Origin: Bifidobacterium sp.
GTDB lineage: Bacteria; Actinomycetota; Actinomycetes; Actinomycetales; Bifidobacteriaceae
DNA length: 64,000 nucleotides
Reading direction: 5' to 3'
NCBI GenBank assembly: GCA_022640915.1
Contig: JALCCT010000005.1
Coordinates: 62,001-126,000 of the forward strand
This document shows positions 1 to 64,000 of this stretch, piece by piece. Each line of letters opens with the position of its first letter. Position 1 is the stretch's first letter. The translations under genes and the position numbers were made by a program. Under the pieces are notes generated by a model. That model did no database searches. It worked only from the letters and a program-made list of their open reading frames with translations, and was not told the origin of the DNA.

Positions 1-2
1 TC

Positions 3-155
3 CCCGATCCGATGGATATCATGGCTGGCCCGCATGTCGCCGAGCAGGTCCGTCTGCCCATGCGCCCCAGCCTGCGCTCGCTCAACTTGACCAACTGCGC
101 ATCCATCGCCCTTTACGAGGCGTGGCGGCAATTGCGGTTCAAGGGCGGAGCGTAG
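3..155 (+). CDS. C-terminal end of a TrmL-like SPOUT tRNA 2'-O-methyltransferase (5' truncated by window edge)
   Basis: Frame 3 translates to ...PDPMDIMAGPHVAEQVRLPMRPSLRSLNLTNCASIALYEAWRQLRFKGGA*; the RSLNL.N..A...YEAWRQ ending is typical of TrmL/SpoU-type proteins. Not in the ORF track because it is partial. Confidence 0.75.
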   Translation, partial: PDPMDIMAGPHVAEQVRLPMRPSLRSLNLTNCASIALYEAWRQLRFKGGA

Positions 156-292
156 GCAAAACCGCCCAGCTGAGCTGCAAAGCGCACTGAGAAAACCTTT
201 GCGGGGGCTCGGCGCAAGAACCAAGGCGTTCTGGAAACGACGCCGGCGCGGTCTGGCGCCTGCTCATCGCGCTGACGTCCTAGGCATCCAGC

Positions 293-1657
293 TCAGTTCT
301 TGAAGCTGTGAATCGGGGCAGGAATCCGTCCACCGCGCGTTACGAAGGACTCGCACGACGAAGTGTTGACCGGCATAATCGGCGCGTAGCCCATCAGTCC
401 GCCGAAATTAGCCATGTCGCCCACGCCTTTGCCGTACACCGGAATGAGCCGCACGGCGGTCGTCTTCTGGTTGACCATGCCAATGGCAGCCTCGTCGGCG
501 ATGATGCCGGCAATTGTAGCGTCTGGCGTGTCTCCTGGGATTGCGATCATATCGAGGCCGACCGAACACACGCAGGTCATCGCTTCGAGCTTTTCGATGG
601 TGAGGCAGCCGGCCGATGCCGCGTCGATCATGCTCTTGTCCTCGGAGACCGGGATGAACGCGCCCGAAAGACCGCCGACATACGACGATGCCATGATGCC
701 GCCCTTTTTGACCTGATCGTTGAGCAGGGCGAGCGCTGCCGTAGTACCAGGCCCGCCGACCTGGGCGAGCCCGATTTTCTCGAGCACTTCTCCCACGGAA
801 TCGCCCACTGCCGGGGTCGGCGCAAGCGAAAGGTCAATGATGCCGAAGGGTACGCCGAGCCGACGCGAAGCCTCTTGCGCAACCAGCTGGCCGACGCGGG
901 TGATCTTGAACGCAGTGCGCTTAATCGTCTCGCACAGGAATTCGAAGCCCTTGCCTTTGGCGGCGTCTAAGGATCGCGAGACCACGCCCGGCCCCGACAC
1001 GCCGACGTTGATGACCGCGTCGCCCTCGCTCACCCCGTGAAAGCCGCCGGCCATAAAGGGATTGTCATCAGGCGCGTTGCAGAAGGCAACGAATTTTACG
1101 CAGCCATAGCTATCCGTGTCACGGGTCGCGTAGGCGATGTCTTTGACGATGTGCCCGAGCAGCTCGACCGCATCCATGTCGATGCCGGTTTTCGTCGAGC
1201 CGACGTTCACCGACGAGCACACGATGCCGGTCTCGGATAGCGCCTGCGGTAGCGAGCGAATAAGCAGTTCGTCGGCCTTGGTCATCGATTTGGACACCAA
1301 GGCGCTGTATCCGCCGATCAGGTCGACGCCGACTTCGTGGGCCGCCTTGTCAAGCACGTGGGCGATGGCGACGAAATCCGCAGACGTCGTACATGCACCG
1401 CCGCCGACCAGCGAGATCGGCGTGACGGTGATGCGCTTGTTGACGATCGGTATGCCGTAGTCACGCTCAATGGCCTTGCCAGTGGCCACGAGCTCTTTCG
1501 CAGTCGTGGTGATCTTGCGGTAAATGTTCGTGCACAGCTGGTCCACGTCGCCGCACACGCAGTCGAGCAGCGAAATGCCCATCGTGATCGTTCGCACGTC
1601 GAGCTTCTCCTGCTCGATCATCTGATTGGTCTCGTGGACTTCCATAATATTGAGCAT
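293..1657 (-). CDS. PFL family protein / UPF0210 (DUF711)
   Basis: 454 aa [32 protein letters not shown]... family signature; adjacent to ACT-domain gene as is usual for this pair. Confidence 0.9.
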
Positions 1658-1675
1658 GATGAGTCTCCCCGGCTC

Positions 1676-1948
1676 TCAAACGCGGTGCATCTTGGTGAAG
1701 ATCTCTTCACGCTGGCAGCGGATGCGCACACCGATCTCCTCGCCCAGTGAATCGAGATCGGCGACAATCGCGCCAAATTCCCTGTCGGAGGCTCCATAGT
1801 CAACGATCATCATCATGTTGAAGAATCCATCGATAATGGTCTGCGAGATATCTAGCACATTTACGTGCTGGCCTGCCAGATAGGTGCACACGCGTGCGAT
1901 GATACCGACCGTGTCCTGCCCGACGACGGTGATGATGGCCTTGTTCAT
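1676..1948 (-). CDS. ACT domain-containing protein (UPF0237-like)
   Basis: MNKAIITVVGQDTVGIIARVCTYLAGQHVNVLDISQTI...; start moved from 2023 to the internal ATG at 1948. Confidence 0.88.
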   Translation of the reverse strand: MNKAIITVVGQDTVGIIARVCTYLAGQHVNVLDISQTIIDGFFNMMMIVDYGASDREFGAIVADLDSLGEEIGVRIRCQREEIFTKMHRV

Positions 1949-2457
1949 GCTTCCTCCGGTGTGCCTAGCATTTGCCGACGCAGGCATGGGCGAACAATCG
2001 CCAATGGCGGGCAGACTGGGCACAGTATCGTCTATCGTGCCGAATCATCGCTTCGCGAACTACCGAACCATGGCGTCGCCACATGCAGGCAACCGCATGC
2101 CTCACGTCAATTGCCTTCTCAGTATAAGGAATACACCGGTCAAGATAGCGCAACCGCACCGAGGTGGTAGCGCAGCGAAGCGCGCACGTCGGCAACGAGC
2201 GCCGGGACACCCGACATCCAAAGTATCGGGCCTCGTGTATGGTTGTTTGCAGTCCGGGGCAAGGAACAAGAAAGAACCCCGGCGTCGCTGAAAAACGCTT
2301 AGGTATTTCGGGATAGACGATTGGCCGGCCGCATACGAGCCGTGGGAAATGAATCGCAAATTCCATATGGTACTCGGCTCATTTACTTGCGATTCATCAG
2401 GCGCGCCATCCGACGCTGCCCTGTGCAGATACTTTCTTCACATCCCGAAAGGTAACC

Positions 2458-4404
2458 GTGTCTTATTCTGACATGACTGATATGACATCCACTTCGACTT
2501 CACCCACTTCCGCGGTGCTCGACGCCCCTGCGGATTCCAATGCTTCCGCTGACGTGGACACGGCTCATACGCAGCCCTCCCTCGATGCAGCACAACACGA
2601 TGTCGCGCCGACGTTCGAGGAGCTGGGCGTGCCTATGACGCTGGTGAAGGGTCTGGCCCGCGATGGCAAGACCACCGCGTTCCCCATTCAGGCCGAAACA
2701 CTTCCCGATTCGCTGCAAGGCCGCGACATTCTAGGCCGAGGAGCCACCGGCTCGGGCAAGACGCTCGCCTATGCGATTCCGCTGCTGGCCCGCCTTGAAG
2801 GCCGCGCACAGCCCAACCGTCCACGCGGTCTTGTCCTGGCGCCGACGCGCGAACTCGCGAACCAGATCAACGACGTGCTACGCCCGTTGGCCAGCGATTG
2901 CAACCTGACCACGACCACCATCTATGGCGGCGTGCGTCAAAGCGTGCAAACCCGTGACTTGCGACGCGGTGTAGACATCGTGGTGGCCTGCCCCGGCCGT
3001 CTCAAAGATCTTATCGACCAAGGCCGTTTAGCACTGGACGACATCGCCATCACCGTGCTTGATGAGGCCGATGAAATGGCCGACATGGGCTTCCTGCCCG
3101 ACGTGAGCGAATTACTGGGCATGACTCCGGCCGATGGCCAGCGCCTGCTGTTCTCCGCCACGCTCGATCACGGCGTCGACACGCTCGTGCGCCGCTTCCT
3201 CAATGACCCGAAAGTTCATGAGATCGATTCGGCCACCGCACAGGTCTCGACCATGACCCAGCATATCTTCCAGGTAAGCGCCGCCGACAAGCCGCAGATT
3301 ATCAACGAATTGGCTTCTGGCATGGGCAAGCGCATCCTGTTTACCAAGACCAAAATCCAAGCCGAAGAGCTCGCCGCATCGCTCATCGAGCGCGGCATCC
3401 CGACCGCCGAGCTGCATGGCAACCTTTCGCAGGCGCAGCGCGACCGCAATCTCAAGGCTTTCAGCTCTGATGAAGTGCGCGTGATGGTTGCCACCGATGT
3501 GGCCGCCCGCGGCATGGATATCAGCGGCGTCGAATTGGTCGCCCAGCTCGATCCGCCGCAAGACCCCAAGTCCTTCCTGCATCGCTCCGGCCGTACCGCG
3601 CGCGCCGGTCAGGATGGCGACGTCGTTACGCTCGTGCTGCCCCGGCAGAAGCGCCGCGCCCTGCAGATGCTGCATCGCGCCGGACTTCAAGGCCGTGTCG
3701 TGCGCGTGGAAGAGGATTCGGATGCGCTGCTCGATCTGGTCGGCGAGACTGCTCCGCTGGTCGAAGGCTGGTCGCTGGAGGACTTCACGCGTCGCGATCG
3801 CAGGGCTTCACGGGATTCGCGCGGCAATCGTGATTCGCACCGGGGGGGTCGCGGCGGCTACGGCCACCGTGGATACGGCTCACGTGATGACCGTGGCGGC
3901 TTCGATCGCCGGCATTCTGATCGTTCGGAGCGCTCGCGCCGTTCGGATCGTTTCGAGCGCTCCGAACGTTTCGAGCACTCTGATGATGATGGACGTTCCG
4001 AAGAGTTCGAGCGCTCCGGGCGTTTCAACCGTACCGATCGCACGGATCGCGCCGAGCGCTACGGCCACCGCGGTGCGAGCCGCGGCTCAGACTTCGGCCA
4101 TGGCTCACGTGCCCACGACGATCGCCGCAATTCCCGTGACGGTATAGCATCCGAGTCGCGCAGAAACTTCCATGATCACAGTGACGCCCGCTCGGCCGCT
4201 CGCGACAACGACGATTGGTCGAAGCCCTTTGACGCTCGCAGCGACAAACGCCGCAACCACGCCGAATCCTATGATAATCGCGAAAACCAGTCGGGACACC
4301 GCTCTCGCGACTTCCGCCATTCGTCCGACGACCGCCGTCATGCTTCGTATTCAGATCGCGCCCACTACGGCCAACGCCACGTGCAGCGCAGCAGCGGACG
4401 CTGA
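2458..4404 (+). CDS. DEAD/DEAH-box RNA helicase with long R/S/D/G-rich C-terminal tail
   Basis: ATGSGKT, PTRELA, LDEADEM, FSATL and HRSGRTARAG motifs. The C-terminal ~200 aa is low complexity (RGG/SR-like). Confidence 0.95.
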   Translation: MSYSDMTDMTSTSTSPTSAVLDAPADSNASADVDTAHTQPSLDAAQHDVAPTFEELGVPMTLVKGLARDGKTTAFPIQAETLPDSLQGRDILGRGATGSGKTLAYAIPLLARLEGRAQPNRPRGLVLAPTRELANQINDVLRPLASDCNLTTTTIYGGVRQSVQTRDLRRGVDIVVACPGRLKDLIDQGRLALDDIAITVLDEADEMADMGFLPDVSELLGMTPADGQRLLFSATLDHGVDTLVRRFLNDPKVHEIDSATAQVSTMTQHIFQVSAADKPQIINELASGMGKRILFTKTKIQAEELAASLIERGIPTAELHGNLSQAQRDRNLKAFSSDEVRVMVATDVAARGMDISGVELVAQLDPPQDPKSFLHRSGRTARAGQDGDVVTLVLPRQKRRALQMLHRAGLQGRVVRVEEDSDALLDLVGETAPLVEGWSLEDFTRRDRRASRDSRGNRDSHRGGRGGYGHRGYGSRDDRGGFDRRHSDRSERSRRSDRFERSERFEHSDDDGRSEEFERSGRFNRTDRTDRAERYGHRGASRGSDFGHGSRAHDDRRNSRDGIASESRRNFHDHSDARSAARDNDDWSKPFDARSDKRRNHAESYDNRENQSGHRSRDFRHSSDDRRHASYSDRAHYGQRHVQRSSGR

Positions 4405-4475
4405 GTGCGGCGACGGGCGCTATCTGAGGCCACGTCGATGGGAATGAACTGCTGAATTGCGCATACGCCGTATGA

Positions 4476-4514
4476 CAATGCCCTTCGCAAGCCGAATGCT
4501 TGTGGAGGGCATTG
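4476..4514. terminator. Hairpin between convergent helicase and HMG-CoA synthase genes
   Basis: caatgcccttcgcaagc-cgaat-gcttgtggagggcattg, 17-bp stem with two mismatches; only weak T tracts. Confidence 0.5.
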
Positions 4515-4530
4515 GTTTATGAAAAGGCCC

Positions 4531-5700
4531 TCACCTGTAGAAACGTTCATGGCCTTCGATGCGGGACAAGGCATGCGGCGCGGCCGGATCACCGTCTTCA
4601 ATATCCTGTCTGGAACCGTCGACGACCAACGAATCGCTGAAAATGGATTCATATTCGCTCATGCTGAGCCGTTGACGTGCCGCAAGCATCGCCTCATGGC
4701 CGGCGCGATTCAGGCGGTCGTTATAGCCGCTTTGCAGCGTGCCGAAGAACAGCTCGGCCACAGAGCCCGAACCGTAGGAAAACAACCCTATGCGGTCGTT
4801 GGCTCGTAAGCTGTCGTCCTGCTCAAGCAGGGAGATCAAGCTCAAGTACAGCGACGCCGTATACAGATTGCCCACTTCCCGGCCGTATACGATCGCCTTC
4901 TCGAAACGCGCCGTCAGTCGTTCGTAATCCGCTGGAGGAATCATCGATTCTAGCGAGCGCAAGCCTTTGCGGCCCATCTTCGAGAAGGGAATATGGAAGA
5001 GCAGGGCCTGCAGATCGCCTACTGAAGTCAGCCCGAGCGACTTAGCCTCACGCCAGACTTGGGCGAACATTTCGAGATATACCTGCTCCGAATACTTGCC
5101 TTTGGCACAGGCTTCGGTCGAATAGTTCGGCCTCCAGAAGTCGTCGGTGCTACGGCTGAGCACCACCGAGTGCTCCTCAAGCGAGAGAATATGCGGGTTG
5201 GCGCTCACCATCATTGCTACTGCACCGGCACCTTGCGTCACCTCGCCGCCAGAGCCCAGCCCGTATCTGGCGATGTCGGCCGCGATCACTAACGCCTTAG
5301 CGCCAGCGTGGGCACGCACGAAATCCGCGGCGAGCTGCAAACCCGCCGTGCCTGCGTAACAAGCCTCCTTGATCTCGATAGTGCGCATCGAAGCAGTGAG
5401 GTTCAGCAGCTCATGCACAAACAACGCCGAAGCCTTGGACTGATCGACCCCGCTTTCCGTCGCCACGATAAGCAGACCGATCAACGACTTCTCATCATCG
5501 CTGAGGCCTTTCAGCACCTCCTGTGCCGCATTGGCACCCATCGCCACAATGTCTTGGCTGAGAGTAGGCACAGCCATCTTGCTCTGGCCGATGCCGATGA
5601 GATACTTGTTCGGGTCAACCCCGCGAGCATGCGCCAGATCGACCAAATCCAGATATCGATTCGGCGTGGAAAACGCGATTCTATCGATGCCGACCTTCAT
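4531..5700 (-). CDS. mvaS: Hydroxymethylglutaryl-CoA synthase
   Basis: MKVGIDRIAFSTPNRYLDLVDLAHARGVDPNKYLIGIGQ...; EACYAGT active-site region. Confidence 0.92.
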   Translation of the reverse strand: MKVGIDRIAFSTPNRYLDLVDLAHARGVDPNKYLIGIGQSKMAVPTLSQDIVAMGANAAQEVLKGLSDDEKSLIGLLIVATESGVDQSKASALFVHELLNLTASMRTIEIKEACYAGTAGLQLAADFVRAHAGAKALVIAADIARYGLGSGGEVTQGAGAVAMMVSANPHILSLEEHSVVLSRSTDDFWRPNYSTEACAKGKYSEQVYLEMFAQVWREAKSLGLTSVGDLQALLFHIPFSKMGRKGLRSLESMIPPADYERLTARFEKAIVYGREVGNLYTASLYLSLISLLEQDDSLRANDRIGLFSYGSGSVAELFFGTLQSGYNDRLNRAGHEAMLAARQRLSMSEYESIFSDSLVVDGSRQDIEDGDPAAPHALSRIEGHERFYR

Positions 5701-5811
5701 TTACTGCCCCTTCTATGGTATTGCCACGTTGCGCTGCAGCTCAGCGGCATGCGCCCCACGCGTGGATTATCATTATGCCCTCGTCCCTGCGGTTTTCGGA
5801 TGCCGCTGCCA

Positions 5812-7296
5812 CTACTCTTCGCGAATCTGTCGGAGTTGCCTCTGTGCGGCGGCAAGGCTCGCCTCTCCCGGGTTCGCGCGAAGCCGATGCACCAGCTTTT
5901 CTGTCTCGTCGCCCTGGGCGCCAGCCATCATAGCCAAGCTTTGCAGCTGCAGGTTCATATGGCCTTCCTGAATGCCCCGAGTCACCAACGCCCGTATCGC
6001 CGACAAATTCGATGCTAAGCCAACACTGGCAACGATGCCCATCAAGGACTCAGCGGACGGCTGGCGCAACAATCGCATAGCGAGCTTTGCCGCGGGCAGC
6101 GTGGAAATCGCGCCACCTACGCAGCCGATTGGCATCGGCATATCGATTTCGCCAATCAGCTGAACGCCGTCATAACGCCAATCCGTCCAAGTGCGATGTC
6201 GCTCGCCCAGATCGGCATATGCGGCGGCGTTCACATTGCGCGTGTCGTTGCCGCTCGCCAGCACGACCGCGTTGATACCGTTCATAATGCCTTTATTATG
6301 CGTAGCGGCTCTCAGCGCGGACACTTGCGCGAACCGCGACGCAGCCGCGATCCGCTCTGCCACGCGATTTCCGGGCATATCGTTGGTCGCCAGCAGATCC
6401 GCGTCGATGCATGCGCGCGCCCTCGCCCGCTGCTGGGGTGCGCAATTGGACAAAATGGCCATCAGCAGCTCGTATTGCTGCAGCCGATCCGCGAGATAGC
6501 GCGCTACCGCCTCTGCAATCGTGTTGACGGTGTTTGCCCCCATCGCTGCTCCTGGATCAATAAGCAGATCGAATTCGATAAAATCCTCGGCGTGCCTTCG
6601 AGCAGCGCCCTGCGAACCGGCCTTCGAGTTATCCTCGTCATGAATTGCGATATGATTCAGCGCGCCATTATCCATCGCACCACGTTCAACTGCTCCGATA
6701 TCGCCCGTTCGTCGCACGCTCACCGACCGCAGCCCTCCCCCGTGACCAGTGAGCGTCGGGTGCGCTTGCCGCGCGATTTCGTTAATCTGTGCGATATGCG
6801 CGCGCAGGAAATCACTCCAAGAGCTTACTGGGAGCGACGTATCGGCAGCCGTGCGGGATATGTCAGCCGTCTTCATTTCAGCGAGCAAGCCCAAAGAAGA
6901 CCCAGCACGATCGGCAGTGCCCTCGCTGGTATCGAAATGGGCGCTGCCAGCAGAGGCACTTCGAAACACGATTTGCGCAGTGATGCCGCCGCGCACCGAA
7001 TCCGTGCGGAACCCGCCGCTGCGTGCGATGCGTTGCGCCGCATTGCCGGCAGCCGCAATCACCGAGGGTTCTTCGGTAGCCATCGGAATGAGATACCGCT
7101 CGCCGTCGATGAGAAAATGCTCGCCGAGACCCATTGGCACCGGAAAATCGCCGATATGGTTCTCGACCATCCGAGAGGCAATATCGAAGCGCGACGCACC
7201 GCCGCGCAGCAATGCGACGTCTGCTGCGGTTAACAGCCCATCGGCTAGCAGCCGATTCAGCCGCTCATCCGTGCCCAACTCATAGAATTTCGTCAT
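5812..7296 (-). CDS. mvaA: Hydroxymethylglutaryl-CoA reductase (class II, degradative type)
   Basis: NHIGDFPVPMGLGEHFLIDGERYLIPMATEEPSVIAAAGNAA; GAAMGANTVNTIAEAV; THNKGIMNGINAVVLASGND. Confidence 0.92.
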   Translation of the reverse strand: MTKFYELGTDERLNRLLADGLLTAADVALLRGGASRFDIASRMVENHIGDFPVPMGLGEHFLIDGERYLIPMATEEPSVIAAAGNAAQRIARSGGFRTDSVRGGITAQIVFRSASAGSAHFDTSEGTADRAGSSLGLLAEMKTADISRTAADTSLPVSSWSDFLRAHIAQINEIARQAHPTLTGHGGGLRSVSVRRTGDIGAVERGAMDNGALNHIAIHDEDNSKAGSQGAARRHAEDFIEFDLLIDPGAAMGANTVNTIAEAVARYLADRLQQYELLMAILSNCAPQQRARARACIDADLLATNDMPGNRVAERIAAASRFAQVSALRAATHNKGIMNGINAVVLASGNDTRNVNAAAYADLGERHRTWTDWRYDGVQLIGEIDMPMPIGCVGGAISTLPAAKLAMRLLRQPSAESLMGIVASVGLASNLSAIRALVTRGIQEGHMNLQLQSLAMMAGAQGDETEKLVHRLRANPGEASLAAAQRQLRQIREE

Positions 7297-8546
7297 GCTG
7301 GATCCTTCGCATTCCCCGAATCCGTTGCATCATCACAACTCCCTGTATCCTGGCGATTACACAGGCTCTCTACTTCCATCGCGATGGCCTGCCCGCCGCC
7401 GATACACAACGCGGCGATACCTCTGCGTGCACCGATGCGTCGCAGATTGTGGATCAGCGTTGTCACAATACGCGTGCCGGACGAGCCCAGGGCATGACCC
7501 AAAGCCAGCGCGCCGCCCGAAATATTATATCGAGCCGCATCGATACCCAGCTCCTGCTGCACCACGATGGCCTGACTAGCAAAGGCTTCGTTCACTTCGA
7601 ACAGATCAATGTCGCACACACCCTGCCCACAGCGCTCCAGCAGCTTGCGAATCGCGAGAATAGGCGTGTAGCCCATCAGTCCGGGCTGGTAGCCCGCCTC
7701 ACAGTAGCCCACTATGCGCGCCAGCGGCGCCAGCCCCAGTTCCCTCGCCATGCGTGCCGTGGTCACGACCACCATGCTCGCCCCGTCGCTCACCGGTGAC
7801 GCATTGCCCGCCGTTACCATGCCACCGTGCTGATAGACCGGCGGCAGCCCGGAAAGAATCTCCAGCGTCGACTCGGGTCGCATGGTCTCGTCGCGCGTCA
7901 GCGCGTTGACCGGCACCACCTCGTCGTCGAACCAGCCTGCCTGCCATGCCCACGCCGCTTTGCGCTGCGAATCGAGAGCATATTCGTCCAGCTGGCAGCG
8001 CTGCAAGTGGAACATACGGTTAAGATTCTCGGCCGTGACTCCCATCGCATAATCCTCGAACGCGTCGGTAAGCCCGTCGTTGAACAGCGTATCGCCCCAG
8101 TTGTTGACGTCAAAGGTCGTTTTGCCTGTTCTGCGCGCAAATGCCGGAGCTCCGGACATGCTTTCGACACCGCCTGCGATCGCCACTCGCGCATCGTTGA
8201 GTAGCACAGCTGACTGAGCGAGCCGAATCGCTTTGAGGCCAGAGCCGCAGACCTGGTTCACTGTCATCGCCGAGCCGTCGATGCCCAGTCCTGCATTGAC
8301 CTGGACCTGGCGCGCGATGTTCTGCCCCAGGCCAGCGGATAGGACATTACCCAAAATCACCTGATCCACGCGCCCGGGGTCAATATGGGCGTGCTCAAGA
8401 GCCCTGGCAACCAGCCTCGACGCCAATTCAACGGCATTGAGGCTGCTCAGAGCGCCCCGGAATCTGCCCGTAGGCGTGCGATACGCAGCGGCTATGACGA
8501 CGTCGCCGCCATCAGCCGCCTGTGACGCCGATCGAGCCTGAGCCAT
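7293..8546 (-). CDS. Acetyl-CoA C-acetyltransferase (thiolase)
   Basis: NQVCGSGLKAI, NVNGGA-like NISGGALALGHALGSSG and CIGGGQA motifs; 4-nt overlap with mvaA. Confidence 0.92.
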   Translation of the reverse strand: MAQARSASQAADGGDVVIAAAYRTPTGRFRGALSSLNAVELASRLVARALEHAHIDPGRVDQVILGNVLSAGLGQNIARQVQVNAGLGIDGSAMTVNQVCGSGLKAIRLAQSAVLLNDARVAIAGGVESMSGAPAFARRTGKTTFDVNNWGDTLFNDGLTDAFEDYAMGVTAENLNRMFHLQRCQLDEYALDSQRKAAWAWQAGWFDDEVVPVNALTRDETMRPESTLEILSGLPPVYQHGGMVTAGNASPVSDGASMVVVTTARMARELGLAPLARIVGYCEAGYQPGLMGYTPILAIRKLLERCGQGVCDIDLFEVNEAFASQAIVVQQELGIDAARYNISGGALALGHALGSSGTRIVTTLIHNLRRIGARRGIAALCIGGGQAIAMEVESLCNRQDTGSCDDATDSGNAKDPA

Positions 8547-8730
8547 ACACCCTCCATAGTCGCGCTGAACGCGCCGTCATCTTCTTCAACGGTACGCACA
8601 CTACCGGCAACGAAGTAAATGTCCTATGAAAACAGCTGCTCCACGACGATTTCTTCACCCTTAGCCCAGACATCAGGGCTCATCACTGCTGCACCATGCG
8701 CACGCCCACACAAGGGACATAGCACCCGAC

Positions 8731-9981
8731 TCACGCTTCGCGACGAGCGCTATCCGAGGCCACGGCGGCGAGGGCGCGGGGGGCATGGAACCCGCGCGCG
8801 GCGAATTCGTCAGCAATCCGCTGCGCGATCTCCTGGCTGCGGCCCCGATCCACCAGGGCGATGATAGAGCCGCCGAAACCGCCTCCGGTCATGCGTGCGC
8901 CATAAGCCCCATTGCTCCGCGCCACATCCACCGCCGCATCCAGCTCCGGCACCGTGACCTCGTAGTCAGCCGCCAGGGAATCATGTGAAGCGTTGAACAA
9001 TTGCCCAGCAGCCACGATATCGTGCTGAGCGAAGGCGTGCACGAAGGAGCGTACACGTTCGATTTCGGTGATGACATGGCGCACACGTCTCTTCATCGTC
9101 GCGTCCGGCAGCGCATCCAACGTCTCATTGAGCGCCTGGAAAGGATCAGCGGCTCGCGCAATGCTGTCGGCACTGACCCGCAGACTGGCAACGCCGAGAA
9201 TACGCGCGGCATCGTCGCACATGGCGCGGCGTTGCGCATACTGCCCGTCATTGAGCTGGTGCGGCGCCTGGGTATCGACGACGAGCAGCTCAAGGCCAAG
9301 TCCCTCAAGATCGAAGGGCTGCTGGGAGACGTTTTCAAGCGGTGTAAGCTCCGGCCGGCAGTCGAGTAGTAGAGCATGCCCGGCAATGCAACGCATCGAG
9401 GCGTTCTGATCAAGCCCGCCGGTGGATGCCCCCGCCATATCATTTTCGGAGGCCATCGCCGCCGTAATCAGTGTCACGCGCCCGGCATCAGATGCGCCAA
9501 AGCCCAGCCCGTACACGTCATCCAGAGCCAGCGCAACAGAGCAGGTCATCGCCGCCGATGAACTCAGGCCCGAGCCCAGCGGCACGCAGGACGCGAAGGC
9601 AGCATCGAAGCCCTGAACTTGTGTGAACCCGGTTTCACGCAGCGCCCAGGCCACGCCGATCGGATAGGCGGACCAGCCTTCCACGCCGCCCGCCTGCAAG
9701 CCTTTGAGATCAGCCTGCGCAACCGAATTCGGCGATATATCCGAGACAACCCTCGCGGTGGTGTCTTTGCGAGCCTTGAGCGCGACAAACGTGCGGTGCG
9801 GCAGGGCGATGGGCAAGCATAACCCAGCATTGTAATCGGTGTGCTCGCCGATGAGATTGACCCGCCCCGGCGCAGACCACACACCGTCAGGCTGCTCGCC
9901 AAACGTGTCTGTGAACAGTCGCACGGCCCGCGCGACGCCCTCGTCATGCGTCAGCGCATCAATGAATGCAACGGTATCCAT
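8731..9981 (-). CDS. galK: Galactokinase
   Basis: APGRVNLIGEHTDYNAG, CVPLGSGLSSSAAM, GARMTGGGFGG; start set to MDTVAFID at 9981. Confidence 0.95.
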   Translation of the reverse strand: MDTVAFIDALTHDEGVARAVRLFTDTFGEQPDGVWSAPGRVNLIGEHTDYNAGLCLPIALPHRTFVALKARKDTTARVVSDISPNSVAQADLKGLQAGGVEGWSAYPIGVAWALRETGFTQVQGFDAAFASCVPLGSGLSSSAAMTCSVALALDDVYGLGFGASDAGRVTLITAAMASENDMAGASTGGLDQNASMRCIAGHALLLDCRPELTPLENVSQQPFDLEGLGLELLVVDTQAPHQLNDGQYAQRRAMCDDAARILGVASLRVSADSIARAADPFQALNETLDALPDATMKRRVRHVITEIERVRSFVHAFAQHDIVAAGQLFNASHDSLAADYEVTVPELDAAVDVARSNGAYGARMTGGGFGGSIIALVDRGRSQEIAQRIADEFAARGFHAPRALAAVASDSARREA

Positions 9982-10155
9982 AGGTACTCGGTACTCCTTT
10001 ATATCGGTAAATATATCGTTATATTCGTTTGCGCATCGTCCAGCAAGCACAGCTGTGCATCTGTCTTTGGCGAGCTACGGCACGCATCCAAGTGTGGGCC
10101 GTAACATCTTCCGGTTTATTCAGCTGGACAATAGCTCGCCTCCGCGGCGCCTTGA

Positions 10156-11439
10156 TCAATCGTCGATATCGAGACCGCCGATCTCGTGGAAACGCTGTGC
10201 GATCAGCTCCGGCGTGGTGTCGGACACCCAGGCAGCCATGCCCGATTCCGATCCGGCCAAGTATTTGATCTTGTTCGTCGCACGCCGGAAGGAGAAGAAC
10301 TGGAGATTGAGCCGATAATGCGCCCGGCGCTCGTCGCGGATCGGTGCCTGATGCCAGGCGGCGATGTACGGCAAGTCCATGCCCTTGCCGTCTCCTGTGT
10401 CGAAAAATGCATTGCCGCGTTTGAGCAGCGTGGAATACATCTGCGCCAAGTCCCAGCGCTCCTGATCGTCCAATTCGTCCAAAGTCAGCACATCGCGCAG
10501 CGGAGCGACATGCACTTCGAGAGGCCAGCGTGCAGCCGCCGGCACATAGGCCACCCAGCTGTGGTTGCGCATCACGATGCGCCTCTCCGCCTCGATCTCA
10601 CTGTGCAGGATGTCTTTGAGCAAATTGCCACCGGTACGCTCGTAATACGCCTGAGTGTGCACCAGCTCCTGCTCCAGCTTCGGCGCTATGAATGGGTAGC
10701 AGTACACCTGCCCGTGCGGGTGCGCCAGCGAAACGCCGATCTCCTGGCCATGGTTCTCGAAGGGGAATATCTGCTCGATACCCTCCATATGCGAGATCTC
10801 CGCGGTCCGAAACGCCCAGGCTTCGACCACCGTGCGCAGCCTGGACACCGGTAGATCAGCCGGAAGGCCGTTCTCATTGGGGTCGAAGCAGATAACCTCG
10901 CACCGTCCTGCGGCCGGCTTTTGTTCCCACAGCGCATTGCCGTCAACATAGCCAACTTCGCTGGAAGCGCCCGGCACCCGCACCATCGAGGGGAAGCGGT
11001 TTTCGAAGATCACCACATTGTAGTCGCTGTCCGGAACCTCGCCGTCCTGGTAAGGGTCGCCAGGCTTGCGCGCAGCGAGCGGATTACCCTTTGCCGTAGC
11101 CCCCGGACCGGTGTTGATCGGGCGGTTCATGCGAGCGGTCGCCATCGGGATCCAGTCGCCGGTCAGCGGGTCGCGGCGCATCTGTGGGGCGGTGTACGGC
11201 ACCTCGTTGCCGTCTGTGTCAATGTGCGGCGCAAACCGGTGGGCCAGCAGCCGCGGGTCATGCAGCTCGCGCGTCTTGCGTCCGGAGACATAGTTCGGAT
11301 CGTCATCCAGATAGTAGAATTCACGCCCATCCGCGAGCGTGGTGGGTGTGATGCGAATATGCTGCGACGCATATGCGCCTGGTGTATAGAAGCTGAATTG
11401 CGGCATCGTCTCGCCTTCGGGGCACGCCCTGTCGTTCAT
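10156..11439 (-). CDS. galT: Galactose-1-phosphate uridylyltransferase
   Basis: FENHGQEIGVSLAHPHGQVYCYPF; RDPLTGDWIPMA; adjacent to galK. The upstream ATG at 11445 is also possible. Confidence 0.93.
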   Translation of the reverse strand: MNDRACPEGETMPQFSFYTPGAYASQHIRITPTTLADGREFYYLDDDPNYVSGRKTRELHDPRLLAHRFAPHIDTDGNEVPYTAPQMRRDPLTGDWIPMATARMNRPINTGPGATAKGNPLAARKPGDPYQDGEVPDSDYNVVIFENRFPSMVRVPGASSEVGYVDGNALWEQKPAAGRCEVICFDPNENGLPADLPVSRLRTVVEAWAFRTAEISHMEGIEQIFPFENHGQEIGVSLAHPHGQVYCYPFIAPKLEQELVHTQAYYERTGGNLLKDILHSEIEAERRIVMRNHSWVAYVPAAARWPLEVHVAPLRDVLTLDELDDQERWDLAQMYSTLLKRGNAFFDTGDGKGMDLPYIAAWHQAPIRDERRAHYRLNLQFFSFRRATNKIKYLAGSESGMAAWVSDTTPELIAQRFHEIGGLDIDD

Positions 11440-12257
11440 TGCCACTCGCCTTCCTGTATGTTGTGATGAACCAAAACAAGCTCTTTGACCAGTTCACGGG
11501 TGCGCGCGGTCGAGTCGGGATCCAGGCCGTCGTCGGTAATCACCGTGTCTACCTGCTCGAAGCGGGCGAACAACGAGAGCGACGTGGAACTCCATTTGGT
11601 GTGATCGGTCAGGATGATCGTACGGTCGGCGATTTCCATCATCGCCATGTCAGTGGCGGCTTCAAGTGAATTCGGCATGAGGAAGCCGCGCGGCATTGAG
11701 ACGGAATGCGTGCCAAGGAACACCGTGTTAACGCGCAGCGATTCGATGACCTTGTCGGCGATGGGGCCTACCAGCGAATTCGACCGGGTGATGACCCCCC
11801 CGGTGACGATGACCTCAATGTCCTTGGACTCCAAGGCCTGCACCAGTTCGGCGACCGGAATAGAGTTGGTCAGGATCGTAATGCCCGTCGACTGCTGCGA
11901 TTCGAGCAGATGCTGCGCGAAGACGTAGGCCGTGGTGCCACCGCCGATAGCGATCACATCGCCCGGCGCCACGTAGGTGACTGCCTCCTGTGCGATGGCG
12001 TCCTTGAGCCCGATGTCCATCTGCGATTTTACGGAGAAGAGCGGCTCGCTCAGCAGCGTGCTAGTGGTCACCGCTCCGCCGTGGACACGTTTGAGTAGAC
12101 CTTTGTCTGCGAGATCGGCGATATCGCGACGAATGGTCATCGCCGACACGCCAAGCTCCTTAGACAGCGCGGTGATGCGCACGGCACCCCGGGTGCGCAG
12201 ACGACTGAGAATGAGATGCTGACGCTGCGAAGAAATCATATGAACATTATCGCACAC
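11436..12257 (-). CDS. DeoR/GlpR family transcriptional regulator
   Basis: N-terminal HTH QRQHLILSRLRTRGAVRITALSKELGVSAMTIRRDI and DeoR sensor domain; overlaps galT. Confidence 0.92.
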   Translation of the reverse strand: MCDNVHMISSQRQHLILSRLRTRGAVRITALSKELGVSAMTIRRDIADLADKGLLKRVHGGAVTTSTLLSEPLFSVKSQMDIGLKDAIAQEAVTYVAPGDVIAIGGGTTAYVFAQHLLESQQSTGITILTNSIPVAELVQALESKDIEVIVTGGVITRSNSLVGPIADKVIESLRVNTVFLGTHSVSMPRGFLMPNSLEAATDMAMMEIADRTIILTDHTKWSSTSLSLFARFEQVDTVITDDGLDPDSTARTRELVKELVLVHHNIQEGEWQ

Positions 12258-12393
12258 AGTCTGTTATAAGCCAAACAAAGTGTTGAGAGTTATAAACAAA
12301 ATCGATTCTTTCCGAACAAGTTCTCACATTGCTTGGCATTTTCTGGCACTGCCCTGATCCGGCCGGCCACGCCGATGCCCAGCTCGGCCGCAG

Positions 12394-13275
12394 TCAACGC
12401 CGGCCAAAAAGCCGACGCAGCCCCCACCCAGTCACTCGCCACATCGCCTCGAATACGATGTCTGCGCCCATTTTCGAGCGGCCATGGATCCGCTCGGGAA
12501 AGACAATCGGCACCTCCACGATGATGCCGCCAGCCGCCGCCACCCGGCGGGCCATATCGATCTGGAAGACGTAGCCGTTCGCCTCGACCGAGCGAAGACC
12601 AGACGCCCGCAGAATCCGAGCGCGGTAGGCACGCAATCCTGATGTCATATCACGCACGCCCAAGCCAAGCATTTCGCGCGCATACCATGAGCCTGCGCGC
12701 GAGATCCAGTTGCGATGCCGTGACCAGCCTTCAGTGCGTCCACCGGGCACGCGGCGAGACCCGATTGTCAGATCGATTTCAGGCCTGGCACGCATCACAT
12801 CCAACATCGCATGCAGATCCTGCGCCCGATGCGAGCCGTCCATGTCCATCGAACACAGTGTGGCATAGCCTCGTTTCAACGCCCAATCGAACCCAGCCAA
12901 ATACGCCGGGCCCAAGCCGTTCTTGCCCATCCGATGCAACACATAAATACGTGGGTCTCCCGCTGCCAAAATCTCCGCAGCCTCGCCGGTTCCATCTGGC
13001 GAGGCATCGTCGACGATGAGCGCATGCACTTCATGGTTCCATGCGAAGAGCGCAGTGAGGGTGGGTTCCAGGTTGTCGCGCTCGTTATAAGTCGGCATGA
13101 CAACACATATCTCGCCGCCGCCCTCCATGCCCGCGCCCGCCTCATCGGCGCCCAACTCGCCAAAGCCCGCAGCACCGACGTCGCCGGCAGCTTCGTTGTC
13201 GCCCCGTGCGGGCTCGTGCGCGCCGCTCCCGCCGCAAGGCCCGTCCGCCAAAACCGCTGTCTGTATGGTCTTCAC
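12394..13275 (-). CDS. Polyprenol monophosphomannose synthase-like GT2 glycosyltransferase
   Basis: CVVMPTYNERDNLEPTLTALF, DDASPDGTGE, CSMDMDGSHRAQDLHAML; about 50-aa low-complexity N-terminus may be a start-site overcall. Confidence 0.85.
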   Translation of the reverse strand: MKTIQTAVLADGPCGGSGAHEPARGDNEAAGDVGAAGFGELGADEAGAGMEGGGEICVVMPTYNERDNLEPTLTALFAWNHEVHALIVDDASPDGTGEAAEILAAGDPRIYVLHRMGKNGLGPAYLAGFDWALKRGYATLCSMDMDGSHRAQDLHAMLDVMRARPEIDLTIGSRRVPGGRTEGWSRHRNWISRAGSWYAREMLGLGVRDMTSGLRAYRARILRASGLRSVEANGYVFQIDMARRVAAAGGIIVEVPIVFPERIHGRSKMGADIVFEAMWRVTGWGLRRLFGRR

Positions 13276-13443
13276 GACTTCACTGTACAGGCCTCGTCGC
13301 CTCGTTGTCCATCAGTGTTGCCTGCCAGAACCGCGCGCCGGCATCGTCCTGTCAGTGATTCATGAACATCATCCGATCGCATTGTCGTCCAACATATCGC
13401 CAGACACCCGGCTAGGACCGTTCTCTCACGCGAGTGGCACAAT

Positions 13444-14598
13444 ATGGTCATGAACTATGTTTCGACGAATTACTGGCACGACGCGCTGAACAAAGCTACG
13501 ACAGATCTGCTCACCTTCGGTTATAAGCATGTCATCAAGCCTCATTTCGTGTTTAACCATGCTCCTGACGAGGCGCACGACAACATGATTGCCTTCTGCC
13601 GCCTCACCAAAGGCATCGCACCGCTCATGTGGCTGCTGCGCGAGACCATCGACTACACCGATCCGATTCTGCACACTCAGGTCATGGGCCTGGACTTTGC
13701 TAATCCATTCGGACTTTCCGCCGGGCTCGACAAGAACTGCGATATGCCCGTGCTTATGGATAGCGCCGGTTTCGGTTTCGAAACGGTCGGTTCCATCACC
13801 TCCCGACCCTGTGAGGGCAACGCAAAGCCCTGGTTCCATCGGCTCCCCGAATACGATTCGATGATCGTCCATGTCGGCTTGGCCAACGAGGGCAGCACAC
13901 AAGTCATCAGGCGCGTCGAGCAGGCGGAGCACGCAGCGAAAACGATGCGCATGTCCATATCCATCGCCCGCACCAATGACGATCATGTCGGCGATATCAG
14001 CGAAGGCATCGAAGACTACCGCCTTTCGCTTGAACGGGCCTCGGACCGCAGCTCGATGATCGAGATCAACATTTCCTGCCCCAATACCCGCGTGGGCGAA
14101 CCATTTGCCGAAGAGCCGGACAGTCTTGACAAGCTGTTCACCGAGCTTGACAAGGTTCCCCATTCGCAGCCGCTGCTGGTCAAAATGCCGCAGGACACCG
14201 GCTGGCCGCACTTCAGCGATCTGCTGGAGGTGCTCGCCGAACATAATGTGCAGGGCGTCACCATCGCCAATCTTCGCAAGGACCGCACGAACTTAAGCAT
14301 TCCGCGCGATTGGCAGGGCGGCCTGTCGGGTGGCCCGACCTATCAGTCCAGCAACGAGCTCATTCGCAACACCTATCGCGAGTTCGGCAGCCGCTTCGCC
14401 ATCGCAGGCGTCGGCGGCGTATTCACCCCGAAGCAGGCCTACGCCAAGATTCGCGCCGGTTCGAGCCTGGTCATGTTCATCACTTCGCTGATGTACCGCG
14501 GCCCTCAGCAGATCACCGTGCTCAAGCGCGGTCTGGCCCAGCTGTTGCGAGCTGACGGCTTCGAGCATGTGTCAGATGCAGTCGGCATCGATGCCTGA
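13444..14598 (+). CDS. pyrD: Dihydroorotate dehydrogenase
   Basis: NPFGLSAGLDKNCDMP, FGFETVGSIT, EINISCPNT, GVGGVFTPKQAYAKIRAGSSLV. Confidence 0.92.
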   Translation: MVMNYVSTNYWHDALNKATTDLLTFGYKHVIKPHFVFNHAPDEAHDNMIAFCRLTKGIAPLMWLLRETIDYTDPILHTQVMGLDFANPFGLSAGLDKNCDMPVLMDSAGFGFETVGSITSRPCEGNAKPWFHRLPEYDSMIVHVGLANEGSTQVIRRVEQAEHAAKTMRMSISIARTNDDHVGDISEGIEDYRLSLERASDRSSMIEINISCPNTRVGEPFAEEPDSLDKLFTELDKVPHSQPLLVKMPQDTGWPHFSDLLEVLAEHNVQGVTIANLRKDRTNLSIPRDWQGGLSGGPTYQSSNELIRNTYREFGSRFAIAGVGGVFTPKQAYAKIRAGSSLVMFITSLMYRGPQQITVLKRGLAQLLRADGFEHVSDAVGIDA

Positions 14599-14616
14599 GA
14601 TTCTCGTCTGAAATCT

Positions 14617-14661
14617 CTTGGCGCATCAGCAGCCTTTGTCTGAGGCCGCTGCTGCGCCAAG
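14617..14661 (+). terminator. Stem-loop after pyrD
   Basis: cttggcgcatcagcagcc...ggccgctgctgcgccaag inverted repeat; no T tract. Confidence 0.45.
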
Positions 14662-14691
14662 CCTGTGCGCACTACACCACCATGAAATTGC

Positions 14692-15864
14692 CTAATCGCG
14701 GAACGCCCCGCGCACATACTGTTGGGGGTATGCGATCAGATCAGTGCCCAGACCCAAACGATGCGCTGCGCGCAACGGCCAGTATGGGTCTCGCAACGCG
14801 GCACGGCCGATTTCGATAGCATCGGCCTTGCCTGCGCGCAAAATCTTCTCCGCCTGCTTCGGCTTGGTGATGAGCCCTACGGCCGTCACTGGGATATCAA
14901 CGTCGTGCCGTATTGCCGCGGCAAATGGCACTTGGTAGTTCGGCCTGACAGGAATGGAAACGCCCGAGACAATGCCACCGGTAGACACGTCAATCAAATC
15001 GACGCCATGATCTTTCAGCACGCGTGCAGTCTCGATCGTTTCTTCCAGGTTCCAGCCGTTCGTGGCCCAGTCGGTAGCGGAGACGCGCACCGTCAGCGGC
15101 ATGCCATCAGGGATGACAGCGCGCACTGCGTCGACGATTTCGACAAGAAAGCGCATGCGATTGGCAAGCGCACCACCGTACTCGTCCCGACGCTGGTTCG
15201 ACAGCGGATCCAAAAATTGCGAAATCAGGTAGCCATGCGCCGCGTGAAGCTGAATCATCTGGAAGCCTGCAGACACAGCACGTTCGGCAGCGTGGCGAAA
15301 CTCATCCTCGATACCATGAATCTCATCAATGGTGAGCTCGCGCGGCTCGGCATACTCGCCAAAGGGGATTGCACTCGGTGCGACGGTCGGCCAGCCGCCC
15401 TGATCCCGCGGCACTGTGGCATTCTCATGCCCGATTGCAAAGCAGCCAGTTGAAGCCTTGCGTCCGGCATGGCTGAGCTGTACGCCAAATGCCGCGCCAG
15501 CAGCTTTCACATCGTCAACAATCCAGCGCCAGGCAGCGACCTGATCATCGTTCCACAGCCCTACATCGCATGGCGATATCCGCCCCGTGGGGCTCACTGC
15601 GGTCGCCTCGGCAATGACCATGCCGAAGCCGCCCATCGCGCGCGAGACGTAATGCTGATAATGAAATGGTGTGGGCTTGCCGTCGCGGGCGGATGCGGAA
15701 TACATGCACATCGGCGGCATCCACACGCGGTTGCGCACATGCAGCCCTCGCAACGTCATCGCTTCGAAGAGCCGAACCCCGCTGCGCCCGCTAAAGCCAA
15801 CCTTCTTGTCATGCTCGATGGTATTGTCGCCGCCATTATCTTTGTTGTTGCCCACGTTGCTCAT
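14692..15864 (-). CDS. Old Yellow Enzyme family NADH:flavin oxidoreductase (YqjM-like)
   Basis: RNRVWMPPMCMYSA, QLHAAHGYLISQFLDPLSNQRRDEYGG. Confidence 0.92.
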   Translation of the reverse strand: MSNVGNNKDNGGDNTIEHDKKVGFSGRSGVRLFEAMTLRGLHVRNRVWMPPMCMYSASARDGKPTPFHYQHYVSRAMGGFGMVIAEATAVSPTGRISPCDVGLWNDDQVAAWRWIVDDVKAAGAAFGVQLSHAGRKASTGCFAIGHENATVPRDQGGWPTVAPSAIPFGEYAEPRELTIDEIHGIEDEFRHAAERAVSAGFQMIQLHAAHGYLISQFLDPLSNQRRDEYGGALANRMRFLVEIVDAVRAVIPDGMPLTVRVSATDWATNGWNLEETIETARVLKDHGVDLIDVSTGGIVSGVSIPVRPNYQVPFAAAIRHDVDIPVTAVGLITKPKQAEKILRAGKADAIEIGRAALRDPYWPLRAAHRLGLGTDLIAYPQQYVRGAFRD

Positions 15865-15940
15865 CGGCCTTCAACCTCCGTCTTCCACGTCTTCCATATA
15901 GTTCCATCTGGTTGCTGGCCCATGCGTCATGCAGCCATAT

Positions 15941-15986
15941 CTGTGTTTTCACACAACTGTGTTTTCACACAATGCTTTCACACAGC
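15941..15986. promoter_or_regulatory. Tandem TGTG-N6-CACA palindromes upstream of the OYE gene
   Basis: ctgtgttttcacacaa at 15941-15956 is repeated exactly at 15957-15972, then a partial third copy tgctttcacacagc. Confidence 0.55.
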
Positions 15987-16040
15987 ATCTTCAGCATAGC
16001 TGCGCGCTGCCACACCGCCTCTCATTGTGCTGCCACCGAA

Positions 16041-18314
16041 TCAGTTGTTTCCCTGCGTCTGATTCTGGTTGTCGCCGCCGTTCTGGTTCTGGCCGCCGTC
16101 GGCATTGTTACCCGAATTGGTCCCGTCTGTCGAGTCGACACGAGGCGAGACTTTCGGGGTGGGAGTGGGAGCCGTCATATACTGCGGATCCGGATTGCCG
16201 TAATTGTTGTCGATCGGGATCTTGGCTTCGTCAAGATAGGTGTTCAGGAATTCCTTCCATGCCGGCGTTGCGATGTACATGCCGAACCAAGTCGGCCTTT
16301 GGCGACCATTGATCGTCATGTTCGTGAAGCTCTGCCGATACTCGGCGTTGCCGACAGTGACAAAGGCTGCGACCTGGTTCGGCACAAATCCGCCTGTCAG
16401 CATATACCACGTATCATGCGTACCGGTTTTTGCGAAGGTTTTACGCCCATTGTCCAGCTGTGTCGCCGCGGCTTCGCCGCCAGGCGTCACCACGCCCTGA
16501 TTCAGGGCGTACGCCACAGTCTGGGCAACCCCCGAGGGAATCGCTTGGTGGCAGTTGGCCTTGGGAACGGCGAAGGCCTTCCCGGTCTTGTCGGTGACTT
16601 TCGTGAGCGCGATAGGCGTGCATTCCACGCCGTTAGCTCCTATAGTCGCGTATACATTGGCCATGGTGAGCGGAGAAGCCTCGGCTGTTCCGATCACCAT
16701 CGGAGCTTGCAGGGATTGGGGATCGTACACATCTTCATGGCCGAGCCTTGCATTGTGGTAACCCATGCTTTTCGCCGTATCCGCGATGGCGCACAGTCCT
16801 ATCTGCGAGGCCATGGCAGCCTGCGTCGTGTTATGAGATTTGATAAGGCCTTCCAGCGGGGTTTCCGTGCCTGCATTCACGCCACCGCTATTGTGCACAG
16901 AGTACGGCTCCACTCCACGATAGCGGGCACAGTTGAACGCGCTGCCCGGGTATATCCCCGAGGTGACTAGCGGTGTGTTGATCGACTTGCCAGCCAGCAT
17001 CCAAGCCGCAAGATTGATCGGTTTCCATGTGGACCCGACGCCGGTTCCCACTCCGCCACCATCCTTCTGATCGACAGAGTAGTTGATAGCGGTATGCGTG
17101 TGATCACGGTTCGCCTCTTCAGTGGCGTCATAGATGCGATTGCTGCCGAAAGCGAGCACCTCGCCCGTGCCTGGCCTAATCGCAGCGAGCGAAACCTCGA
17201 AGCCGCTGGGGTCATCCACCGGTATGGTGTCGCGCGCCGCCTTCATTGCGGCCGCATTGGCCCTCACATCCATCGTCGTGTAGATGTCAAGGCCGCCTTC
17301 GTTCAGCAGCTTCTGCCGGGCGGCTGCGGTCTTGCCGAACTCTTTAGAGTTGAGGATTTGCTTAGTCACGTAATCGCAGAAGAAAGCCGCGTCGCCTGCG
17401 ACCTGGCAGCCCGCCGCAGTCGTTGTCCTCTGGATATTGAGCGTTTCCTTGATCGGCGTACTCCGCGCCTTTTCGTACTCGCTCTTAGAGGCGATATAGC
17501 CTTGCTGGTACATCAGATCAAGTACGGTGTTGCGCTGATTCTGCGCCTCGGCCTGGTTGGCAGGGATCGAAGGATCGAATGCGCCAGGGTTCTTGGTGAT
17601 GGCGGCGATGGTCGCGGACTGCACCAGGTTGAGATCGTTAGCGGAGGTATTGAAATACCGTTTGGCCGCAGTCTCTACGCCGTAGAGATTATTGGTACCG
17701 AACTGCGCAATATTAAGATAGCCCTGCAAAATCTCCATCTTGGAGTATTTCTTCTCCATCTGCACAGCAATGAGCATTTCACGCAGCTTGCGGGCTATCG
17801 TCTCCTCCGAGGCATGGTACTCGCCGATCGGATCGTTGTTCTCGCGCGCCTTGACGAGCAGCACGTTCTTGACATATTGCTGTGTTAGCGACGAACCGCC
17901 CTGGGTATCGCCCTTCTTGACGAATGTCTGTACGAAAGCACGCAGGACACCCTGCACATCGACGCCCTTGTGCTCGAAGAAACGCCGATCTTCACGGGCA
18001 ACCACAGCCATCTGCATGGTCTTGGAAATGTCCTTAAGTGGCACGACGGTGCGGTTCTGCGCATAAAACGAGGCAATCACGGTTTTGCCATCGGAAGCAT
18101 AGATGCGTGATTTCTGCGGCAGCGAGGTCACGTCGAAATCGATGCCCTCCACTTTGAGCGTGGGAACCACAGCTTTGGCGACGTTGTTCACCCCGAGCAC
18201 CGCAGGCGCGAGTAATGCGCCCGCTACGACGCCTCCTCCAAGACATAGCAGCACGTAAGCGAGTATCAGCGCAAAGACACGGCGCACGCTGAGCGGGGTT
18301 TTCTTCTTCGGCAT
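16041..18314 (-). CDS. Class A penicillin-binding protein (transglycosylase/transpeptidase)
   Basis: REDRRFFEHKGVD, QGGSSLTQQYVKN, SXXK-like STWKPI, SXN-like SHNT, KTGT motifs; NQ-rich C-terminus. Confidence 0.95.
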   Translation of the reverse strand: MPKKKTPLSVRRVFALILAYVLLCLGGGVVAGALLAPAVLGVNNVAKAVVPTLKVEGIDFDVTSLPQKSRIYASDGKTVIASFYAQNRTVVPLKDISKTMQMAVVAREDRRFFEHKGVDVQGVLRAFVQTFVKKGDTQGGSSLTQQYVKNVLLVKARENNDPIGEYHASEETIARKLREMLIAVQMEKKYSKMEILQGYLNIAQFGTNNLYGVETAAKRYFNTSANDLNLVQSATIAAITKNPGAFDPSIPANQAEAQNQRNTVLDLMYQQGYIASKSEYEKARSTPIKETLNIQRTTTAAGCQVAGDAAFFCDYVTKQILNSKEFGKTAAARQKLLNEGGLDIYTTMDVRANAAAMKAARDTIPVDDPSGFEVSLAAIRPGTGEVLAFGSNRIYDATEEANRDHTHTAINYSVDQKDGGGVGTGVGSTWKPINLAAWMLAGKSINTPLVTSGIYPGSAFNCARYRGVEPYSVHNSGGVNAGTETPLEGLIKSHNTTQAAMASQIGLCAIADTAKSMGYHNARLGHEDVYDPQSLQAPMVIGTAEASPLTMANVYATIGANGVECTPIALTKVTDKTGKAFAVPKANCHQAIPSGVAQTVAYALNQGVVTPGGEAAATQLDNGRKTFAKTGTHDTWYMLTGGFVPNQVAAFVTVGNAEYRQSFTNMTINGRQRPTWFGMYIATPAWKEFLNTYLDEAKIPIDNNYGNPDPQYMTAPTPTPKVSPRVDSTDGTNSGNNADGGQNQNGGDNQNQTQGNN

Positions 18315-18462
18315 GCTGACTATTCTATGGGGGCGCCTCTACCGCGACCCGATTGCGACGCACTTCTCGCCAAGCCCACACAGTGGCGTCACAATAGCGC
18401 GCATCAGCGCCACAAAGATGACAACAGACTGTGAGAATACTGGAAAATCAACGAATGCTGGC

Positions 18463-19185
18463 TTACCGACGCGATCGTCGGATGAGCATGCCTGGTTTGT
18501 AAATGATGATCGAGCGGCCTTCACGTGCGATCCAGCCACGGTTGGAGAAGTCCATCAGCGCCTTGTTCACCGTCTCGCGCGACGAGCCCACCAGCTGCGC
18601 AAGCTCCTCCTGCGTCAGGTCGTGCGGCACTTTGAGACCGGCCTCCACCGGCTCACCGAATCTGGTTGCCAAACTCAGCAGTGTCTTGGCCAGGCGCGCA
18701 GGCACATCCATGAACACAAGATCGGAGATGCGCTCGTTATTCGCCCGCATCCGGTTGGCCAGCACCTGCAGCATGTCCACCGCCACGCGCGGATACCGGT
18801 CGAGCCAAGTAAACAGCGCGTCACGTTCCAGCCAGGAGACCCGTGTATCGTTCGTCATGGCGACAGCCGAAGCGGTACGAGGCCCGCCACTCGGGTCGAA
18901 CACCGGGATTTCACCGAGCACCTCGCCATAGGCATGGATGCTGAGCAGCTGCACGCGATTGTCATGCGATTCCCGGATCAACTTGACCCGGCCGCCTTCC
19001 AAGAGATACATACGCTGGTCGATGTCGCCCTCGCGGAAGATGAACTCGTTCTTGCTGAATACGCCGCGCTGCAGATGAGGCAGCAGCTCCTTAGCCTGCT
19101 CTGGGGAGACCGGCTTGAACAGGGCTGTTTGCAGCAGAGTGATATCCGGATTGGACATCTCGTTGGGCTTCGTCACGCTTGTCAT
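18463..19185 (-). CDS. Crp/Fnr family transcriptional regulator
   Basis: Cyclic-nucleotide-binding fold plus LTQEELAQLVGSSRETVNKALMDFSNRGWI HTH. Confidence 0.93.
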   Translation of the reverse strand: MTSVTKPNEMSNPDITLLQTALFKPVSPEQAKELLPHLQRGVFSKNEFIFREGDIDQRMYLLEGGRVKLIRESHDNRVQLLSIHAYGEVLGEIPVFDPSGGPRTASAVAMTNDTRVSWLERDALFTWLDRYPRVAVDMLQVLANRMRANNERISDLVFMDVPARLAKTLLSLATRFGEPVEAGLKVPHDLTQEELAQLVGSSRETVNKALMDFSNRGWIAREGRSIIIYKPGMLIRRSRR

Positions 19186-20339
19186 ACCTCCATGCATGTA
19201 GGCACGCTGTGCATCGTCATCGACTCGTGCCAATTGTAGTCCCCGCTTCTTGCTGCAGCGAGCAGATGGCCGATCACTTCCTGGCGGCTCATCCCGGTTT
19301 GCGAGCGCAACGGGTCCACCCGTTTCGCGGCAGAGCGCACGGCCTTGTCACGCAATTTCTCCTTCGAAACGCGCAGTACACGGCCCATTGCCGCTGCATC
19401 GATGTCATAGGCCATGGTGACATGGTGCAGCACGCTGCCCGGACCCCCGTCAACCGGTGCGAAACGGCGCTGTGCCGCACCGCCGATCTTGCCATGGCGG
19501 GAAGCGATATCGTTCAGACCCGAGAAGCACGCGTCTAGACCGAGCTCATTGAGCGCATCAACAAGCCATTGGTCGCATAACTGATAGGACAGCGCGACAT
19601 CGATGCCGTGGACGAAATCCCTGGGCGCATACAGCGAGTAGGTGATGGTGTTGCCAGGCTGGATGAACATCGCTCCGCCTCCGGTGCATCGGCGTACCAC
19701 GCTGATATGCGCGGAGTCGCAGGCTTCGCGGTCTACTTCGTCATCCAACGATTGGAAACGGCCGATGATCACCGCCGATGCGGCCCATTCCCAGATCCGC
19801 AACGTGGCAGGTCGCGTTCCTGCGGCCACTTCGCGCGCCCAACGCTCGTCGAGATCCATTTGCTCCTGCGGCATGCGGGCGGTGTCATGAATCACCACTG
19901 GATGCAGCTCACGCCATCGCTCCCGCCATATGTCGCTCAGATCGTTGCAGGAAACGCCAGCGTTCGCAACGCTCTCGCTGAGAGTTCGCGCACCCACGAT
20001 GGCCTTCGAACGGCCCGCCGCCCGGGCGAAGGCACATTCGATAGCCGCCGCATCGACACCTGCAAAGGAAATCTGCGGATGCCTCGCCATGGCTTCCTGC
20101 ACCGACCTGCCATCGACCAACGCCTGTTCCACATCGCGCAGCAGCTGTTCCGCCTCAGCTTCAGCGCCAGCATTGGCATCAAGCCCATCGAGGAAAAAAT
20201 CACCATCAAGGAAGCATTGGACGATGCGGCCGGAATCGTCGCGGCGCACATTGACGCCGACAAGTTTGCCGCCGGCAGTCTTGTACTCCCCTCGCCCGTG
20301 CCCGAGCTGCAGGCCCTGCGTGATCTCGCCCCCAGTCAT
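19182..20339 (-). CDS. Lipoate-protein ligase A-like protein with N-terminal accessory domain
   Basis: Catalytic motifs RRCTGGGAMF and HGKIGGAAQRR; N-terminal HGRGEYKTAGGKLVGVNVRRD resembles the LplA accessory domain. Start set to MTGG at 20339. Confidence 0.85.
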   Translation of the reverse strand: MTGGEITQGLQLGHGRGEYKTAGGKLVGVNVRRDDSGRIVQCFLDGDFFLDGLDANAGAEAEAEQLLRDVEQALVDGRSVQEAMARHPQISFAGVDAAAIECAFARAAGRSKAIVGARTLSESVANAGVSCNDLSDIWRERWRELHPVVIHDTARMPQEQMDLDERWAREVAAGTRPATLRIWEWAASAVIIGRFQSLDDEVDREACDSAHISVVRRCTGGGAMFIQPGNTITYSLYAPRDFVHGIDVALSYQLCDQWLVDALNELGLDACFSGLNDIASRHGKIGGAAQRRFAPVDGGPGSVLHHVTMAYDIDAAAMGRVLRVSKEKLRDKAVRSAAKRVDPLRSQTGMSRQEVIGHLLAAARSGDYNWHESMTMHSVPTCMEV

Positions 20340-20355
20340 AGCCGGTCGGAGCCGT

Positions 20356-21024
20356 TCAGTCCCGCAGCTCCACGCCTTTGGCATCGCGATGCCACGGTGA
20401 GCCGTAACTCGAGCACAGGATGAGGATGCCTTCGATCAGCGCCCATACAGCAGCCACGACCGGACCGATCACAACTATCCAGCCCACTAGCGTCAGCAGT
20501 AGCTGTATCACTGCCTTCGTGGTGTAGCCCAAGTAGAAATTGTGCACACCTAACGAACCGAGGAAAATGGCAAGCAGCCCAGCAACGATTTTATTGCGCG
20601 GCGAGTAGCCGTAAGGCATATTCTGCGGCATACCGTAAGGAGGCTGCCCATAGCCGGATTGACCGTAACCCGGCTGGCCATACTGCTGCGGTCCCTGCTG
20701 GCTTTGCTGATTGTGTTGACCGTATGTCTGATCGTAATAGCCGCCCTGCGTAGCCTGCTGTGGATTATATGGCTGCTGGCCGTATGACTGCTGTTGCGCA
20801 TACTGCTGGTCTTGAGTGTTCGCCGACGCCGCATATGGCGGCTGCGGTTGTCCATATGAGTCGTATGAACCGTTGTTTGAGGCGTTGTATGGACCGTCAT
20901 TTGATTCAGCGGCAGCCTGCGGCGCGTTGCCCTGCGGGTCGAGAGGCGCCTGCTCGTAATCCGAGTCGCTGGAGCCCGGATCTTGCGGCTGCTGTGAGCC
21001 GCCATCAGTATTGAAATCGCTCAT
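20356..21024 (-). CDS. TM2 domain-containing protein with Q/Y/G-rich N-terminus
   Basis: KIVAGLLAIFLGSLGVHNFYLGYTTKAVIQLLLTL TM2 signature preceded by about 130 aa QQ/GYG-rich sequence. Confidence 0.88.
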   Translation of the reverse strand: MSDFNTDGGSQQPQDPGSSDSDYEQAPLDPQGNAPQAAAESNDGPYNASNNGSYDSYGQPQPPYAASANTQDQQYAQQQSYGQQPYNPQQATQGGYYDQTYGQHNQQSQQGPQQYGQPGYGQSGYGQPPYGMPQNMPYGYSPRNKIVAGLLAIFLGSLGVHNFYLGYTTKAVIQLLLTLVGWIVVIGPVVAAVWALIEGILILCSSYGSPWHRDAKGVELRD

Positions 21025-21166
21025 GCTCCAAGCCTAATGCAAGCGGCAGCCCACTGCAGATTACGCGCGGGTCGGCAAGCGGATAGCAGCTCGTGGCGAT
21101 GATCGGCTGCAGCGCTCGGCCATGTCGATTCGAACGGTGGCAACAGCCGAGTCATCATTACAAACA

Positions 21167-22246
21167 TCACTGCAAACGCATGCAGATATCGTGTCCGACC
21201 TGTTCAGTGCTGCGCTGTGTTGATCCGAGCTCCTCGATATCGGCCTCGACAGCCTTGTCAATGCGGTCGGCCGCTGCATCAAATCCGAGATGTCGCAACA
21301 GCATGGCGGCGGACAGGATCGCTGCGGTCGGGTTGGCAATGCCTTTGCCTGCGATATCCGGCGCGGATCCATGGATCGGCTCGAACATCGAAGGGTGCGT
21401 ATTTGACGCGTCGATGCAGCCGGAAGCCGAATAGCCGACTCCACCGACGACCGCTCCTGCCTCGTCGGTAAGAATGTCGCCGAAGAGATTGTCGGTCAGG
21501 ATCACGTCGAAACGCGCGGGATCGCAGACCAAGAAGATTGTCGCCGCGTCGATGTGTTGGTAATCGTGGCTCACCGCCGGGTATTGCTCGCCTACGCGAT
21601 CCACGATGCGCTGCCACATGTCGCCGGCGTTGACCAGGACGTTTTTCTTGTGCACGAGGGTGACATGCTTGCGCCGCCTCATCGCCAGCTCGAATGCGTA
21701 GCGTACAACCCGCTCGACGCCATACGCGGTGTTAATCGACACTTCCGTGGCGACTTCTGCCGGCGTTCCACGACGGATTGCGCCGCCCGCACCGCAGTAC
21801 AGCCCTTCCGTTCCCTCGCGCACGACGACGAAATCGATGTCGCCAGGATTGGCCAGCGGCGAGGTGACGCCCTTGTATAGTTTCGATGGACGCAGATTCA
21901 CGTATTGGTCGAGAGCGAACCGCAGTTTAAGCAGCAGACCGCGTTCTAAAATGCCCGCCTTGATGCGCGGGTCACCGATCGCGCCAAGTAAAATGGCATC
22001 GGTGCGCCTGATACGTTCGAGATCCTCATCCGGCAAGATCGCGCCGTCGCGCAGGTAGCGTTCGGCGCCGAGATCAAATAACTCGTACTCGAAGCGCGCA
22101 CTGCCCTCGACCGCCATATCGAGAACCCTCTGAGCGACCGGAGTGATCTCCTTGCCAATACCATCGCCGGGAATGACGGCGATGCGATATGGCTGCGTCG
22201 ACGTATGCGACGGCATATGTGATGATTGCGTTTCCTGATTGCCCAT
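21167..22246 (-). CDS. leuB: 3-isopropylmalate dehydrogenase
   Basis: [54 protein letters not shown]; start set to MGNQ at 22246. Confidence 0.92.
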
Positions 22247-22401
22247 AGCCGCGAGACTAGTCGCGCCATGGCGCCGACCCGGCCTCCCGTCCCGCGTTAT
22301 GGACACGAATATGGACACAACGGTCAGCATGACAGCAGATGCGATCCAGTGCCCACAACGATACCGATACCTTGTCTTGTGACAGTTGCGAGGGCCGTGG
22401 T

Positions 22402-24918
22402 TCACACCGCAGCTGGCTCGATCGCGCCAGCGCCCATCATGGCAAGACACCAGGCGTTCTCGTAGCAGACTTCCTCCCACTGCTTGTAGCGTCCGGTCGT
22501 GCCGCCGTGGCCAGCTTCGATCTCGATTTTGGCGATTACATCAATCCCGGCGGATTGCAGCCGAGCGATCCATTTGAGCGGCTCAACGACCAGCACGCGC
22601 GTATCGTTCATCGACGTGGTCACGAGGATCTTAGGGAAACTCGCGGCTGGGTTTTCGACGCTTGGCGCGTTCTCGTAAGGCGTGTACGACTTCATGTACC
22701 GGTACACTCGCTCGTCGTGCAGCGGGTCGCCCCACTCATCCCATTCGGTGACGGTCAGCGGCAGCGAGGGATCGAGAATCGACGTCAGCGCGTCGACAAA
22801 GGGCACGTCAGCTTCGATGGCGGTGTACCGGTCTGGTGCCATGTTGGCAACAGCCCCCATGAGGAGGCCGCCCGCAGAACCGCCGTTAGCCACCGTCCGG
22901 GCAGGATCGGCGAAGCCGGCATCCTGCAACGCAGCAGTTGCATCGACGAAATCCTCGAAGGTATGCTTCTTCTCCAGCCGCCGGCCTTGCTCGTACCACG
23001 CGCGGCCCATCTCGCCGCCGCCTCGAATATGTGGCACCGCATAGAGCACGCCCCGGTCAAGCAGGCTGATACGCGCGGCGGAAAAACCTGGATCCGAGCT
23101 GATCTCGTAAGCTCCGTACCCGGTGATGAACATCGGGATCGAACCAGTTGTTTGCCCCGAGGCTGACAGCCCACCAGCCGCCAATGCCGGATCCGGAGCC
23201 GTCAGCCGGCTAGGCAACGCAGCCAGCTGGGGCAGCATGTCAGTGCGCCAAACAAGCGAAACTGGCACTTCCTCCCCATCGCGCACGCTCACCCAGACGC
23301 GGCGCTCCGAATAATCATTCGCATCGAAGCCGCCAAGCACCTGTGCGCGTTTGAGCAGAACGTCTTCGCCAGTGGCCGGATCCAGCTCGCGCAGCTCTCC
23401 CGGCCGCGTATAGCTGCCGAAGGAATACCGCATGCGTGGCGCGTCATACGACGGATTGCCACCGGCGCCGAAGGAATACAGCCGATTTGACTCCCCAGAT
23501 GCCGCCTTATGCGCCTCGTCGCCATCATCCGGCGGCTCGATTCTGCGCAAGCGCCACGGCCGGTGGCCAAGAAAGTCCTGTGCCGCATCGTCCTTGGTCA
23601 TCACTGCGATATGCGGCAGGCTGTTCGCGCGGTAGCTCAGCGACACAAAATTCCGGTACAGCGCGATGCCTTCGATGCCTAGTCCCCGTGCTCCTTGCAG
23701 GATCGCTGGATTACGCGGGTCGTTATAGGGCTGGCTGATCGATTTGGCCGATGCGCCGGCCTCGAATCGATCGCCCTGCTCGCAGCCATAGGGTGAGCCG
23801 AGCGCGACCGCGACGCCTTCGCCGAGGCGGTACGGCGGCTCGTGCGTGCGCATGTCGATTACATCGATCTCAAAGTTCGGGTCGAGCGCATTATGGTACA
23901 CGACAGCGAGCGGAATATCCTCGCCATGCTCCCCCGCGCCTTCGAAGCACGCGAAGCTCACGTCGTATTCCACGTCGTCCTGGCGTGCAATGAACACGCG
24001 GAACTCCCCCTCGGGCGTTGCCACGGGCAGCGTCCACACCTCGCCGCTGGTTTTGGAGCTGGTGCTGATGACAATGCGCCGCTCGTCGAAGCTCAACCCT
24101 ACGCCCACCCAGAAGCGTTCGTCATTTTCACGAAACACCTCTACGTCCGCGTCGACCGACATACCGACATGATGCCGGCGAATCGCGTAAGGCCGCCATG
24201 CCTCATCAAGCACTACGTAGAACACCCACTGTGCGTCCGGAGTGAGGCATGCCCCGCCGATGCCTGCGAGCACTTCCGGCGATTCGGTGCCGGAAGCGAG
24301 GTCACGGATACGGAAGTCGTAGCGCTCATCGCCGGCAGTGTCGACACCGTACAGCATCCAGCGCCCATCGCGGCTCAAGTCAAGCCCTCCAAGACGGAAG
24401 AAATCATGGCCTTGTGCTTCGTAATTCGCGTCGAAGATGATCTCTTCGCCGCTCATCGAGCCAGGCGCGCCCTTGGGATCGATCTGCGGCGGCGTCCAGT
24501 CATCCGGCCCCGCAATCGGGATGCGGCACTGCGTGGCGTACTGCCGCCCCTCCTGCGTGCGCACAAAGTACCAATAGCCGTCGATGCGCGTCGGCACCGA
24601 CATGTCTGTTTCCTGCACACGTCCTTTGAGCTCATCGAACAGCGTAGCGCTCAAGTCCTTCAAACCCGCCGTACGTGCCTTGCAGTAATCATTCTGCGCC
24701 TTGACATAGTCGCGCACCTCAGCGGATTCCCTATTCCGCATCCAGTCATACGGGTCATTGAACAGGTCGCCGTGCACGCTACGGATATGCTTGATGCGCC
24801 TCGCCTTGGGCGGCTGCATACATTGCACCCGTTGAGTATCGAAGGTTCCGGCCTTGACGGACCGTGAATCATGAGCATATAGATCAGCGTCCGAGGCAGT
24901 GGTTGAGGCGATAGTCAT
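22402..24918 (-). CDS. S9 family prolyl oligopeptidase (oligopeptidase B-like)
   Basis: [26 protein letters not shown] catalytic serine region, NDTRV, AGHGG; true start may be the MQPPKARR methionine. Confidence 0.93.
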
Positions 24919-24946
24919 GCTGCCTGATTATACGACCCGCGTGCCG

Positions 24947-26149
24947 CTATCGAAATTTCGCCAAATACGGCAGCATCGTCTTCATGAGATTCGAACCAGT
25001 CGTGCCGGTGAATACAGGCGCATCGGTGACCGGTATCGGCTGGGTCGTGGTCATGCCTGCCATCGGGCCCAGTGGCGAATATTCGCGCGGGCTGAGCTGA
25101 CGAATGCCGATGGCGAGCACACGGCCGGGGTAGCGCCGCGCAATGGTGGCATACGTGGTCGGATCCTTCTGTCCGTCGTCTCCGATGAGAATGAAGCGCA
25201 TGTCAGGGAAATCGCCCATGAGCTGTTCGGCAAACTCGAGCTTGTGCTGCACGCCGGAGGGAATGAAGGTCTTGGGGCGCGGGTCAAGGTCACGCAGCAG
25301 CAGTGGGCCCTGCGGAAAGCCTTGGTCGGCGATGAAATTGCGGATGGAGCTTTCGACGTTCCACGGCGAGGTTGACAGGTAGAAGAACGGCGCCTGCGGA
25401 AACAGATCGGCGATCTTGTTGAACAGCACGCCCATACCTGGCACCGAGCCGCGCTTTTTCGGGTTGAGCAGCAGCAGATTGTAAGCGGCGCGCAGTGGTG
25501 AAGGGGCCTGAGTCACCATAATCGTGTCATCCACGTCGGAGATCACGCCGATTGGCGTGCGCGGTGGGATAGTGAACAGCTGCGAGTTCACCGGCCGACG
25601 ATGCGCCACTTGGTAGGAAACGATGTGAATGCCCGGTTCGAGTCGCCGCTCGGCCACGAGATCAAGATAGCCCTGGACGTCGGAGACGATAGTCTCGCCG
25701 CTGAGATCGCGAATCCGATTGACTTTATCGTAGACTTCGGAGCTGCCGATCTGCACGGTGGTGAGAGGAACCCCGTCGATAGCGATTCTGACGTGCGTGG
25801 CCGGAGCCGGCACCATGAGCATCGCTCTCGCCCCACGCACCAACCGGCCTGGTTCACTGCGTGAGGGAGCATATACAGTCCGACAGATCAGCCGCGAGTA
25901 ATCATCCGTGCCGTATCCGACATAAGGCTCGACTTGGGGACGCCAGCTAAGCCGCTGGCCGATAGCACTCGAGATCTTCGTCCATATCCCGAAGGAGGCG
26001 ATGGCCAATCGACGCGTGGAACGTATCAGCAGCGGCTTGTCCTCGATCCGCTCATGCCGCGAGGCAGCGTCGAAAGTCGTAACCACCCGCCGCGCCGGAA
26101 TAGGGACGGTGGGCATGTCGTCAGGTTCGAATTCGTCTTGTGGTGCCAT
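24947..26149 (-). CDS. App1-family phosphatase domain protein (DUF2183)
   Basis: GVISDVDDTIMVTQAP; FFYLSTSPWNV; FILIGDDGQKDP. Confidence 0.88.
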   Translation of the reverse strand: MAPQDEFEPDDMPTVPIPARRVVTTFDAASRHERIEDKPLLIRSTRRLAIASFGIWTKISSAIGQRLSWRPQVEPYVGYGTDDYSRLICRTVYAPSRSEPGRLVRGARAMLMVPAPATHVRIAIDGVPLTTVQIGSSEVYDKVNRIRDLSGETIVSDVQGYLDLVAERRLEPGIHIVSYQVAHRRPVNSQLFTIPPRTPIGVISDVDDTIMVTQAPSPLRAAYNLLLLNPKKRGSVPGMGVLFNKIADLFPQAPFFYLSTSPWNVESSIRNFIADQGFPQGPLLLRDLDPRPKTFIPSGVQHKLEFAEQLMGDFPDMRFILIGDDGQKDPTTYATIARRYPGRVLAIGIRQLSPREYSPLGPMAGMTTTQPIPVTDAPVFTGTTGSNLMKTMLPYLAKFR

Positions 26150-26281
26150 ATTCTCCTCATATGCGCGCTCACGGCCATGGCTATCGGATCTTGCAGTACG
26201 CAATGCATCAGCGACAGTATCATACCAGCGGACGCCTGCCCAGCCTCACGGTCGAAGCCACAGCGGCGGCCCGAACAGGAG

Positions 26282-26716
26282 CTACTTGGTCATTGCGCTG
26301 TACTCGGCGGCGCTGAGCAAGACCGGTTGGTCGTCATCCAAGTCCATTTTGAGAATCCAACCCTCCCCATACGGATCCTCGGTAACCACTTTGGGATCGT
26401 CAGCCGCATCACGGTTCACATAGCGTACGATGCCTGCCACCGGGCATACCAGCGGCTCAACGGCCTTGGCTGATTCCAGTTCTACGATTTCGTCGCCCGC
26501 CTCGACACGCGTGCCGACCTCCGGCAGATCGAGGAAGACCAACTCCCCCATCTGGCTTGCCGCGTACTCGGTCACGCCGATCAGCGCCGGGCTTGCCGAA
26601 TCATCTACCCACACATGCTCGGACGAGTACTGCAGATGATCGGGGACATCAAGATTCGCGGGTTTCTCATCGCCGGTTTCACCCACGTTGGTTTCGCGCA
26701 CATTGTTTTCACTCAT
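26282..26716 (-). CDS. gcvH: Glycine cleavage system H protein
   Basis: YSSEHVWV...VTEYAASQMGELVFLDLPEVG...ELESAKAVEPLVCPVAG lipoyl-domain motif; start set to MSENN. Confidence 0.93.
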   Translation of the reverse strand: MSENNVRETNVGETGDEKPANLDVPDHLQYSSEHVWVDDSASPALIGVTEYAASQMGELVFLDLPEVGTRVEAGDEIVELESAKAVEPLVCPVAGIVRYVNRDAADDPKVVTEDPYGEGWILKMDLDDDQPVLLSAAEYSAMTK

Positions 26717-26851
26717 GGAGTACCAGCGTAGTGTCTGCGTGTTACAACGCGCCGCCCTACGAAGTTCTGCGCGCCACACCATTCTTTTACAGACAGGCCA
26801 GCAGGCTTTACTGCAATTATGAGCGCAGCGTGTTGTGCGCGGCTTGAGGCC

Positions 26852-28555
26852 TCAGCGCACCGGGCCGGACGGCTGCGTGCCGACCACCTGAACGATGGTT
26901 CCCTTCGGGCAGTTGTCGAAGATCCACTTCGCGTCCTGCTCGTACATGTTGACGCAACCGTGGGAACCCTTGTTCGTAGGATCGCCCGCTGCGATGGCCG
27001 GATAGTTCCAATAAGCCGTGTGGAAGCCCTCTCCGCGGTTGAAGTAGCTCACCCACTTCACGCCCTTGGTCAGATAGAACGTGCCGTCGCCGTTGGGGCC
27101 GCGCATGTCTTGGATCTGATAGTTCAGATAGATAAAGAACGTGCCGCTGTCGGTTTCGCGCCCACCTCCGCGGCCGGTGCACACCAAGAAAGTCTTGATA
27201 AGCTGGTCGTTCTGATAGACCTCGGCAATCTGCTTGCTTTTGTCGACAACAACGCGGTATTGAGATGTCACCTGCTTAACATCATGCTTCGTTACGTCAG
27301 CCTCGGCTTTAATATCGGCCGCTTCCCCCTGGCTGAGCGCTTGCATGACCTGCTGCGCCACCGCTCCGGTATTCTTCACCACGACGCCGTCCACGCCTTG
27401 GGTTTTGGTAACAAGCACCACGCCCGCAGTGTTGACGACATCCTCCTGTGTGACCATCTTCTGATTGAGTTGCGCAGGCAATTCCCTGCTCATATAGGCG
27501 TCAATCGCGTGTCTGTCGTAGCTCAGCGTGAGCGTGCCCTTGTCGGCGTCGCCTTGCGAGCTGATCCACGTCGCCACTGTGCCCGCCGGCACCGTGAAGG
27601 TCTTGGCGTCGCCATTGCTGACGGTAATCGCGCTGGAGAGCCGCTGATTGGCCTGGTTTGCGGCTGCCGTAGCACTTTGCTCCGAGATCGGCATCGACAC
27701 ATCGTTGTAGCTAACGCTCACCGCCGCGCCATGGCCAGGCTGGGCGACGAGCGTGTCAACAGCCCTGTCGACCGGAGCGCTGACGAGAGCCTTCCCGTCC
27801 TTGCCCGGTTTCACGGTGAAGGCCTTCGACTGTGCATCGAAGCTGATGGTCGAGGGAACAGCGCGCTGCTCCTGGGAGATAAAACTGTCGGTCAGATACG
27901 TGGAAGCGGCGAGGCTGTCTCTTTTCGCCGCCAGCCCCACGGATTGTTTAGAAAAGGGGTTGAGCCGGTTAAGATCGTTGCCTGACTTCGCCGAAAGGAG
28001 ATCCTTCACCGTCGCGTTCACATCGACTGACACGCCGAGATCCTTGAGCGTCGCCGTGATCTTCTTGCCACTGTCATCGCTCACGGTAAGCACGGATCGG
28101 GAGACGGCGTCATTCACGATGCCCGTGAGTTCGCCTGCAGACTTGCCCGCCACAGCTGCGCCGGCGAAGCTCACTCCGGGGGCGACTTTGTCCTGGAAAT
28201 ACCAGCGTGCGCCGAAGAACGAGCCGGCTGCGAGCAACAGCAACGCGCCAATGATGCCGAGCGTCACTGCAAGGACAGCCTTGCCGCGGCCCGTAGCCTT
28301 AGCCTTGGCCGCCCGCGGGGTATGGGACGCGACGATATCACCGAAACCATCCGATGCGTAACCCTCGCCCATCGGAGCAAAAGCCGTGCTGAGCGGTGCG
28401 AACACCGGCGTATTGTCCGCCGTATCCTGCATCCTGTCGGCGGCACGGCGCGCAGGAATCTTTCCTGTCTGATCAGACAGGTATCCCTCGCGTTGGTAAG
28501 CGCTCGTCACGTTGGTATCCTTTCCCCGTTCCTCTGGGCCACACTCTATGCCCAT
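26852..28555 (-). CDS. Membrane-anchored L,D-transpeptidase (YkuD) with peptidoglycan-binding repeats
   Basis: C-terminal GSHGCVNMYEQDAKWIF motif; single TM near N-terminus; two repeat regions. A start further downstream (VTSAYQREG) is possible. Confidence 0.9.
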   Translation of the reverse strand: MGIECGPEERGKDTNVTSAYQREGYLSDQTGKIPARRAADRMQDTADNTPVFAPLSTAFAPMGEGYASDGFGDIVASHTPRAAKAKATGRGKAVLAVTLGIIGALLLLAAGSFFGARWYFQDKVAPGVSFAGAAVAGKSAGELTGIVNDAVSRSVLTVSDDSGKKITATLKDLGVSVDVNATVKDLLSAKSGNDLNRLNPFSKQSVGLAAKRDSLAASTYLTDSFISQEQRAVPSTISFDAQSKAFTVKPGKDGKALVSAPVDRAVDTLVAQPGHGAAVSVSYNDVSMPISEQSATAAANQANQRLSSAITVSNGDAKTFTVPAGTVATWISSQGDADKGTLTLSYDRHAIDAYMSRELPAQLNQKMVTQEDVVNTAGVVLVTKTQGVDGVVVKNTGAVAQQVMQALSQGEAADIKAEADVTKHDVKQVTSQYRVVVDKSKQIAEVYQNDQLIKTFLVCTGRGGGRETDSGTFFIYLNYQIQDMRGPNGDGTFYLTKGVKWVSYFNRGEGFHTAYWNYPAIAAGDPTNKGSHGCVNMYEQDAKWIFDNCPKGTIVQVVGTQPSGPVR

Positions 28556-28605
28556 TATATGACGAGGCGGAAAAGGGGGGAAGTGTGGATTCTCGAAACG
28601 CGGAT

Positions 28606-29769
28606 TCACAACTCGCCGCCATACCACTGCTCGATCATGTACCGGGCTATGGCGGCCTTGCCTGGAACTTGCATGCATCCGCTCGCCAGTTCGGCGGCGT
28701 ATTCTTCGCGCGTCACCCAGCGCGCCTCATCGGTTTCGATGCCATCGGCAAGAACGCCCGTGCTCCTTGCACGGCCTTTGAATGCTGTCATGAGGGAGGC
28801 AGGGAAGGGCCAGGGCTGCGAACCGAGATAGCGTACCTCGCCCACATCTACCCCGACCTCCTCTTTGGCCTCACGCCGGCAGGCGTGTTCGAGGTTTTCG
28901 CCAGCTTCGACGAATCCTGCGCAAACAGAGAAGAGCCGCGGATTCACCCACGCCTTGTTGTGCTGCAGAAGCAGCCGGTCGCTTGTATCCACGATCGCCG
29001 TGATTACCGCTGGCTCGATGCGCGGGAACAACGTGCGATTGCCGTCCGCAGCATTCTCGCAACGCTGTGCCCACCCGCTCAGCGCGGGCCGCACGGCCGA
29101 CCCGCAGCTGGGACAGAACCGCTGGCGGGCGTGCCACAAGCTCAGCGCAATGGCAGTGGTTGCCTGGCCAGATTCGCGTGCGGAGGCATGCGGCACGAAA
29201 GCCCGGATATCAACCCAATCGAAGCGGACCGCGGCCTGCTCAAGCAACGATGCACAATGTCTTGCGCCGCGTCCTTGCAAGCCGTTGCCCAGGTCGAAAG
29301 CATCATCGGCGCCTTCATGTGCTGAGTCCGGCGCGAGACCGCCTGCCGTGTGCTGCAAGCTGCGGGACACCCGCGTCAAGTCCACAGCGACAACATGTCG
29401 ACAATGGCCGTAAGAACACGCGTCATGCGCGCATTCGCCATGCCACACGTGATCGCTATGATATGACCCAAGGTAGAGTGCGATGGCCTCCGGATGCTGC
29501 GCAAGCTCGTCAAACACGTAGCGCGCGGGCAGCTCGGCCAGGCGCATGCGCGCGCTGTTGTAGCCGCCCAATCTTGCCTGACCTTTCGGCACTGCAACGG
29601 TGCCGTCGCGCACCAGCATGACCGAGGTCGCCTGAGACTGCGGCCCATGCAGCAGAGTCTCTATGAGGCCGGGTTCGCTCCTGCGTTCGGTGTCGTAATC
29701 GATATCGCCTTGAGCCAGCGGCAGGAACGGCAGCGTTTGCGTCAACGCCAACGAAGAGAACGCCGCCAT
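28606..29769 (-). CDS. nudC: NAD+ diphosphatase (Nudix)
   Basis: CPSCGSAV zinc ribbon half, AGFVEAGENLEHACRREAKEEVGVDVG Nudix box, YLGSQPWPFPASLM signature. Confidence 0.92.
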   Translation of the reverse strand: MAAFSSLALTQTLPFLPLAQGDIDYDTERRSEPGLIETLLHGPQSQATSVMLVRDGTVAVPKGQARLGGYNSARMRLAELPARYVFDELAQHPEAIALYLGSYHSDHVWHGECAHDACSYGHCRHVVAVDLTRVSRSLQHTAGGLAPDSAHEGADDAFDLGNGLQGRGARHCASLLEQAAVRFDWVDIRAFVPHASARESGQATTAIALSLWHARQRFCPSCGSAVRPALSGWAQRCENAADGNRTLFPRIEPAVITAIVDTSDRLLLQHNKAWVNPRLFSVCAGFVEAGENLEHACRREAKEEVGVDVGEVRYLGSQPWPFPASLMTAFKGRARSTGVLADGIETDEARWVTREEYAAELASGCMQVPGKAAIARYMIEQWYGGEL

Positions 29770-30653
29770 CAATGCGCTATCGCTGTGTCGTGTGCCGCAG
29801 GGCTTTGTGCCACGCGCTGCATGAGATCGACCAATGCCCGCGCCACTGCGGCGGGCTGCTCGACGGCACTGAAGTGGCCGCAATCCTCGATTTGCGTAGT
29901 TGCCACCCGAGTGCCGGTCATCAGCGGTACAAACCCGCGCATCGTCGCAAGCGAAGGATCCAGAGCACCGCACACCACGGCCGCCGGAACCGTGATTCCC
30001 GGGAGCTGTCCAGTGAGATCAGGCCTGCCCGCCGCCATGCGCTGTCGCCATGCAATACCTGCTGGGCTCTGCTCGTGGATCCACCGAGTGAAGAGTGCCA
30101 CACATGCCGGCGAGCGCTTGAACGCGGAATCCCCTGGTTGTGGCAGCGCGAAATGCATCACCGGTTCGAGTGTGTTCCCTTGCTCGCACAGCGTCGCGAT
30201 CTTCAGCCGGTTCGCCCTAGCCTGCGGCGCATCCGGGCCCGGCTGGGTGTCGCACAGCGCAAGGCCGGCCAAGATATCGGGATGGCGCCTGACGACGTCC
30301 ATCGCCACATAGCCGCCCATCGACAATCCTACGAATACGGCTTTCGAGAACCCTGCCCGCCGCACCAATTCGACGTAGGAATCAGTCAGGCGCGACAATG
30401 CATCGGCATATGATCCGTCGGCATTGACGGTTCCGGTCTCTTCGGCGCTGGGTATAGCGCAATCGCCAGCTCCGGGCATTTCAGGCGCCCAGATCGCGAA
30501 ATTCGGCAGGCCACGTTCATCAGCGAGCCTGGCGATCCAAAGCGCGCAATCATCCCACATGCGATGATCAACGGGAAAAGCGTGCACCAGCACGAGCGGC
30601 GTGGCGTCCCGTGACCCGGCACGGTAGACGGTGTTCTTCAGTTCGATAGCCAA
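29769..30653 (-). CDS. Alpha/beta hydrolase
   Basis: VFVGLSMGGYVAMDVVRRHP nucleophile elbow; DCGHFSAVEQP catalytic His. Confidence 0.88.
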   Translation of the reverse strand: MAIELKNTVYRAGSRDATPLVLVHAFPVDHRMWDDCALWIARLADERGLPNFAIWAPEMPGAGDCAIPSAEETGTVNADGSYADALSRLTDSYVELVRRAGFSKAVFVGLSMGGYVAMDVVRRHPDILAGLALCDTQPGPDAPQARANRLKIATLCEQGNTLEPVMHFALPQPGDSAFKRSPACVALFTRWIHEQSPAGIAWRQRMAAGRPDLTGQLPGITVPAAVVCGALDPSLATMRGFVPLMTGTRVATTQIEDCGHFSAVEQPAAVARALVDLMQRVAQSPAAHDTAIAH

Positions 30654-30758
30654 TTAGCTCAAAACCTCCTATTGCAGTGTCTCAATATCACAAGTTTTGC
30701 AATATCACAGTGTCTCAAATACACAGTGTCAGTGTCAGTGTCTTGTGTAAGGTGCGGT

Positions 30759-31394
30759 TCAGACTCCGGCCCAGGCCAGGGCTCTGCGCACGATGTCGCC
30801 CTGCCCGTTCGGCATCTGCTCGATGCACGCCGCCATCTGAGTCTCCTCCGGATCGCACCATTCCACGTCGAGCGTCTCGTCCTGCGGCTTGCAGTCGCCC
30901 GGAATTGGCACTACGTAGCACAGGGCAATCGCGTGCTGGCGCGGATCGTAATACGGCGATACCCCAGGAGTGGGGAAGAATTCGGCCACGGTGAACGGCT
31001 GCAGGCTCGCGGGAAGATCGGGGATGGCGATATCGCCGAGGTCCTTGGCAATATTACGTGCGATCGCCTCGCGCAGCGTCTCATGAAACAGCACGCGCCC
31101 GGCAATCAGCGTGCGCTCGACGGAGCCGTCCTCCCCCACATGCAGCAGCGAGCCGACCCGCGTCACACGGCCCAGATCGTCAGTGCGCACTGGGACGATC
31201 TGCACGTAGACGATGGGGATTTGTCGGCGGATGCCATCAATATCCCTGCGTGACAACCATCCCGGGGGATTCGCATGGGACGAGCCACGAACGAAATCCT
31301 CGGGCGTGATACCGTCGAACGCTCCCCGGCTCCGGTCCGCATCGAAATCATCGTCATCGGGCACTTCATCATTCAGGACTTCCATAGCTCCCAT
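30759..31394 (-). CDS. DUF4916 / Nudix-like hydrolase
   Basis: IVYVQIVPVRTDDLGRVTRVGSLLHVG...GRVLFHETLREAIARNIAKDLG. Confidence 0.75.
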   Translation of the reverse strand: MGAMEVLNDEVPDDDDFDADRSRGAFDGITPEDFVRGSSHANPPGWLSRRDIDGIRRQIPIVYVQIVPVRTDDLGRVTRVGSLLHVGEDGSVERTLIAGRVLFHETLREAIARNIAKDLGDIAIPDLPASLQPFTVAEFFPTPGVSPYYDPRQHAIALCYVVPIPGDCKPQDETLDVEWCDPEETQMAACIEQMPNGQGDIVRRALAWAGV

Positions 31395-31653
31395 TATCGT
31401 CCGAGTTTGTCATCGCCGCATCAGCGAATTCTGTGGGAATTGTGGATATCGTAGGGACATTGTCTGCGTTTCACCCCAATCAAGCCACGGCGATGTGTCA
31501 ATTGGGCCAAGTCGGCGTATCCAGCCATTCCCGGCTATTGTGCAACGTCAGGCTTCGCCTAACAGCTTATCTGCGGCCGCTTTGTTGAGTGGTACTGGAA
31601 TGCTGGGTAGTGGCATGAATGGCGCATGATGACATACATGGAAGGAGTCACTT

Positions 31654-32028
31654 ATGGCAACTACAGCCTTAACCGCACAGAACTTCGAACAGACGCTCAC
31701 CGGCAACGAACTGGTTCTCGTCGATTTCTGGGCCACTTGGTGCGGCCCGTGCAAGGCCTTCGGGCCAGTATACGAGAAAGCCAGCGAGGCCAATCCCGAC
31801 ATAGTCTTCGCTAAGGTTGACATCGACCAGAACCAGGAGCTCGCCTCCGCCGCGGACATCAAGGCGGTTCCAACGCTGATGATCGCCAAGAAAGGCCAGA
31901 TCATTTTCAAGCAGGCGGGCGCGCTGCGCTCCTCCGATCTCGATGATCTCATTTCGCAGGCAAAAAACCTCGATCTGGATGCGGCCAATGCGAAGGGGCA
32001 GGACACATCTGAAAGCCTGAAGGCCTGA
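31654..32028 (+). CDS. trxA: Thioredoxin
   Basis: VDFWATWCGPCKAFGP active site. Confidence 0.95.
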   Translation: MATTALTAQNFEQTLTGNELVLVDFWATWCGPCKAFGPVYEKASEANPDIVFAKVDIDQNQELASAADIKAVPTLMIAKKGQIIFKQAGALRSSDLDDLISQAKNLDLDAANAKGQDTSESLKA

Positions 32029-32043
32029 TTAGCTGACCTTCTC

Positions 32044-32078
32044 AAGCGGTGCTGTGAATTTGCGCAGCACCGCTTTTT
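32044..32078 (+). terminator. Rho-independent terminator of trxA
   Basis: aagcggtgctg-tgaatttgcg-cagcaccgctt followed by ttt. Confidence 0.85.
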
Positions 32079-32326
32079 CATAGTGTTCCCATTATCCGTC
32101 ATTCGAATGCACAGCTGCAGTTCGCGTTGTGTGGCTCACAGCCTGAGTTGCAGCGAAGGCAAACATGGCGAATCGTGAAGACTTCCACACCACTTTATAT
32201 AGTGTTGGTGGTGCGTATACCCACCGGTATCCGGGATTGGCGTTTTGAAGTCGAAACAGTGTTTCCGGAAACACGAGCTGCACGGTTCGGGTGTGCCGCT
32301 GAATTATTGGCTGAACAAGGAGCATA

Positions 32327-33349
32327 ATGGCCAACCACCGCAGGCAGATGTCCACTCTGAGATCACTGAGCAAACGTCAGTGGACGAGGATCGCAGCGTT
32401 CTTCGTTGCATTGGGTCTACTTTCGGGTGCCGGCCTCGCCTCGCGCAGCTTCTACGCGGCAGAGCATCATGCCACGCACGTCACCGCATACTCCGCCACT
32501 GACTCCAATGCACAGGAAGTCTCCCGAGGCTCGTTCCGCGAGCCGCTTCGCGGTGCCAGTGCCAACACGGTCTACGTCACGGTGAAGATCAACGGCGAGT
32601 CCCGCGTCGTGCTCGGCGACGATTTCACCGACGTAAAATCCGTGCTTGACGCAGGTGATATCACTTTGGAGCCCAACGATACCGTCTCGCCTGCGCTAGA
32701 CGCGAAGATCGCCGAATCCACCGTGATCAGCATCAATCGCGCAGGCGCGAAGCTGGAGACATCGCAGTCCCCCATCGCGTTCAATGTGGTGAAGAAAGAG
32801 ACTTCAGCATTGCTTCAGGGCCAGCAGAAAGTCGAGACCGAAGGCAAAGCCGGCGTGATGGAGACCACCAGCCTCGTCACGAGGGCCGGCGGCAAAATCG
32901 TCGATTCGAATATCTTCGCATCCTTCGTGAAATCCGCACCAATCGACAAGGTCATTCTCGTCGGCACCGGCACACGTTCCTCGTCCGCCCCTGCAGGAGG
33001 AGCGACGAAGTCCACTCCTGCACCTGCAGGCATTGGCACTACCGTTCCGGCAGGCGCGATGCAGCAGTGGGCACACGATTACATGCTGTCCAATGGTTAC
33101 TCAGAGGCTGATTTCAGTGCCACTGTGTTCATCATCTCGCATGAATCTGGCTGGCGTGTCAACGCCATGAACCCGTCCGGCGCATACGGCTTGCCCCAAG
33201 CGTTGCCGGGCAGCAAAATGAGCAGCATGGGTGCGGACTGGGCGACTAATTACCAAACGCAGCTGCGTTGGTTCTGGGGATATTGCGCCGGCCGCTACGG
33301 CTCGGTTCAAGGTGCCTACAGCTACTGGCTTTCACACCACAACTACTGA
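32327..33349 (+). CDS. Secreted DUF348/G5 domain protein with C-terminal lysozyme/transglycosylase-like domain
   Basis: Signal/TM near N-terminus; ubiquitin-like DUF348 stretch; G5-like region; C-terminal SGWRVNAMNPSGAYGLPQALPGSKMSSMGADW. Confidence 0.88.
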   Translation: MANHRRQMSTLRSLSKRQWTRIAAFFVALGLLSGAGLASRSFYAAEHHATHVTAYSATDSNAQEVSRGSFREPLRGASANTVYVTVKINGESRVVLGDDFTDVKSVLDAGDITLEPNDTVSPALDAKIAESTVISINRAGAKLETSQSPIAFNVVKKETSALLQGQQKVETEGKAGVMETTSLVTRAGGKIVDSNIFASFVKSAPIDKVILVGTGTRSSSAPAGGATKSTPAPAGIGTTVPAGAMQQWAHDYMLSNGYSEADFSATVFIISHESGWRVNAMNPSGAYGLPQALPGSKMSSMGADWATNYQTQLRWFWGYCAGRYGSVQGAYSYWLSHHNY

Positions 33350-33530
33350 TCCCCACTGATTCGTCTAGCCATGACCGAGCGGTGGGGGATCCTTTGGCCG
33401 CTGGCTATGCATCGCGTCCCGCTCGCAGCTGACATGGTTATTTTCATATACGCTCGCGGCATGCCCGATTCCAGGATTCGCTGATTACGCCAGGCATCTC
33501 GTAAAGAGCCTTCGTGCTTGTCCAAATGTC

Positions 33531-33695
33531 CTATCTCGCCTATCTGTAGTGCAAATCGCCAGTTGCAGAGGTATATCTCGGCTATCTGTAGTGCCTTGTG
33601 TATGGCACAACGAATATTCGGGGCCTCAACCCAACGTTTTGGAACATCCATCCGCCAGTTGCTCCGATTTGGGCACTACAGATAGCCGAGATAGT
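33531..33695. repeat. Three-copy ~21-bp repeat cluster (two direct, one inverted)
   Basis: atctcggctatctgtagtgcc at 33575-33595; exact reverse complement ggcactacagatagccgagat at 33672-33692; near-identical ctatctcgcctatctgtagtgc at 33531-33552. Confidence 0.85.
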
Positions 33696-33742
33696 CGGAT
33701 GCGCTGCATCGGAATCCGGGAATTGTCGCTGTGGCAGGTAGA

Positions 33743-33758
33743 CTGAAACCGGTTTCAG
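33743..33758. promoter_or_regulatory. Perfect 16-bp palindrome, LacI-family-like operator
   Basis: CTGAAACCGGTTTCAG 26 nt before the SDR start codon. Confidence 0.7.
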
Positions 33759-33784
33759 CAAGACAATGACGTACGGAGGGCAGT

Positions 33785-34498
33785 ATGACCAGCGCAAATA
33801 CGACCAGCGAAATCGCGATTGTGACCGGATGCGCGGCTGGGCTGGGCTACGAGCTCACCCGCCAGCTGATCGGCAAAAGCTGGGTGGTGTGCGGCGTCGA
33901 TTTCAACGAGGCCGCCATGGGCAAACTCGAGGAAGAATTCGACGCCACGCATTTTCACGGCTTCGTCGGAGACATCACCGATGAAGCTTTTGCACAGCAG
34001 TCGTTGGCACAGATCAGCGTGCTCGGCCATGTGAATCTGCTGGTCAACAACGCCGGCCAGCCATCGTTCAAGAAGCCGACCGATTACACGGCGTCCGATG
34101 TGGCCCGCTGCCTCAAAGGCCTCACCGGCATGGTTCTGTGGTGCGTGCAGACGCTCAAGTCCTGCAAGGAATCGAATCTCAAGATCGCGAACGTGATGAG
34201 CACCGCCGCCACGCGCGGCAAAGCGAACGAATCTGTCTATTGCGCTGCCAAATGGGGCGAGCGCGGCTACACCGAAAGCCTCAAGGCGGCGTACAAAGGC
34301 AGCAGCGTCAGCGTGGTCGGCGTCTACCCGGGCGGCATCGACACCGATTTCTACCGGGACAGCCACGATTATGTGCCGCTCGACAAGCAGCATTCCTTCA
34401 TGCGCGCCGACGAACTCGCCACCATCATTCTGGCCAATCTGGTCAACGATCTCAATCTCACCGTCTCCGACATCCGCATCGATCGCAACCCGAGGTAA
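33785..34498 (+). CDS. SDR family NAD(P)-dependent oxidoreductase
   Basis: IVTGCAAGLGYELTRQL, NNAGQPS, STAATRGKANESVYCAAKWGERG. Confidence 0.9.
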   Translation: MTSANTTSEIAIVTGCAAGLGYELTRQLIGKSWVVCGVDFNEAAMGKLEEEFDATHFHGFVGDITDEAFAQQSLAQISVLGHVNLLVNNAGQPSFKKPTDYTASDVARCLKGLTGMVLWCVQTLKSCKESNLKIANVMSTAATRGKANESVYCAAKWGERGYTESLKAAYKGSSVSVVGVYPGGIDTDFYRDSHDYVPLDKQHSFMRADELATIILANLVNDLNLTVSDIRIDRNPR

Positions 34499-34635
34499 TG
34501 CGCCGGTTTTCGCAGTAAATCGGCATTGACATAATCACACGATTTGACAAATCCTGATTGACTATACATGAGCCGAACGAAGGCGTTCCGTATGCCGTTG
34601 TGCGTGACACCGTTATGCGATCATCACACAATTTC

Positions 34636-34684
34636 AAGAAAGTCAGCCCTCAGCGTAAACTCTCATACGGTTTCGTTCGCTGCA
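34636..34684. repeat. 49-bp direct repeat, copy 1
   Basis: aagaaagtcagccctcagcgtaaactctcatacggtttcgttcgctgca; identical to 40598-40646. Confidence 0.95.
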
Positions 34685-34787
34685 CAGCGGCGTACATCAC
34701 CACCAGTAATTGAGTCTGACGAATCCATGCGCCTCGCAGCAGCCTTGCCGCCGCAGCCGTGCTGATGGCGCAGGAACAATGATCAGT

Positions 34788-35978
34788 TCATCGATATGGA
34801 TGCGCAACCATATGGGTACGCGAAATATCTCCCAACCAGCCCAGTGAAGGCTTGGGCTGACGTTCGAATGTTTTCTTGTCCCAGCCGACCAAGCCGAATG
34901 TGGGTCTGAACGATCCCCACTCGTAGTTGTCGAGCAGAGACCAATGCAAGTAGCCGAGCACGGCGATGCCATCGTCCATAGCTTCGTGCACGTCGGCGAG
35001 CGCATCGAAGGTATAGTCGATGCGGCGTCGATCATCATTCGTGGCGAGACCATTCTCGGTGATGAAGATCGGCGTATGTCCGGCCACCTCCCACGTATGC
35101 CGTATGGCGATGCCAAGCGCAGGCGGGAAATACTCCCAACCGGTCAGTGTACGCTCCGCTGCGTCGGATATCGGCACTGGACCGTTCTTTCCGATAAAAG
35201 TGCGCAGATACGCTTGGACGCCGATGAAATCGTCGCCCGCACCTTCCTTGGTGAAATAGTCCTCGCGCGGATACTGATATTCTTCCATCTCCTTTTCGCA
35301 GCCCGGCACAGCGTGAAAAGCCTGGCAGGCGATGGTCCAGCCGACCTTGGATTCGGGCAGCTGCTCCTTGATAACGCCACGGGCCATGTGATGAGCCGAT
35401 ACCAGTGCCTTGGAGATTACCGGATCAGGTGCCGGCAGAGAAGCCGCAATGAAATCCGTGCCTTGCGTTCCACCTTGTGTGAGTGCGACCATATTAGGCT
35501 CGTTGATAGTGCATATCCATGTCACATCATCCAGAATCTGTAGCACATAACGAACATAGCGTTCGAATTTCTCCAGTGCGTCCGGCCTGCTCCAGCCGCC
35601 TTTTGCAGCGAACCAGAGCGGCATGCTGAAATGGTACAAAGTCACCATGGGCTCGACTCCGCGTTCGCGGCAAGTGTCGATCATCCGTCGGTAATGCAAC
35701 AGCTGCGCCTTGGAGAAACACCCTTCCGCTGGCTCAATACGCGCCCATTCAATGCCGAACCGATACATCGTCAATCCACTTTCGGCAAGCAGTTTGATGT
35801 CTTCACCATACCGGTTGTAACTGTCGCAGGCGTCCCCGGAAGGTTCGCTGACGTCAGTGCGAGGCGAATGCTCGCGCGCCCACCAGTCGCTGGCGATATT
35901 GTTGCCTTCGACCTGATGCGGAGCCGTGGCGGCACCCCAGATGAAGTTCTTAGGAAATCCAAAAGCAGGAGAAGTCAC
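34788..35978 (-). CDS. GH1 beta-glucosidase
   Basis: FPKNFIWGAATAPHQVEGN, TINEPNMVALT, FITENGLA, LHWSLLDNYEWG. Confidence 0.93.
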   Translation of the reverse strand: MTSPAFGFPKNFIWGAATAPHQVEGNNIASDWWAREHSPRTDVSEPSGDACDSYNRYGEDIKLLAESGLTMYRFGIEWARIEPAEGCFSKAQLLHYRRMIDTCRERGVEPMVTLYHFSMPLWFAAKGGWSRPDALEKFERYVRYVLQILDDVTWICTINEPNMVALTQGGTQGTDFIAASLPAPDPVISKALVSAHHMARGVIKEQLPESKVGWTIACQAFHAVPGCEKEMEEYQYPREDYFTKEGAGDDFIGVQAYLRTFIGKNGPVPISDAAERTLTGWEYFPPALGIAIRHTWEVAGHTPIFITENGLATNDDRRRIDYTFDALADVHEAMDDGIAVLGYLHWSLLDNYEWGSFRPTFGLVGWDKKTFERQPKPSLGWLGDISRTHMVAHPYR

Positions 35979-35993
35979 TATGCTTCCTTTCGT

Positions 35994-36875
35994 TTATTTG
36001 ATGCCCGTCATTGCGACTCCCTGAATGAAGTATCGCTGCAGGAAGATGAATAACAACAAAATAGGCGTGATCACGAGGACGGCTCCGGCAAGCAGCACGC
36101 TGTAGTTCGTCGCATTTTGACCGGTGGAATACAGCGAGAGAGCCACGGGGAGCGTATACATCTCCTCGGTCTGGGCCGAGACCAACGGCCAGAGGAAGTT
36201 GTTCCAGCTGGACAGGAATGTCAGAATCGATAATGTTGCCAAAGGCGGACCACATTGCGGCATCACGATTTGGAAGAAGATGCGCAGCTCTCCTGCTCCA
36301 TCTACTCGTGCCGCCTCCATCAACGCATCAGGAATGCCTGCGATGAACTGCCGCATCAGGAATACGCCTATAGGCTGGCACAGGAACGGCAAGATCAGCG
36401 CCGCATAGGTGTTGGCCAGACGCATATTCGAGATGATGACGAACAGCGGTACAAAGGTGGCGACGCTGGGCACCATCAATGTGACCATGACTGCGCCGAA
36501 CAGGATGTTCTTGCCTGCGAAATTCATTTTGGCCAACGCGTAGCCGACCATCGAGCAGAACACCATATTCCCGAGCACGGTGATCACGGCTACGATCAAG
36601 CTATTGGTGAAATACGATCCGAAATGCAGCTCGCTGAACCATCGCGCAAAATTGACGAGCGTCGCATGCTCAGGCAAAAGTTTCGGCGGCTTTGCGAGAA
36701 TCTCACGTTGTGTTTTCAACGATCCCAAAGCCATCCATAGGAACGGGAATATCCATACGACTGCGATCAGCGTCAATGCACTGTATGACAATCCACGGTT
36801 TTTCATGAACCGGTGCCATAGTGGCAACCTGTTCTCCGGCACCTGGGCAGGAATGGGTTGCATTGTTGCGTTCAT
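35994..36875 (-). CDS. Carbohydrate ABC transporter permease
   Basis: EAARVDGAGELRIFFQIVMPQCGPPLATL EAA loop; multiple TM helices. Confidence 0.92.
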   Translation of the reverse strand: MNATMQPIPAQVPENRLPLWHRFMKNRGLSYSALTLIAVVWIFPFLWMALGSLKTQREILAKPPKLLPEHATLVNFARWFSELHFGSYFTNSLIVAVITVLGNMVFCSMVGYALAKMNFAGKNILFGAVMVTLMVPSVATFVPLFVIISNMRLANTYAALILPFLCQPIGVFLMRQFIAGIPDALMEAARVDGAGELRIFFQIVMPQCGPPLATLSILTFLSSWNNFLWPLVSAQTEEMYTLPVALSLYSTGQNATNYSVLLAGAVLVITPILLLFIFLQRYFIQGVAMTGIK

Positions 36876-36888
36876 AGCGTTTCCCCTT

Positions 36889-37812
36889 TCAGCTGTCAGA
36901 CCGAAGGATGCGGAACTGTAGCAAGCTCACCAGCGCGATGATGATGAAGAGCACCCAGCTGGCGGCGGATGCGATGCCGTACTGGCCGAACCCGAATTTC
37001 TGGTACACGTAATATGCAGCAGACAGCGTAGAGTCCAACGGCCCACCTTGGGTCATCACGAAGGATTCCTCGAAGAATTGGAGGTAGGCAACAGACAGCA
37101 GCACCGCTCCCAGCAACAGCGTTGGTTTAAGCAGCGGCAAGGTGATGGACCGGAATATGCGCCACCGGCTTGCACCATCGATTGCAGCAGCTTCCGTAAG
37201 CTCTTCGGGGACAGCCTGCAAGCCTGCAAGGAAAATAATCATCAATGTGCCCATATTGCGCCAGATGGTCATGCCCATCAGCGCTGGCAACGCATACCTT
37301 GTGTCATGCAACCAATCAGGTCCGGTGATGCCCACGAACGCCAGCAACGAATTCAGCAATCCGTCGCTTTGCAAAATGTATCGCCACACCACTGAAACAG
37401 CGACCACGCTAGCAACAACCGGAGCGTAGAACAACGCGCGGAAGAACGCATTGAGATGCTGCGATCCCCTGTTGAGCGCCACTGCGAACGCCAAGGCAAT
37501 CACCATGGTAATCGGCAGGCCGATGAGCACGAAAATGCCTGTGACGCCTAACGAATGCACGAAACGCGGATCGCTGAACAATGCTGCATATTGCTTCAGC
37601 GCGACAAAATTTACATTGAATGGTGTGCGCAGATCACGAGATGTGATATCGGTGAACGACATCGCTGTAGATGAGATGAGAGGAATCAGCATGAACACGC
37701 AGAAGATAATGGCGAAAGGCAGTGCGAATCCCCATGCCAAAAGAGTCTGGCGACGGCGAAGAGCACTGCTGCCTGCGCTCTTCGCCTTGCCTGAAGCACG
37801 TTTGAACGCCAT
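36889..37812 (-). CDS. Sugar ABC transporter permease
   Basis: EAAAIDGASRWRIFRSITLPLLKPTLLL EAA loop; multiple TM helices. Confidence 0.92.
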   Translation of the reverse strand: MAFKRASGKAKSAGSSALRRRQTLLAWGFALPFAIIFCVFMLIPLISSTAMSFTDITSRDLRTPFNVNFVALKQYAALFSDPRFVHSLGVTGIFVLIGLPITMVIALAFAVALNRGSQHLNAFFRALFYAPVVASVVAVSVVWRYILQSDGLLNSLLAFVGITGPDWLHDTRYALPALMGMTIWRNMGTLMIIFLAGLQAVPEELTEAAAIDGASRWRIFRSITLPLLKPTLLLGAVLLSVAYLQFFEESFVMTQGGPLDSTLSAAYYVYQKFGFGQYGIASAASWVLFIIIALVSLLQFRILRSDS

Positions 37813-37814
37813 GC

Positions 37815-39092
37815 TTACTTCCCGGTGCCGATCGAATCAGCTTCAGTTTGGAGTTTCTTCAGACCGTCGTTGACACTGAGCTGGCCTTTGTGTATTTGCT
37901 CCATGATCTGGTCTCCGGCTGCAGATACTTGCGCCCAAGTGGAGACCGAGGGCGGAGACATCGTGCTTTTCAACTGCTCGCCATACGCCTTGAGTTTCTC
38001 ATCGCCACTGAGCACCTTCGATGACCATGCTTTCTGGGACGAGGGAAGGACCGATGCCTGCTTAAACCAATTGACCTGCGTATTCGGCTCGATCATCCAG
38101 CGAATAAATTTCCAAGCTGCCTGCTTGTTCTTGGAGTCTTTGAGAACAACGAAGTCAGCGCCGCCCACAAACGATGTCGAACTTGTTCCCTTGGGAATCA
38201 TCGCTGTTGCATAGGGCACATTGGTGCCTTGTTCGGCAATCTGACTGATTGCGGTGGGGCCACCTGTCATGATCGGCGTTTCCCCAGATATGAACTGAGT
38301 AATCGGAAGGCCTGGAGTGGCATCAAGCGTCGTACTGGTAATATCATTCTTGAAGAACGCATCAATGTATGCTGTTGCTTTTTTCATTTCCGGAGTGTCC
38401 AGCGTCCATTTATCGCCCGATGCGTCCATTAATTTGACTCCTTGCGAGTAATACGCCCACAATGTTCCCTGCCATGTATCCGCGCCGGATGAGGCAATGA
38501 ACAATCCGTTTTTGACGCCTTCAACCTTTTTCACATCAGTAGCCATTCGTTTGAGTTCACCCAACGTCTTGGGAGCTGTCTTCCACCCCGCCTTTGCGGC
38601 AATATCTGTCCGGTAATACAGCACATGACTATCCACATACCATGGCACGCCGAGCTGGACACCGCTAACCTTTCCAGCAGCAAGCGGTCCTTGCGAAAAA
38701 TCAGTCAAATCGAAGTTCTCGGGCACTTTCGAAAAAGCATTCGCGAAATCAGCCATCCATGTCGTGCCCATTTGAATGACATCGGGCCCATTACCCGCAG
38801 CAATGGCAGTCTGAATTTTATCGTGCGCGGATGCCCAAGGGATAGCCGTGACTTTAAGTTTGACGTCCGGATTCTCCTGTTCGAATCCTTTGACAAAATC
38901 GCCGAGCTGGTCACCTTCGTTGCCCATCGCCCACACAGTGAGATCCCCGGTCGCCTTACCTGAATTGATAGTCGTCGACCCGTCTGCTCCAGAGCTGGCA
39001 CCGCTATCAGTACGACCACAACCAGCAAATCCAGCAAGCATTGCAGCACTGGCTGCAAAAGCCACCGTCGCCTTCAACATTGAATGCCTCAT
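37815..39092 (-). CDS. Extracellular sugar-binding lipoprotein (ABC SBP)
   Basis: Lipobox-like LAGFAGCG; SBP family 1 pattern. Confidence 0.93.
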   Translation of the reverse strand: MRHSMLKATVAFAASAAMLAGFAGCGRTDSGASSGADGSTTINSGKATGDLTVWAMGNEGDQLGDFVKGFEQENPDVKLKVTAIPWASAHDKIQTAIAAGNGPDVIQMGTTWMADFANAFSKVPENFDLTDFSQGPLAAGKVSGVQLGVPWYVDSHVLYYRTDIAAKAGWKTAPKTLGELKRMATDVKKVEGVKNGLFIASSGADTWQGTLWAYYSQGVKLMDASGDKWTLDTPEMKKATAYIDAFFKNDITSTTLDATPGLPITQFISGETPIMTGGPTAISQIAEQGTNVPYATAMIPKGTSSTSFVGGADFVVLKDSKNKQAAWKFIRWMIEPNTQVNWFKQASVLPSSQKAWSSKVLSGDEKLKAYGEQLKSTMSPPSVSTWAQVSAAGDQIMEQIHKGQLSVNDGLKKLQTEADSIGTGK

Positions 39093-39124
39093 ATGTAGTT
39101 CCTCCTCGAACTTTCATACAACCT

Positions 39125-39160
39125 AACCGCTTAGATTGTGATTTTATTTAAGCGCTTAGA
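39125..39160. promoter_or_regulatory. Candidate LacI operators upstream of the beta-glucoside SBP
   Basis: TAAGCGCTTA palindrome at 39149-39158 within ttaAgCGCTTAGATTt; second CGCTTAGATT copy at 39128-39137. Confidence 0.5.
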
Positions 39161-39349
39161 TTTCTGATTGTCAAATCAGACATTCTCGCGACACGCCGAT
39201 GCAATCATTCTTCTGCTTTGCAGAGCAGCTCCTGTGAAAACCTGCTAAAGCAACTATTCTTGCCCAAAAAGCATGTATCTCTTCCCCACGTGGCACCATC
39301 TTGGCCCGCAAAGTACGAACCACAGTTTTTCAGCTCTTGCACAACACTG

Positions 39350-40438
39350 TCAGCATCCGCAACTTCCCCGCACGATCATCCGCACTGGAAACACGAAATC
39401 CACCGGATTCTCCCACGGACGACCGGACCGTTCATCAAGCAGTCGAGCCGCCAGTCGCCCCATAGATTCCATCGGTTGGCGAACCGTCGTCAACCCGGGA
39501 GACAACATGCCTCCGGCAAGAACACCGTCAAATCCTGTCACGACAATGTCTTGCGGTACATTCAGGCCAGCGTCATGAAGCACCTGAATGACATCGAGCG
39601 CCGTCTGATCGTTCGTGCACACCAATGCCTGAGGTAGCTGCTCCTCGTCAATCGCTCTGCATAATGCCACAAAATGCTCTTCTGAGATCGCGTCACTCTC
39701 GTCCAAAGGCCTATCCGGCGCAGGCAGACCTCGGGCCTTCAGCCGATTGCGCATTGCAGCGAACCGGGATCTCATGTCATAATTGTCGTTTTTCCCTATA
39801 AATGCGATGTTCCGCAGCCCATGCACATCAACGAGATGATCGATCAGCTGATTCATGCCAGCGACATTGTCACATGCAACATAGGCCGCTGGGTCGGCAG
39901 ACAGGCCTTCGCTCAGCCGCACAATCGGAATGCTGCGGCATAACGACGACAGTGAAGGATCGTCGGCGAACTGGCCCGGAAACACTGCAAGGCCATCCAC
40001 CCTGCCCGCGATATCCGCGATGCCGACTCCGTCATTTGCGACAGAAGCCGAACCTAGCAGCACATTGCGCCCACGATGCCAGCATTCAAGTTCGAAACCG
40101 CGTTGTACCTCGTCCACATATAACGGATAAGCCAAAATATCCGGCCCCTCAAGATTCTCCTCATCGGCTGGATCCGAGTCCGAAACGACTGTCTCGTCTT
40201 CATCGCCTAGCGGCAGCTCAATAAGCATGTCAAATGAATACAGACCGAAAACGCCAGTACGCCCACGAGCCAAACCACGCGCATTGGCGCTGGGAACATA
40301 ATCGAGTTCCTTTGCCGCCCGTAGCACCTTTTCACGCGTTACCGATTTGACCTTATCGGAATGGTGGAAGGTAAACGAAACCGTGGCAGTGGACACCCCG
40401 GCCCGTTCCGCCACGTCGTAGACCGTCGCTCTTCGCAT
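39350..40438 (-). CDS. LacI family transcriptional regulator
   Basis: ATVYDVAERAGVSTATVSFTFHHSDKVKSVTREKVLRAAKELDYVPSANARGL. Confidence 0.94.
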   Translation of the reverse strand: MRRATVYDVAERAGVSTATVSFTFHHSDKVKSVTREKVLRAAKELDYVPSANARGLARGRTGVFGLYSFDMLIELPLGDEDETVVSDSDPADEENLEGPDILAYPLYVDEVQRGFELECWHRGRNVLLGSASVANDGVGIADIAGRVDGLAVFPGQFADDPSLSSLCRSIPIVRLSEGLSADPAAYVACDNVAGMNQLIDHLVDVHGLRNIAFIGKNDNYDMRSRFAAMRNRLKARGLPAPDRPLDESDAISEEHFVALCRAIDEEQLPQALVCTNDQTALDVIQVLHDAGLNVPQDIVVTGFDGVLAGGMLSPGLTTVRQPMESMGRLAARLLDERSGRPWENPVDFVFPVRMIVRGSCGC

Positions 40439-40597
40439 GGCTCCACCTTAGCGGAGCGCAAGGAACGTCCCGGATCACCATATTGTCAATCGGCGGCACG
40501 CATCTCATCCGCTTACCACCGCAATCACATTTTTGAATATGCCAACAAACGGACGTCGATGAAAATTGCTTCAGTATCAGAACACGCGTTATCAGTA

Positions 40598-40646
40598 AAG
40601 AAAGTCAGCCCTCAGCGTAAACTCTCATACGGTTTCGTTCGCTGCA
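40598..40646. repeat. 49-bp direct repeat, copy 2
   Basis: Identical to 34636-34684. Confidence 0.95.
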
Positions 40647-40748
40647 TGGCGACGCATACCACCAACCATTATCGAGCCGGACGGCCCAACCGATTTGCGA
40701 CCGCCGGCCTCGCCATTGCGCATGCGCAGCGAACGAAGAAGGACAAGC

Positions 40749-41480
40749 GTGGAATACGCGCTATCGACCAAACTGGCCGCAGAATTCATCGGGACAATGC
40801 TCCTGATGGTCTTCGGCAACGGCTCTGTCGCCAATGTGGAACTGAGCAAGACCAAGGGCCACCATGCCGGCTGGATCAACATCGCGATGGGCTACGGCTT
40901 CGGCGTCATGTTTCCGGTGCTCATGTTCGGCGGCATCTCTGGAGCACATATCAATCCTGCGATGACGCTTGCACAGGCCGTCAACGGCATGTTCCCTTGG
41001 CACGAAGTGCTCCCTTATCTCGCAGCCCAGCTGCTCGGTGCCTTGGCCGGCCAACTCATCGTCTATGTGACGTACCTGCCACATTACCGATCGACCGTCG
41101 AGCCCGAGGCAATCCTCGCCACCTTCTGCACCACCGATGCAGAAGATAATCGCTTCAACTACTTCATCAACGAGTTCTTCGGCACCCTTATTCTTGTGCT
41201 CGGTGCCCTGTGCGCGCTGTGCAATCCATGGGGTGCAAAGAACCTTGGCGCTGCATCCATTGTCGTCGGCTTTATTGTTTGGGGCTTGGTGACTTCCATG
41301 GGAGGACCGACCGGCCCGGGTCTGAACCCCGCACGTGATCTGATGCCTCGGGTTCTGCATGACCTGCTGCCCATCGAGCACAAAGGGTCCTCGCGCTGGG
41401 GCGAGGCGTGGATCCCAGTCGTGGCCCCCATTGCAGGCGCGATCGTCGGAGCGTGGCTGTTCAAGCTGTTTTTCGCCTGA
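40749..41480 (+). CDS. MIP/aquaporin family channel (glycerol facilitator-like)
   Basis: GAHINPAMTLAQAV and GLNPARDLMPR NPA boxes; GTG start at 40749 preceded by aagga. Confidence 0.92.
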   Translation: MEYALSTKLAAEFIGTMLLMVFGNGSVANVELSKTKGHHAGWINIAMGYGFGVMFPVLMFGGISGAHINPAMTLAQAVNGMFPWHEVLPYLAAQLLGALAGQLIVYVTYLPHYRSTVEPEAILATFCTTDAEDNRFNYFINEFFGTLILVLGALCALCNPWGAKNLGAASIVVGFIVWGLVTSMGGPTGPGLNPARDLMPRVLHDLLPIEHKGSSRWGEAWIPVVAPIAGAIVGAWLFKLFFA

Positions 41481-41519
41481 TTTCCCCAGCCTGCCCCGAC
41501 TGGCGTTACCGCTTCACCC

Positions 41520-41558
41520 GAAGAGCCTGGGTTTCGCCGCAGCGAGCCCAGGCTCTTC
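41520..41558 (+). terminator. Stem-loop after aquaporin gene
   Basis: gaagagcctggg...cccaggctcttc perfect 12-bp stem; no T tract. Confidence 0.5.
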
Positions 41559-41675
41559 GTTGGTCTGCTGCCGGCACCACAACCGCCCAAGGATCAAATA
41601 ATCGTATTGTTGTAACGGTCTGCATCACCATTTCTCGCATGTCTGCGAGCTGAACAAACCTTCCCGCTGTACGCC

Positions 41676-42116
41676 TCAGCCCTTGATTGCCTTCTTGCGG
41701 CCGCGCTGCTTCATGGTGCCAGATACGGCATTCGCCGCATTAAAGACGACGACTTTGCCACTCTCATCGAGCTCGCCCGCCGCCGTCTGGTAAAAGACCT
41801 CTCCTTCCGCGGCCTGCTTGAGCGTGAAGAACTTGCCGATTGTGTCGACAAGCGTCTCGTTGTTCACCGTCACCGACGAGGCCTGCTTGCCCTCAGGCTT
41901 GCTGAACTTCACAGCGTTGGCTTCGCGGCCCGTGCACGCCTGGAGTGCGACCTGCTTGTTTTTCTCGTTGATCAGCACTTTGACATACGCTGGGTAGCCG
42001 AGCGCACTCGCAGTCGCCTTGTTGAACCTGATCCTGGAAGCCATCACCGTCATAGTGAGATTGCCTGTAGGCTTCGTAATAGCCACTTCCTCAAATCCTT
42101 GAAGAGTCATGTTCAA
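41676..42116 (-). CDS. Hypothetical 146-aa protein with basic C-terminus
   Basis: Intact ORF MNMTLQGFEEVAITKPTGNLTMTVMASRIRFNK...; upstream AT-rich region; no family recognised. Confidence 0.65.
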   Translation of the reverse strand: MNMTLQGFEEVAITKPTGNLTMTVMASRIRFNKATASALGYPAYVKVLINEKNKQVALQACTGREANAVKFSKPEGKQASSVTVNNETLVDTIGKFFTLKQAAEGEVFYQTAAGELDESGKVVVFNAANAVSGTMKQRGRKKAIKG

Positions 42117-42391
42117 ATTTTCCTTACTCTTTCTTTGTCGCTATACACATTGAATCATTATGCCGATATTTAGCATACGATTACTCGTGACTGATTTATT
42201 CATTTATATAACATCAATCACTATACTATAGTAATCATTCATTGGCACGCATAAATCCATTTTGATTATTCGTCATTATGCAACTGTTTTAAAAGTTAAT
42301 TGAGAACGGGGAGCAGATGCTATTGGTTCATGGCGAGCACACCACCCACGGCCGAGCGCCACAGCCCGCGCGCCCTGAACATCCGGACCCA

Positions 42392-43429
<1,038 letters not shown>

Positions 43430-43670
43430 CTAAATCCCGTAACAACTCTGGACTGCATGCTCACATACACGACAACCGTAGCTTATTTTCGACCAGCAAT
43501 ACGCTCATCCGTCACGTGCGTTCAGCGATCGGCCTTCGACCACGACGGTTAGCGCAGAACCATCCGATACCGCGACCCCGGCACCGAGTCAACTACAGTG
43601 TCGCAATGATTCCTGAACCTGCCCAATCTCGCCGGCCGTATCTTCAAAGCGGAAAAAGTCCCGTGCGAAC

Positions 43671-44795
43671 TCATGCGTTAGCAGCAACTCCGTGGATCAG
43701 ATAATCGCGGCATATCCTGACAATGCGCTCGGCGGCATGACCGTCGCCATAGGGGTTGTTCGCCGTCGCCATAGCACGGTATTTTTGGGGGTCATTCAGC
43801 AGCTCTACCATGGCCGCTTTCACGGCCGAGGTCTTGGTCCCCACCAGTTTCAAGGTACCTGCGGCAACGCCTTCGGGCCGTTCGGTCGAATCACGCAGCA
43901 CCAGCACCGGCTTATTCAGCGAAGGAGCCTCCTCCTGCACGCCGCCGGAATCCGTCATGATGAAGAAGCTACGCGCTGCAAGCCCTTGGAAATCAACGGC
44001 GTCCAGGGGATCAATGAGATGGATGCCCTCGACGCCATCGAAGATCTCATGGGCAATCGCCTGCACGCGCGGGCTGAGATGCACGGGATAGATGACGTCG
44101 AGTCCGGGCGTATTGAGAACGACCTCTTTGATCGCGGCAAATACGTCACGCATCGGCTGTCCCTGGTTCTCCCGGCGATGCATGGTGAGCAGAATGAACC
44201 GGTGGCCCTGCGCAATCGTTGCCAGAACATCATGATGGTAATCGGCTCGAACGGTGGTGCGCAACGCGTCGATCGCCGTGTTCCCCGTGATGAAGACCCG
44301 GGATTCAGGATGATGCTCCTTGAGCAGATTGTTCTTGCTGAGTTGGGTTGGCGCGAAATACAAGTCTGCTATGTCATCCGTCATCATGCGGTTCATTTCC
44401 TCGGGATACGGTGAATGCGTGTCCCAGGTTCGAAGTCCCGCTTCGACGTGGCCCACGGGTATGCGATGGTAGAAGGCGCTGAGAGCCGCCGCCATTGTGG
44501 TGGTGGTATCGCCATGGACCAATACCAGATCGGGGCGTTCCTCAGTCAGAATCTCATCGAGACCGAGGATGACTCTGCTCGTGATTTCGGAAAGAGTCTG
44601 TTGCTTTCCCATGATCTTGAGGTCATAATCAGGATGAATGTCGAAGATATCCAACACCTGCTGCAGCATTGTACGATGTTGCCCGGTCACCACAATAACG
44701 GGAACCATACTTGGATCAGCCGCGATCTGCTTGATGACCGGAGCCATTTTGATTGCTTCTGGTCTGGTGCCAAAGATGGTCATTATTCTCAACAT
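43671..44795 (-). CDS. wecB: UDP-N-acetylglucosamine 2-epimerase (non-hydrolysing)
   Basis: FGTRPEAIKMAPVI, VTGQHRTML, VHGDTTTTMAAALSAFYHRIPVGHVEAGLRT, DSGGVQEEAPSL. Confidence 0.94.
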   Translation of the reverse strand: MLRIMTIFGTRPEAIKMAPVIKQIAADPSMVPVIVVTGQHRTMLQQVLDIFDIHPDYDLKIMGKQQTLSEITSRVILGLDEILTEERPDLVLVHGDTTTTMAAALSAFYHRIPVGHVEAGLRTWDTHSPYPEEMNRMMTDDIADLYFAPTQLSKNNLLKEHHPESRVFITGNTAIDALRTTVRADYHHDVLATIAQGHRFILLTMHRRENQGQPMRDVFAAIKEVVLNTPGLDVIYPVHLSPRVQAIAHEIFDGVEGIHLIDPLDAVDFQGLAARSFFIMTDSGGVQEEAPSLNKPVLVLRDSTERPEGVAAGTLKLVGTKTSAVKAAMVELLNDPQKYRAMATANNPYGDGHAAERIVRICRDYLIHGVAANA

Positions 44796-45935
44796 TTAAT
44801 GTATTCCCTCCATCGCCGCCATGGTGGTTAATGTGGCATCGTAATAACCGGTCGCACGCGGTGATTGCATAAGAATTCGCTGTTTGTTCGCCAGAATGCG
44901 GCCATAACTCCCTCGCTGGCCTCTACTCGCCGCATATACCAACGGGGCTAGGAAACTGTTCGACTGATAGGAGTTGAGGCGCCGACCGGCAAGTGAGTAG
45001 CCGGCGGTGATGACGTCCTGACGCTCGAAGAAACGCAAGAGTCTGCGTGACACCCGTTCCGCTCGTGGATCGCCACTCGACGCCAGCACCATAGGCACCC
45101 GACAAGCATTGGACGAATAATCGCCGTCGTATTGCGATGCCACCGTCTTGCCCTGCACCGCACGCGCATGCCCCTCAGCCAGCCAGGCGAAATCAGGAAC
45201 CAGCCCCGTGTCGTGCTCATTGCTCAGCTCTACCATACGGTTCAGCATCACGTTCTTTACGGTCAACCAACGCCCATCACGAGTAAAGTCATAAAACGCA
45301 TCGAAGAACGCCGGGATGACGTCAGAGGTACGCATCAGAGTATGGAATGGCGAGCCCTCGTTGGCCCAATCGCCGACGGTCAGCGCCTGGGTCGCATCGT
45401 TGTATTCATATCTCAGGATGTCGGCTGTCAAGCGCCGTTCAATCGTGCCGTAGTACGACGAGCGTTGCGGCCAGACCTTGGCGGCCTGATGAAGTCCGAA
45501 CGCGATATAGAGGTCACCGTCGGTCGCGCTATTGTCTTCGCTGACCCATCGCTGCCCACTCCTGTATTGGCGCCATCGCATCAGATATGTCGGAACATCA
45601 CGCCGATCTCCAACAGCGTCGCGATGCGCGAGATAATAGTTCAGCAGACCATCGAAGTCCTTCTGCTGCGCCCAATCATGAGACCCCGCCAGCGCGGTGA
45701 TATAGAGCCCATATCCTTGACCTTCCGAAAGCGCCACCGGATTGGTTTTATCCACACTTGTATTGACGAAGGCGCGCTGCTTATTCTCCCACACCACATA
45801 GTTCTCCCGCCATTGCCTATACTGTGTGCGCTGGGCACTGGGAAGACTACTGGCACGCACGAACCACATCACGACGACATAAACGACCACCACCAGCACC
45901 GCAATTGCCCAGCGGAATTTGACGCGTTTCACCAC
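44796..45935 (-). CDS. GH8-like secreted/membrane-anchored glycoside hydrolase
   Basis: N-terminal TM; LSEGQGYGLYITAL, SATDGDLYIAFGL and NEGSPFH resemble GH8 endoglucanases (BcsZ type). Confidence 0.8.
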   Translation of the reverse strand: MVKRVKFRWAIAVLVVVVYVVVMWFVRASSLPSAQRTQYRQWRENYVVWENKQRAFVNTSVDKTNPVALSEGQGYGLYITALAGSHDWAQQKDFDGLLNYYLAHRDAVGDRRDVPTYLMRWRQYRSGQRWVSEDNSATDGDLYIAFGLHQAAKVWPQRSSYYGTIERRLTADILRYEYNDATQALTVGDWANEGSPFHTLMRTSDVIPAFFDAFYDFTRDGRWLTVKNVMLNRMVELSNEHDTGLVPDFAWLAEGHARAVQGKTVASQYDGDYSSNACRVPMVLASSGDPRAERVSRRLLRFFERQDVITAGYSLAGRRLNSYQSNSFLAPLVYAASRGQRGSYGRILANKQRILMQSPRATGYYDATLTTMAAMEGIH

Positions 45936-45946
45936 TCGATCCCCCT

Positions 45947-47266
45947 TCAGTTATCGAACCGTTTGGTCTTCACCCAGACGCTCCCGTTTCGATGCAGCAC
46001 CGCGTCGAGGAATACGGAAGCTACCGCATGAATGGAGACAAGAATGAAAAGCTGCGAATAGGTGAAATATGAGGCCAAACCTATCCAGATCTGTTCAGTG
46101 GTGGCCTGCCCGAACTGCGTGGACATCGCAAAGAAAATCTGCAACACATATAGGATGATCATTAGCATCCAGTTCAATAGCAGAATCTGCATGATCGAAC
46201 TATTACCATCGCCAAAGGTGAAGGGGATGGACAGATTGTGGTCGAACAGCCTCGCAATCAGCACGCAGATATTTGTAAGAAAGATGATGTTTGATAGGAT
46301 GATGGCCGCATCGAACCAGAAAAACGTGGCTGAGTAGTACAGCACTTCAAGTTTGACCCGCCAATTGCTGGGCCTAAATAGCAGCCTGGCATTGTGGATG
46401 ACCACCTGATAGTTTCCCTTGGCCCACCGCAGCCGCTGAAAGTAGTAATCGCGGAGGCGCTCGGGCTCCTGTTGGAAGGCCTCGGAATTATAGGCCAGGG
46501 CGATGAGTTTCCCGCTTTGCATGATCTTAAAGGAGATGTCGGTGTCCTCCGTAAGTGCGCCGTTGCTCCAGCCGCCTATCGATTTCGCGAAGTCTGTATT
46601 GATGATGAAATTCGTGCCAGGTATACGTCCGATCTTGAACATATGCCAGATGGCGCAATGCTGAATCCGCTGGGTGACGACGATCTCCTGGTTGATGCAC
46701 CGGGTGAGGAAATTCTGCCTGGCGTTTCGGGTCTTGTTCCTGCCGAATACCGCCATATACTTGAAAGGATTCGCAATCGCCTCTCTGACCAAGAAATACA
46801 ACGCGTTTCTTTCCGGCATCGCGTCCGCGTCGTACACACCTAAGTAATCGCCGTGGGCGATGGCGAGCGCATCGTTCAGCACCCCCGCCTTGCCGCCGCT
46901 TCCAGTTCTTTCGATGAGGCGCACATTCCGGTCGCGGTATTGTGGCAGCTCGGCGACGCTGCGCATCTCCCGAGCCGTATGGTCATTGCAGTTGTCGGCG
47001 AACAGCAATATCTCGACCCGATCCGCAGGGTAATGAAGATTCATAATAGCCCGCACCGTCTGGGCGATCACAATTTCCTCATTGTGCGCTGGCACGACAA
47101 TGGTTACCGTCGGATATGAGGGCAACGGCGTGATATGCACGAGTTTCTGGCTGCGTCGCAGCCAGAAATGGATAGCACCGCCAAGCGTCGTCAACGACAC
47201 CAGCAGCGATAGCCAAATTAGGACCAACGTGACGATCATCGTAATCTCTGCAGCCACTATTCCCAT
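45947..47266 (-). CDS. Processive membrane GT2 glycosyltransferase (BcsA/PgaC-like)
   Basis: TIVVPAHNEEIVIAQTV, YDADAMPERNAL, TEDTDISFKI, QRLRWAKGN (QxxRW); C-terminal TM helices; no PilZ-like tail. Confidence 0.9.
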   Translation of the reverse strand: MGIVAAEITMIVTLVLIWLSLLVSLTTLGGAIHFWLRRSQKLVHITPLPSYPTVTIVVPAHNEEIVIAQTVRAIMNLHYPADRVEILLFADNCNDHTAREMRSVAELPQYRDRNVRLIERTGSGGKAGVLNDALAIAHGDYLGVYDADAMPERNALYFLVREAIANPFKYMAVFGRNKTRNARQNFLTRCINQEIVVTQRIQHCAIWHMFKIGRIPGTNFIINTDFAKSIGGWSNGALTEDTDISFKIMQSGKLIALAYNSEAFQQEPERLRDYYFQRLRWAKGNYQVVIHNARLLFRPSNWRVKLEVLYYSATFFWFDAAIILSNIIFLTNICVLIARLFDHNLSIPFTFGDGNSSIMQILLLNWMLMIILYVLQIFFAMSTQFGQATTEQIWIGLASYFTYSQLFILVSIHAVASVFLDAVLHRNGSVWVKTKRFDN

Positions 47267-47442
47267 GCCTCCTCGTCATCGGCCGCGTAGCCCTCATCGA
47301 TTCTCTTCTGCTCTAAGGTTGTCCGTTCCACGCGAAAGTACGTTATCCACAGGCATACGAAGACCACGACGACGGCAACGGCAAAAAACACCGTGATAAC
47401 GACCGACACCCACCAAAACACAGTAATCACGGAATCTGTCAC
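47257..47442 (-). CDS. Small (61 aa) single-pass membrane protein of the exopolysaccharide cluster
   Basis: Hydrophobic VFWWVSVVITVFFAVAVVVVFVCLWITYF then acidic tail; GTG start overlaps the upstream stop (gtga) and its end overlaps the GT2 start. Confidence 0.7.
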   Translation of the reverse strand: MTDSVITVFWWVSVVITVFFAVAVVVVFVCLWITYFRVERTTLEQKRIDEGYAADDEEAWE

Positions 47443-48347
47443 CCCTTCAGGTATTCCACCACGAGATCGGTCTCCATCTCACGCTGCAGACGACGGGTAG
47501 CGTCCTTCAAAGTCGGGAAATCGTTGACATTGGAGTGATCAATCCTCAGGCTCCCCCATTTGAATTGAGGGGTCGTCCCCAACAGAACGCTCCCATTCAG
47601 ATGCTTCCTCGTCATGACGTTGCGCGCCTCGTACGTTTCCTCTGGCACCAGATGCGAGATAATGAGGAACGTGCCGTCATCAAGGTAATACAAGGATTCG
47701 GAAGGCAGACGGTCATCCTTGAGCACCTGAGCGATGTCATGCAGCTCCTGACTGTACTCATTTTCATGGAATTGCCTGAACTGCGCGCTGTTAGCCCAGT
47801 GAATGGCGGCTACATTGCACCACAGCGCACCATCCAGATCATTGCGGATGAATCTGATGACCTTTTCATACATCTTCTCCGCATTGTAGAGCTTCTGGAA
47901 CTTCGTCACCGGATCGTAGTGACGGCTATAGCGTTCGATATCGCGTCTATTGAATCTGGCCCAGCCGAATCTGATCAGCACATAGCGATCAATCGACATC
48001 AGACCGGCGCTTGCAGGGGCAACGGCGAGCAGAATGAGCTTCGACGAAAACGGCATCGGGACATCACCCAACACCAGTATGGCGGCGCCTAACGCTGTAA
48101 GCAGGATGAGAATCCACGAGGTGAGCACGCTGGGAAGCATGGCGGCCAGAGCCAAACCGATGAAAAGCAGAACTATTGCCGGGTTCGAGATTCCTGGCGC
48201 ATACATATTAATGCAATACCCGACGATTGCGATGGCTAAAAACGTGCCAAGCAGAGTCAAGAGACCCGAAATAATGACGTGGCGGTTGCCCAACAACATT
48301 TCCTTTCGCGCATGGAGTTTTACATCCGAACACATGGTGATGCCCAA
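47439..48347 (-). CDS. Multi-TM protein with degenerate GGDEF-like C-terminal domain
   Basis: About 4 TM helices, then YDPVTKFQKLYNAEKMYEKV (DxLTxLxN-like) and SESLYYLDDGTFLIIS at the GGDEF position. Confidence 0.6.
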   Translation of the reverse strand: MGITMCSDVKLHARKEMLLGNRHVIISGLLTLLGTFLAIAIVGYCINMYAPGISNPAIVLLFIGLALAAMLPSVLTSWILILLTALGAAILVLGDVPMPFSSKLILLAVAPASAGLMSIDRYVLIRFGWARFNRRDIERYSRHYDPVTKFQKLYNAEKMYEKVIRFIRNDLDGALWCNVAAIHWANSAQFRQFHENEYSQELHDIAQVLKDDRLPSESLYYLDDGTFLIISHLVPEETYEARNVMTRKHLNGSVLLGTTPQFKWGSLRIDHSNVNDFPTLKDATRRLQREMETDLVVEYLKG

Positions 48348-48807
48348 TACGCGGCTACCTTAATTCAGGAAAAACTCTCTGGAGCATGCAGCGCACCATC
48401 GGCCCACATGCTTTGACAGATACGGTACGATCACCGGGATGTAATCTACTCCATTTGCGGGACTTGAAAGGAATGCGCGCCTCTTTATCGCAATCCGGCA
48501 ACCTGGACCTAGCTCTATCCAGCTACTTTCAGAGGCAGGAGACGATAGAAAACTACGGCTCCGTGGCGATCCCAAGATCCCCCACCATGCCCTCAAAGTC
48601 CTTGGCTCCCGACGTGTAATGGGCGCTCGAGCCAGCGAATATCTTGACCATCCGATTCACCTGCTCGCTATATCTCCTTAGCCATGATCCCGCCTTCTTT
48701 ACATCTGGGGGACATAGGAAGCACAATCCAATCGGTTTCAGATCGCTCCTTCACTGGAGGATTCGATTCGTGATTGTGTCCGGTTATGAGGTGAAAAGAA
48801 TGGAAAC

Positions 48808-48838
48808 CGGGGCGGCATCCGCTTGCGGAACCGCCCCG
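48808..48838 (-). terminator. Terminator-like hairpin downstream of galactanase gene
   Basis: cggggcgg(catccgcttgcggaa)ccgccccg, inner tccg/cgga extends stem. Confidence 0.65.
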
Positions 48839-48847
48839 ATCATGGGG

Positions 48848-51800
48848 TCAGACCTTGCGCTTGCGCCAGACCTCTATGCCAATGCCGGTGGCGGCGAGCG
48901 CGACCGCAACAGTGCCGAGGCTGAGCACAGCGGCGCCAGTGTTCGACAGAACCGTGCCGGCTGTGTCGCCAGAACCAGGCTTATTTTGATCGACATGCGT
49001 CTGCTCGGCCTGCTCAGACTGCTCAGGCTGCTCAATCTGCCGCTCTTCAAGATTGCTGACGGCCTCGTTGAGCTTTGCGGCGGCGGCATCGACCTGGTCT
49101 TGTGTGACGCCGGCGTCGTTGCAAACACCCTGTGCCTCGGCGAGCACGGACTGCAGCCTGGTCACGGATTCCTCGGTGTACTTCGACGCCTCATTGAGCC
49201 TGTCTTTGGCCATGTTGATCGCCTGTTTCAGCCCGTTCTTCTTCACGGTCGGCTTCGGTTTCTCCTTGGCCGTCACCGTAATCTTGCGCGTGGCCTTGGC
49301 TATGTTGCCGGCTTTGTCGGCAACCGTGTAGGTCAAGGTGTAGTCACCGGGAGTCGAAGTGTCAACCGTGCCGGAGGCCTTGATGGAGCTGGTTACATCG
49401 CCGTCCACATCGTCTATGGCACTCACGCCGGCAAGCAGAGCGAACGTGGTGTTCTGCCCAATCGCCATGTCGTCCACGCCGGAGAACACCGGTGCGGTCT
49501 TATCCTCGGCGGGCGGCACCACCGGGCGCTCTTTGAGCCTTGAGATGGCGTTATCGAGCTGAGCAGAGGCCACGTCGATAGACGCCTGGGAAGCATCACC
49601 AGTGGCGTCCTTGTACTTACACACACGCTTGGCATGATTCAGCGCAGTTGTCACGTTCGCAAAGGTTTCGGCAGTGTACTGGGAGTAGTCCAATGCCTCG
49701 CCCTCAGCGATAGCCGCATTGAGCTCTGTCTTGCTGACCGAATGGCGTACATATTGAGCGGATTCACTGGGAGCACCGGATGGCAGTAGTGTGAAGTTGT
49801 CGAGTGACCCCCAGTCGCCGCCCTTGGTCGAGTTGATCTCGAATCCGATGACGGCGGAGCCGGAGTCGTCAGTAGTGAACTCCAATGCGGTCCTAGCGAG
49901 CTTCTGCCAACCGCTGGCGGGAATCGCGGCCGAGGCCGTGTTCTCGCCGACTTTAGCAGTCAGCTGGTAGATAGTGCCGGCTGCGGTCTGCGCGTAGGAG
50001 TCGACAGTCAGCGTGTACCCGGTGTTCGCTTTAAGCCCAGTGACGGTTTGTTTGGCGGAACCGGCGAACGCTCCTTTGTTCCAGAAGTTGATGGACTTCG
50101 TATCGGCGGGCAGCGCGTTATTGGTCTTGTCGACCCACACCCCGGCGATTTTGCCGTCGTCGCCCTTCGTTACGGAGGTCTCGACCTTCCATGCGGTGTG
50201 ATCACCCTCGAAATCGCCGTCTGCGAGCGCATTGGTGACGGCTTCGTCGGCAGCGGTGGCACCTGTCTTCAAATACTTGTAGGTGTCGAGTGAGGCAAGC
50301 GCATAGCCGTCCTTGTCGAACAAGGCTTGGTTGTCCACGCCGGAGCCGCCCCAACCGTTGTTGGCCGCGCCCGAGTCGTATTCCTCGGCGTACTTGGTGG
50401 CCCAGCCGGCGCCAGTGGTATTCCACACGTAATCGTTGCCGCTCTCGTGCCGACCGTCAGGGGTGACGGGAAGCCACGAGTTCTCCCACCAGAACATGCC
50501 AAGGCCGGCATTGCCGTCGACGGTGTTGACGGCGTTGGCGACGTCGCGAATAGCATCGGCCTGGCCCTGCACACTCACGTCGTACTTGCAGGTCACACCG
50601 TTGCAGCTGGTAACCATGTTCGCACCGTCCGGGTCATCGAAGGTGTAGGCCCACGAAGTCTCCGCCACCATGACTTTCTTATGGTAGGTGTTGGCTACGT
50701 AGTTGAGCTTCTCGATGAGATTATCAGTGGTGCCATGCCAGAATGGATAGTACGAGGAAGCGAACACGTCGTAATCTACGTTGTTCTTAGCGAGTCTGTC
50801 AGCGAACCCGGTGAAGTTTCCCTTCTCAGGATTCGCGTAATGCATGGCCACCAACGCATTGGGCAAGACGTCGCGCACCGCTGCAGATCCGGCTTTGAGC
50901 AGCGTGAAGTAGTTCGCGGATCCCGCCTTCTCGCCGGCAGTGCCACCGTTGATCTCGTTGCCGACTTGGACCATGCCGACGTTCACACCAGCGTTCTTGA
51001 ATGAGGTCAGCGCGTCCTTAGTATAGTCGGACAAGGCGGTGGCCTTCTCATCGACGGTCATCCTCGCCCAATCCTTCGGCACCTTGTACTTGCCAGGATC
51101 GGCCCAGAAGTCAGAGTAGTGGAAGTCGACAAGCACCTTCATGCCTACAGCAGTAGCACGTTTGCCGATCTCGACAGCAGTGGCGGCGTCCGTGTTGCCG
51201 GCACCATACGGCTGACCGGATTCGGTATAGGGCTTGTTCCATACCCGCACCCGCACCCAGTTGGTGCCGGCATCATGGGCAATCTTAAACACATCGCCCA
51301 CGTTGCCGTCCGCGTCCTTAAACTTGACCCCAGCCTTTTCCAGCGCCAGTGCGCTCGACATATCGGCGCCACGAATAAAATTGTCGGAGATGCCGTCGAT
51401 TTTCTTGACGTTTACGCCTCCCTTAACAGGTGTGTTCGGGTCAGTGGGTGTTACATCACCGGTACGAACAAGCGTGATGTCATCAACGTTAAGCCACTGC
51501 TTGCCAGGTACGCCGTTGGCATTCAAAGAGACTGTTGCCCTGCCGCCGGTAATCTGAATGCCTTCGAGCTTGAGGGTGCCGAATGTCGTCCCGTTATAAC
51601 CTTCCGTCTTGGTCACATCGACCGCAGACTTGGCCGCGCCAGATACAACGGTGAGGTCTGCCTTGCCGGGTTCGACGTTGCCCCGCAGGTCCGCAGTCAA
51701 CGCGTAGGTGCCGTCTGGTAGCGTAGCGCTGCCATTCTTCCCAGCCTCGATGTTCTGCGAGAAGCTGCCGGTGTAGTCGGTACCCTTGTAGACGTTGAGG

Positions 51801-53212
51801 AAATAGTTGCCCACTCGTCCGGCGTTGTCTGAGGCGTTGGAGAAGCTATCGGCATCCGTGCCAGAGGCGGTCCACCCCACTACGTTGGATCCGACCTTGA
51901 CCCGGTCGGCCTCGAAGGAACCATTGAGCACGAAATTGTTGTCATCAGCCACGGACCAAGTGGCATTCTTCTCGTCAAGATTCCATCTGCTCAGCGAGTT
52001 GAAGTACGGTCGTCCGTTCTCGCCAAAACTGATCGGCGTCCACTGGTTGTAACCCGCTCCGTTGCCCGCAAAGTTGGACCAACGATCACCGCAGTAGAGC
52101 ACATAGCTGTCTTTTTTATCCGCATTCTTAACGGTGTAATAGAAGCCAGTCTGTGTAACGTGACTGTAGTCGGCCGTGGAACCGTCCATGTAAGAGAACT
52201 TGTTCTCTTGGCCATCCGCGTTCTTATATGGTCCCCAAATGTCATCGGCGACGAGGTACTGAACCGACGACGCGTTCCAGCCATGCAGGGCGGACCCGGT
52301 GTAGTAGTACTTGCCATTGTATTTGAACATAGCATCGCCTTCCATACCTGCGCCTTTGTAGATCTGCTTGTATGTGACGACGTCGACCTGGCCTTGATTA
52401 TTGAAACCGATCTCCCCCACGTATAGATATGCGCGGCCGCTACCATTCGAGTAGATGAGATAGGATTTGCCGGTGTCCTGGTCAGTGAACACGGTTTGGT
52501 CACCGGTGTTGTCCTGCGGGTTTCCCCAGTTCTTCGAGCTCACTCGGCGTTCGATGGCGAACGGCCCAGCAGGTGAGTCCGATGTGGCAATGGCGACTTT
52601 CTTGTCCCAATCAGCTTTCCCGGGATTCTTTGTGGTGGGCACTTCATGCTGGATGAACATGGCGTATACGTCCTTGCCATCCTTATTGGTCAGATGCGCC
52701 ACACCCAGCCGAGACACCCACCCTGCCTGCTGCCAGTCACCCAGCTTGTCGGGAAAGGCGTTGGCGGCATCCTTGGTGAACACCGCACCCTCCTTTTTCC
52801 AGTTGACCAAGTCTGAGGAGCTATAGGCATCGACGGATTCAAATGAAAGACTGGCATCGCGCCCATCCGTGGTTTTGATAACGTCGGTCGGATTTGACGC
52901 ATACTGTTCAGCGGCCTTGAAGTGCACACCATACCAGTAGTGTTTCGTCTGCCCAGTCACAGTATCCTTGAAATCATAGATCCCGCCGCCTTGCGAGTAG
53001 ATATAATCACCGTTGACATCTCTGGTGAACTGGTTGTTGGTGATCGTGGTATTCGATGCATTGAGCAGTGTCGACGTGTTCGTTAACGTCTGCGCCGTCT
53101 CTTGGGCGTATACGTTCGAAACCAGCGAAAGCATTGTAGCGCAGGTAACGATGACAGCGATCACAAGGCTCACCCATCTAACCCATCGTGACGAAATCCC
53201 ATCAACTTCCAT
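48848..53212 (-). CDS. galA: Cell-wall-anchored bimodular galactanase: GH43-like + GH53 endo-beta-1,4-galactanase, CBM-like, FIVAR, Ig-like and LSNTG-type sorting signal
   Basis: Signal peptide; GH43-like propeller (GGGIYDFKDTVTGQTKHYWYG, EGDAMFKYNGKYYYTGSALHGW); GH53 (NFIRGADMSSALALEKAGVKFKDADG, VGNEINGG, VMVAETSWAYTF); two FIVAR-like repeats; LSNTGAAVLSLGTVAVALAATGIGIEVWRKRKV C-terminus. Confidence 0.9.
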   Translation of the reverse strand: MEVDGISSRWVRWVSLVIAVIVTCATMLSLVSNVYAQETAQTLTNTSTLLNASNTTITNNQFTRDVNGDYIYSQGGGIYDFKDTVTGQTKHYWYGVHFKAAEQYASNPTDVIKTTDGRDASLSFESVDAYSSSDLVNWKKEGAVFTKDAANAFPDKLGDWQQAGWVSRLGVAHLTNKDGKDVYAMFIQHEVPTTKNPGKADWDKKVAIATSDSPAGPFAIERRVSSKNWGNPQDNTGDQTVFTDQDTGKSYLIYSNGSGRAYLYVGEIGFNNQGQVDVVTYKQIYKGAGMEGDAMFKYNGKYYYTGSALHGWNASSVQYLVADDIWGPYKNADGQENKFSYMDGSTADYSHVTQTGFYYTVKNADKKDSYVLYCGDRWSNFAGNGAGYNQWTPISFGENGRPYFNSLSRWNLDEKNATWSVADDNNFVLNGSFEADRVKVGSNVVGWTASGTDADSFSNASDNAGRVGNYFLNVYKGTDYTGSFSQNIEAGKNGSATLPDGTYALTADLRGNVEPGKADLTVVSGAAKSAVDVTKTEGYNGTTFGTLKLEGIQITGGRATVSLNANGVPGKQWLNVDDITLVRTGDVTPTDPNTPVKGGVNVKKIDGISDNFIRGADMSSALALEKAGVKFKDADGNVGDVFKIAHDAGTNWVRVRVWNKPYTESGQPYGAGNTDAATAVEIGKRATAVGMKVLVDFHYSDFWADPGKYKVPKDWARMTVDEKATALSDYTKDALTSFKNAGVNVGMVQVGNEINGGTAGEKAGSANYFTLLKAGSAAVRDVLPNALVAMHYANPEKGNFTGFADRLAKNNVDYDVFASSYYPFWHGTTDNLIEKLNYVANTYHKKVMVAETSWAYTFDDPDGANMVTSCNGVTCKYDVSVQGQADAIRDVANAVNTVDGNAGLGMFWWENSWLPVTPDGRHESGNDYVWNTTGAGWATKYAEEYDSGAANNGWGGSGVDNQALFDKDGYALASLDTYKYLKTGATAADEAVTNALADGDFEGDHTAWKVETSVTKGDDGKIAGVWVDKTNNALPADTKSINFWNKGAFAGSAKQTVTGLKANTGYTLTVDSYAQTAAGTIYQLTAKVGENTASAAIPASGWQKLARTALEFTTDDSGSAVIGFEINSTKGGDWGSLDNFTLLPSGAPSESAQYVRHSVSKTELNAAIAEGEALDYSQYTAETFANVTTALNHAKRVCKYKDATGDASQASIDVASAQLDNAISRLKERPVVPPAEDKTAPVFSGVDDMAIGQNTTFALLAGVSAIDDVDGDVTSSIKASGTVDTSTPGDYTLTYTVADKAGNIAKATRKITVTAKEKPKPTVKKNGLKQAINMAKDRLNEASKYTEESVTRLQSVLAEAQGVCNDAGVTQDQVDAAAAKLNEAVSNLEERQIEQPEQSEQAEQTHVDQNKPGSGDTAGTVLSNTGAAVLSLGTVAVALAATGIGIEVWRKRKV

Positions 53213-53280
53213 TCTTGGCTCTCCTTTGACTGTGAATGTGGCGATATGCCGCTCGCACCGCTGCGAGCACGGATATATAC

Positions 53281-53300
53281 GTGATACACCGGAGTATCAC
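53281..53300. promoter_or_regulatory. Candidate GalR operator at galA
   Basis: GTGATACaccggaGTATCAC, perfect 7-bp arms; just downstream of a minus-strand TTGAGG-17-TACTAT promoter (53335..53307). Confidence 0.7.
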
Positions 53301-53502
53301 CTGACAATAGTACCGCGATACTCGGCATTCCTCAACCGAACGACATGCTTCAACTTGGGTAAGCAAAAACTTGCCTAAGAGAAGGCGCAATCCAGAATGC
53401 CGCAACACCTCACATCACCAATAAACTAAGAGCCACACGCGGCAAGACAGCAAAACAAAATCTCAGTCGATATTTGGCTCCCGTGTGCGGCGCCAAAAAC
53501 AT

Positions 53503-54627
53503 TTATGCCCGTGTACTGCCCCGCGGGACGACGAACGAATCGGTCATCAGTAGCTCAGGGTTGACAATGTCTCCGCGAATGCGTCCGAGAATCCGGTCAA
53601 CGGCGGTCGGCGCCGTCCAATCGAGTCGGGAATCCATGGAAGTCAGCGGAATCTGCAAATACGCCGATTCCTCAATATTGTCAAACCCAATGACCTGCAC
53701 CTGACCAGGAGCATTCACACCATTGGCGCTGAGCACCGACAGCACGCCTATCGCCAGCTGATCGTTCAGCGCCACAACACCGTCGAGCCCGATTCCCGAA
53801 TCAAGAATTCTCTGTGCCGCGCGCGCTCCGGCCCCAATCGTCCAGTCCTTGCCGGTATTTCCCACAAGCCGCGGGTCAAGGCGCTTTCTTCGTCGCAGGC
53901 ATTCTTCGATGATGCCACGCAGTCTGAGTTCCGCATTGCCCTCGGTCGCCTGCAACAGCTTGTTCTCATCCAGATCTTCTCGCGCACCCACCACGGCAAG
54001 GCTACACGATCCACGATCGAACAAATATCCGGTGGCCGCAGCGCCGGCCTGCACGTCATTGGGGGTGACATGGTCCGCCTTGCCCCACGTGGATCGGGCT
54101 CCCACTACCACCAATGGAAAATCGACTTCAAGATCATCTGCAGTGATATTCACGACTTCGCTCATTGAGAGAATCATGCCGTCGGCCACCGTAGAATTAT
54201 ACGAGTGCAGGATATCCTTAGCGCCTTTCGCCGACCCCTCTGCATAGGTCGTGACATAGACCGAATAACCGCGTTCCCTAGCAGCATCTATAGTCCGATT
54301 GGCAAGTTCCGCCAAATACGGTGGCGTCAATGACGGTACTGCCAGCATCAGCACCCCGGTTCTGTCTCGGTTGAGATTGCGCGCCGAGATATTGACCCGA
54401 TATCCTGTCTGTTTGATGACCGCCTCGACCTTGTTTCGCGTGCTTTGGGTCATACGGCCAGTGCCATTGATGACATTCGATGCGGTCTTTAACGAGACAC
54501 CAGCCAATCTGGCCACATCGCGTAGCGTGGATCGTCGTCGGGAGACCGATGTTGCACTCGATTCGCGAGCAAGCGTCGAAATCGTGGAATCCGATGCAGA
54601 ACCCCCGCCAGACTCATGTTGCCCCAT
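53503..54627 (-). CDS. galR: LacI family regulator of galactan locus
   Basis: STLRDVARLAGVSLKTASNVINGTGRMTQSTRNKVEAVIKQTGYRVN; position within locus. Confidence 0.9.
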   Translation of the reverse strand: MGQHESGGGSASDSTISTLARESSATSVSRRRSTLRDVARLAGVSLKTASNVINGTGRMTQSTRNKVEAVIKQTGYRVNISARNLNRDRTGVLMLAVPSLTPPYLAELANRTIDAARERGYSVYVTTYAEGSAKGAKDILHSYNSTVADGMILSMSEVVNITADDLEVDFPLVVVGARSTWGKADHVTPNDVQAGAAATGYLFDRGSCSLAVVGAREDLDENKLLQATEGNAELRLRGIIEECLRRRKRLDPRLVGNTGKDWTIGAGARAAQRILDSGIGLDGVVALNDQLAIGVLSVLSANGVNAPGQVQVIGFDNIEESAYLQIPLTSMDSRLDWTAPTAVDRILGRIRGDIVNPELLMTDSFVVPRGSTRA

Positions 54628-54940
54628 AACTCGACCGCCTTATTCTTACACTGTTCTTCAAGGCCTTCAGTATAACGAAATATTCAGGGAATCAGATGAC
54701 GCTATAGGCGCGATGAGAGGTACGCAAAGAGAATCGTTGCCCGCCGGCGCAGCGGATCATTCCTGACGCCAGACACCGATCCATTGATCTTGCCCGTGGC
54801 CGTTCAAGAGTCAAGCGTTGATTCAAGACGATGCTACACACTGGCTGCATCATCCGGTTCCCGGGTGGCCGACTCCCGCAGTTGCTGATGAAGAATCTGG
54901 TGTTCGACGCCGCTACATATTCAAGCCCTGTTGTGCGCGC

Positions 54941-57052
54941 TCAGCGAGATGATGCCGTTACGACAACACCGCTGCGGTCCAGTGCATATACCGCAGATGA
55001 ATCCACAGCGTCTGCACGATACAGAAACACCGCTTCGCCTGGAACATCATGAATAGTGGCCTTATCTTTGGATCGATTGAAATAGAAGTCGAAGTCCGCT
55101 TGCGCACCCCTGCGGCGCGTATGTACCACACGATTGTCCGCAGCAGTGACCAGATCATGGAGTTCAGTATCGACGAATCCGGCGATATCACTCCGGCCGA
55201 GATCACATCCGATGTAGTACGCCGAGCCGGCTCCGTAGCGATTACGTACAATGGCCGGTACCTCGTCCAGCTCCCAGTCGACGGCGGCGTCACCAGAATA
55301 GGTGGCAAGCACACGGGCCGTCTGCGCCACCGAAGTGACTACGTTCTCCCATAGCCGTGACGTGAACCCGTTGGAAAGCCCCACATCATCGGGATCCCCC
55401 TCGAGCTTGCCCAAGATATTGAATTCCTCACCCCGCACACCAAGCGTCTCCCTCAGCAGGCCCGGATACCCGCCCAGTGCGACGTGAAAACGATCGTCCG
55501 CGAGGCCGGTGGCATAGGAGGCCACCAGACGTCCACCACCATGCACGAACGAAGCAATTCTGTCAGCCTCCTGCCGCGAGAGCAGCAGCATAGTCGGCAT
55601 CACAATCGTGTCATACCCCGTCCAATCCGCGCGCAACGGCACAACATCAGCCCTGCTGGATGAATCGAGGAACGCCTGGTACCACGTGCGCACATCATGC
55701 CAGTGGCTCAGACTGGTGCTCGGAAGTGTCTGGCAACGGGTCGCCCATTCGCAATCGGCATCGAACAAGATAGCGGCATGCGACTCCTCGAGGACGCTGC
55801 CTTGCAATCCGGCGTCTGCCAAAGTCTTGAGTGCCTCACCGAGCTCGCATACCTCACGGAATATCTTCGAGTCCGCGCCAGCATGAGGAAGCATCGAGGA
55901 ATGGAACGCCTCGGCGCCAGCACTCGACTGCCTCCACTGGAAATAGTTGATGGCATCAGCTCCCATGGCCACATGTGCCACGGCATCGCGAATCAACTCA
56001 CCCGCTCGCTTCCGACTGTTCAAAGGCTTCCATTGCACGGCCGATGTCGAATGCTCCATAACATACCAGGGCTTGCCTAAAGCCAACGAGTCCACGAGAG
56101 CATCGGAGCACAGCAACTCGTCGAGATGGGAGCGCCCGGCGGTGAAATAATGGTCGTTCGACACAAAATCCACTTCATCGCTCCAATCCGCGTAGTCCAT
56201 GGAACACTGCTCAGTGGAGACCATGAAATTCGTGGTGCAGGGCTTATCTGGGCATATCCGCTCGATGGTGTCGCGTTCAGACTTGTAAAAATCCTTGAGC
56301 GCGTCGGATCCGAATCGCTCGAAATCCAATTGCTGGGAAGGATTCACCATGGCGTCACTGCCCATATGCTTGGGGAGGATCACCTCTTCGAAGCTGTGCA
56401 CCTGCTGCGCCCAGAATGCCGTGCCCCACGCCTCATTGAGCGCATCAATGCTGCCATAGCGTTGACGGCACCATATCCGGAACGCCTTTAAAGCATCGTC
56501 GGAATAGTCGTAACGATTGTTCCAGCCGTATTCGTTGTTGATGTGCCATGCAGTGACATAAGGATTGTCGCGGTATCGCTCGGCAAGCCGTGAACACAAT
56601 TGCAGCGCATAGCGTTTGAAGACCGGGCTTGTCGGCCTCCACGACTGTCGCGAGCCTGGATTGACGATGTCGCCGTTGCTCTCCACGGGCAGCACTTCCG
56701 GATGGCTCTCATACAACCACATCGGAGCGGTCGCCGTTGCCGAGGCAAGATCGACCGCAATGCCGCCCCGACCAAGCTTGTCGATGACACAGTCCAACCA
56801 ATCGAAATCCCACTCATGCTCAGACGGCTGGATTCGACCCCAGCTGAAGATCGCCAGAGAGACCGTATTAACCCCCGCTTGCCGCATGAGGCGGACATCC
56901 TCATCCCACACCTCCTGCGGCCATTGGTCCGGATTGTAATCTCAGCCATATGCAATTCCCCCACCATCGTTCGTGAGGAGCTCAGGCCAACGGAAAGCAC
57001 GGCGGATCGCTGAGCTCGCGCGGCCCAGCACACGAGTTTGAGACAATGACAT
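54941..57052 (-). pseudogene. galG: GH42 beta-galactosidase gene interrupted by in-frame TGA at codon 37
   Basis: ATG at 57052 with aaggag RBS; reads [55 protein letters not shown]...; TGA at 56944..56942; downstream frame open for 656 codons (54941..56911). Confidence 0.85.
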
Positions 57053-57197
57053 GCGAATTACTCCTTGAACATTTGTCCGACTTGGTATGTCGGCTCAAAC
57101 GAGTCGACATACACACCGGCGAGATGACGATTTGATACGGACACCTGCCATCAATGGCACCGGGCACCCCTATATTTCGCTGTTTGCGATCACACCG

Positions 57198-58196
57198 TCA
57201 TTCCTTAACGGCACCTGCAGCCAATCCCGACTGCCAGTAGCGTTGCAACAGCAGGAACGAGATCACCAAGGGAATGATAGTGATCAGCGATCCGGTGATC
57301 ACCAAATTCTGAATGGCCTGTCCCCCCGCCGTGGAAGCTTGGTCTTTCCACTGATTCAGCCCGATGGTCAACGGATACCAGTCGGAATCCTTCAGCATGA
57401 TCAACGGTAGGAAATAGTTGTTCCATGTCGCCACAATCGTAAACAACGCTGTCGTCACGATGCCTGGAGCCAACAGCGGCAGACTGATTTGGAAAAAGGT
57501 ACGCATCTCGCCCGCACCATCCACACGAGCAGCTTCCAACAGCTCGTCAGGCACCGCCTGATCAGAAAATATCCACATCAGGTAGAGGCCGAAGGTACTC
57601 ACAAGGCTGGGGATGATCATCGACCATGGAGTATTGGTCAAGCCCACTTTCGCAAAAAGCAGGAACTGGGGCACCGCCAGCGCGATGCCAGGCACGCTGA
57701 TAGCTCCGATCACGACCGCGAAACACAGATTGCGTCCCGGGAAACGGAATTTCGCCAACGCATAGCCTCCCATGATGGACAGCAAGGTGGCTCCCCCGGC
57801 ACCCACCACCACGTAGAACACAGTGTTGATAAACCAGCGCCCGAAAATCCCGTTCTGATAGGTGAAGACGGTTGCGATATTCTCCCACAGCGCGAACGTG
57901 TTGCCGAAAGACAACCCAAACGTCGATGTGAAATCGGACTGGGTTTTGGTCGCATTGATAATCAGATAGAGAAAAGGAAGCAGCGAGTAGACAGCAAAAA
58001 TCGCACACAGCACTGTCAGCAACAGTGAGCGCGTGGGATTGGCTGGATTGGAGAACCCATTCCTAGCAGCACGTTTACGCTCAGCCTTCTCATCACGCGA
58101 TATGAGCTTCTGCCGTGCGCGTTCAGCACGCTTAGTCTTGCGCTCAAATGTCTTAAGCTTGTCACCAGCATTAGAATCAGTAGTCACCGCACTCAT
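57198..58196 (-). CDS. galE: Carbohydrate ABC permease (galactooligosaccharide)
   Basis: EAARVDGAGEMRTFFQISLPLLAPGIVTTALF EAA loop. Symbol follows the B. breve galCDEGR naming, not UDP-galactose epimerase. Confidence 0.88.
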   Translation of the reverse strand: MSAVTTDSNAGDKLKTFERKTKRAERARQKLISRDEKAERKRAARNGFSNPANPTRSLLLTVLCAIFAVYSLLPFLYLIINATKTQSDFTSTFGLSFGNTFALWENIATVFTYQNGIFGRWFINTVFYVVVGAGGATLLSIMGGYALAKFRFPGRNLCFAVVIGAISVPGIALAVPQFLLFAKVGLTNTPWSMIIPSLVSTFGLYLMWIFSDQAVPDELLEAARVDGAGEMRTFFQISLPLLAPGIVTTALFTIVATWNNYFLPLIMLKDSDWYPLTIGLNQWKDQASTAGGQAIQNLVITGSLITIIPLVISFLLLQRYWQSGLAAGAVKE

Positions 58197-59161
58197 TTCA
58201 TCTGCTCCTTCAGGCTTCTCAACTGCACTGCATAAGCGATCACCATGGTAATGACCGCCATCACGATGGCCAGGGCCGCCGCATAACTCGACTGGTTACC
58301 TGCAAAACTCAGGTTGTAGGCATACATATTCGGCGTGTAATACGATGTGATGGCGTTGCCGGGAACCATGTTCTGCAAGACACTTGGTTCGTTGAAAAGC
58401 TGAAATGAGCCGATGATGCTGAAGATCACGGTAATCGCCAAGGATCCTTTAAGCTCAGGCAACTTGATCTGACGCACAATCTGCAGTTCAGAGGCCCCAT
58501 CGATCGATGCGGCCTCATAGAGGCTGTGCGGAATCGTGGAAAGCGAGCTATAGAAAATCAGCATGTTATAGCCGGTGAACTCCCATGTGTTGATATTGCC
58601 GATCGCCGCCAGCAGCACCTTGGGATTGAGCACATCGATATTCGTCCCCAAAATGTCATTGAGAGAACCGACGAGGCCGTATTTTGCACTGTATACAAAT
58701 CCCCAAATCATCGTCGAAACCACTGCTGGCACTGCGTATGGAAGAAACGTCGAGATACGGAAGAACTTGGTGCCATGCAGCTTCATGGAATCCAACGCCA
58801 ACGCCATCAAAGCGGACAGGAACAACATTACAGGGACCTGCACGACGGTGAATAAAGCCACGCGCCCGACAGCGTTCCAAAACTGACCGTCAACCATCAG
58901 ACGGGAGTAGTTTTTTAGTCCCACGAATACCGTTCCACCGATCATACGATTCTGGAAGAACGAAATATAAATCGCGTAGATGATGGGAATCACGAACACG
59001 AACACGAACACGAACACCGCGGCGAACGGCCACATGAACTTCCAGCCGCGCCAATCGCTCCGGTGCCGGTTCTCTGACACCGGAGCTGCTGGCTTGCGCA
59101 CATGTGAGGCCGTCACGGAACCTACCGGTACCGTGGCCCGACCAACTACTTGTTCAGACAT
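58193..59161 (-). CDS. galD: Sugar ABC permease (galactooligosaccharide)
   Basis: EAASIDGASELQIVRQIKLPELKGSLAITVIF EAA loop; 4-nt overlap with the next permease. Confidence 0.88.
   Translation of the reverse strand: MSEQVVGRATVPVGSVTASHVRKPAAPVSENRHRSDWRGWKFMWPFAAVFVFVFVFVIPIIYAIYISFFQNRMIGGTVFVGLKNYSRLMVDGQFWNAVGRVALFTVVQVPVMLFLSALMALALDSMKLHGTKFFRISTFLPYAVPAVVSTMIWGFVYSAKYGLVGSLNDILGTNIDVLNPKVLLAAIGNINTWEFTGYNMLIFYSSLSTIPHSLYEAASIDGASELQIVRQIKLPELKGSLAITVIFSIIGSFQLFNEPSVLQNMVPGNAITSYYTPNMYAYNLSFAGNQSSYAAALAIVMAVITMVIAYAVQLRSLKEQMK
58991..59014. repeat. (CACGAA)x4 hexanucleotide tandem repeat inside permease gene
   Basis: cacgaacacgaacacgaacacgaa, encodes FVFVFVFV in TM1. Confidence 0.9.
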
Positions 59162-59277
59162 AATCTTTCCTTATGAGCTACACGCCGACGATTCGACGCA
59201 CGGCAACTGGTGTCCACTGGGCACAACACGGCGGAGACAACTGCTGATTGCACGTAGCATCCCCGCCGGGGTTGTGA

Positions 59278-59316
59278 GGGCTGTTGCATACCATAAGACA
59301 CTTCCCGCAACAGCCC
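59278..59316 (-). terminator. Intergenic stem-loop between SBP and permease genes
   Basis: gggctgttgc...gcaacagccc perfect 10-bp stem. Confidence 0.55.
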
Positions 59317-59334
59317 ATCTATCGGCTAATAGGG

Positions 59335-60687
59335 TTATTTGACATCGACGGAGTAGCCTTGATCCTCACCGTGCTTGGCGAGATTCTGGGCATAATTCTC
59401 CATGGCCTTCTCAAGCGTGACCTGCTTGGTGTATGCCTTCGAGATCTCGTCCCCATACGCATTCTGCGCATATGGGTTATACGGCAGATAGGCAAACTTG
59501 GTCACAGGACGTTGCGCGGCCTCAACCAAAATCTTGTTGACCTCTTGGCCACCGAAATAGGCATTGGTCTTCTTGTTTGCCTCAGTCGTCGGATCCGTGA
59601 ATGCGGCAGAATTCTGAATTTTCTTGAGAGCCGGGAACGTACCGGTGTCAGCCATGATTTGGGCGCCGCTGCCGTGGGAAAGGTATTCTATCCACTTCCA
59701 TGCAGCATCCGGGTTCTTGCTCTGTTTGGTAATGGACCAGGCCGACCCGCCGTCCTCGGCGGAAACCTTGTCACCCTTCTTCCATTGGGGAAGCTGTTGC
59801 ACACGCCAATTGCCCGCCTGGTCAGGTGCTCCACTCATCAGGTTAATTGGCATCCATGCCCCAATGGTCAGTGAGGCGATCGTGCCGTCGTTGAGTCCTC
59901 GATTCCAATCGTCGGACCAGTTCGCGACCTTGGTGTCAATGAGATCTTGATCAATGAGCTGCTGCTGGAAATCGATGTATTTCTTCATTCCCTCACCTTT
60001 GGTCATATTGATGGTGATCTTGTCGCCATCAACTTTCCAAGGCTGAGCACCGGCCTGCCACGCCTGGGCAGTAAACGGCTGATAATCATTGGTGCCGCCT
60101 GAACCGTTGGTCATATATGAGCCGACCGTGCGGATCTTTTTCGCTGCCGCAAGATAGTCGTCCCATGTCGCGATCTTCGTGGCATCAACACCAGCCTTGT
60201 CGAAGATCGACTTGTTGTAGAAAAACATCTCCGGACCGGAATCGATGGGTAACGCATACGGTTTGCCATTGTATTGGAGTTTGTTCCATGGGCCGGCAGC
60301 AAAATCGTCCTTAAAGCTGGCAGCATCGTATTTACCCAAATCGATCAGTCCATCCGTAACAGCGAACTGTGTGACCGTAGGCCCCTCAAGCATCACTGCA
60401 TCTGGCGCACCATTGCCTGCGGCGATGGCATTCGACAACGCAGTGGATGTGTCATTCGCCGTGCCAGTATTGGTGAACTTGACCGTAATGTCGGGATTCG
60501 CCTTTTCGAAGGCCTTGACGATCCGGCTCATTGAATTGCCAGAATCCCAGCCCCACACAACAATTGTCCCTTTGGCATTACTCACGTCAGTCGCCTGAGT
60601 GCTGTTTGACGAATTCCCGCACGCCGCAAAGCCCACGAGCGAAGCTGAAGCGATGACCGCTGCCAGCGCCCTTTTAGTATTATGCAT
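59335..60687 (-). CDS. galC: Extracellular solute-binding lipoprotein (galactooligosaccharide)
   Basis: Lipobox LVGFAACG; SBP family 1; first gene of the locus. Confidence 0.9.
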   Translation of the reverse strand: MHNTKRALAAVIASASLVGFAACGNSSNSTQATDVSNAKGTIVVWGWDSGNSMSRIVKAFEKANPDITVKFTNTGTANDTSTALSNAIAAGNGAPDAVMLEGPTVTQFAVTDGLIDLGKYDAASFKDDFAAGPWNKLQYNGKPYALPIDSGPEMFFYNKSIFDKAGVDATKIATWDDYLAAAKKIRTVGSYMTNGSGGTNDYQPFTAQAWQAGAQPWKVDGDKITINMTKGEGMKKYIDFQQQLIDQDLIDTKVANWSDDWNRGLNDGTIASLTIGAWMPINLMSGAPDQAGNWRVQQLPQWKKGDKVSAEDGGSAWSITKQSKNPDAAWKWIEYLSHGSGAQIMADTGTFPALKKIQNSAAFTDPTTEANKKTNAYFGGQEVNKILVEAAQRPVTKFAYLPYNPYAQNAYGDEISKAYTKQVTLEKAMENYAQNLAKHGEDQGYSVDVK

Positions 60688-60782
60688 AGTATCTCCTTCT
60701 CATTCAAAGTTCTGGCCAGTGTGACGATTCTCACGCGTGCCCCGACCTCGGTTGAGTGATCCTTCCTTGGCTGCCGCCATCC

Positions 60783-60823
60783 GTACCTCGGTGTACAGCT
60801 GCAATGGTACTCCGGTGTATCAA
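60783..60823. promoter_or_regulatory. Candidate GalR operators at galC
   Basis: GTACctcggtGTAC at 60783-60796 and GGTACtccggtGTATCAAC at 60806-60823, matching the galA operator core. Confidence 0.55.
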
Positions 60824-60948
60824 CTGATGTCAACTCGACGACATACCTCAGTTTGTGGGAGCGCGAAACTTGCCTGATAGAAGCCAAAGTTCGGAAGCCC
60901 GCAACACCTCATATCACTAACAAACTAAGAACCACATACCACAAGACG

Positions 60949-61428
60949 TCAAAGCAAAATCACAGCCGGATCTCCGGCAAGACCACAGCCACGACCGGTA
61001 CGGATCTCTCCAGTGAGTGGCGCATACCCGCCGGGCCGAGACTGCATGATCTGAACGAGCAGGTCGACCGGCGCAAGTTCAGACCGAAATCGTTCAGCGA
61101 TGATGCCCGACCCCAGGCATTCGCAGATTCCGATGGCGTTGGCTGGACAGGTGTTGGGTTTCTCGAAGCTGGCGTAAGCAGCGGCATGCGTCGAAGCACG
61201 CATTGGGGCCGCGATAAGAAAACTGTTCATGACAGGCCGAGCGCATGGAACATCACGCGCCTCGCCGAACGGCTGCCCAATGGATACTGCAGAAATCAAC
61301 TGGCCGACCTGAATTTCGTCGGCACGGCACACGACCTCGTCTTCTATGACAGAACCGTTACACCTGGTCTCATTGGTAGCGGCAGCCGGGATCAGCAACG
61401 AGGCTATCAGCGGCTGCCTAAGTCTCAA
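60949..61428 (-). pseudogene. Possible degenerate regulator/binding-protein remnant upstream of galC
   Basis: 159-aa ORF without good start or RBS; ...AAAYASFEKPNTCPANAIGICECLGSGIIAERFRSELAPVDLLVQIMQSR... faintly recalls a LacI effector domain. Confidence 0.25.
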
Positions 61429-61480
61429 CGGATTGCGAAGCCGACGTTGCCAGATTCATGGCCAGCACCGATCGTGCGGT

Positions 61481-62386
61481 TTACTCTTGGAATTTCGGAT
61501 CCTGGAGCAAATCCTCGTACAACGACTGGTAGAGCGCCGGGCGGAAATCTGTAGCTCCGCCAATCAAAGCATTCGGCTCGAACTTCTCTCTAGTCGCGAG
61601 CGTAAGGTCCACGCTCGCCGTGTACATTTTATTCTCGGCAGCCTTGGGATCCGTGAACGGATATCCCGCGAAATACTCGGCTTCCCAGAATTTGGTGCTG
61701 GGCCCAATGATGCTTGAGCCTCCCCAAAAATCGTTGTACAGATCCTTGCCCGCTAGGTTTGAGGAAACGATGTATATCTGGTTGACGATGCTTCCCGCCT
61801 CGAGCGTAGTAGAACCGAGCGCCACGCCGTGGCATTTGGCAAGCGCCGTGCAATTCACATATAGCCGGCATCCCTTTGCCGCATAGTAGCGCATCAGCTC
61901 TTGGAAACAATACGTGTCGTAGCAAATGGCAAGGCCAATGGGCCCCCACGGGGTTTCAAAGATGAATGGCTTGTCACCACGAGTGGCCCAGTGAGGCTCA
62001 GGGAAAGGCAGATGGATTTTCCGATATGAGCCGATGATTCCCTCTGGGCCGCACACACATGCGGCGTTATAAATCACCGAAGGATCGTCCGGGTCACGTT
62101 CAGGCAAACCGAACGCGACATAGATCCCAAGCTCACTGGATTTTTGTGCGATCGCTTGTGCGCTTGGCCCCGGAACCAGTTCGGCAAGTTTGGATTGCAT
62201 TTTCTCTGATTTTGGCTTATCGGGTTCATCGTCATATCCGGTGAGTCCCATCTCGGGGAAGACGACGAGATTCGAGCCCTCGGAAGCGGCTGCCTCGATA
62301 TACCCCAGCATCCGATTGAGATTCGACTGCTTATCTCCCCACTTTGCATTAAACGCGATCGTGGAAATCTTGATGATGTCTTTCAT
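61481..62386 (-). CDS. Carbon-nitrogen hydrolase (nitrilase superfamily)
   Basis: LVVFPEMGLTGYD, YRKIHLPFPE, GLAICYDTYCFQELMRYYAAKG (catalytic Cys). Confidence 0.9.
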   Translation of the reverse strand: MKDIIKISTIAFNAKWGDKQSNLNRMLGYIEAAASEGSNLVVFPEMGLTGYDDEPDKPKSEKMQSKLAELVPGPSAQAIAQKSSELGIYVAFGLPERDPDDPSVIYNAACVCGPEGIIGSYRKIHLPFPEPHWATRGDKPFIFETPWGPIGLAICYDTYCFQELMRYYAAKGCRLYVNCTALAKCHGVALGSTTLEAGSIVNQIYIVSSNLAGKDLYNDFWGGSSIIGPSTKFWEAEYFAGYPFTDPKAAENKMYTASVDLTLATREKFEPNALIGGATDFRPALYQSLYEDLLQDPKFQE

Positions 62387-62580
62387 ATATCCTCCATAAG
62401 TAAGCCAACTCAGGGCAACGCTAGAGCCGAGCAATATCATTGAGGTTTCGAATCAATGTCAGCCATGTTTCCGATTGCACGGAACCCGTAAAACATCGTG
62501 GGCGCCATGATGAACCTGAATGCGACACGGACACCGAGGAATTCCACACGAAACCAGACGAATGGGTCTAAGGCCCACCG

Positions 62581-64000
62581 TCATGCGTTGCAGATAAGCA
62601 ATGACCCCCAGACATGCAGGGACGGCACGGTAACCACCGCATAGGGACCGAATTGCGAATCCTCGACCACGTATTCCAGCGGCTCAATGCGGATGGCATC
62701 GGCGTCAGGAGTGCTGAAGGTGATGCTCGCTATCGGGCTCGTCATGAGCATCCGAAATGTAAAGGGCTCAGTATCCGTCATGGACTTCGGCGCATTCCAT
62801 GCGTCGTCACCGGCTCCGGTGAGATTCACGAAGTTCACGAAGGTTCGGTCGCGACCTTCGCGGATATTGATCCAGATGGATCCCGCCTCGGGATCGGGAG
62901 ACACCGAACCAAGATCAGCAGCGTATTCGCGGTTGTCGCCTCTGAAATGGGTATGGGAGACGTCCTGCATCGAACGGTCCGTCCAGAGGCCCGCAAGATA
63001 CGTGATGTAGTCGTAGTAGCGGCGGATCGTCGCTATGGCATGGGCGTTGTCGTTGCGATAATAGCGCGCGTAATACCCTTCGGTGATGATGCCGTGGTCC
63101 TCGCCATGAATCAGATGCGTGGCGCCCAGCACGGTGATGATGGCCGTCAATATGTAGAGAGCGTTGAACGCACCTTGCGAAGATCCCTCGTTGAACGGCG
63201 CCAGGTAGGCGGCCAGAATAACTTGTTTGCTGGAATCGCATGACTGCGCATGCACGATGATGTCCCGGATGGAACGGTAGGAGGTATACGGGTCCCAGAC
63301 CTCGATATAGATGGCCTCCTGATCGGTATGCGCCACAGCGTCGACCGGCCAGTTGCCGACGTTATTGAAAATAAGCGCGGCACCCGGGTGAGTCCGCGTC
63401 AATTCCTGCTTCGTATCGTCGATGAGCCGAGCGAAATCGGACGGCAGATCCAGCCGCCTGCCCTCGTAATCGTAAGCATCCTTAGGGAAACCGTAGGTGT
63501 CCATATGGATGCCGTCGAACCCGAAGTCGAGCGCTTTGCGATATTCACCGATGATATGGTCATGCCATCCACATGCTTGGTTCACGTTCATAATCGACAG
63601 AAAATCGAAGAACAAGATGGGGTTGCCGTCGATGTCGTACAGTCTGGATTCCGGGTGCTGGGCCGCGAACGCATTTGTGGCGCCGTAGATCGCCCCATAG
63701 GCGACATTCGTCATCCCATGCGCGGATGCCTGCCGCAACCGTTCGCGAATCGTTTCCATGGACATCTCACGCCCCAGCAGATCGGTGAACGGATCGCTGG
63801 GGGCTATATAGTCGTCATGGCGATACATCCAGTCGTAGTACTGCACGTAGTTGATATGCAAGGTGTTCAGCCACGATACCGGCGCATCATTACCACCGTC
63901 GGCGGGTGTGAAGTCGCTGAGGAATCCGTAGCGGATCATACCGGAGTCGATATCGAAAGCAGTCTGTGAGCAAATCCCGTTATCCGACACGAGCCGCACA
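62581..64000 (-). CDS. GH66-like glycoside hydrolase (dextranase/cycloisomaltooligosaccharide glucanotransferase family), 5' truncated by window edge
   Basis: INYVQYYDWMYRHDDYIAP, GYGAIYGA-like VAYGAIYGATNAFAA, GFDGIHMDTYG, NNVGNWPVDA, YIEVWDPY. Confidence 0.85.
   Translation of the reverse strand, partial: VRLVSDNGICSQTAFDIDSGMIRYGFLSDFTPADGGNDAPVSWLNTLHINYVQYYDWMYRHDDYIAPSDPFTDLLGREMSMETIRERLRQASAHGMTNVAYGAIYGATNAFAAQHPESRLYDIDGNPILFFDFLSIMNVNQACGWHDHIIGEYRKALDFGFDGIHMDTYGFPKDAYDYEGRRLDLPSDFARLIDDTKQELTRTHPGAALIFNNVGNWPVDAVAHTDQEAIYIEVWDPYTSYRSIRDIIVHAQSCDSSKQVILAAYLAPFNEGSSQGAFNALYILTAIITVLGATHLIHGEDHGIITEGYYARYYRNDNAHAIATIRRYYDYITYLAGLWTDRSMQDVSHTHFRGDNREYAADLGSVSPDPEAGSIWINIREGRDRTFVNFVNLTGAGDDAWNAPKSMTDTEPFTFRMLMTSPIASITFSTPDADAIRIEPLEYVVEDSQFGPYAVVTVPSLHVWGSLLICNA

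Follow-up and report, generated by a model that had tools for sequence, protein, structure and literature searches.

A predicted exopolysaccharide synthase module with a degenerate GGDEF-fold protein in Bifidobacteriaceae and Lactobacillales

In the nearest characterised relatives of the locus described here, PssA-E of Listeria monocytogenes (PssE, PMC4125290) and YdaJ-N of Bacillus subtilis (YdaK, PMC5422440), a degenerate GGDEF subunit is gated by c-di-GMP via an RxxD motif. A 64,000-nucleotide stretch of Bifidobacteriaceae DNA (the window) encodes a comparable subunit without this motif beside a putative exopolysaccharide (EPS) synthase, which raises the question of what a former receptor could do there. 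Our explanation, which we hold to be reasonably probable, is that the locus encodes a compact EPS synthase system derived from Lactobacillaceae, in which the GGDEF-fold protein serves as a c-di-GMP-independent subunit. The host genome assembly comprises 1.76 Mb in 22 contigs and is 78% complete.

Gene content of the cluster and its predicted polymer

Five frames follow one another on the minus strand, with overlaps or near-zero gaps at their junctions. In order, these encode (i) a GGDEF-like membrane protein (47439..48347) with an N-terminal helical membrane region (four helices in the AF2 model) and a C-terminal degenerate GGDEF domain; (ii) a small protein with a single transmembrane (TM) segment (47257..47442), 61 aa long from GTG at 47442 or 57 aa from GTG at 47430; (iii) a processive GT2 synthase (45947..47266) with DxD (DAD), TED, and QRLRW motifs and C-terminal TM helices; (iv) a GH8-type protein (44796..45935) with an N-terminal membrane anchor; and (v) a non-hydrolysing UDP-GlcNAc 2-epimerase, WecB/MnaA (43671..44795). 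The last three were identified by Pfam and NCBIfam matches (the epimerase by NCBIfam wecB). The small TM gene overlaps the GGDEF-like gene by 4 nt and the GT2 gene by 10 nt; an 11-nt gap separates the GT2 gene from the GH8-type gene, which the epimerase gene abuts. All five frames are intact. The longest GGDEF-like frame opens with TTG, in-frame ATG codons at positions 5 and 17 being other possible starts, and the GT2 start (ATG, 47266) is preceded by a GAGGAGG ribosome site. Genes, order, positions, and strand agree with those given in an earlier sequence-only reading of this DNA, and its claim of a synthase-dependent EPS cluster is supported. An Rfam scan of the window returned neither a riboswitch nor any other RNA, and promoter and terminator scans gave results at chance level only.

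The same reading had described the synthase as free of a PilZ-like tail, and Pfam indeed detected no PilZ domain on the GT2. A BcsB match was absent from the window's genome (78% complete) and from 52 of the 55 host genomes searched, including all six bifidobacterial ones; B. subtilis was positive in a control search. The absence had been put down to the monoderm envelope, which is too simple in view of this B. subtilis match, of the BcsB-like protein encoded in the pss locus of Listeria, also a monoderm, and of a Rummeliibacillus locus (L102) in which a BcsB gene adjoins the GT2 gene. Several known synthase types were rejected: cellulose synthase (Bcs) for want of PilZ on the GT2 and of BcsB, the PNAG synthase PgaC/IcaA by score (TIGR03937, 140.8 bits against a cut-off of 422.3), and Pel because it comprises different genes (PMC7112168). 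No PgaB/IcaB deacetylase was found among the scanned cluster genes.

The epimerase gives an indication of the product. Among 189 Bifidobacteriaceae genomes, WecB was detected in 11, namely in all six with the cluster and in five of the 183 without it (Fisher p = 8 × 10−9, a value that is only indicative, as the six bifidobacterial GT2s form one clade and the co-occurrences are not independent). The in-cluster epimerase is the single wecB copy detected in each of the six genomes, the window's included, and WecB was present in all 55 host genomes tested. UDP-ManNAc supply thus seems to be part of the gene kit. A similar co-occurrence pattern has been used to argue that NfrB of Escherichia coli, which depends on WecB, uses UDP-ManNAc; there, too, the synthase is coupled to the epimerase, whose gene lies beside that of the synthase in hosts lacking a second copy, but NfrB carries its own MshEN c-di-GMP domain and has no degenerate GGDEF subunit (PMC8669469). 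The Listeria Pss polymer is described, as cited in PMC5422440, as a ManNAc chain decorated with galactose. Given this chain and the WecB co-occurrence, our best guess is a ManNAc-containing polymer, although the window GT2 is only 33% identical to the PssC counterpart of Listeria innocua, which makes the transfer of substrate uncertain. The epimerase association likewise supports the HexNAc/ManNAc polymer that had been proposed from the sequence in place of cellulose.

The GH8-type protein scored 79.5 bits in Pfam (cut-off 24). Its general acid E71 is conserved in 69 of 71 sequences (the other two have gaps), as is D270 in 69 of 71. Asn276 occupies, in 70 of 71 sequences, the aligned position that we take to hold the usual catalytic base in other GH8s, which leaves its activity in doubt. 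The nearest solved relatives are named glucanase and chitosanase, and an amino-sugar substrate may be accommodated.

Distribution and apparent horizontal origin of the module

We compared 75 loci with related GT2 genes. A GGDEF-like gene was adjacent in 71 of 75, the small TM gene occupied the same place in 69 of 75, often unannotated, and a GH8 gene lay downstream in 67 of 75. The epimerase gene was found within 3 kb in 45 of 75, on the upstream side in streptococci and a number of enterococci and on the downstream side in certain lineages. Most exceptions were contig ends, broken copies, or Paenibacillus loci, in which a divergent GH8-type gene lies upstream. The small TM protein has one hydrophobic segment, and its 57-aa version fits the orthologs better. 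The hosts are mostly Lactobacillaceae, streptococci, and enterococci. A contig search with the GGDEF-like protein as query found no relatives, which were found with the GT2. A profile of the GGDEF-like protein and close GT2 matches picked exactly the same six of 189 Bifidobacteriaceae genomes and the same nine plasmids, on all of which the GGDEF-like gene is annotated as 'hypothetical protein'. Co-conservation of the cluster genes, on which the earlier proposal had been made to depend, was therefore borne out by both the 71 loci and the six genomes.

In the GT2 tree, the six bifidobacterial sequences were monophyletic inside Lactobacillaceae (next node out, 100/98), and the module would by this nesting have reached Bifidobacteriaceae apparently by horizontal transfer from that family. 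The surroundings of the cluster vary across most of the bifidobacterial genomes; accordingly, the module has moved or has been acquired repeatedly from related donors. It is also carried by mobilizable plasmids of L. sakei (pKCA54, L144) and L. plantarum (L145); on pKCA54 it is flanked by IS elements, and the small TM gene is missing from the gene tables of L144 and L145. Two of the six bifidobacterial copies of the GGDEF-like gene are broken: that of G170 (L148:10200-11062) has a frameshift separating the TM part from the domain, and that of G179 (L147:10456-11151) carries an early stop, close to the N-terminus. Taken together, sequence comparison identifies a real, conserved, and mobile putative EPS synthase module, related to PssA-E and YdaJ-N but lacking both BcsB and the c-di-GMP site. 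A search of open-licence literature, covered mostly through titles and abstracts, found no paper on this cluster in lactobacilli, streptococci, or bifidobacteria.

The GGDEF-like protein and c-di-GMP

Single-sequence scans of the GGDEF-like protein with Pfam, NCBIfam, and PADLOC yielded nothing useful and did not detect the GGDEF domain. A profile of 55 orthologs matched solved GGDEF structures (E = 2.7 × 10−7 to 1 × 10−3). As Paenibacillus sequences contributed to this profile, and one of them clears the Pfam GGDEF cut-off by itself, the comparison was repeated without Bacillales, enterococcal, and streptococcal rows; aligned to 24 GGDEF proteins with hhalign, the reduced profile gave E = 2.5 × 10−7, compared with 0.33 for a GT2 control. 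The AF2 model (mean pLDDT 90) had GGDEF proteins as its best Foldseek matches, with a TM score of 0.82 normalised to the crystal structure of a T. maritima GGDEF domain. Even a streptococcal ortholog without the first part of the domain and without the I-site Arg was modelled with a GGDEF fold. The degenerate GGDEF fold, which the sequence-only reading had named as the point where it could fail, thus withstood profile, hhalign, and structure comparison.

The degenerate active site that it had proposed was equally evident. Aligned to cyclases, the GGDEF motif reads DDGTF in the window protein, and metal and substrate residues are replaced (metal Asp by H183, N by R191, D by S199). No ortholog has an intact GG(D/E)EF. 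An active diguanylate cyclase was rejected on the loss of this motif and of the metal-binding Asp.

At the I-site, defined as RxxD five residues before the motif (R at −9, D at −6), the window protein reads RLPSE. RxxD was present in 7/7 Bacillales orthologs and in 0/67 others. A shifted RxPx(E/D), with R at −10, P at −8, and an acidic residue (E or D) at −6, occurred in 46 of these 67, and neither form in 21, mostly streptococci, whose orthologs lack the Arg (some rows in these counts are near copies, and Listeria PssE stands outside them). PssE itself has the RxxD I-site, by sequence and as reported (PMC4125290). In YdaK, alanine at R202 or D205 of RxxD abolishes EPS production, and the protein is inactive without its TM part (PMC5422440). 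The residues invariant among the orthologs are not those of the ligand site: they are R289, E292, E298, and Y299 in the C-terminal tail (LQREMETDLVVEY) and P111 in the membrane part. Such a pattern would be more in keeping with a docking surface than with a ligand pocket.

GGDEF and EAL matches were absent from five of the six cluster-bearing Bifidobacteriaceae genomes (G000, the window's, at 78% completeness, G136, G170, G171, and G179). The sixth, G160, has one GGDEF-EAL gene, and since this adjoins a separate GT2-PilZ synthase gene (L152:5568-12492), c-di-GMP probably serves that synthase. Across the family, GGDEF proteins occur in about 20 of the 189 genomes. Among 50 other hosts of the module, 34 showed no diguanylate cyclase and 16 had one on our reading of the matches, in which weak hits on the cluster's own protein and on proteins of ~650-680 aa, presumably GdpP-like, do not count; most Lactobacillales hosts lack GGDEF and EAL proteins alike. 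Hosts with a cyclase share the altered I-site motif with those lacking one, so that the change probably preceded, or was separate from, the loss of c-di-GMP. With RxxD lost and no cyclase in most hosts, five of the six bifidobacterial ones included, c-di-GMP gating of this synthase appears unlikely. The GGDEF-like protein had been proposed as an allosteric or scaffold subunit; an allosteric role exerted through c-di-GMP was not supported.

Several known systems share features with the module. With Listeria PssA-E it shares a GT2, a separate 4-TM degenerate GGDEF protein, and a link to a ManNAc polymer, but has no RxxD I-site, no BcsB-like gene, and no DUF2334 gene, contains a GH8-type gene and an epimerase gene within the cluster, and its hosts are usually without a cyclase. 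B. subtilis YdaJ-N likewise combines a degenerate 4-TM GGDEF protein with an adjacent GT2 synthase; YdaK, however, needs RxxD and the cyclase DgcK (PMC5422440), whereas RxxD is missing here, as is BcsB in 52 of 55 hosts. Clusters of Paenibacillus and Fontibacillus (L086-L091) also unite GH8-type, GGDEF, small TM, and GT2 genes (GT2 48-50% identical), but with the GH8-type gene upstream and RxxD kept; the one genome searched for cyclases has many of them (21 GGDEF matches). The gts operon of Lactobacillus acidophilus also combines a BcsA/PgaC-like GT2 with a small membrane protein and, as a separate polypeptide, a degenerate domain protein of the c-di-GMP type; its receptor, unlike the protein here, has a degenerate EAL domain and binds c-di-GMP (PMC6123363). 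Gram-positive Pel has a degenerate GGDEF subunit, PelD, with its c-di-GMP role lost in streptococci, but uses PelD, E, A, F, and G, and streptococcal PelD dropped the domain (PMC7112168), while the fold is kept in the module.

Proposed mechanism, alternatives, and genomic neighbourhood

In the mechanism that we propose, computed gene order, folds, motif loss, distribution, and tree topology are used to infer polymer identity, complex formation, and c-di-GMP independence. The epimerase would make UDP-ManNAc, and the GT2 would polymerise it, or a mixture including it, and pass the chain through a membrane channel of its own. Both the 4-TM GGDEF-fold protein and the small single-TM protein would be structural subunits of the synthase, and the GH8-type ectoenzyme may trim or release the polymer. 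The GGDEF-fold protein would descend from a c-di-GMP receptor of the PssE/YdaK kind that lost its catalytic site and its RxxD ligand site; because of these losses it would work without c-di-GMP in Lactobacillales and Bifidobacteriaceae, most probably as a subunit for docking or stability, held via its membrane part and conserved C-terminal tail. We read the locus as a stripped, mobile variant in which a former receptor has become a structural or otherwise-gated synthase subunit.

Some observations sit uneasily with this explanation. The shifted RxPx(E/D) is itself conserved, a hint that a ligand or structural role may have been retained; roughly one in three hosts outside the bifidobacteria has a cyclase; the incompleteness of the window's genome leaves its own lack of a cyclase not firm; and the two broken GGDEF-like genes imply that the protein may not be obligatory, or that those clusters are dead. 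The conserved motif would suit a GGDEF fold re-tooled to gate the synthase through a different ligand, such as a nucleotide other than c-di-GMP or a nucleotide sugar, and the fold was indeed kept under divergence; yet the motif is gone in streptococci while the module persists, and the strongest conservation lies in the tail, so that we regard a new ligand as unlikely. The corresponding evolutionary reading, with RxPxE as the new-ligand motif of a mobile ManNAc-polymer synthase in lactobacilli, enterococci, and bifidobacteria, and streptococci one step further without it, is as doubtful. The protein might instead still bind c-di-GMP, through the shifted motif or another surface, and gate the synthase as PssE and YdaK do, the messenger coming from undetected enzymes or being present only in some hosts. 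The architecture and gene setting shared with PssE/YdaK, the conserved Arg/acid pair, and the 16 cyclase-bearing hosts would all agree with this reading. We nonetheless consider it quite improbable, given the many hosts without GGDEF and EAL proteins, the streptococcal orthologs without the Arg, and a motif indifferent to the presence of a cyclase.

That the bifidobacterial cluster is a decaying or silent import without function is the least plausible reading and, in our view, very improbable. It would account for the broken genes in G170 and G179 and for the presence of the cluster in only 6 of 189 genomes, but the window retains five intact frames and the GT2 catalytic motifs, its GT2 shares 75-82% identity with its bifidobacterial counterparts, and the base composition of the cluster (54% GC) is not far from that of the window (58%). 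Should the proposed c-di-GMP-independent role hold, a second-messenger receptor would have been kept as a synthase part after the messenger was gone, and the orthologs would form a natural series for subunit function, from RxxD in Bacillales through the shifted motif in Lactobacillales to none in streptococci. The distribution also draws attention to a surface-polymer locus that has been overlooked in gut and food lactic acid bacteria and bifidobacteria and that is in some cases carried on plasmids.

Several neighbouring genes were noted in the window. Directly upstream of the cluster, 48848-53212 (minus strand) encodes a 1454-aa cell-surface protein with GH43, GH53, Ig-like, and FIVAR domains; two LacI regulators are encoded near it (39350-40438 and 53503-54627), and the region looks like a locus for the use of plant galactan or arabinan. 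About 250 bp downstream of the epimerase gene and on the same strand lies a gene for a dTDP-glucose 4,6-dehydratase (rmlB-like, TIGR01181; 42392-43423), which could be co-transcribed with the cluster; the cluster flanks in the other bifidobacterial genomes gave no match to it. One further protein, of 146 aa and with no Pfam match (41676-42116, minus strand), has a 76% identical counterpart at L146:11471-11908; it is encoded near the cluster in both of these same-genus genomes, but on opposite sides.
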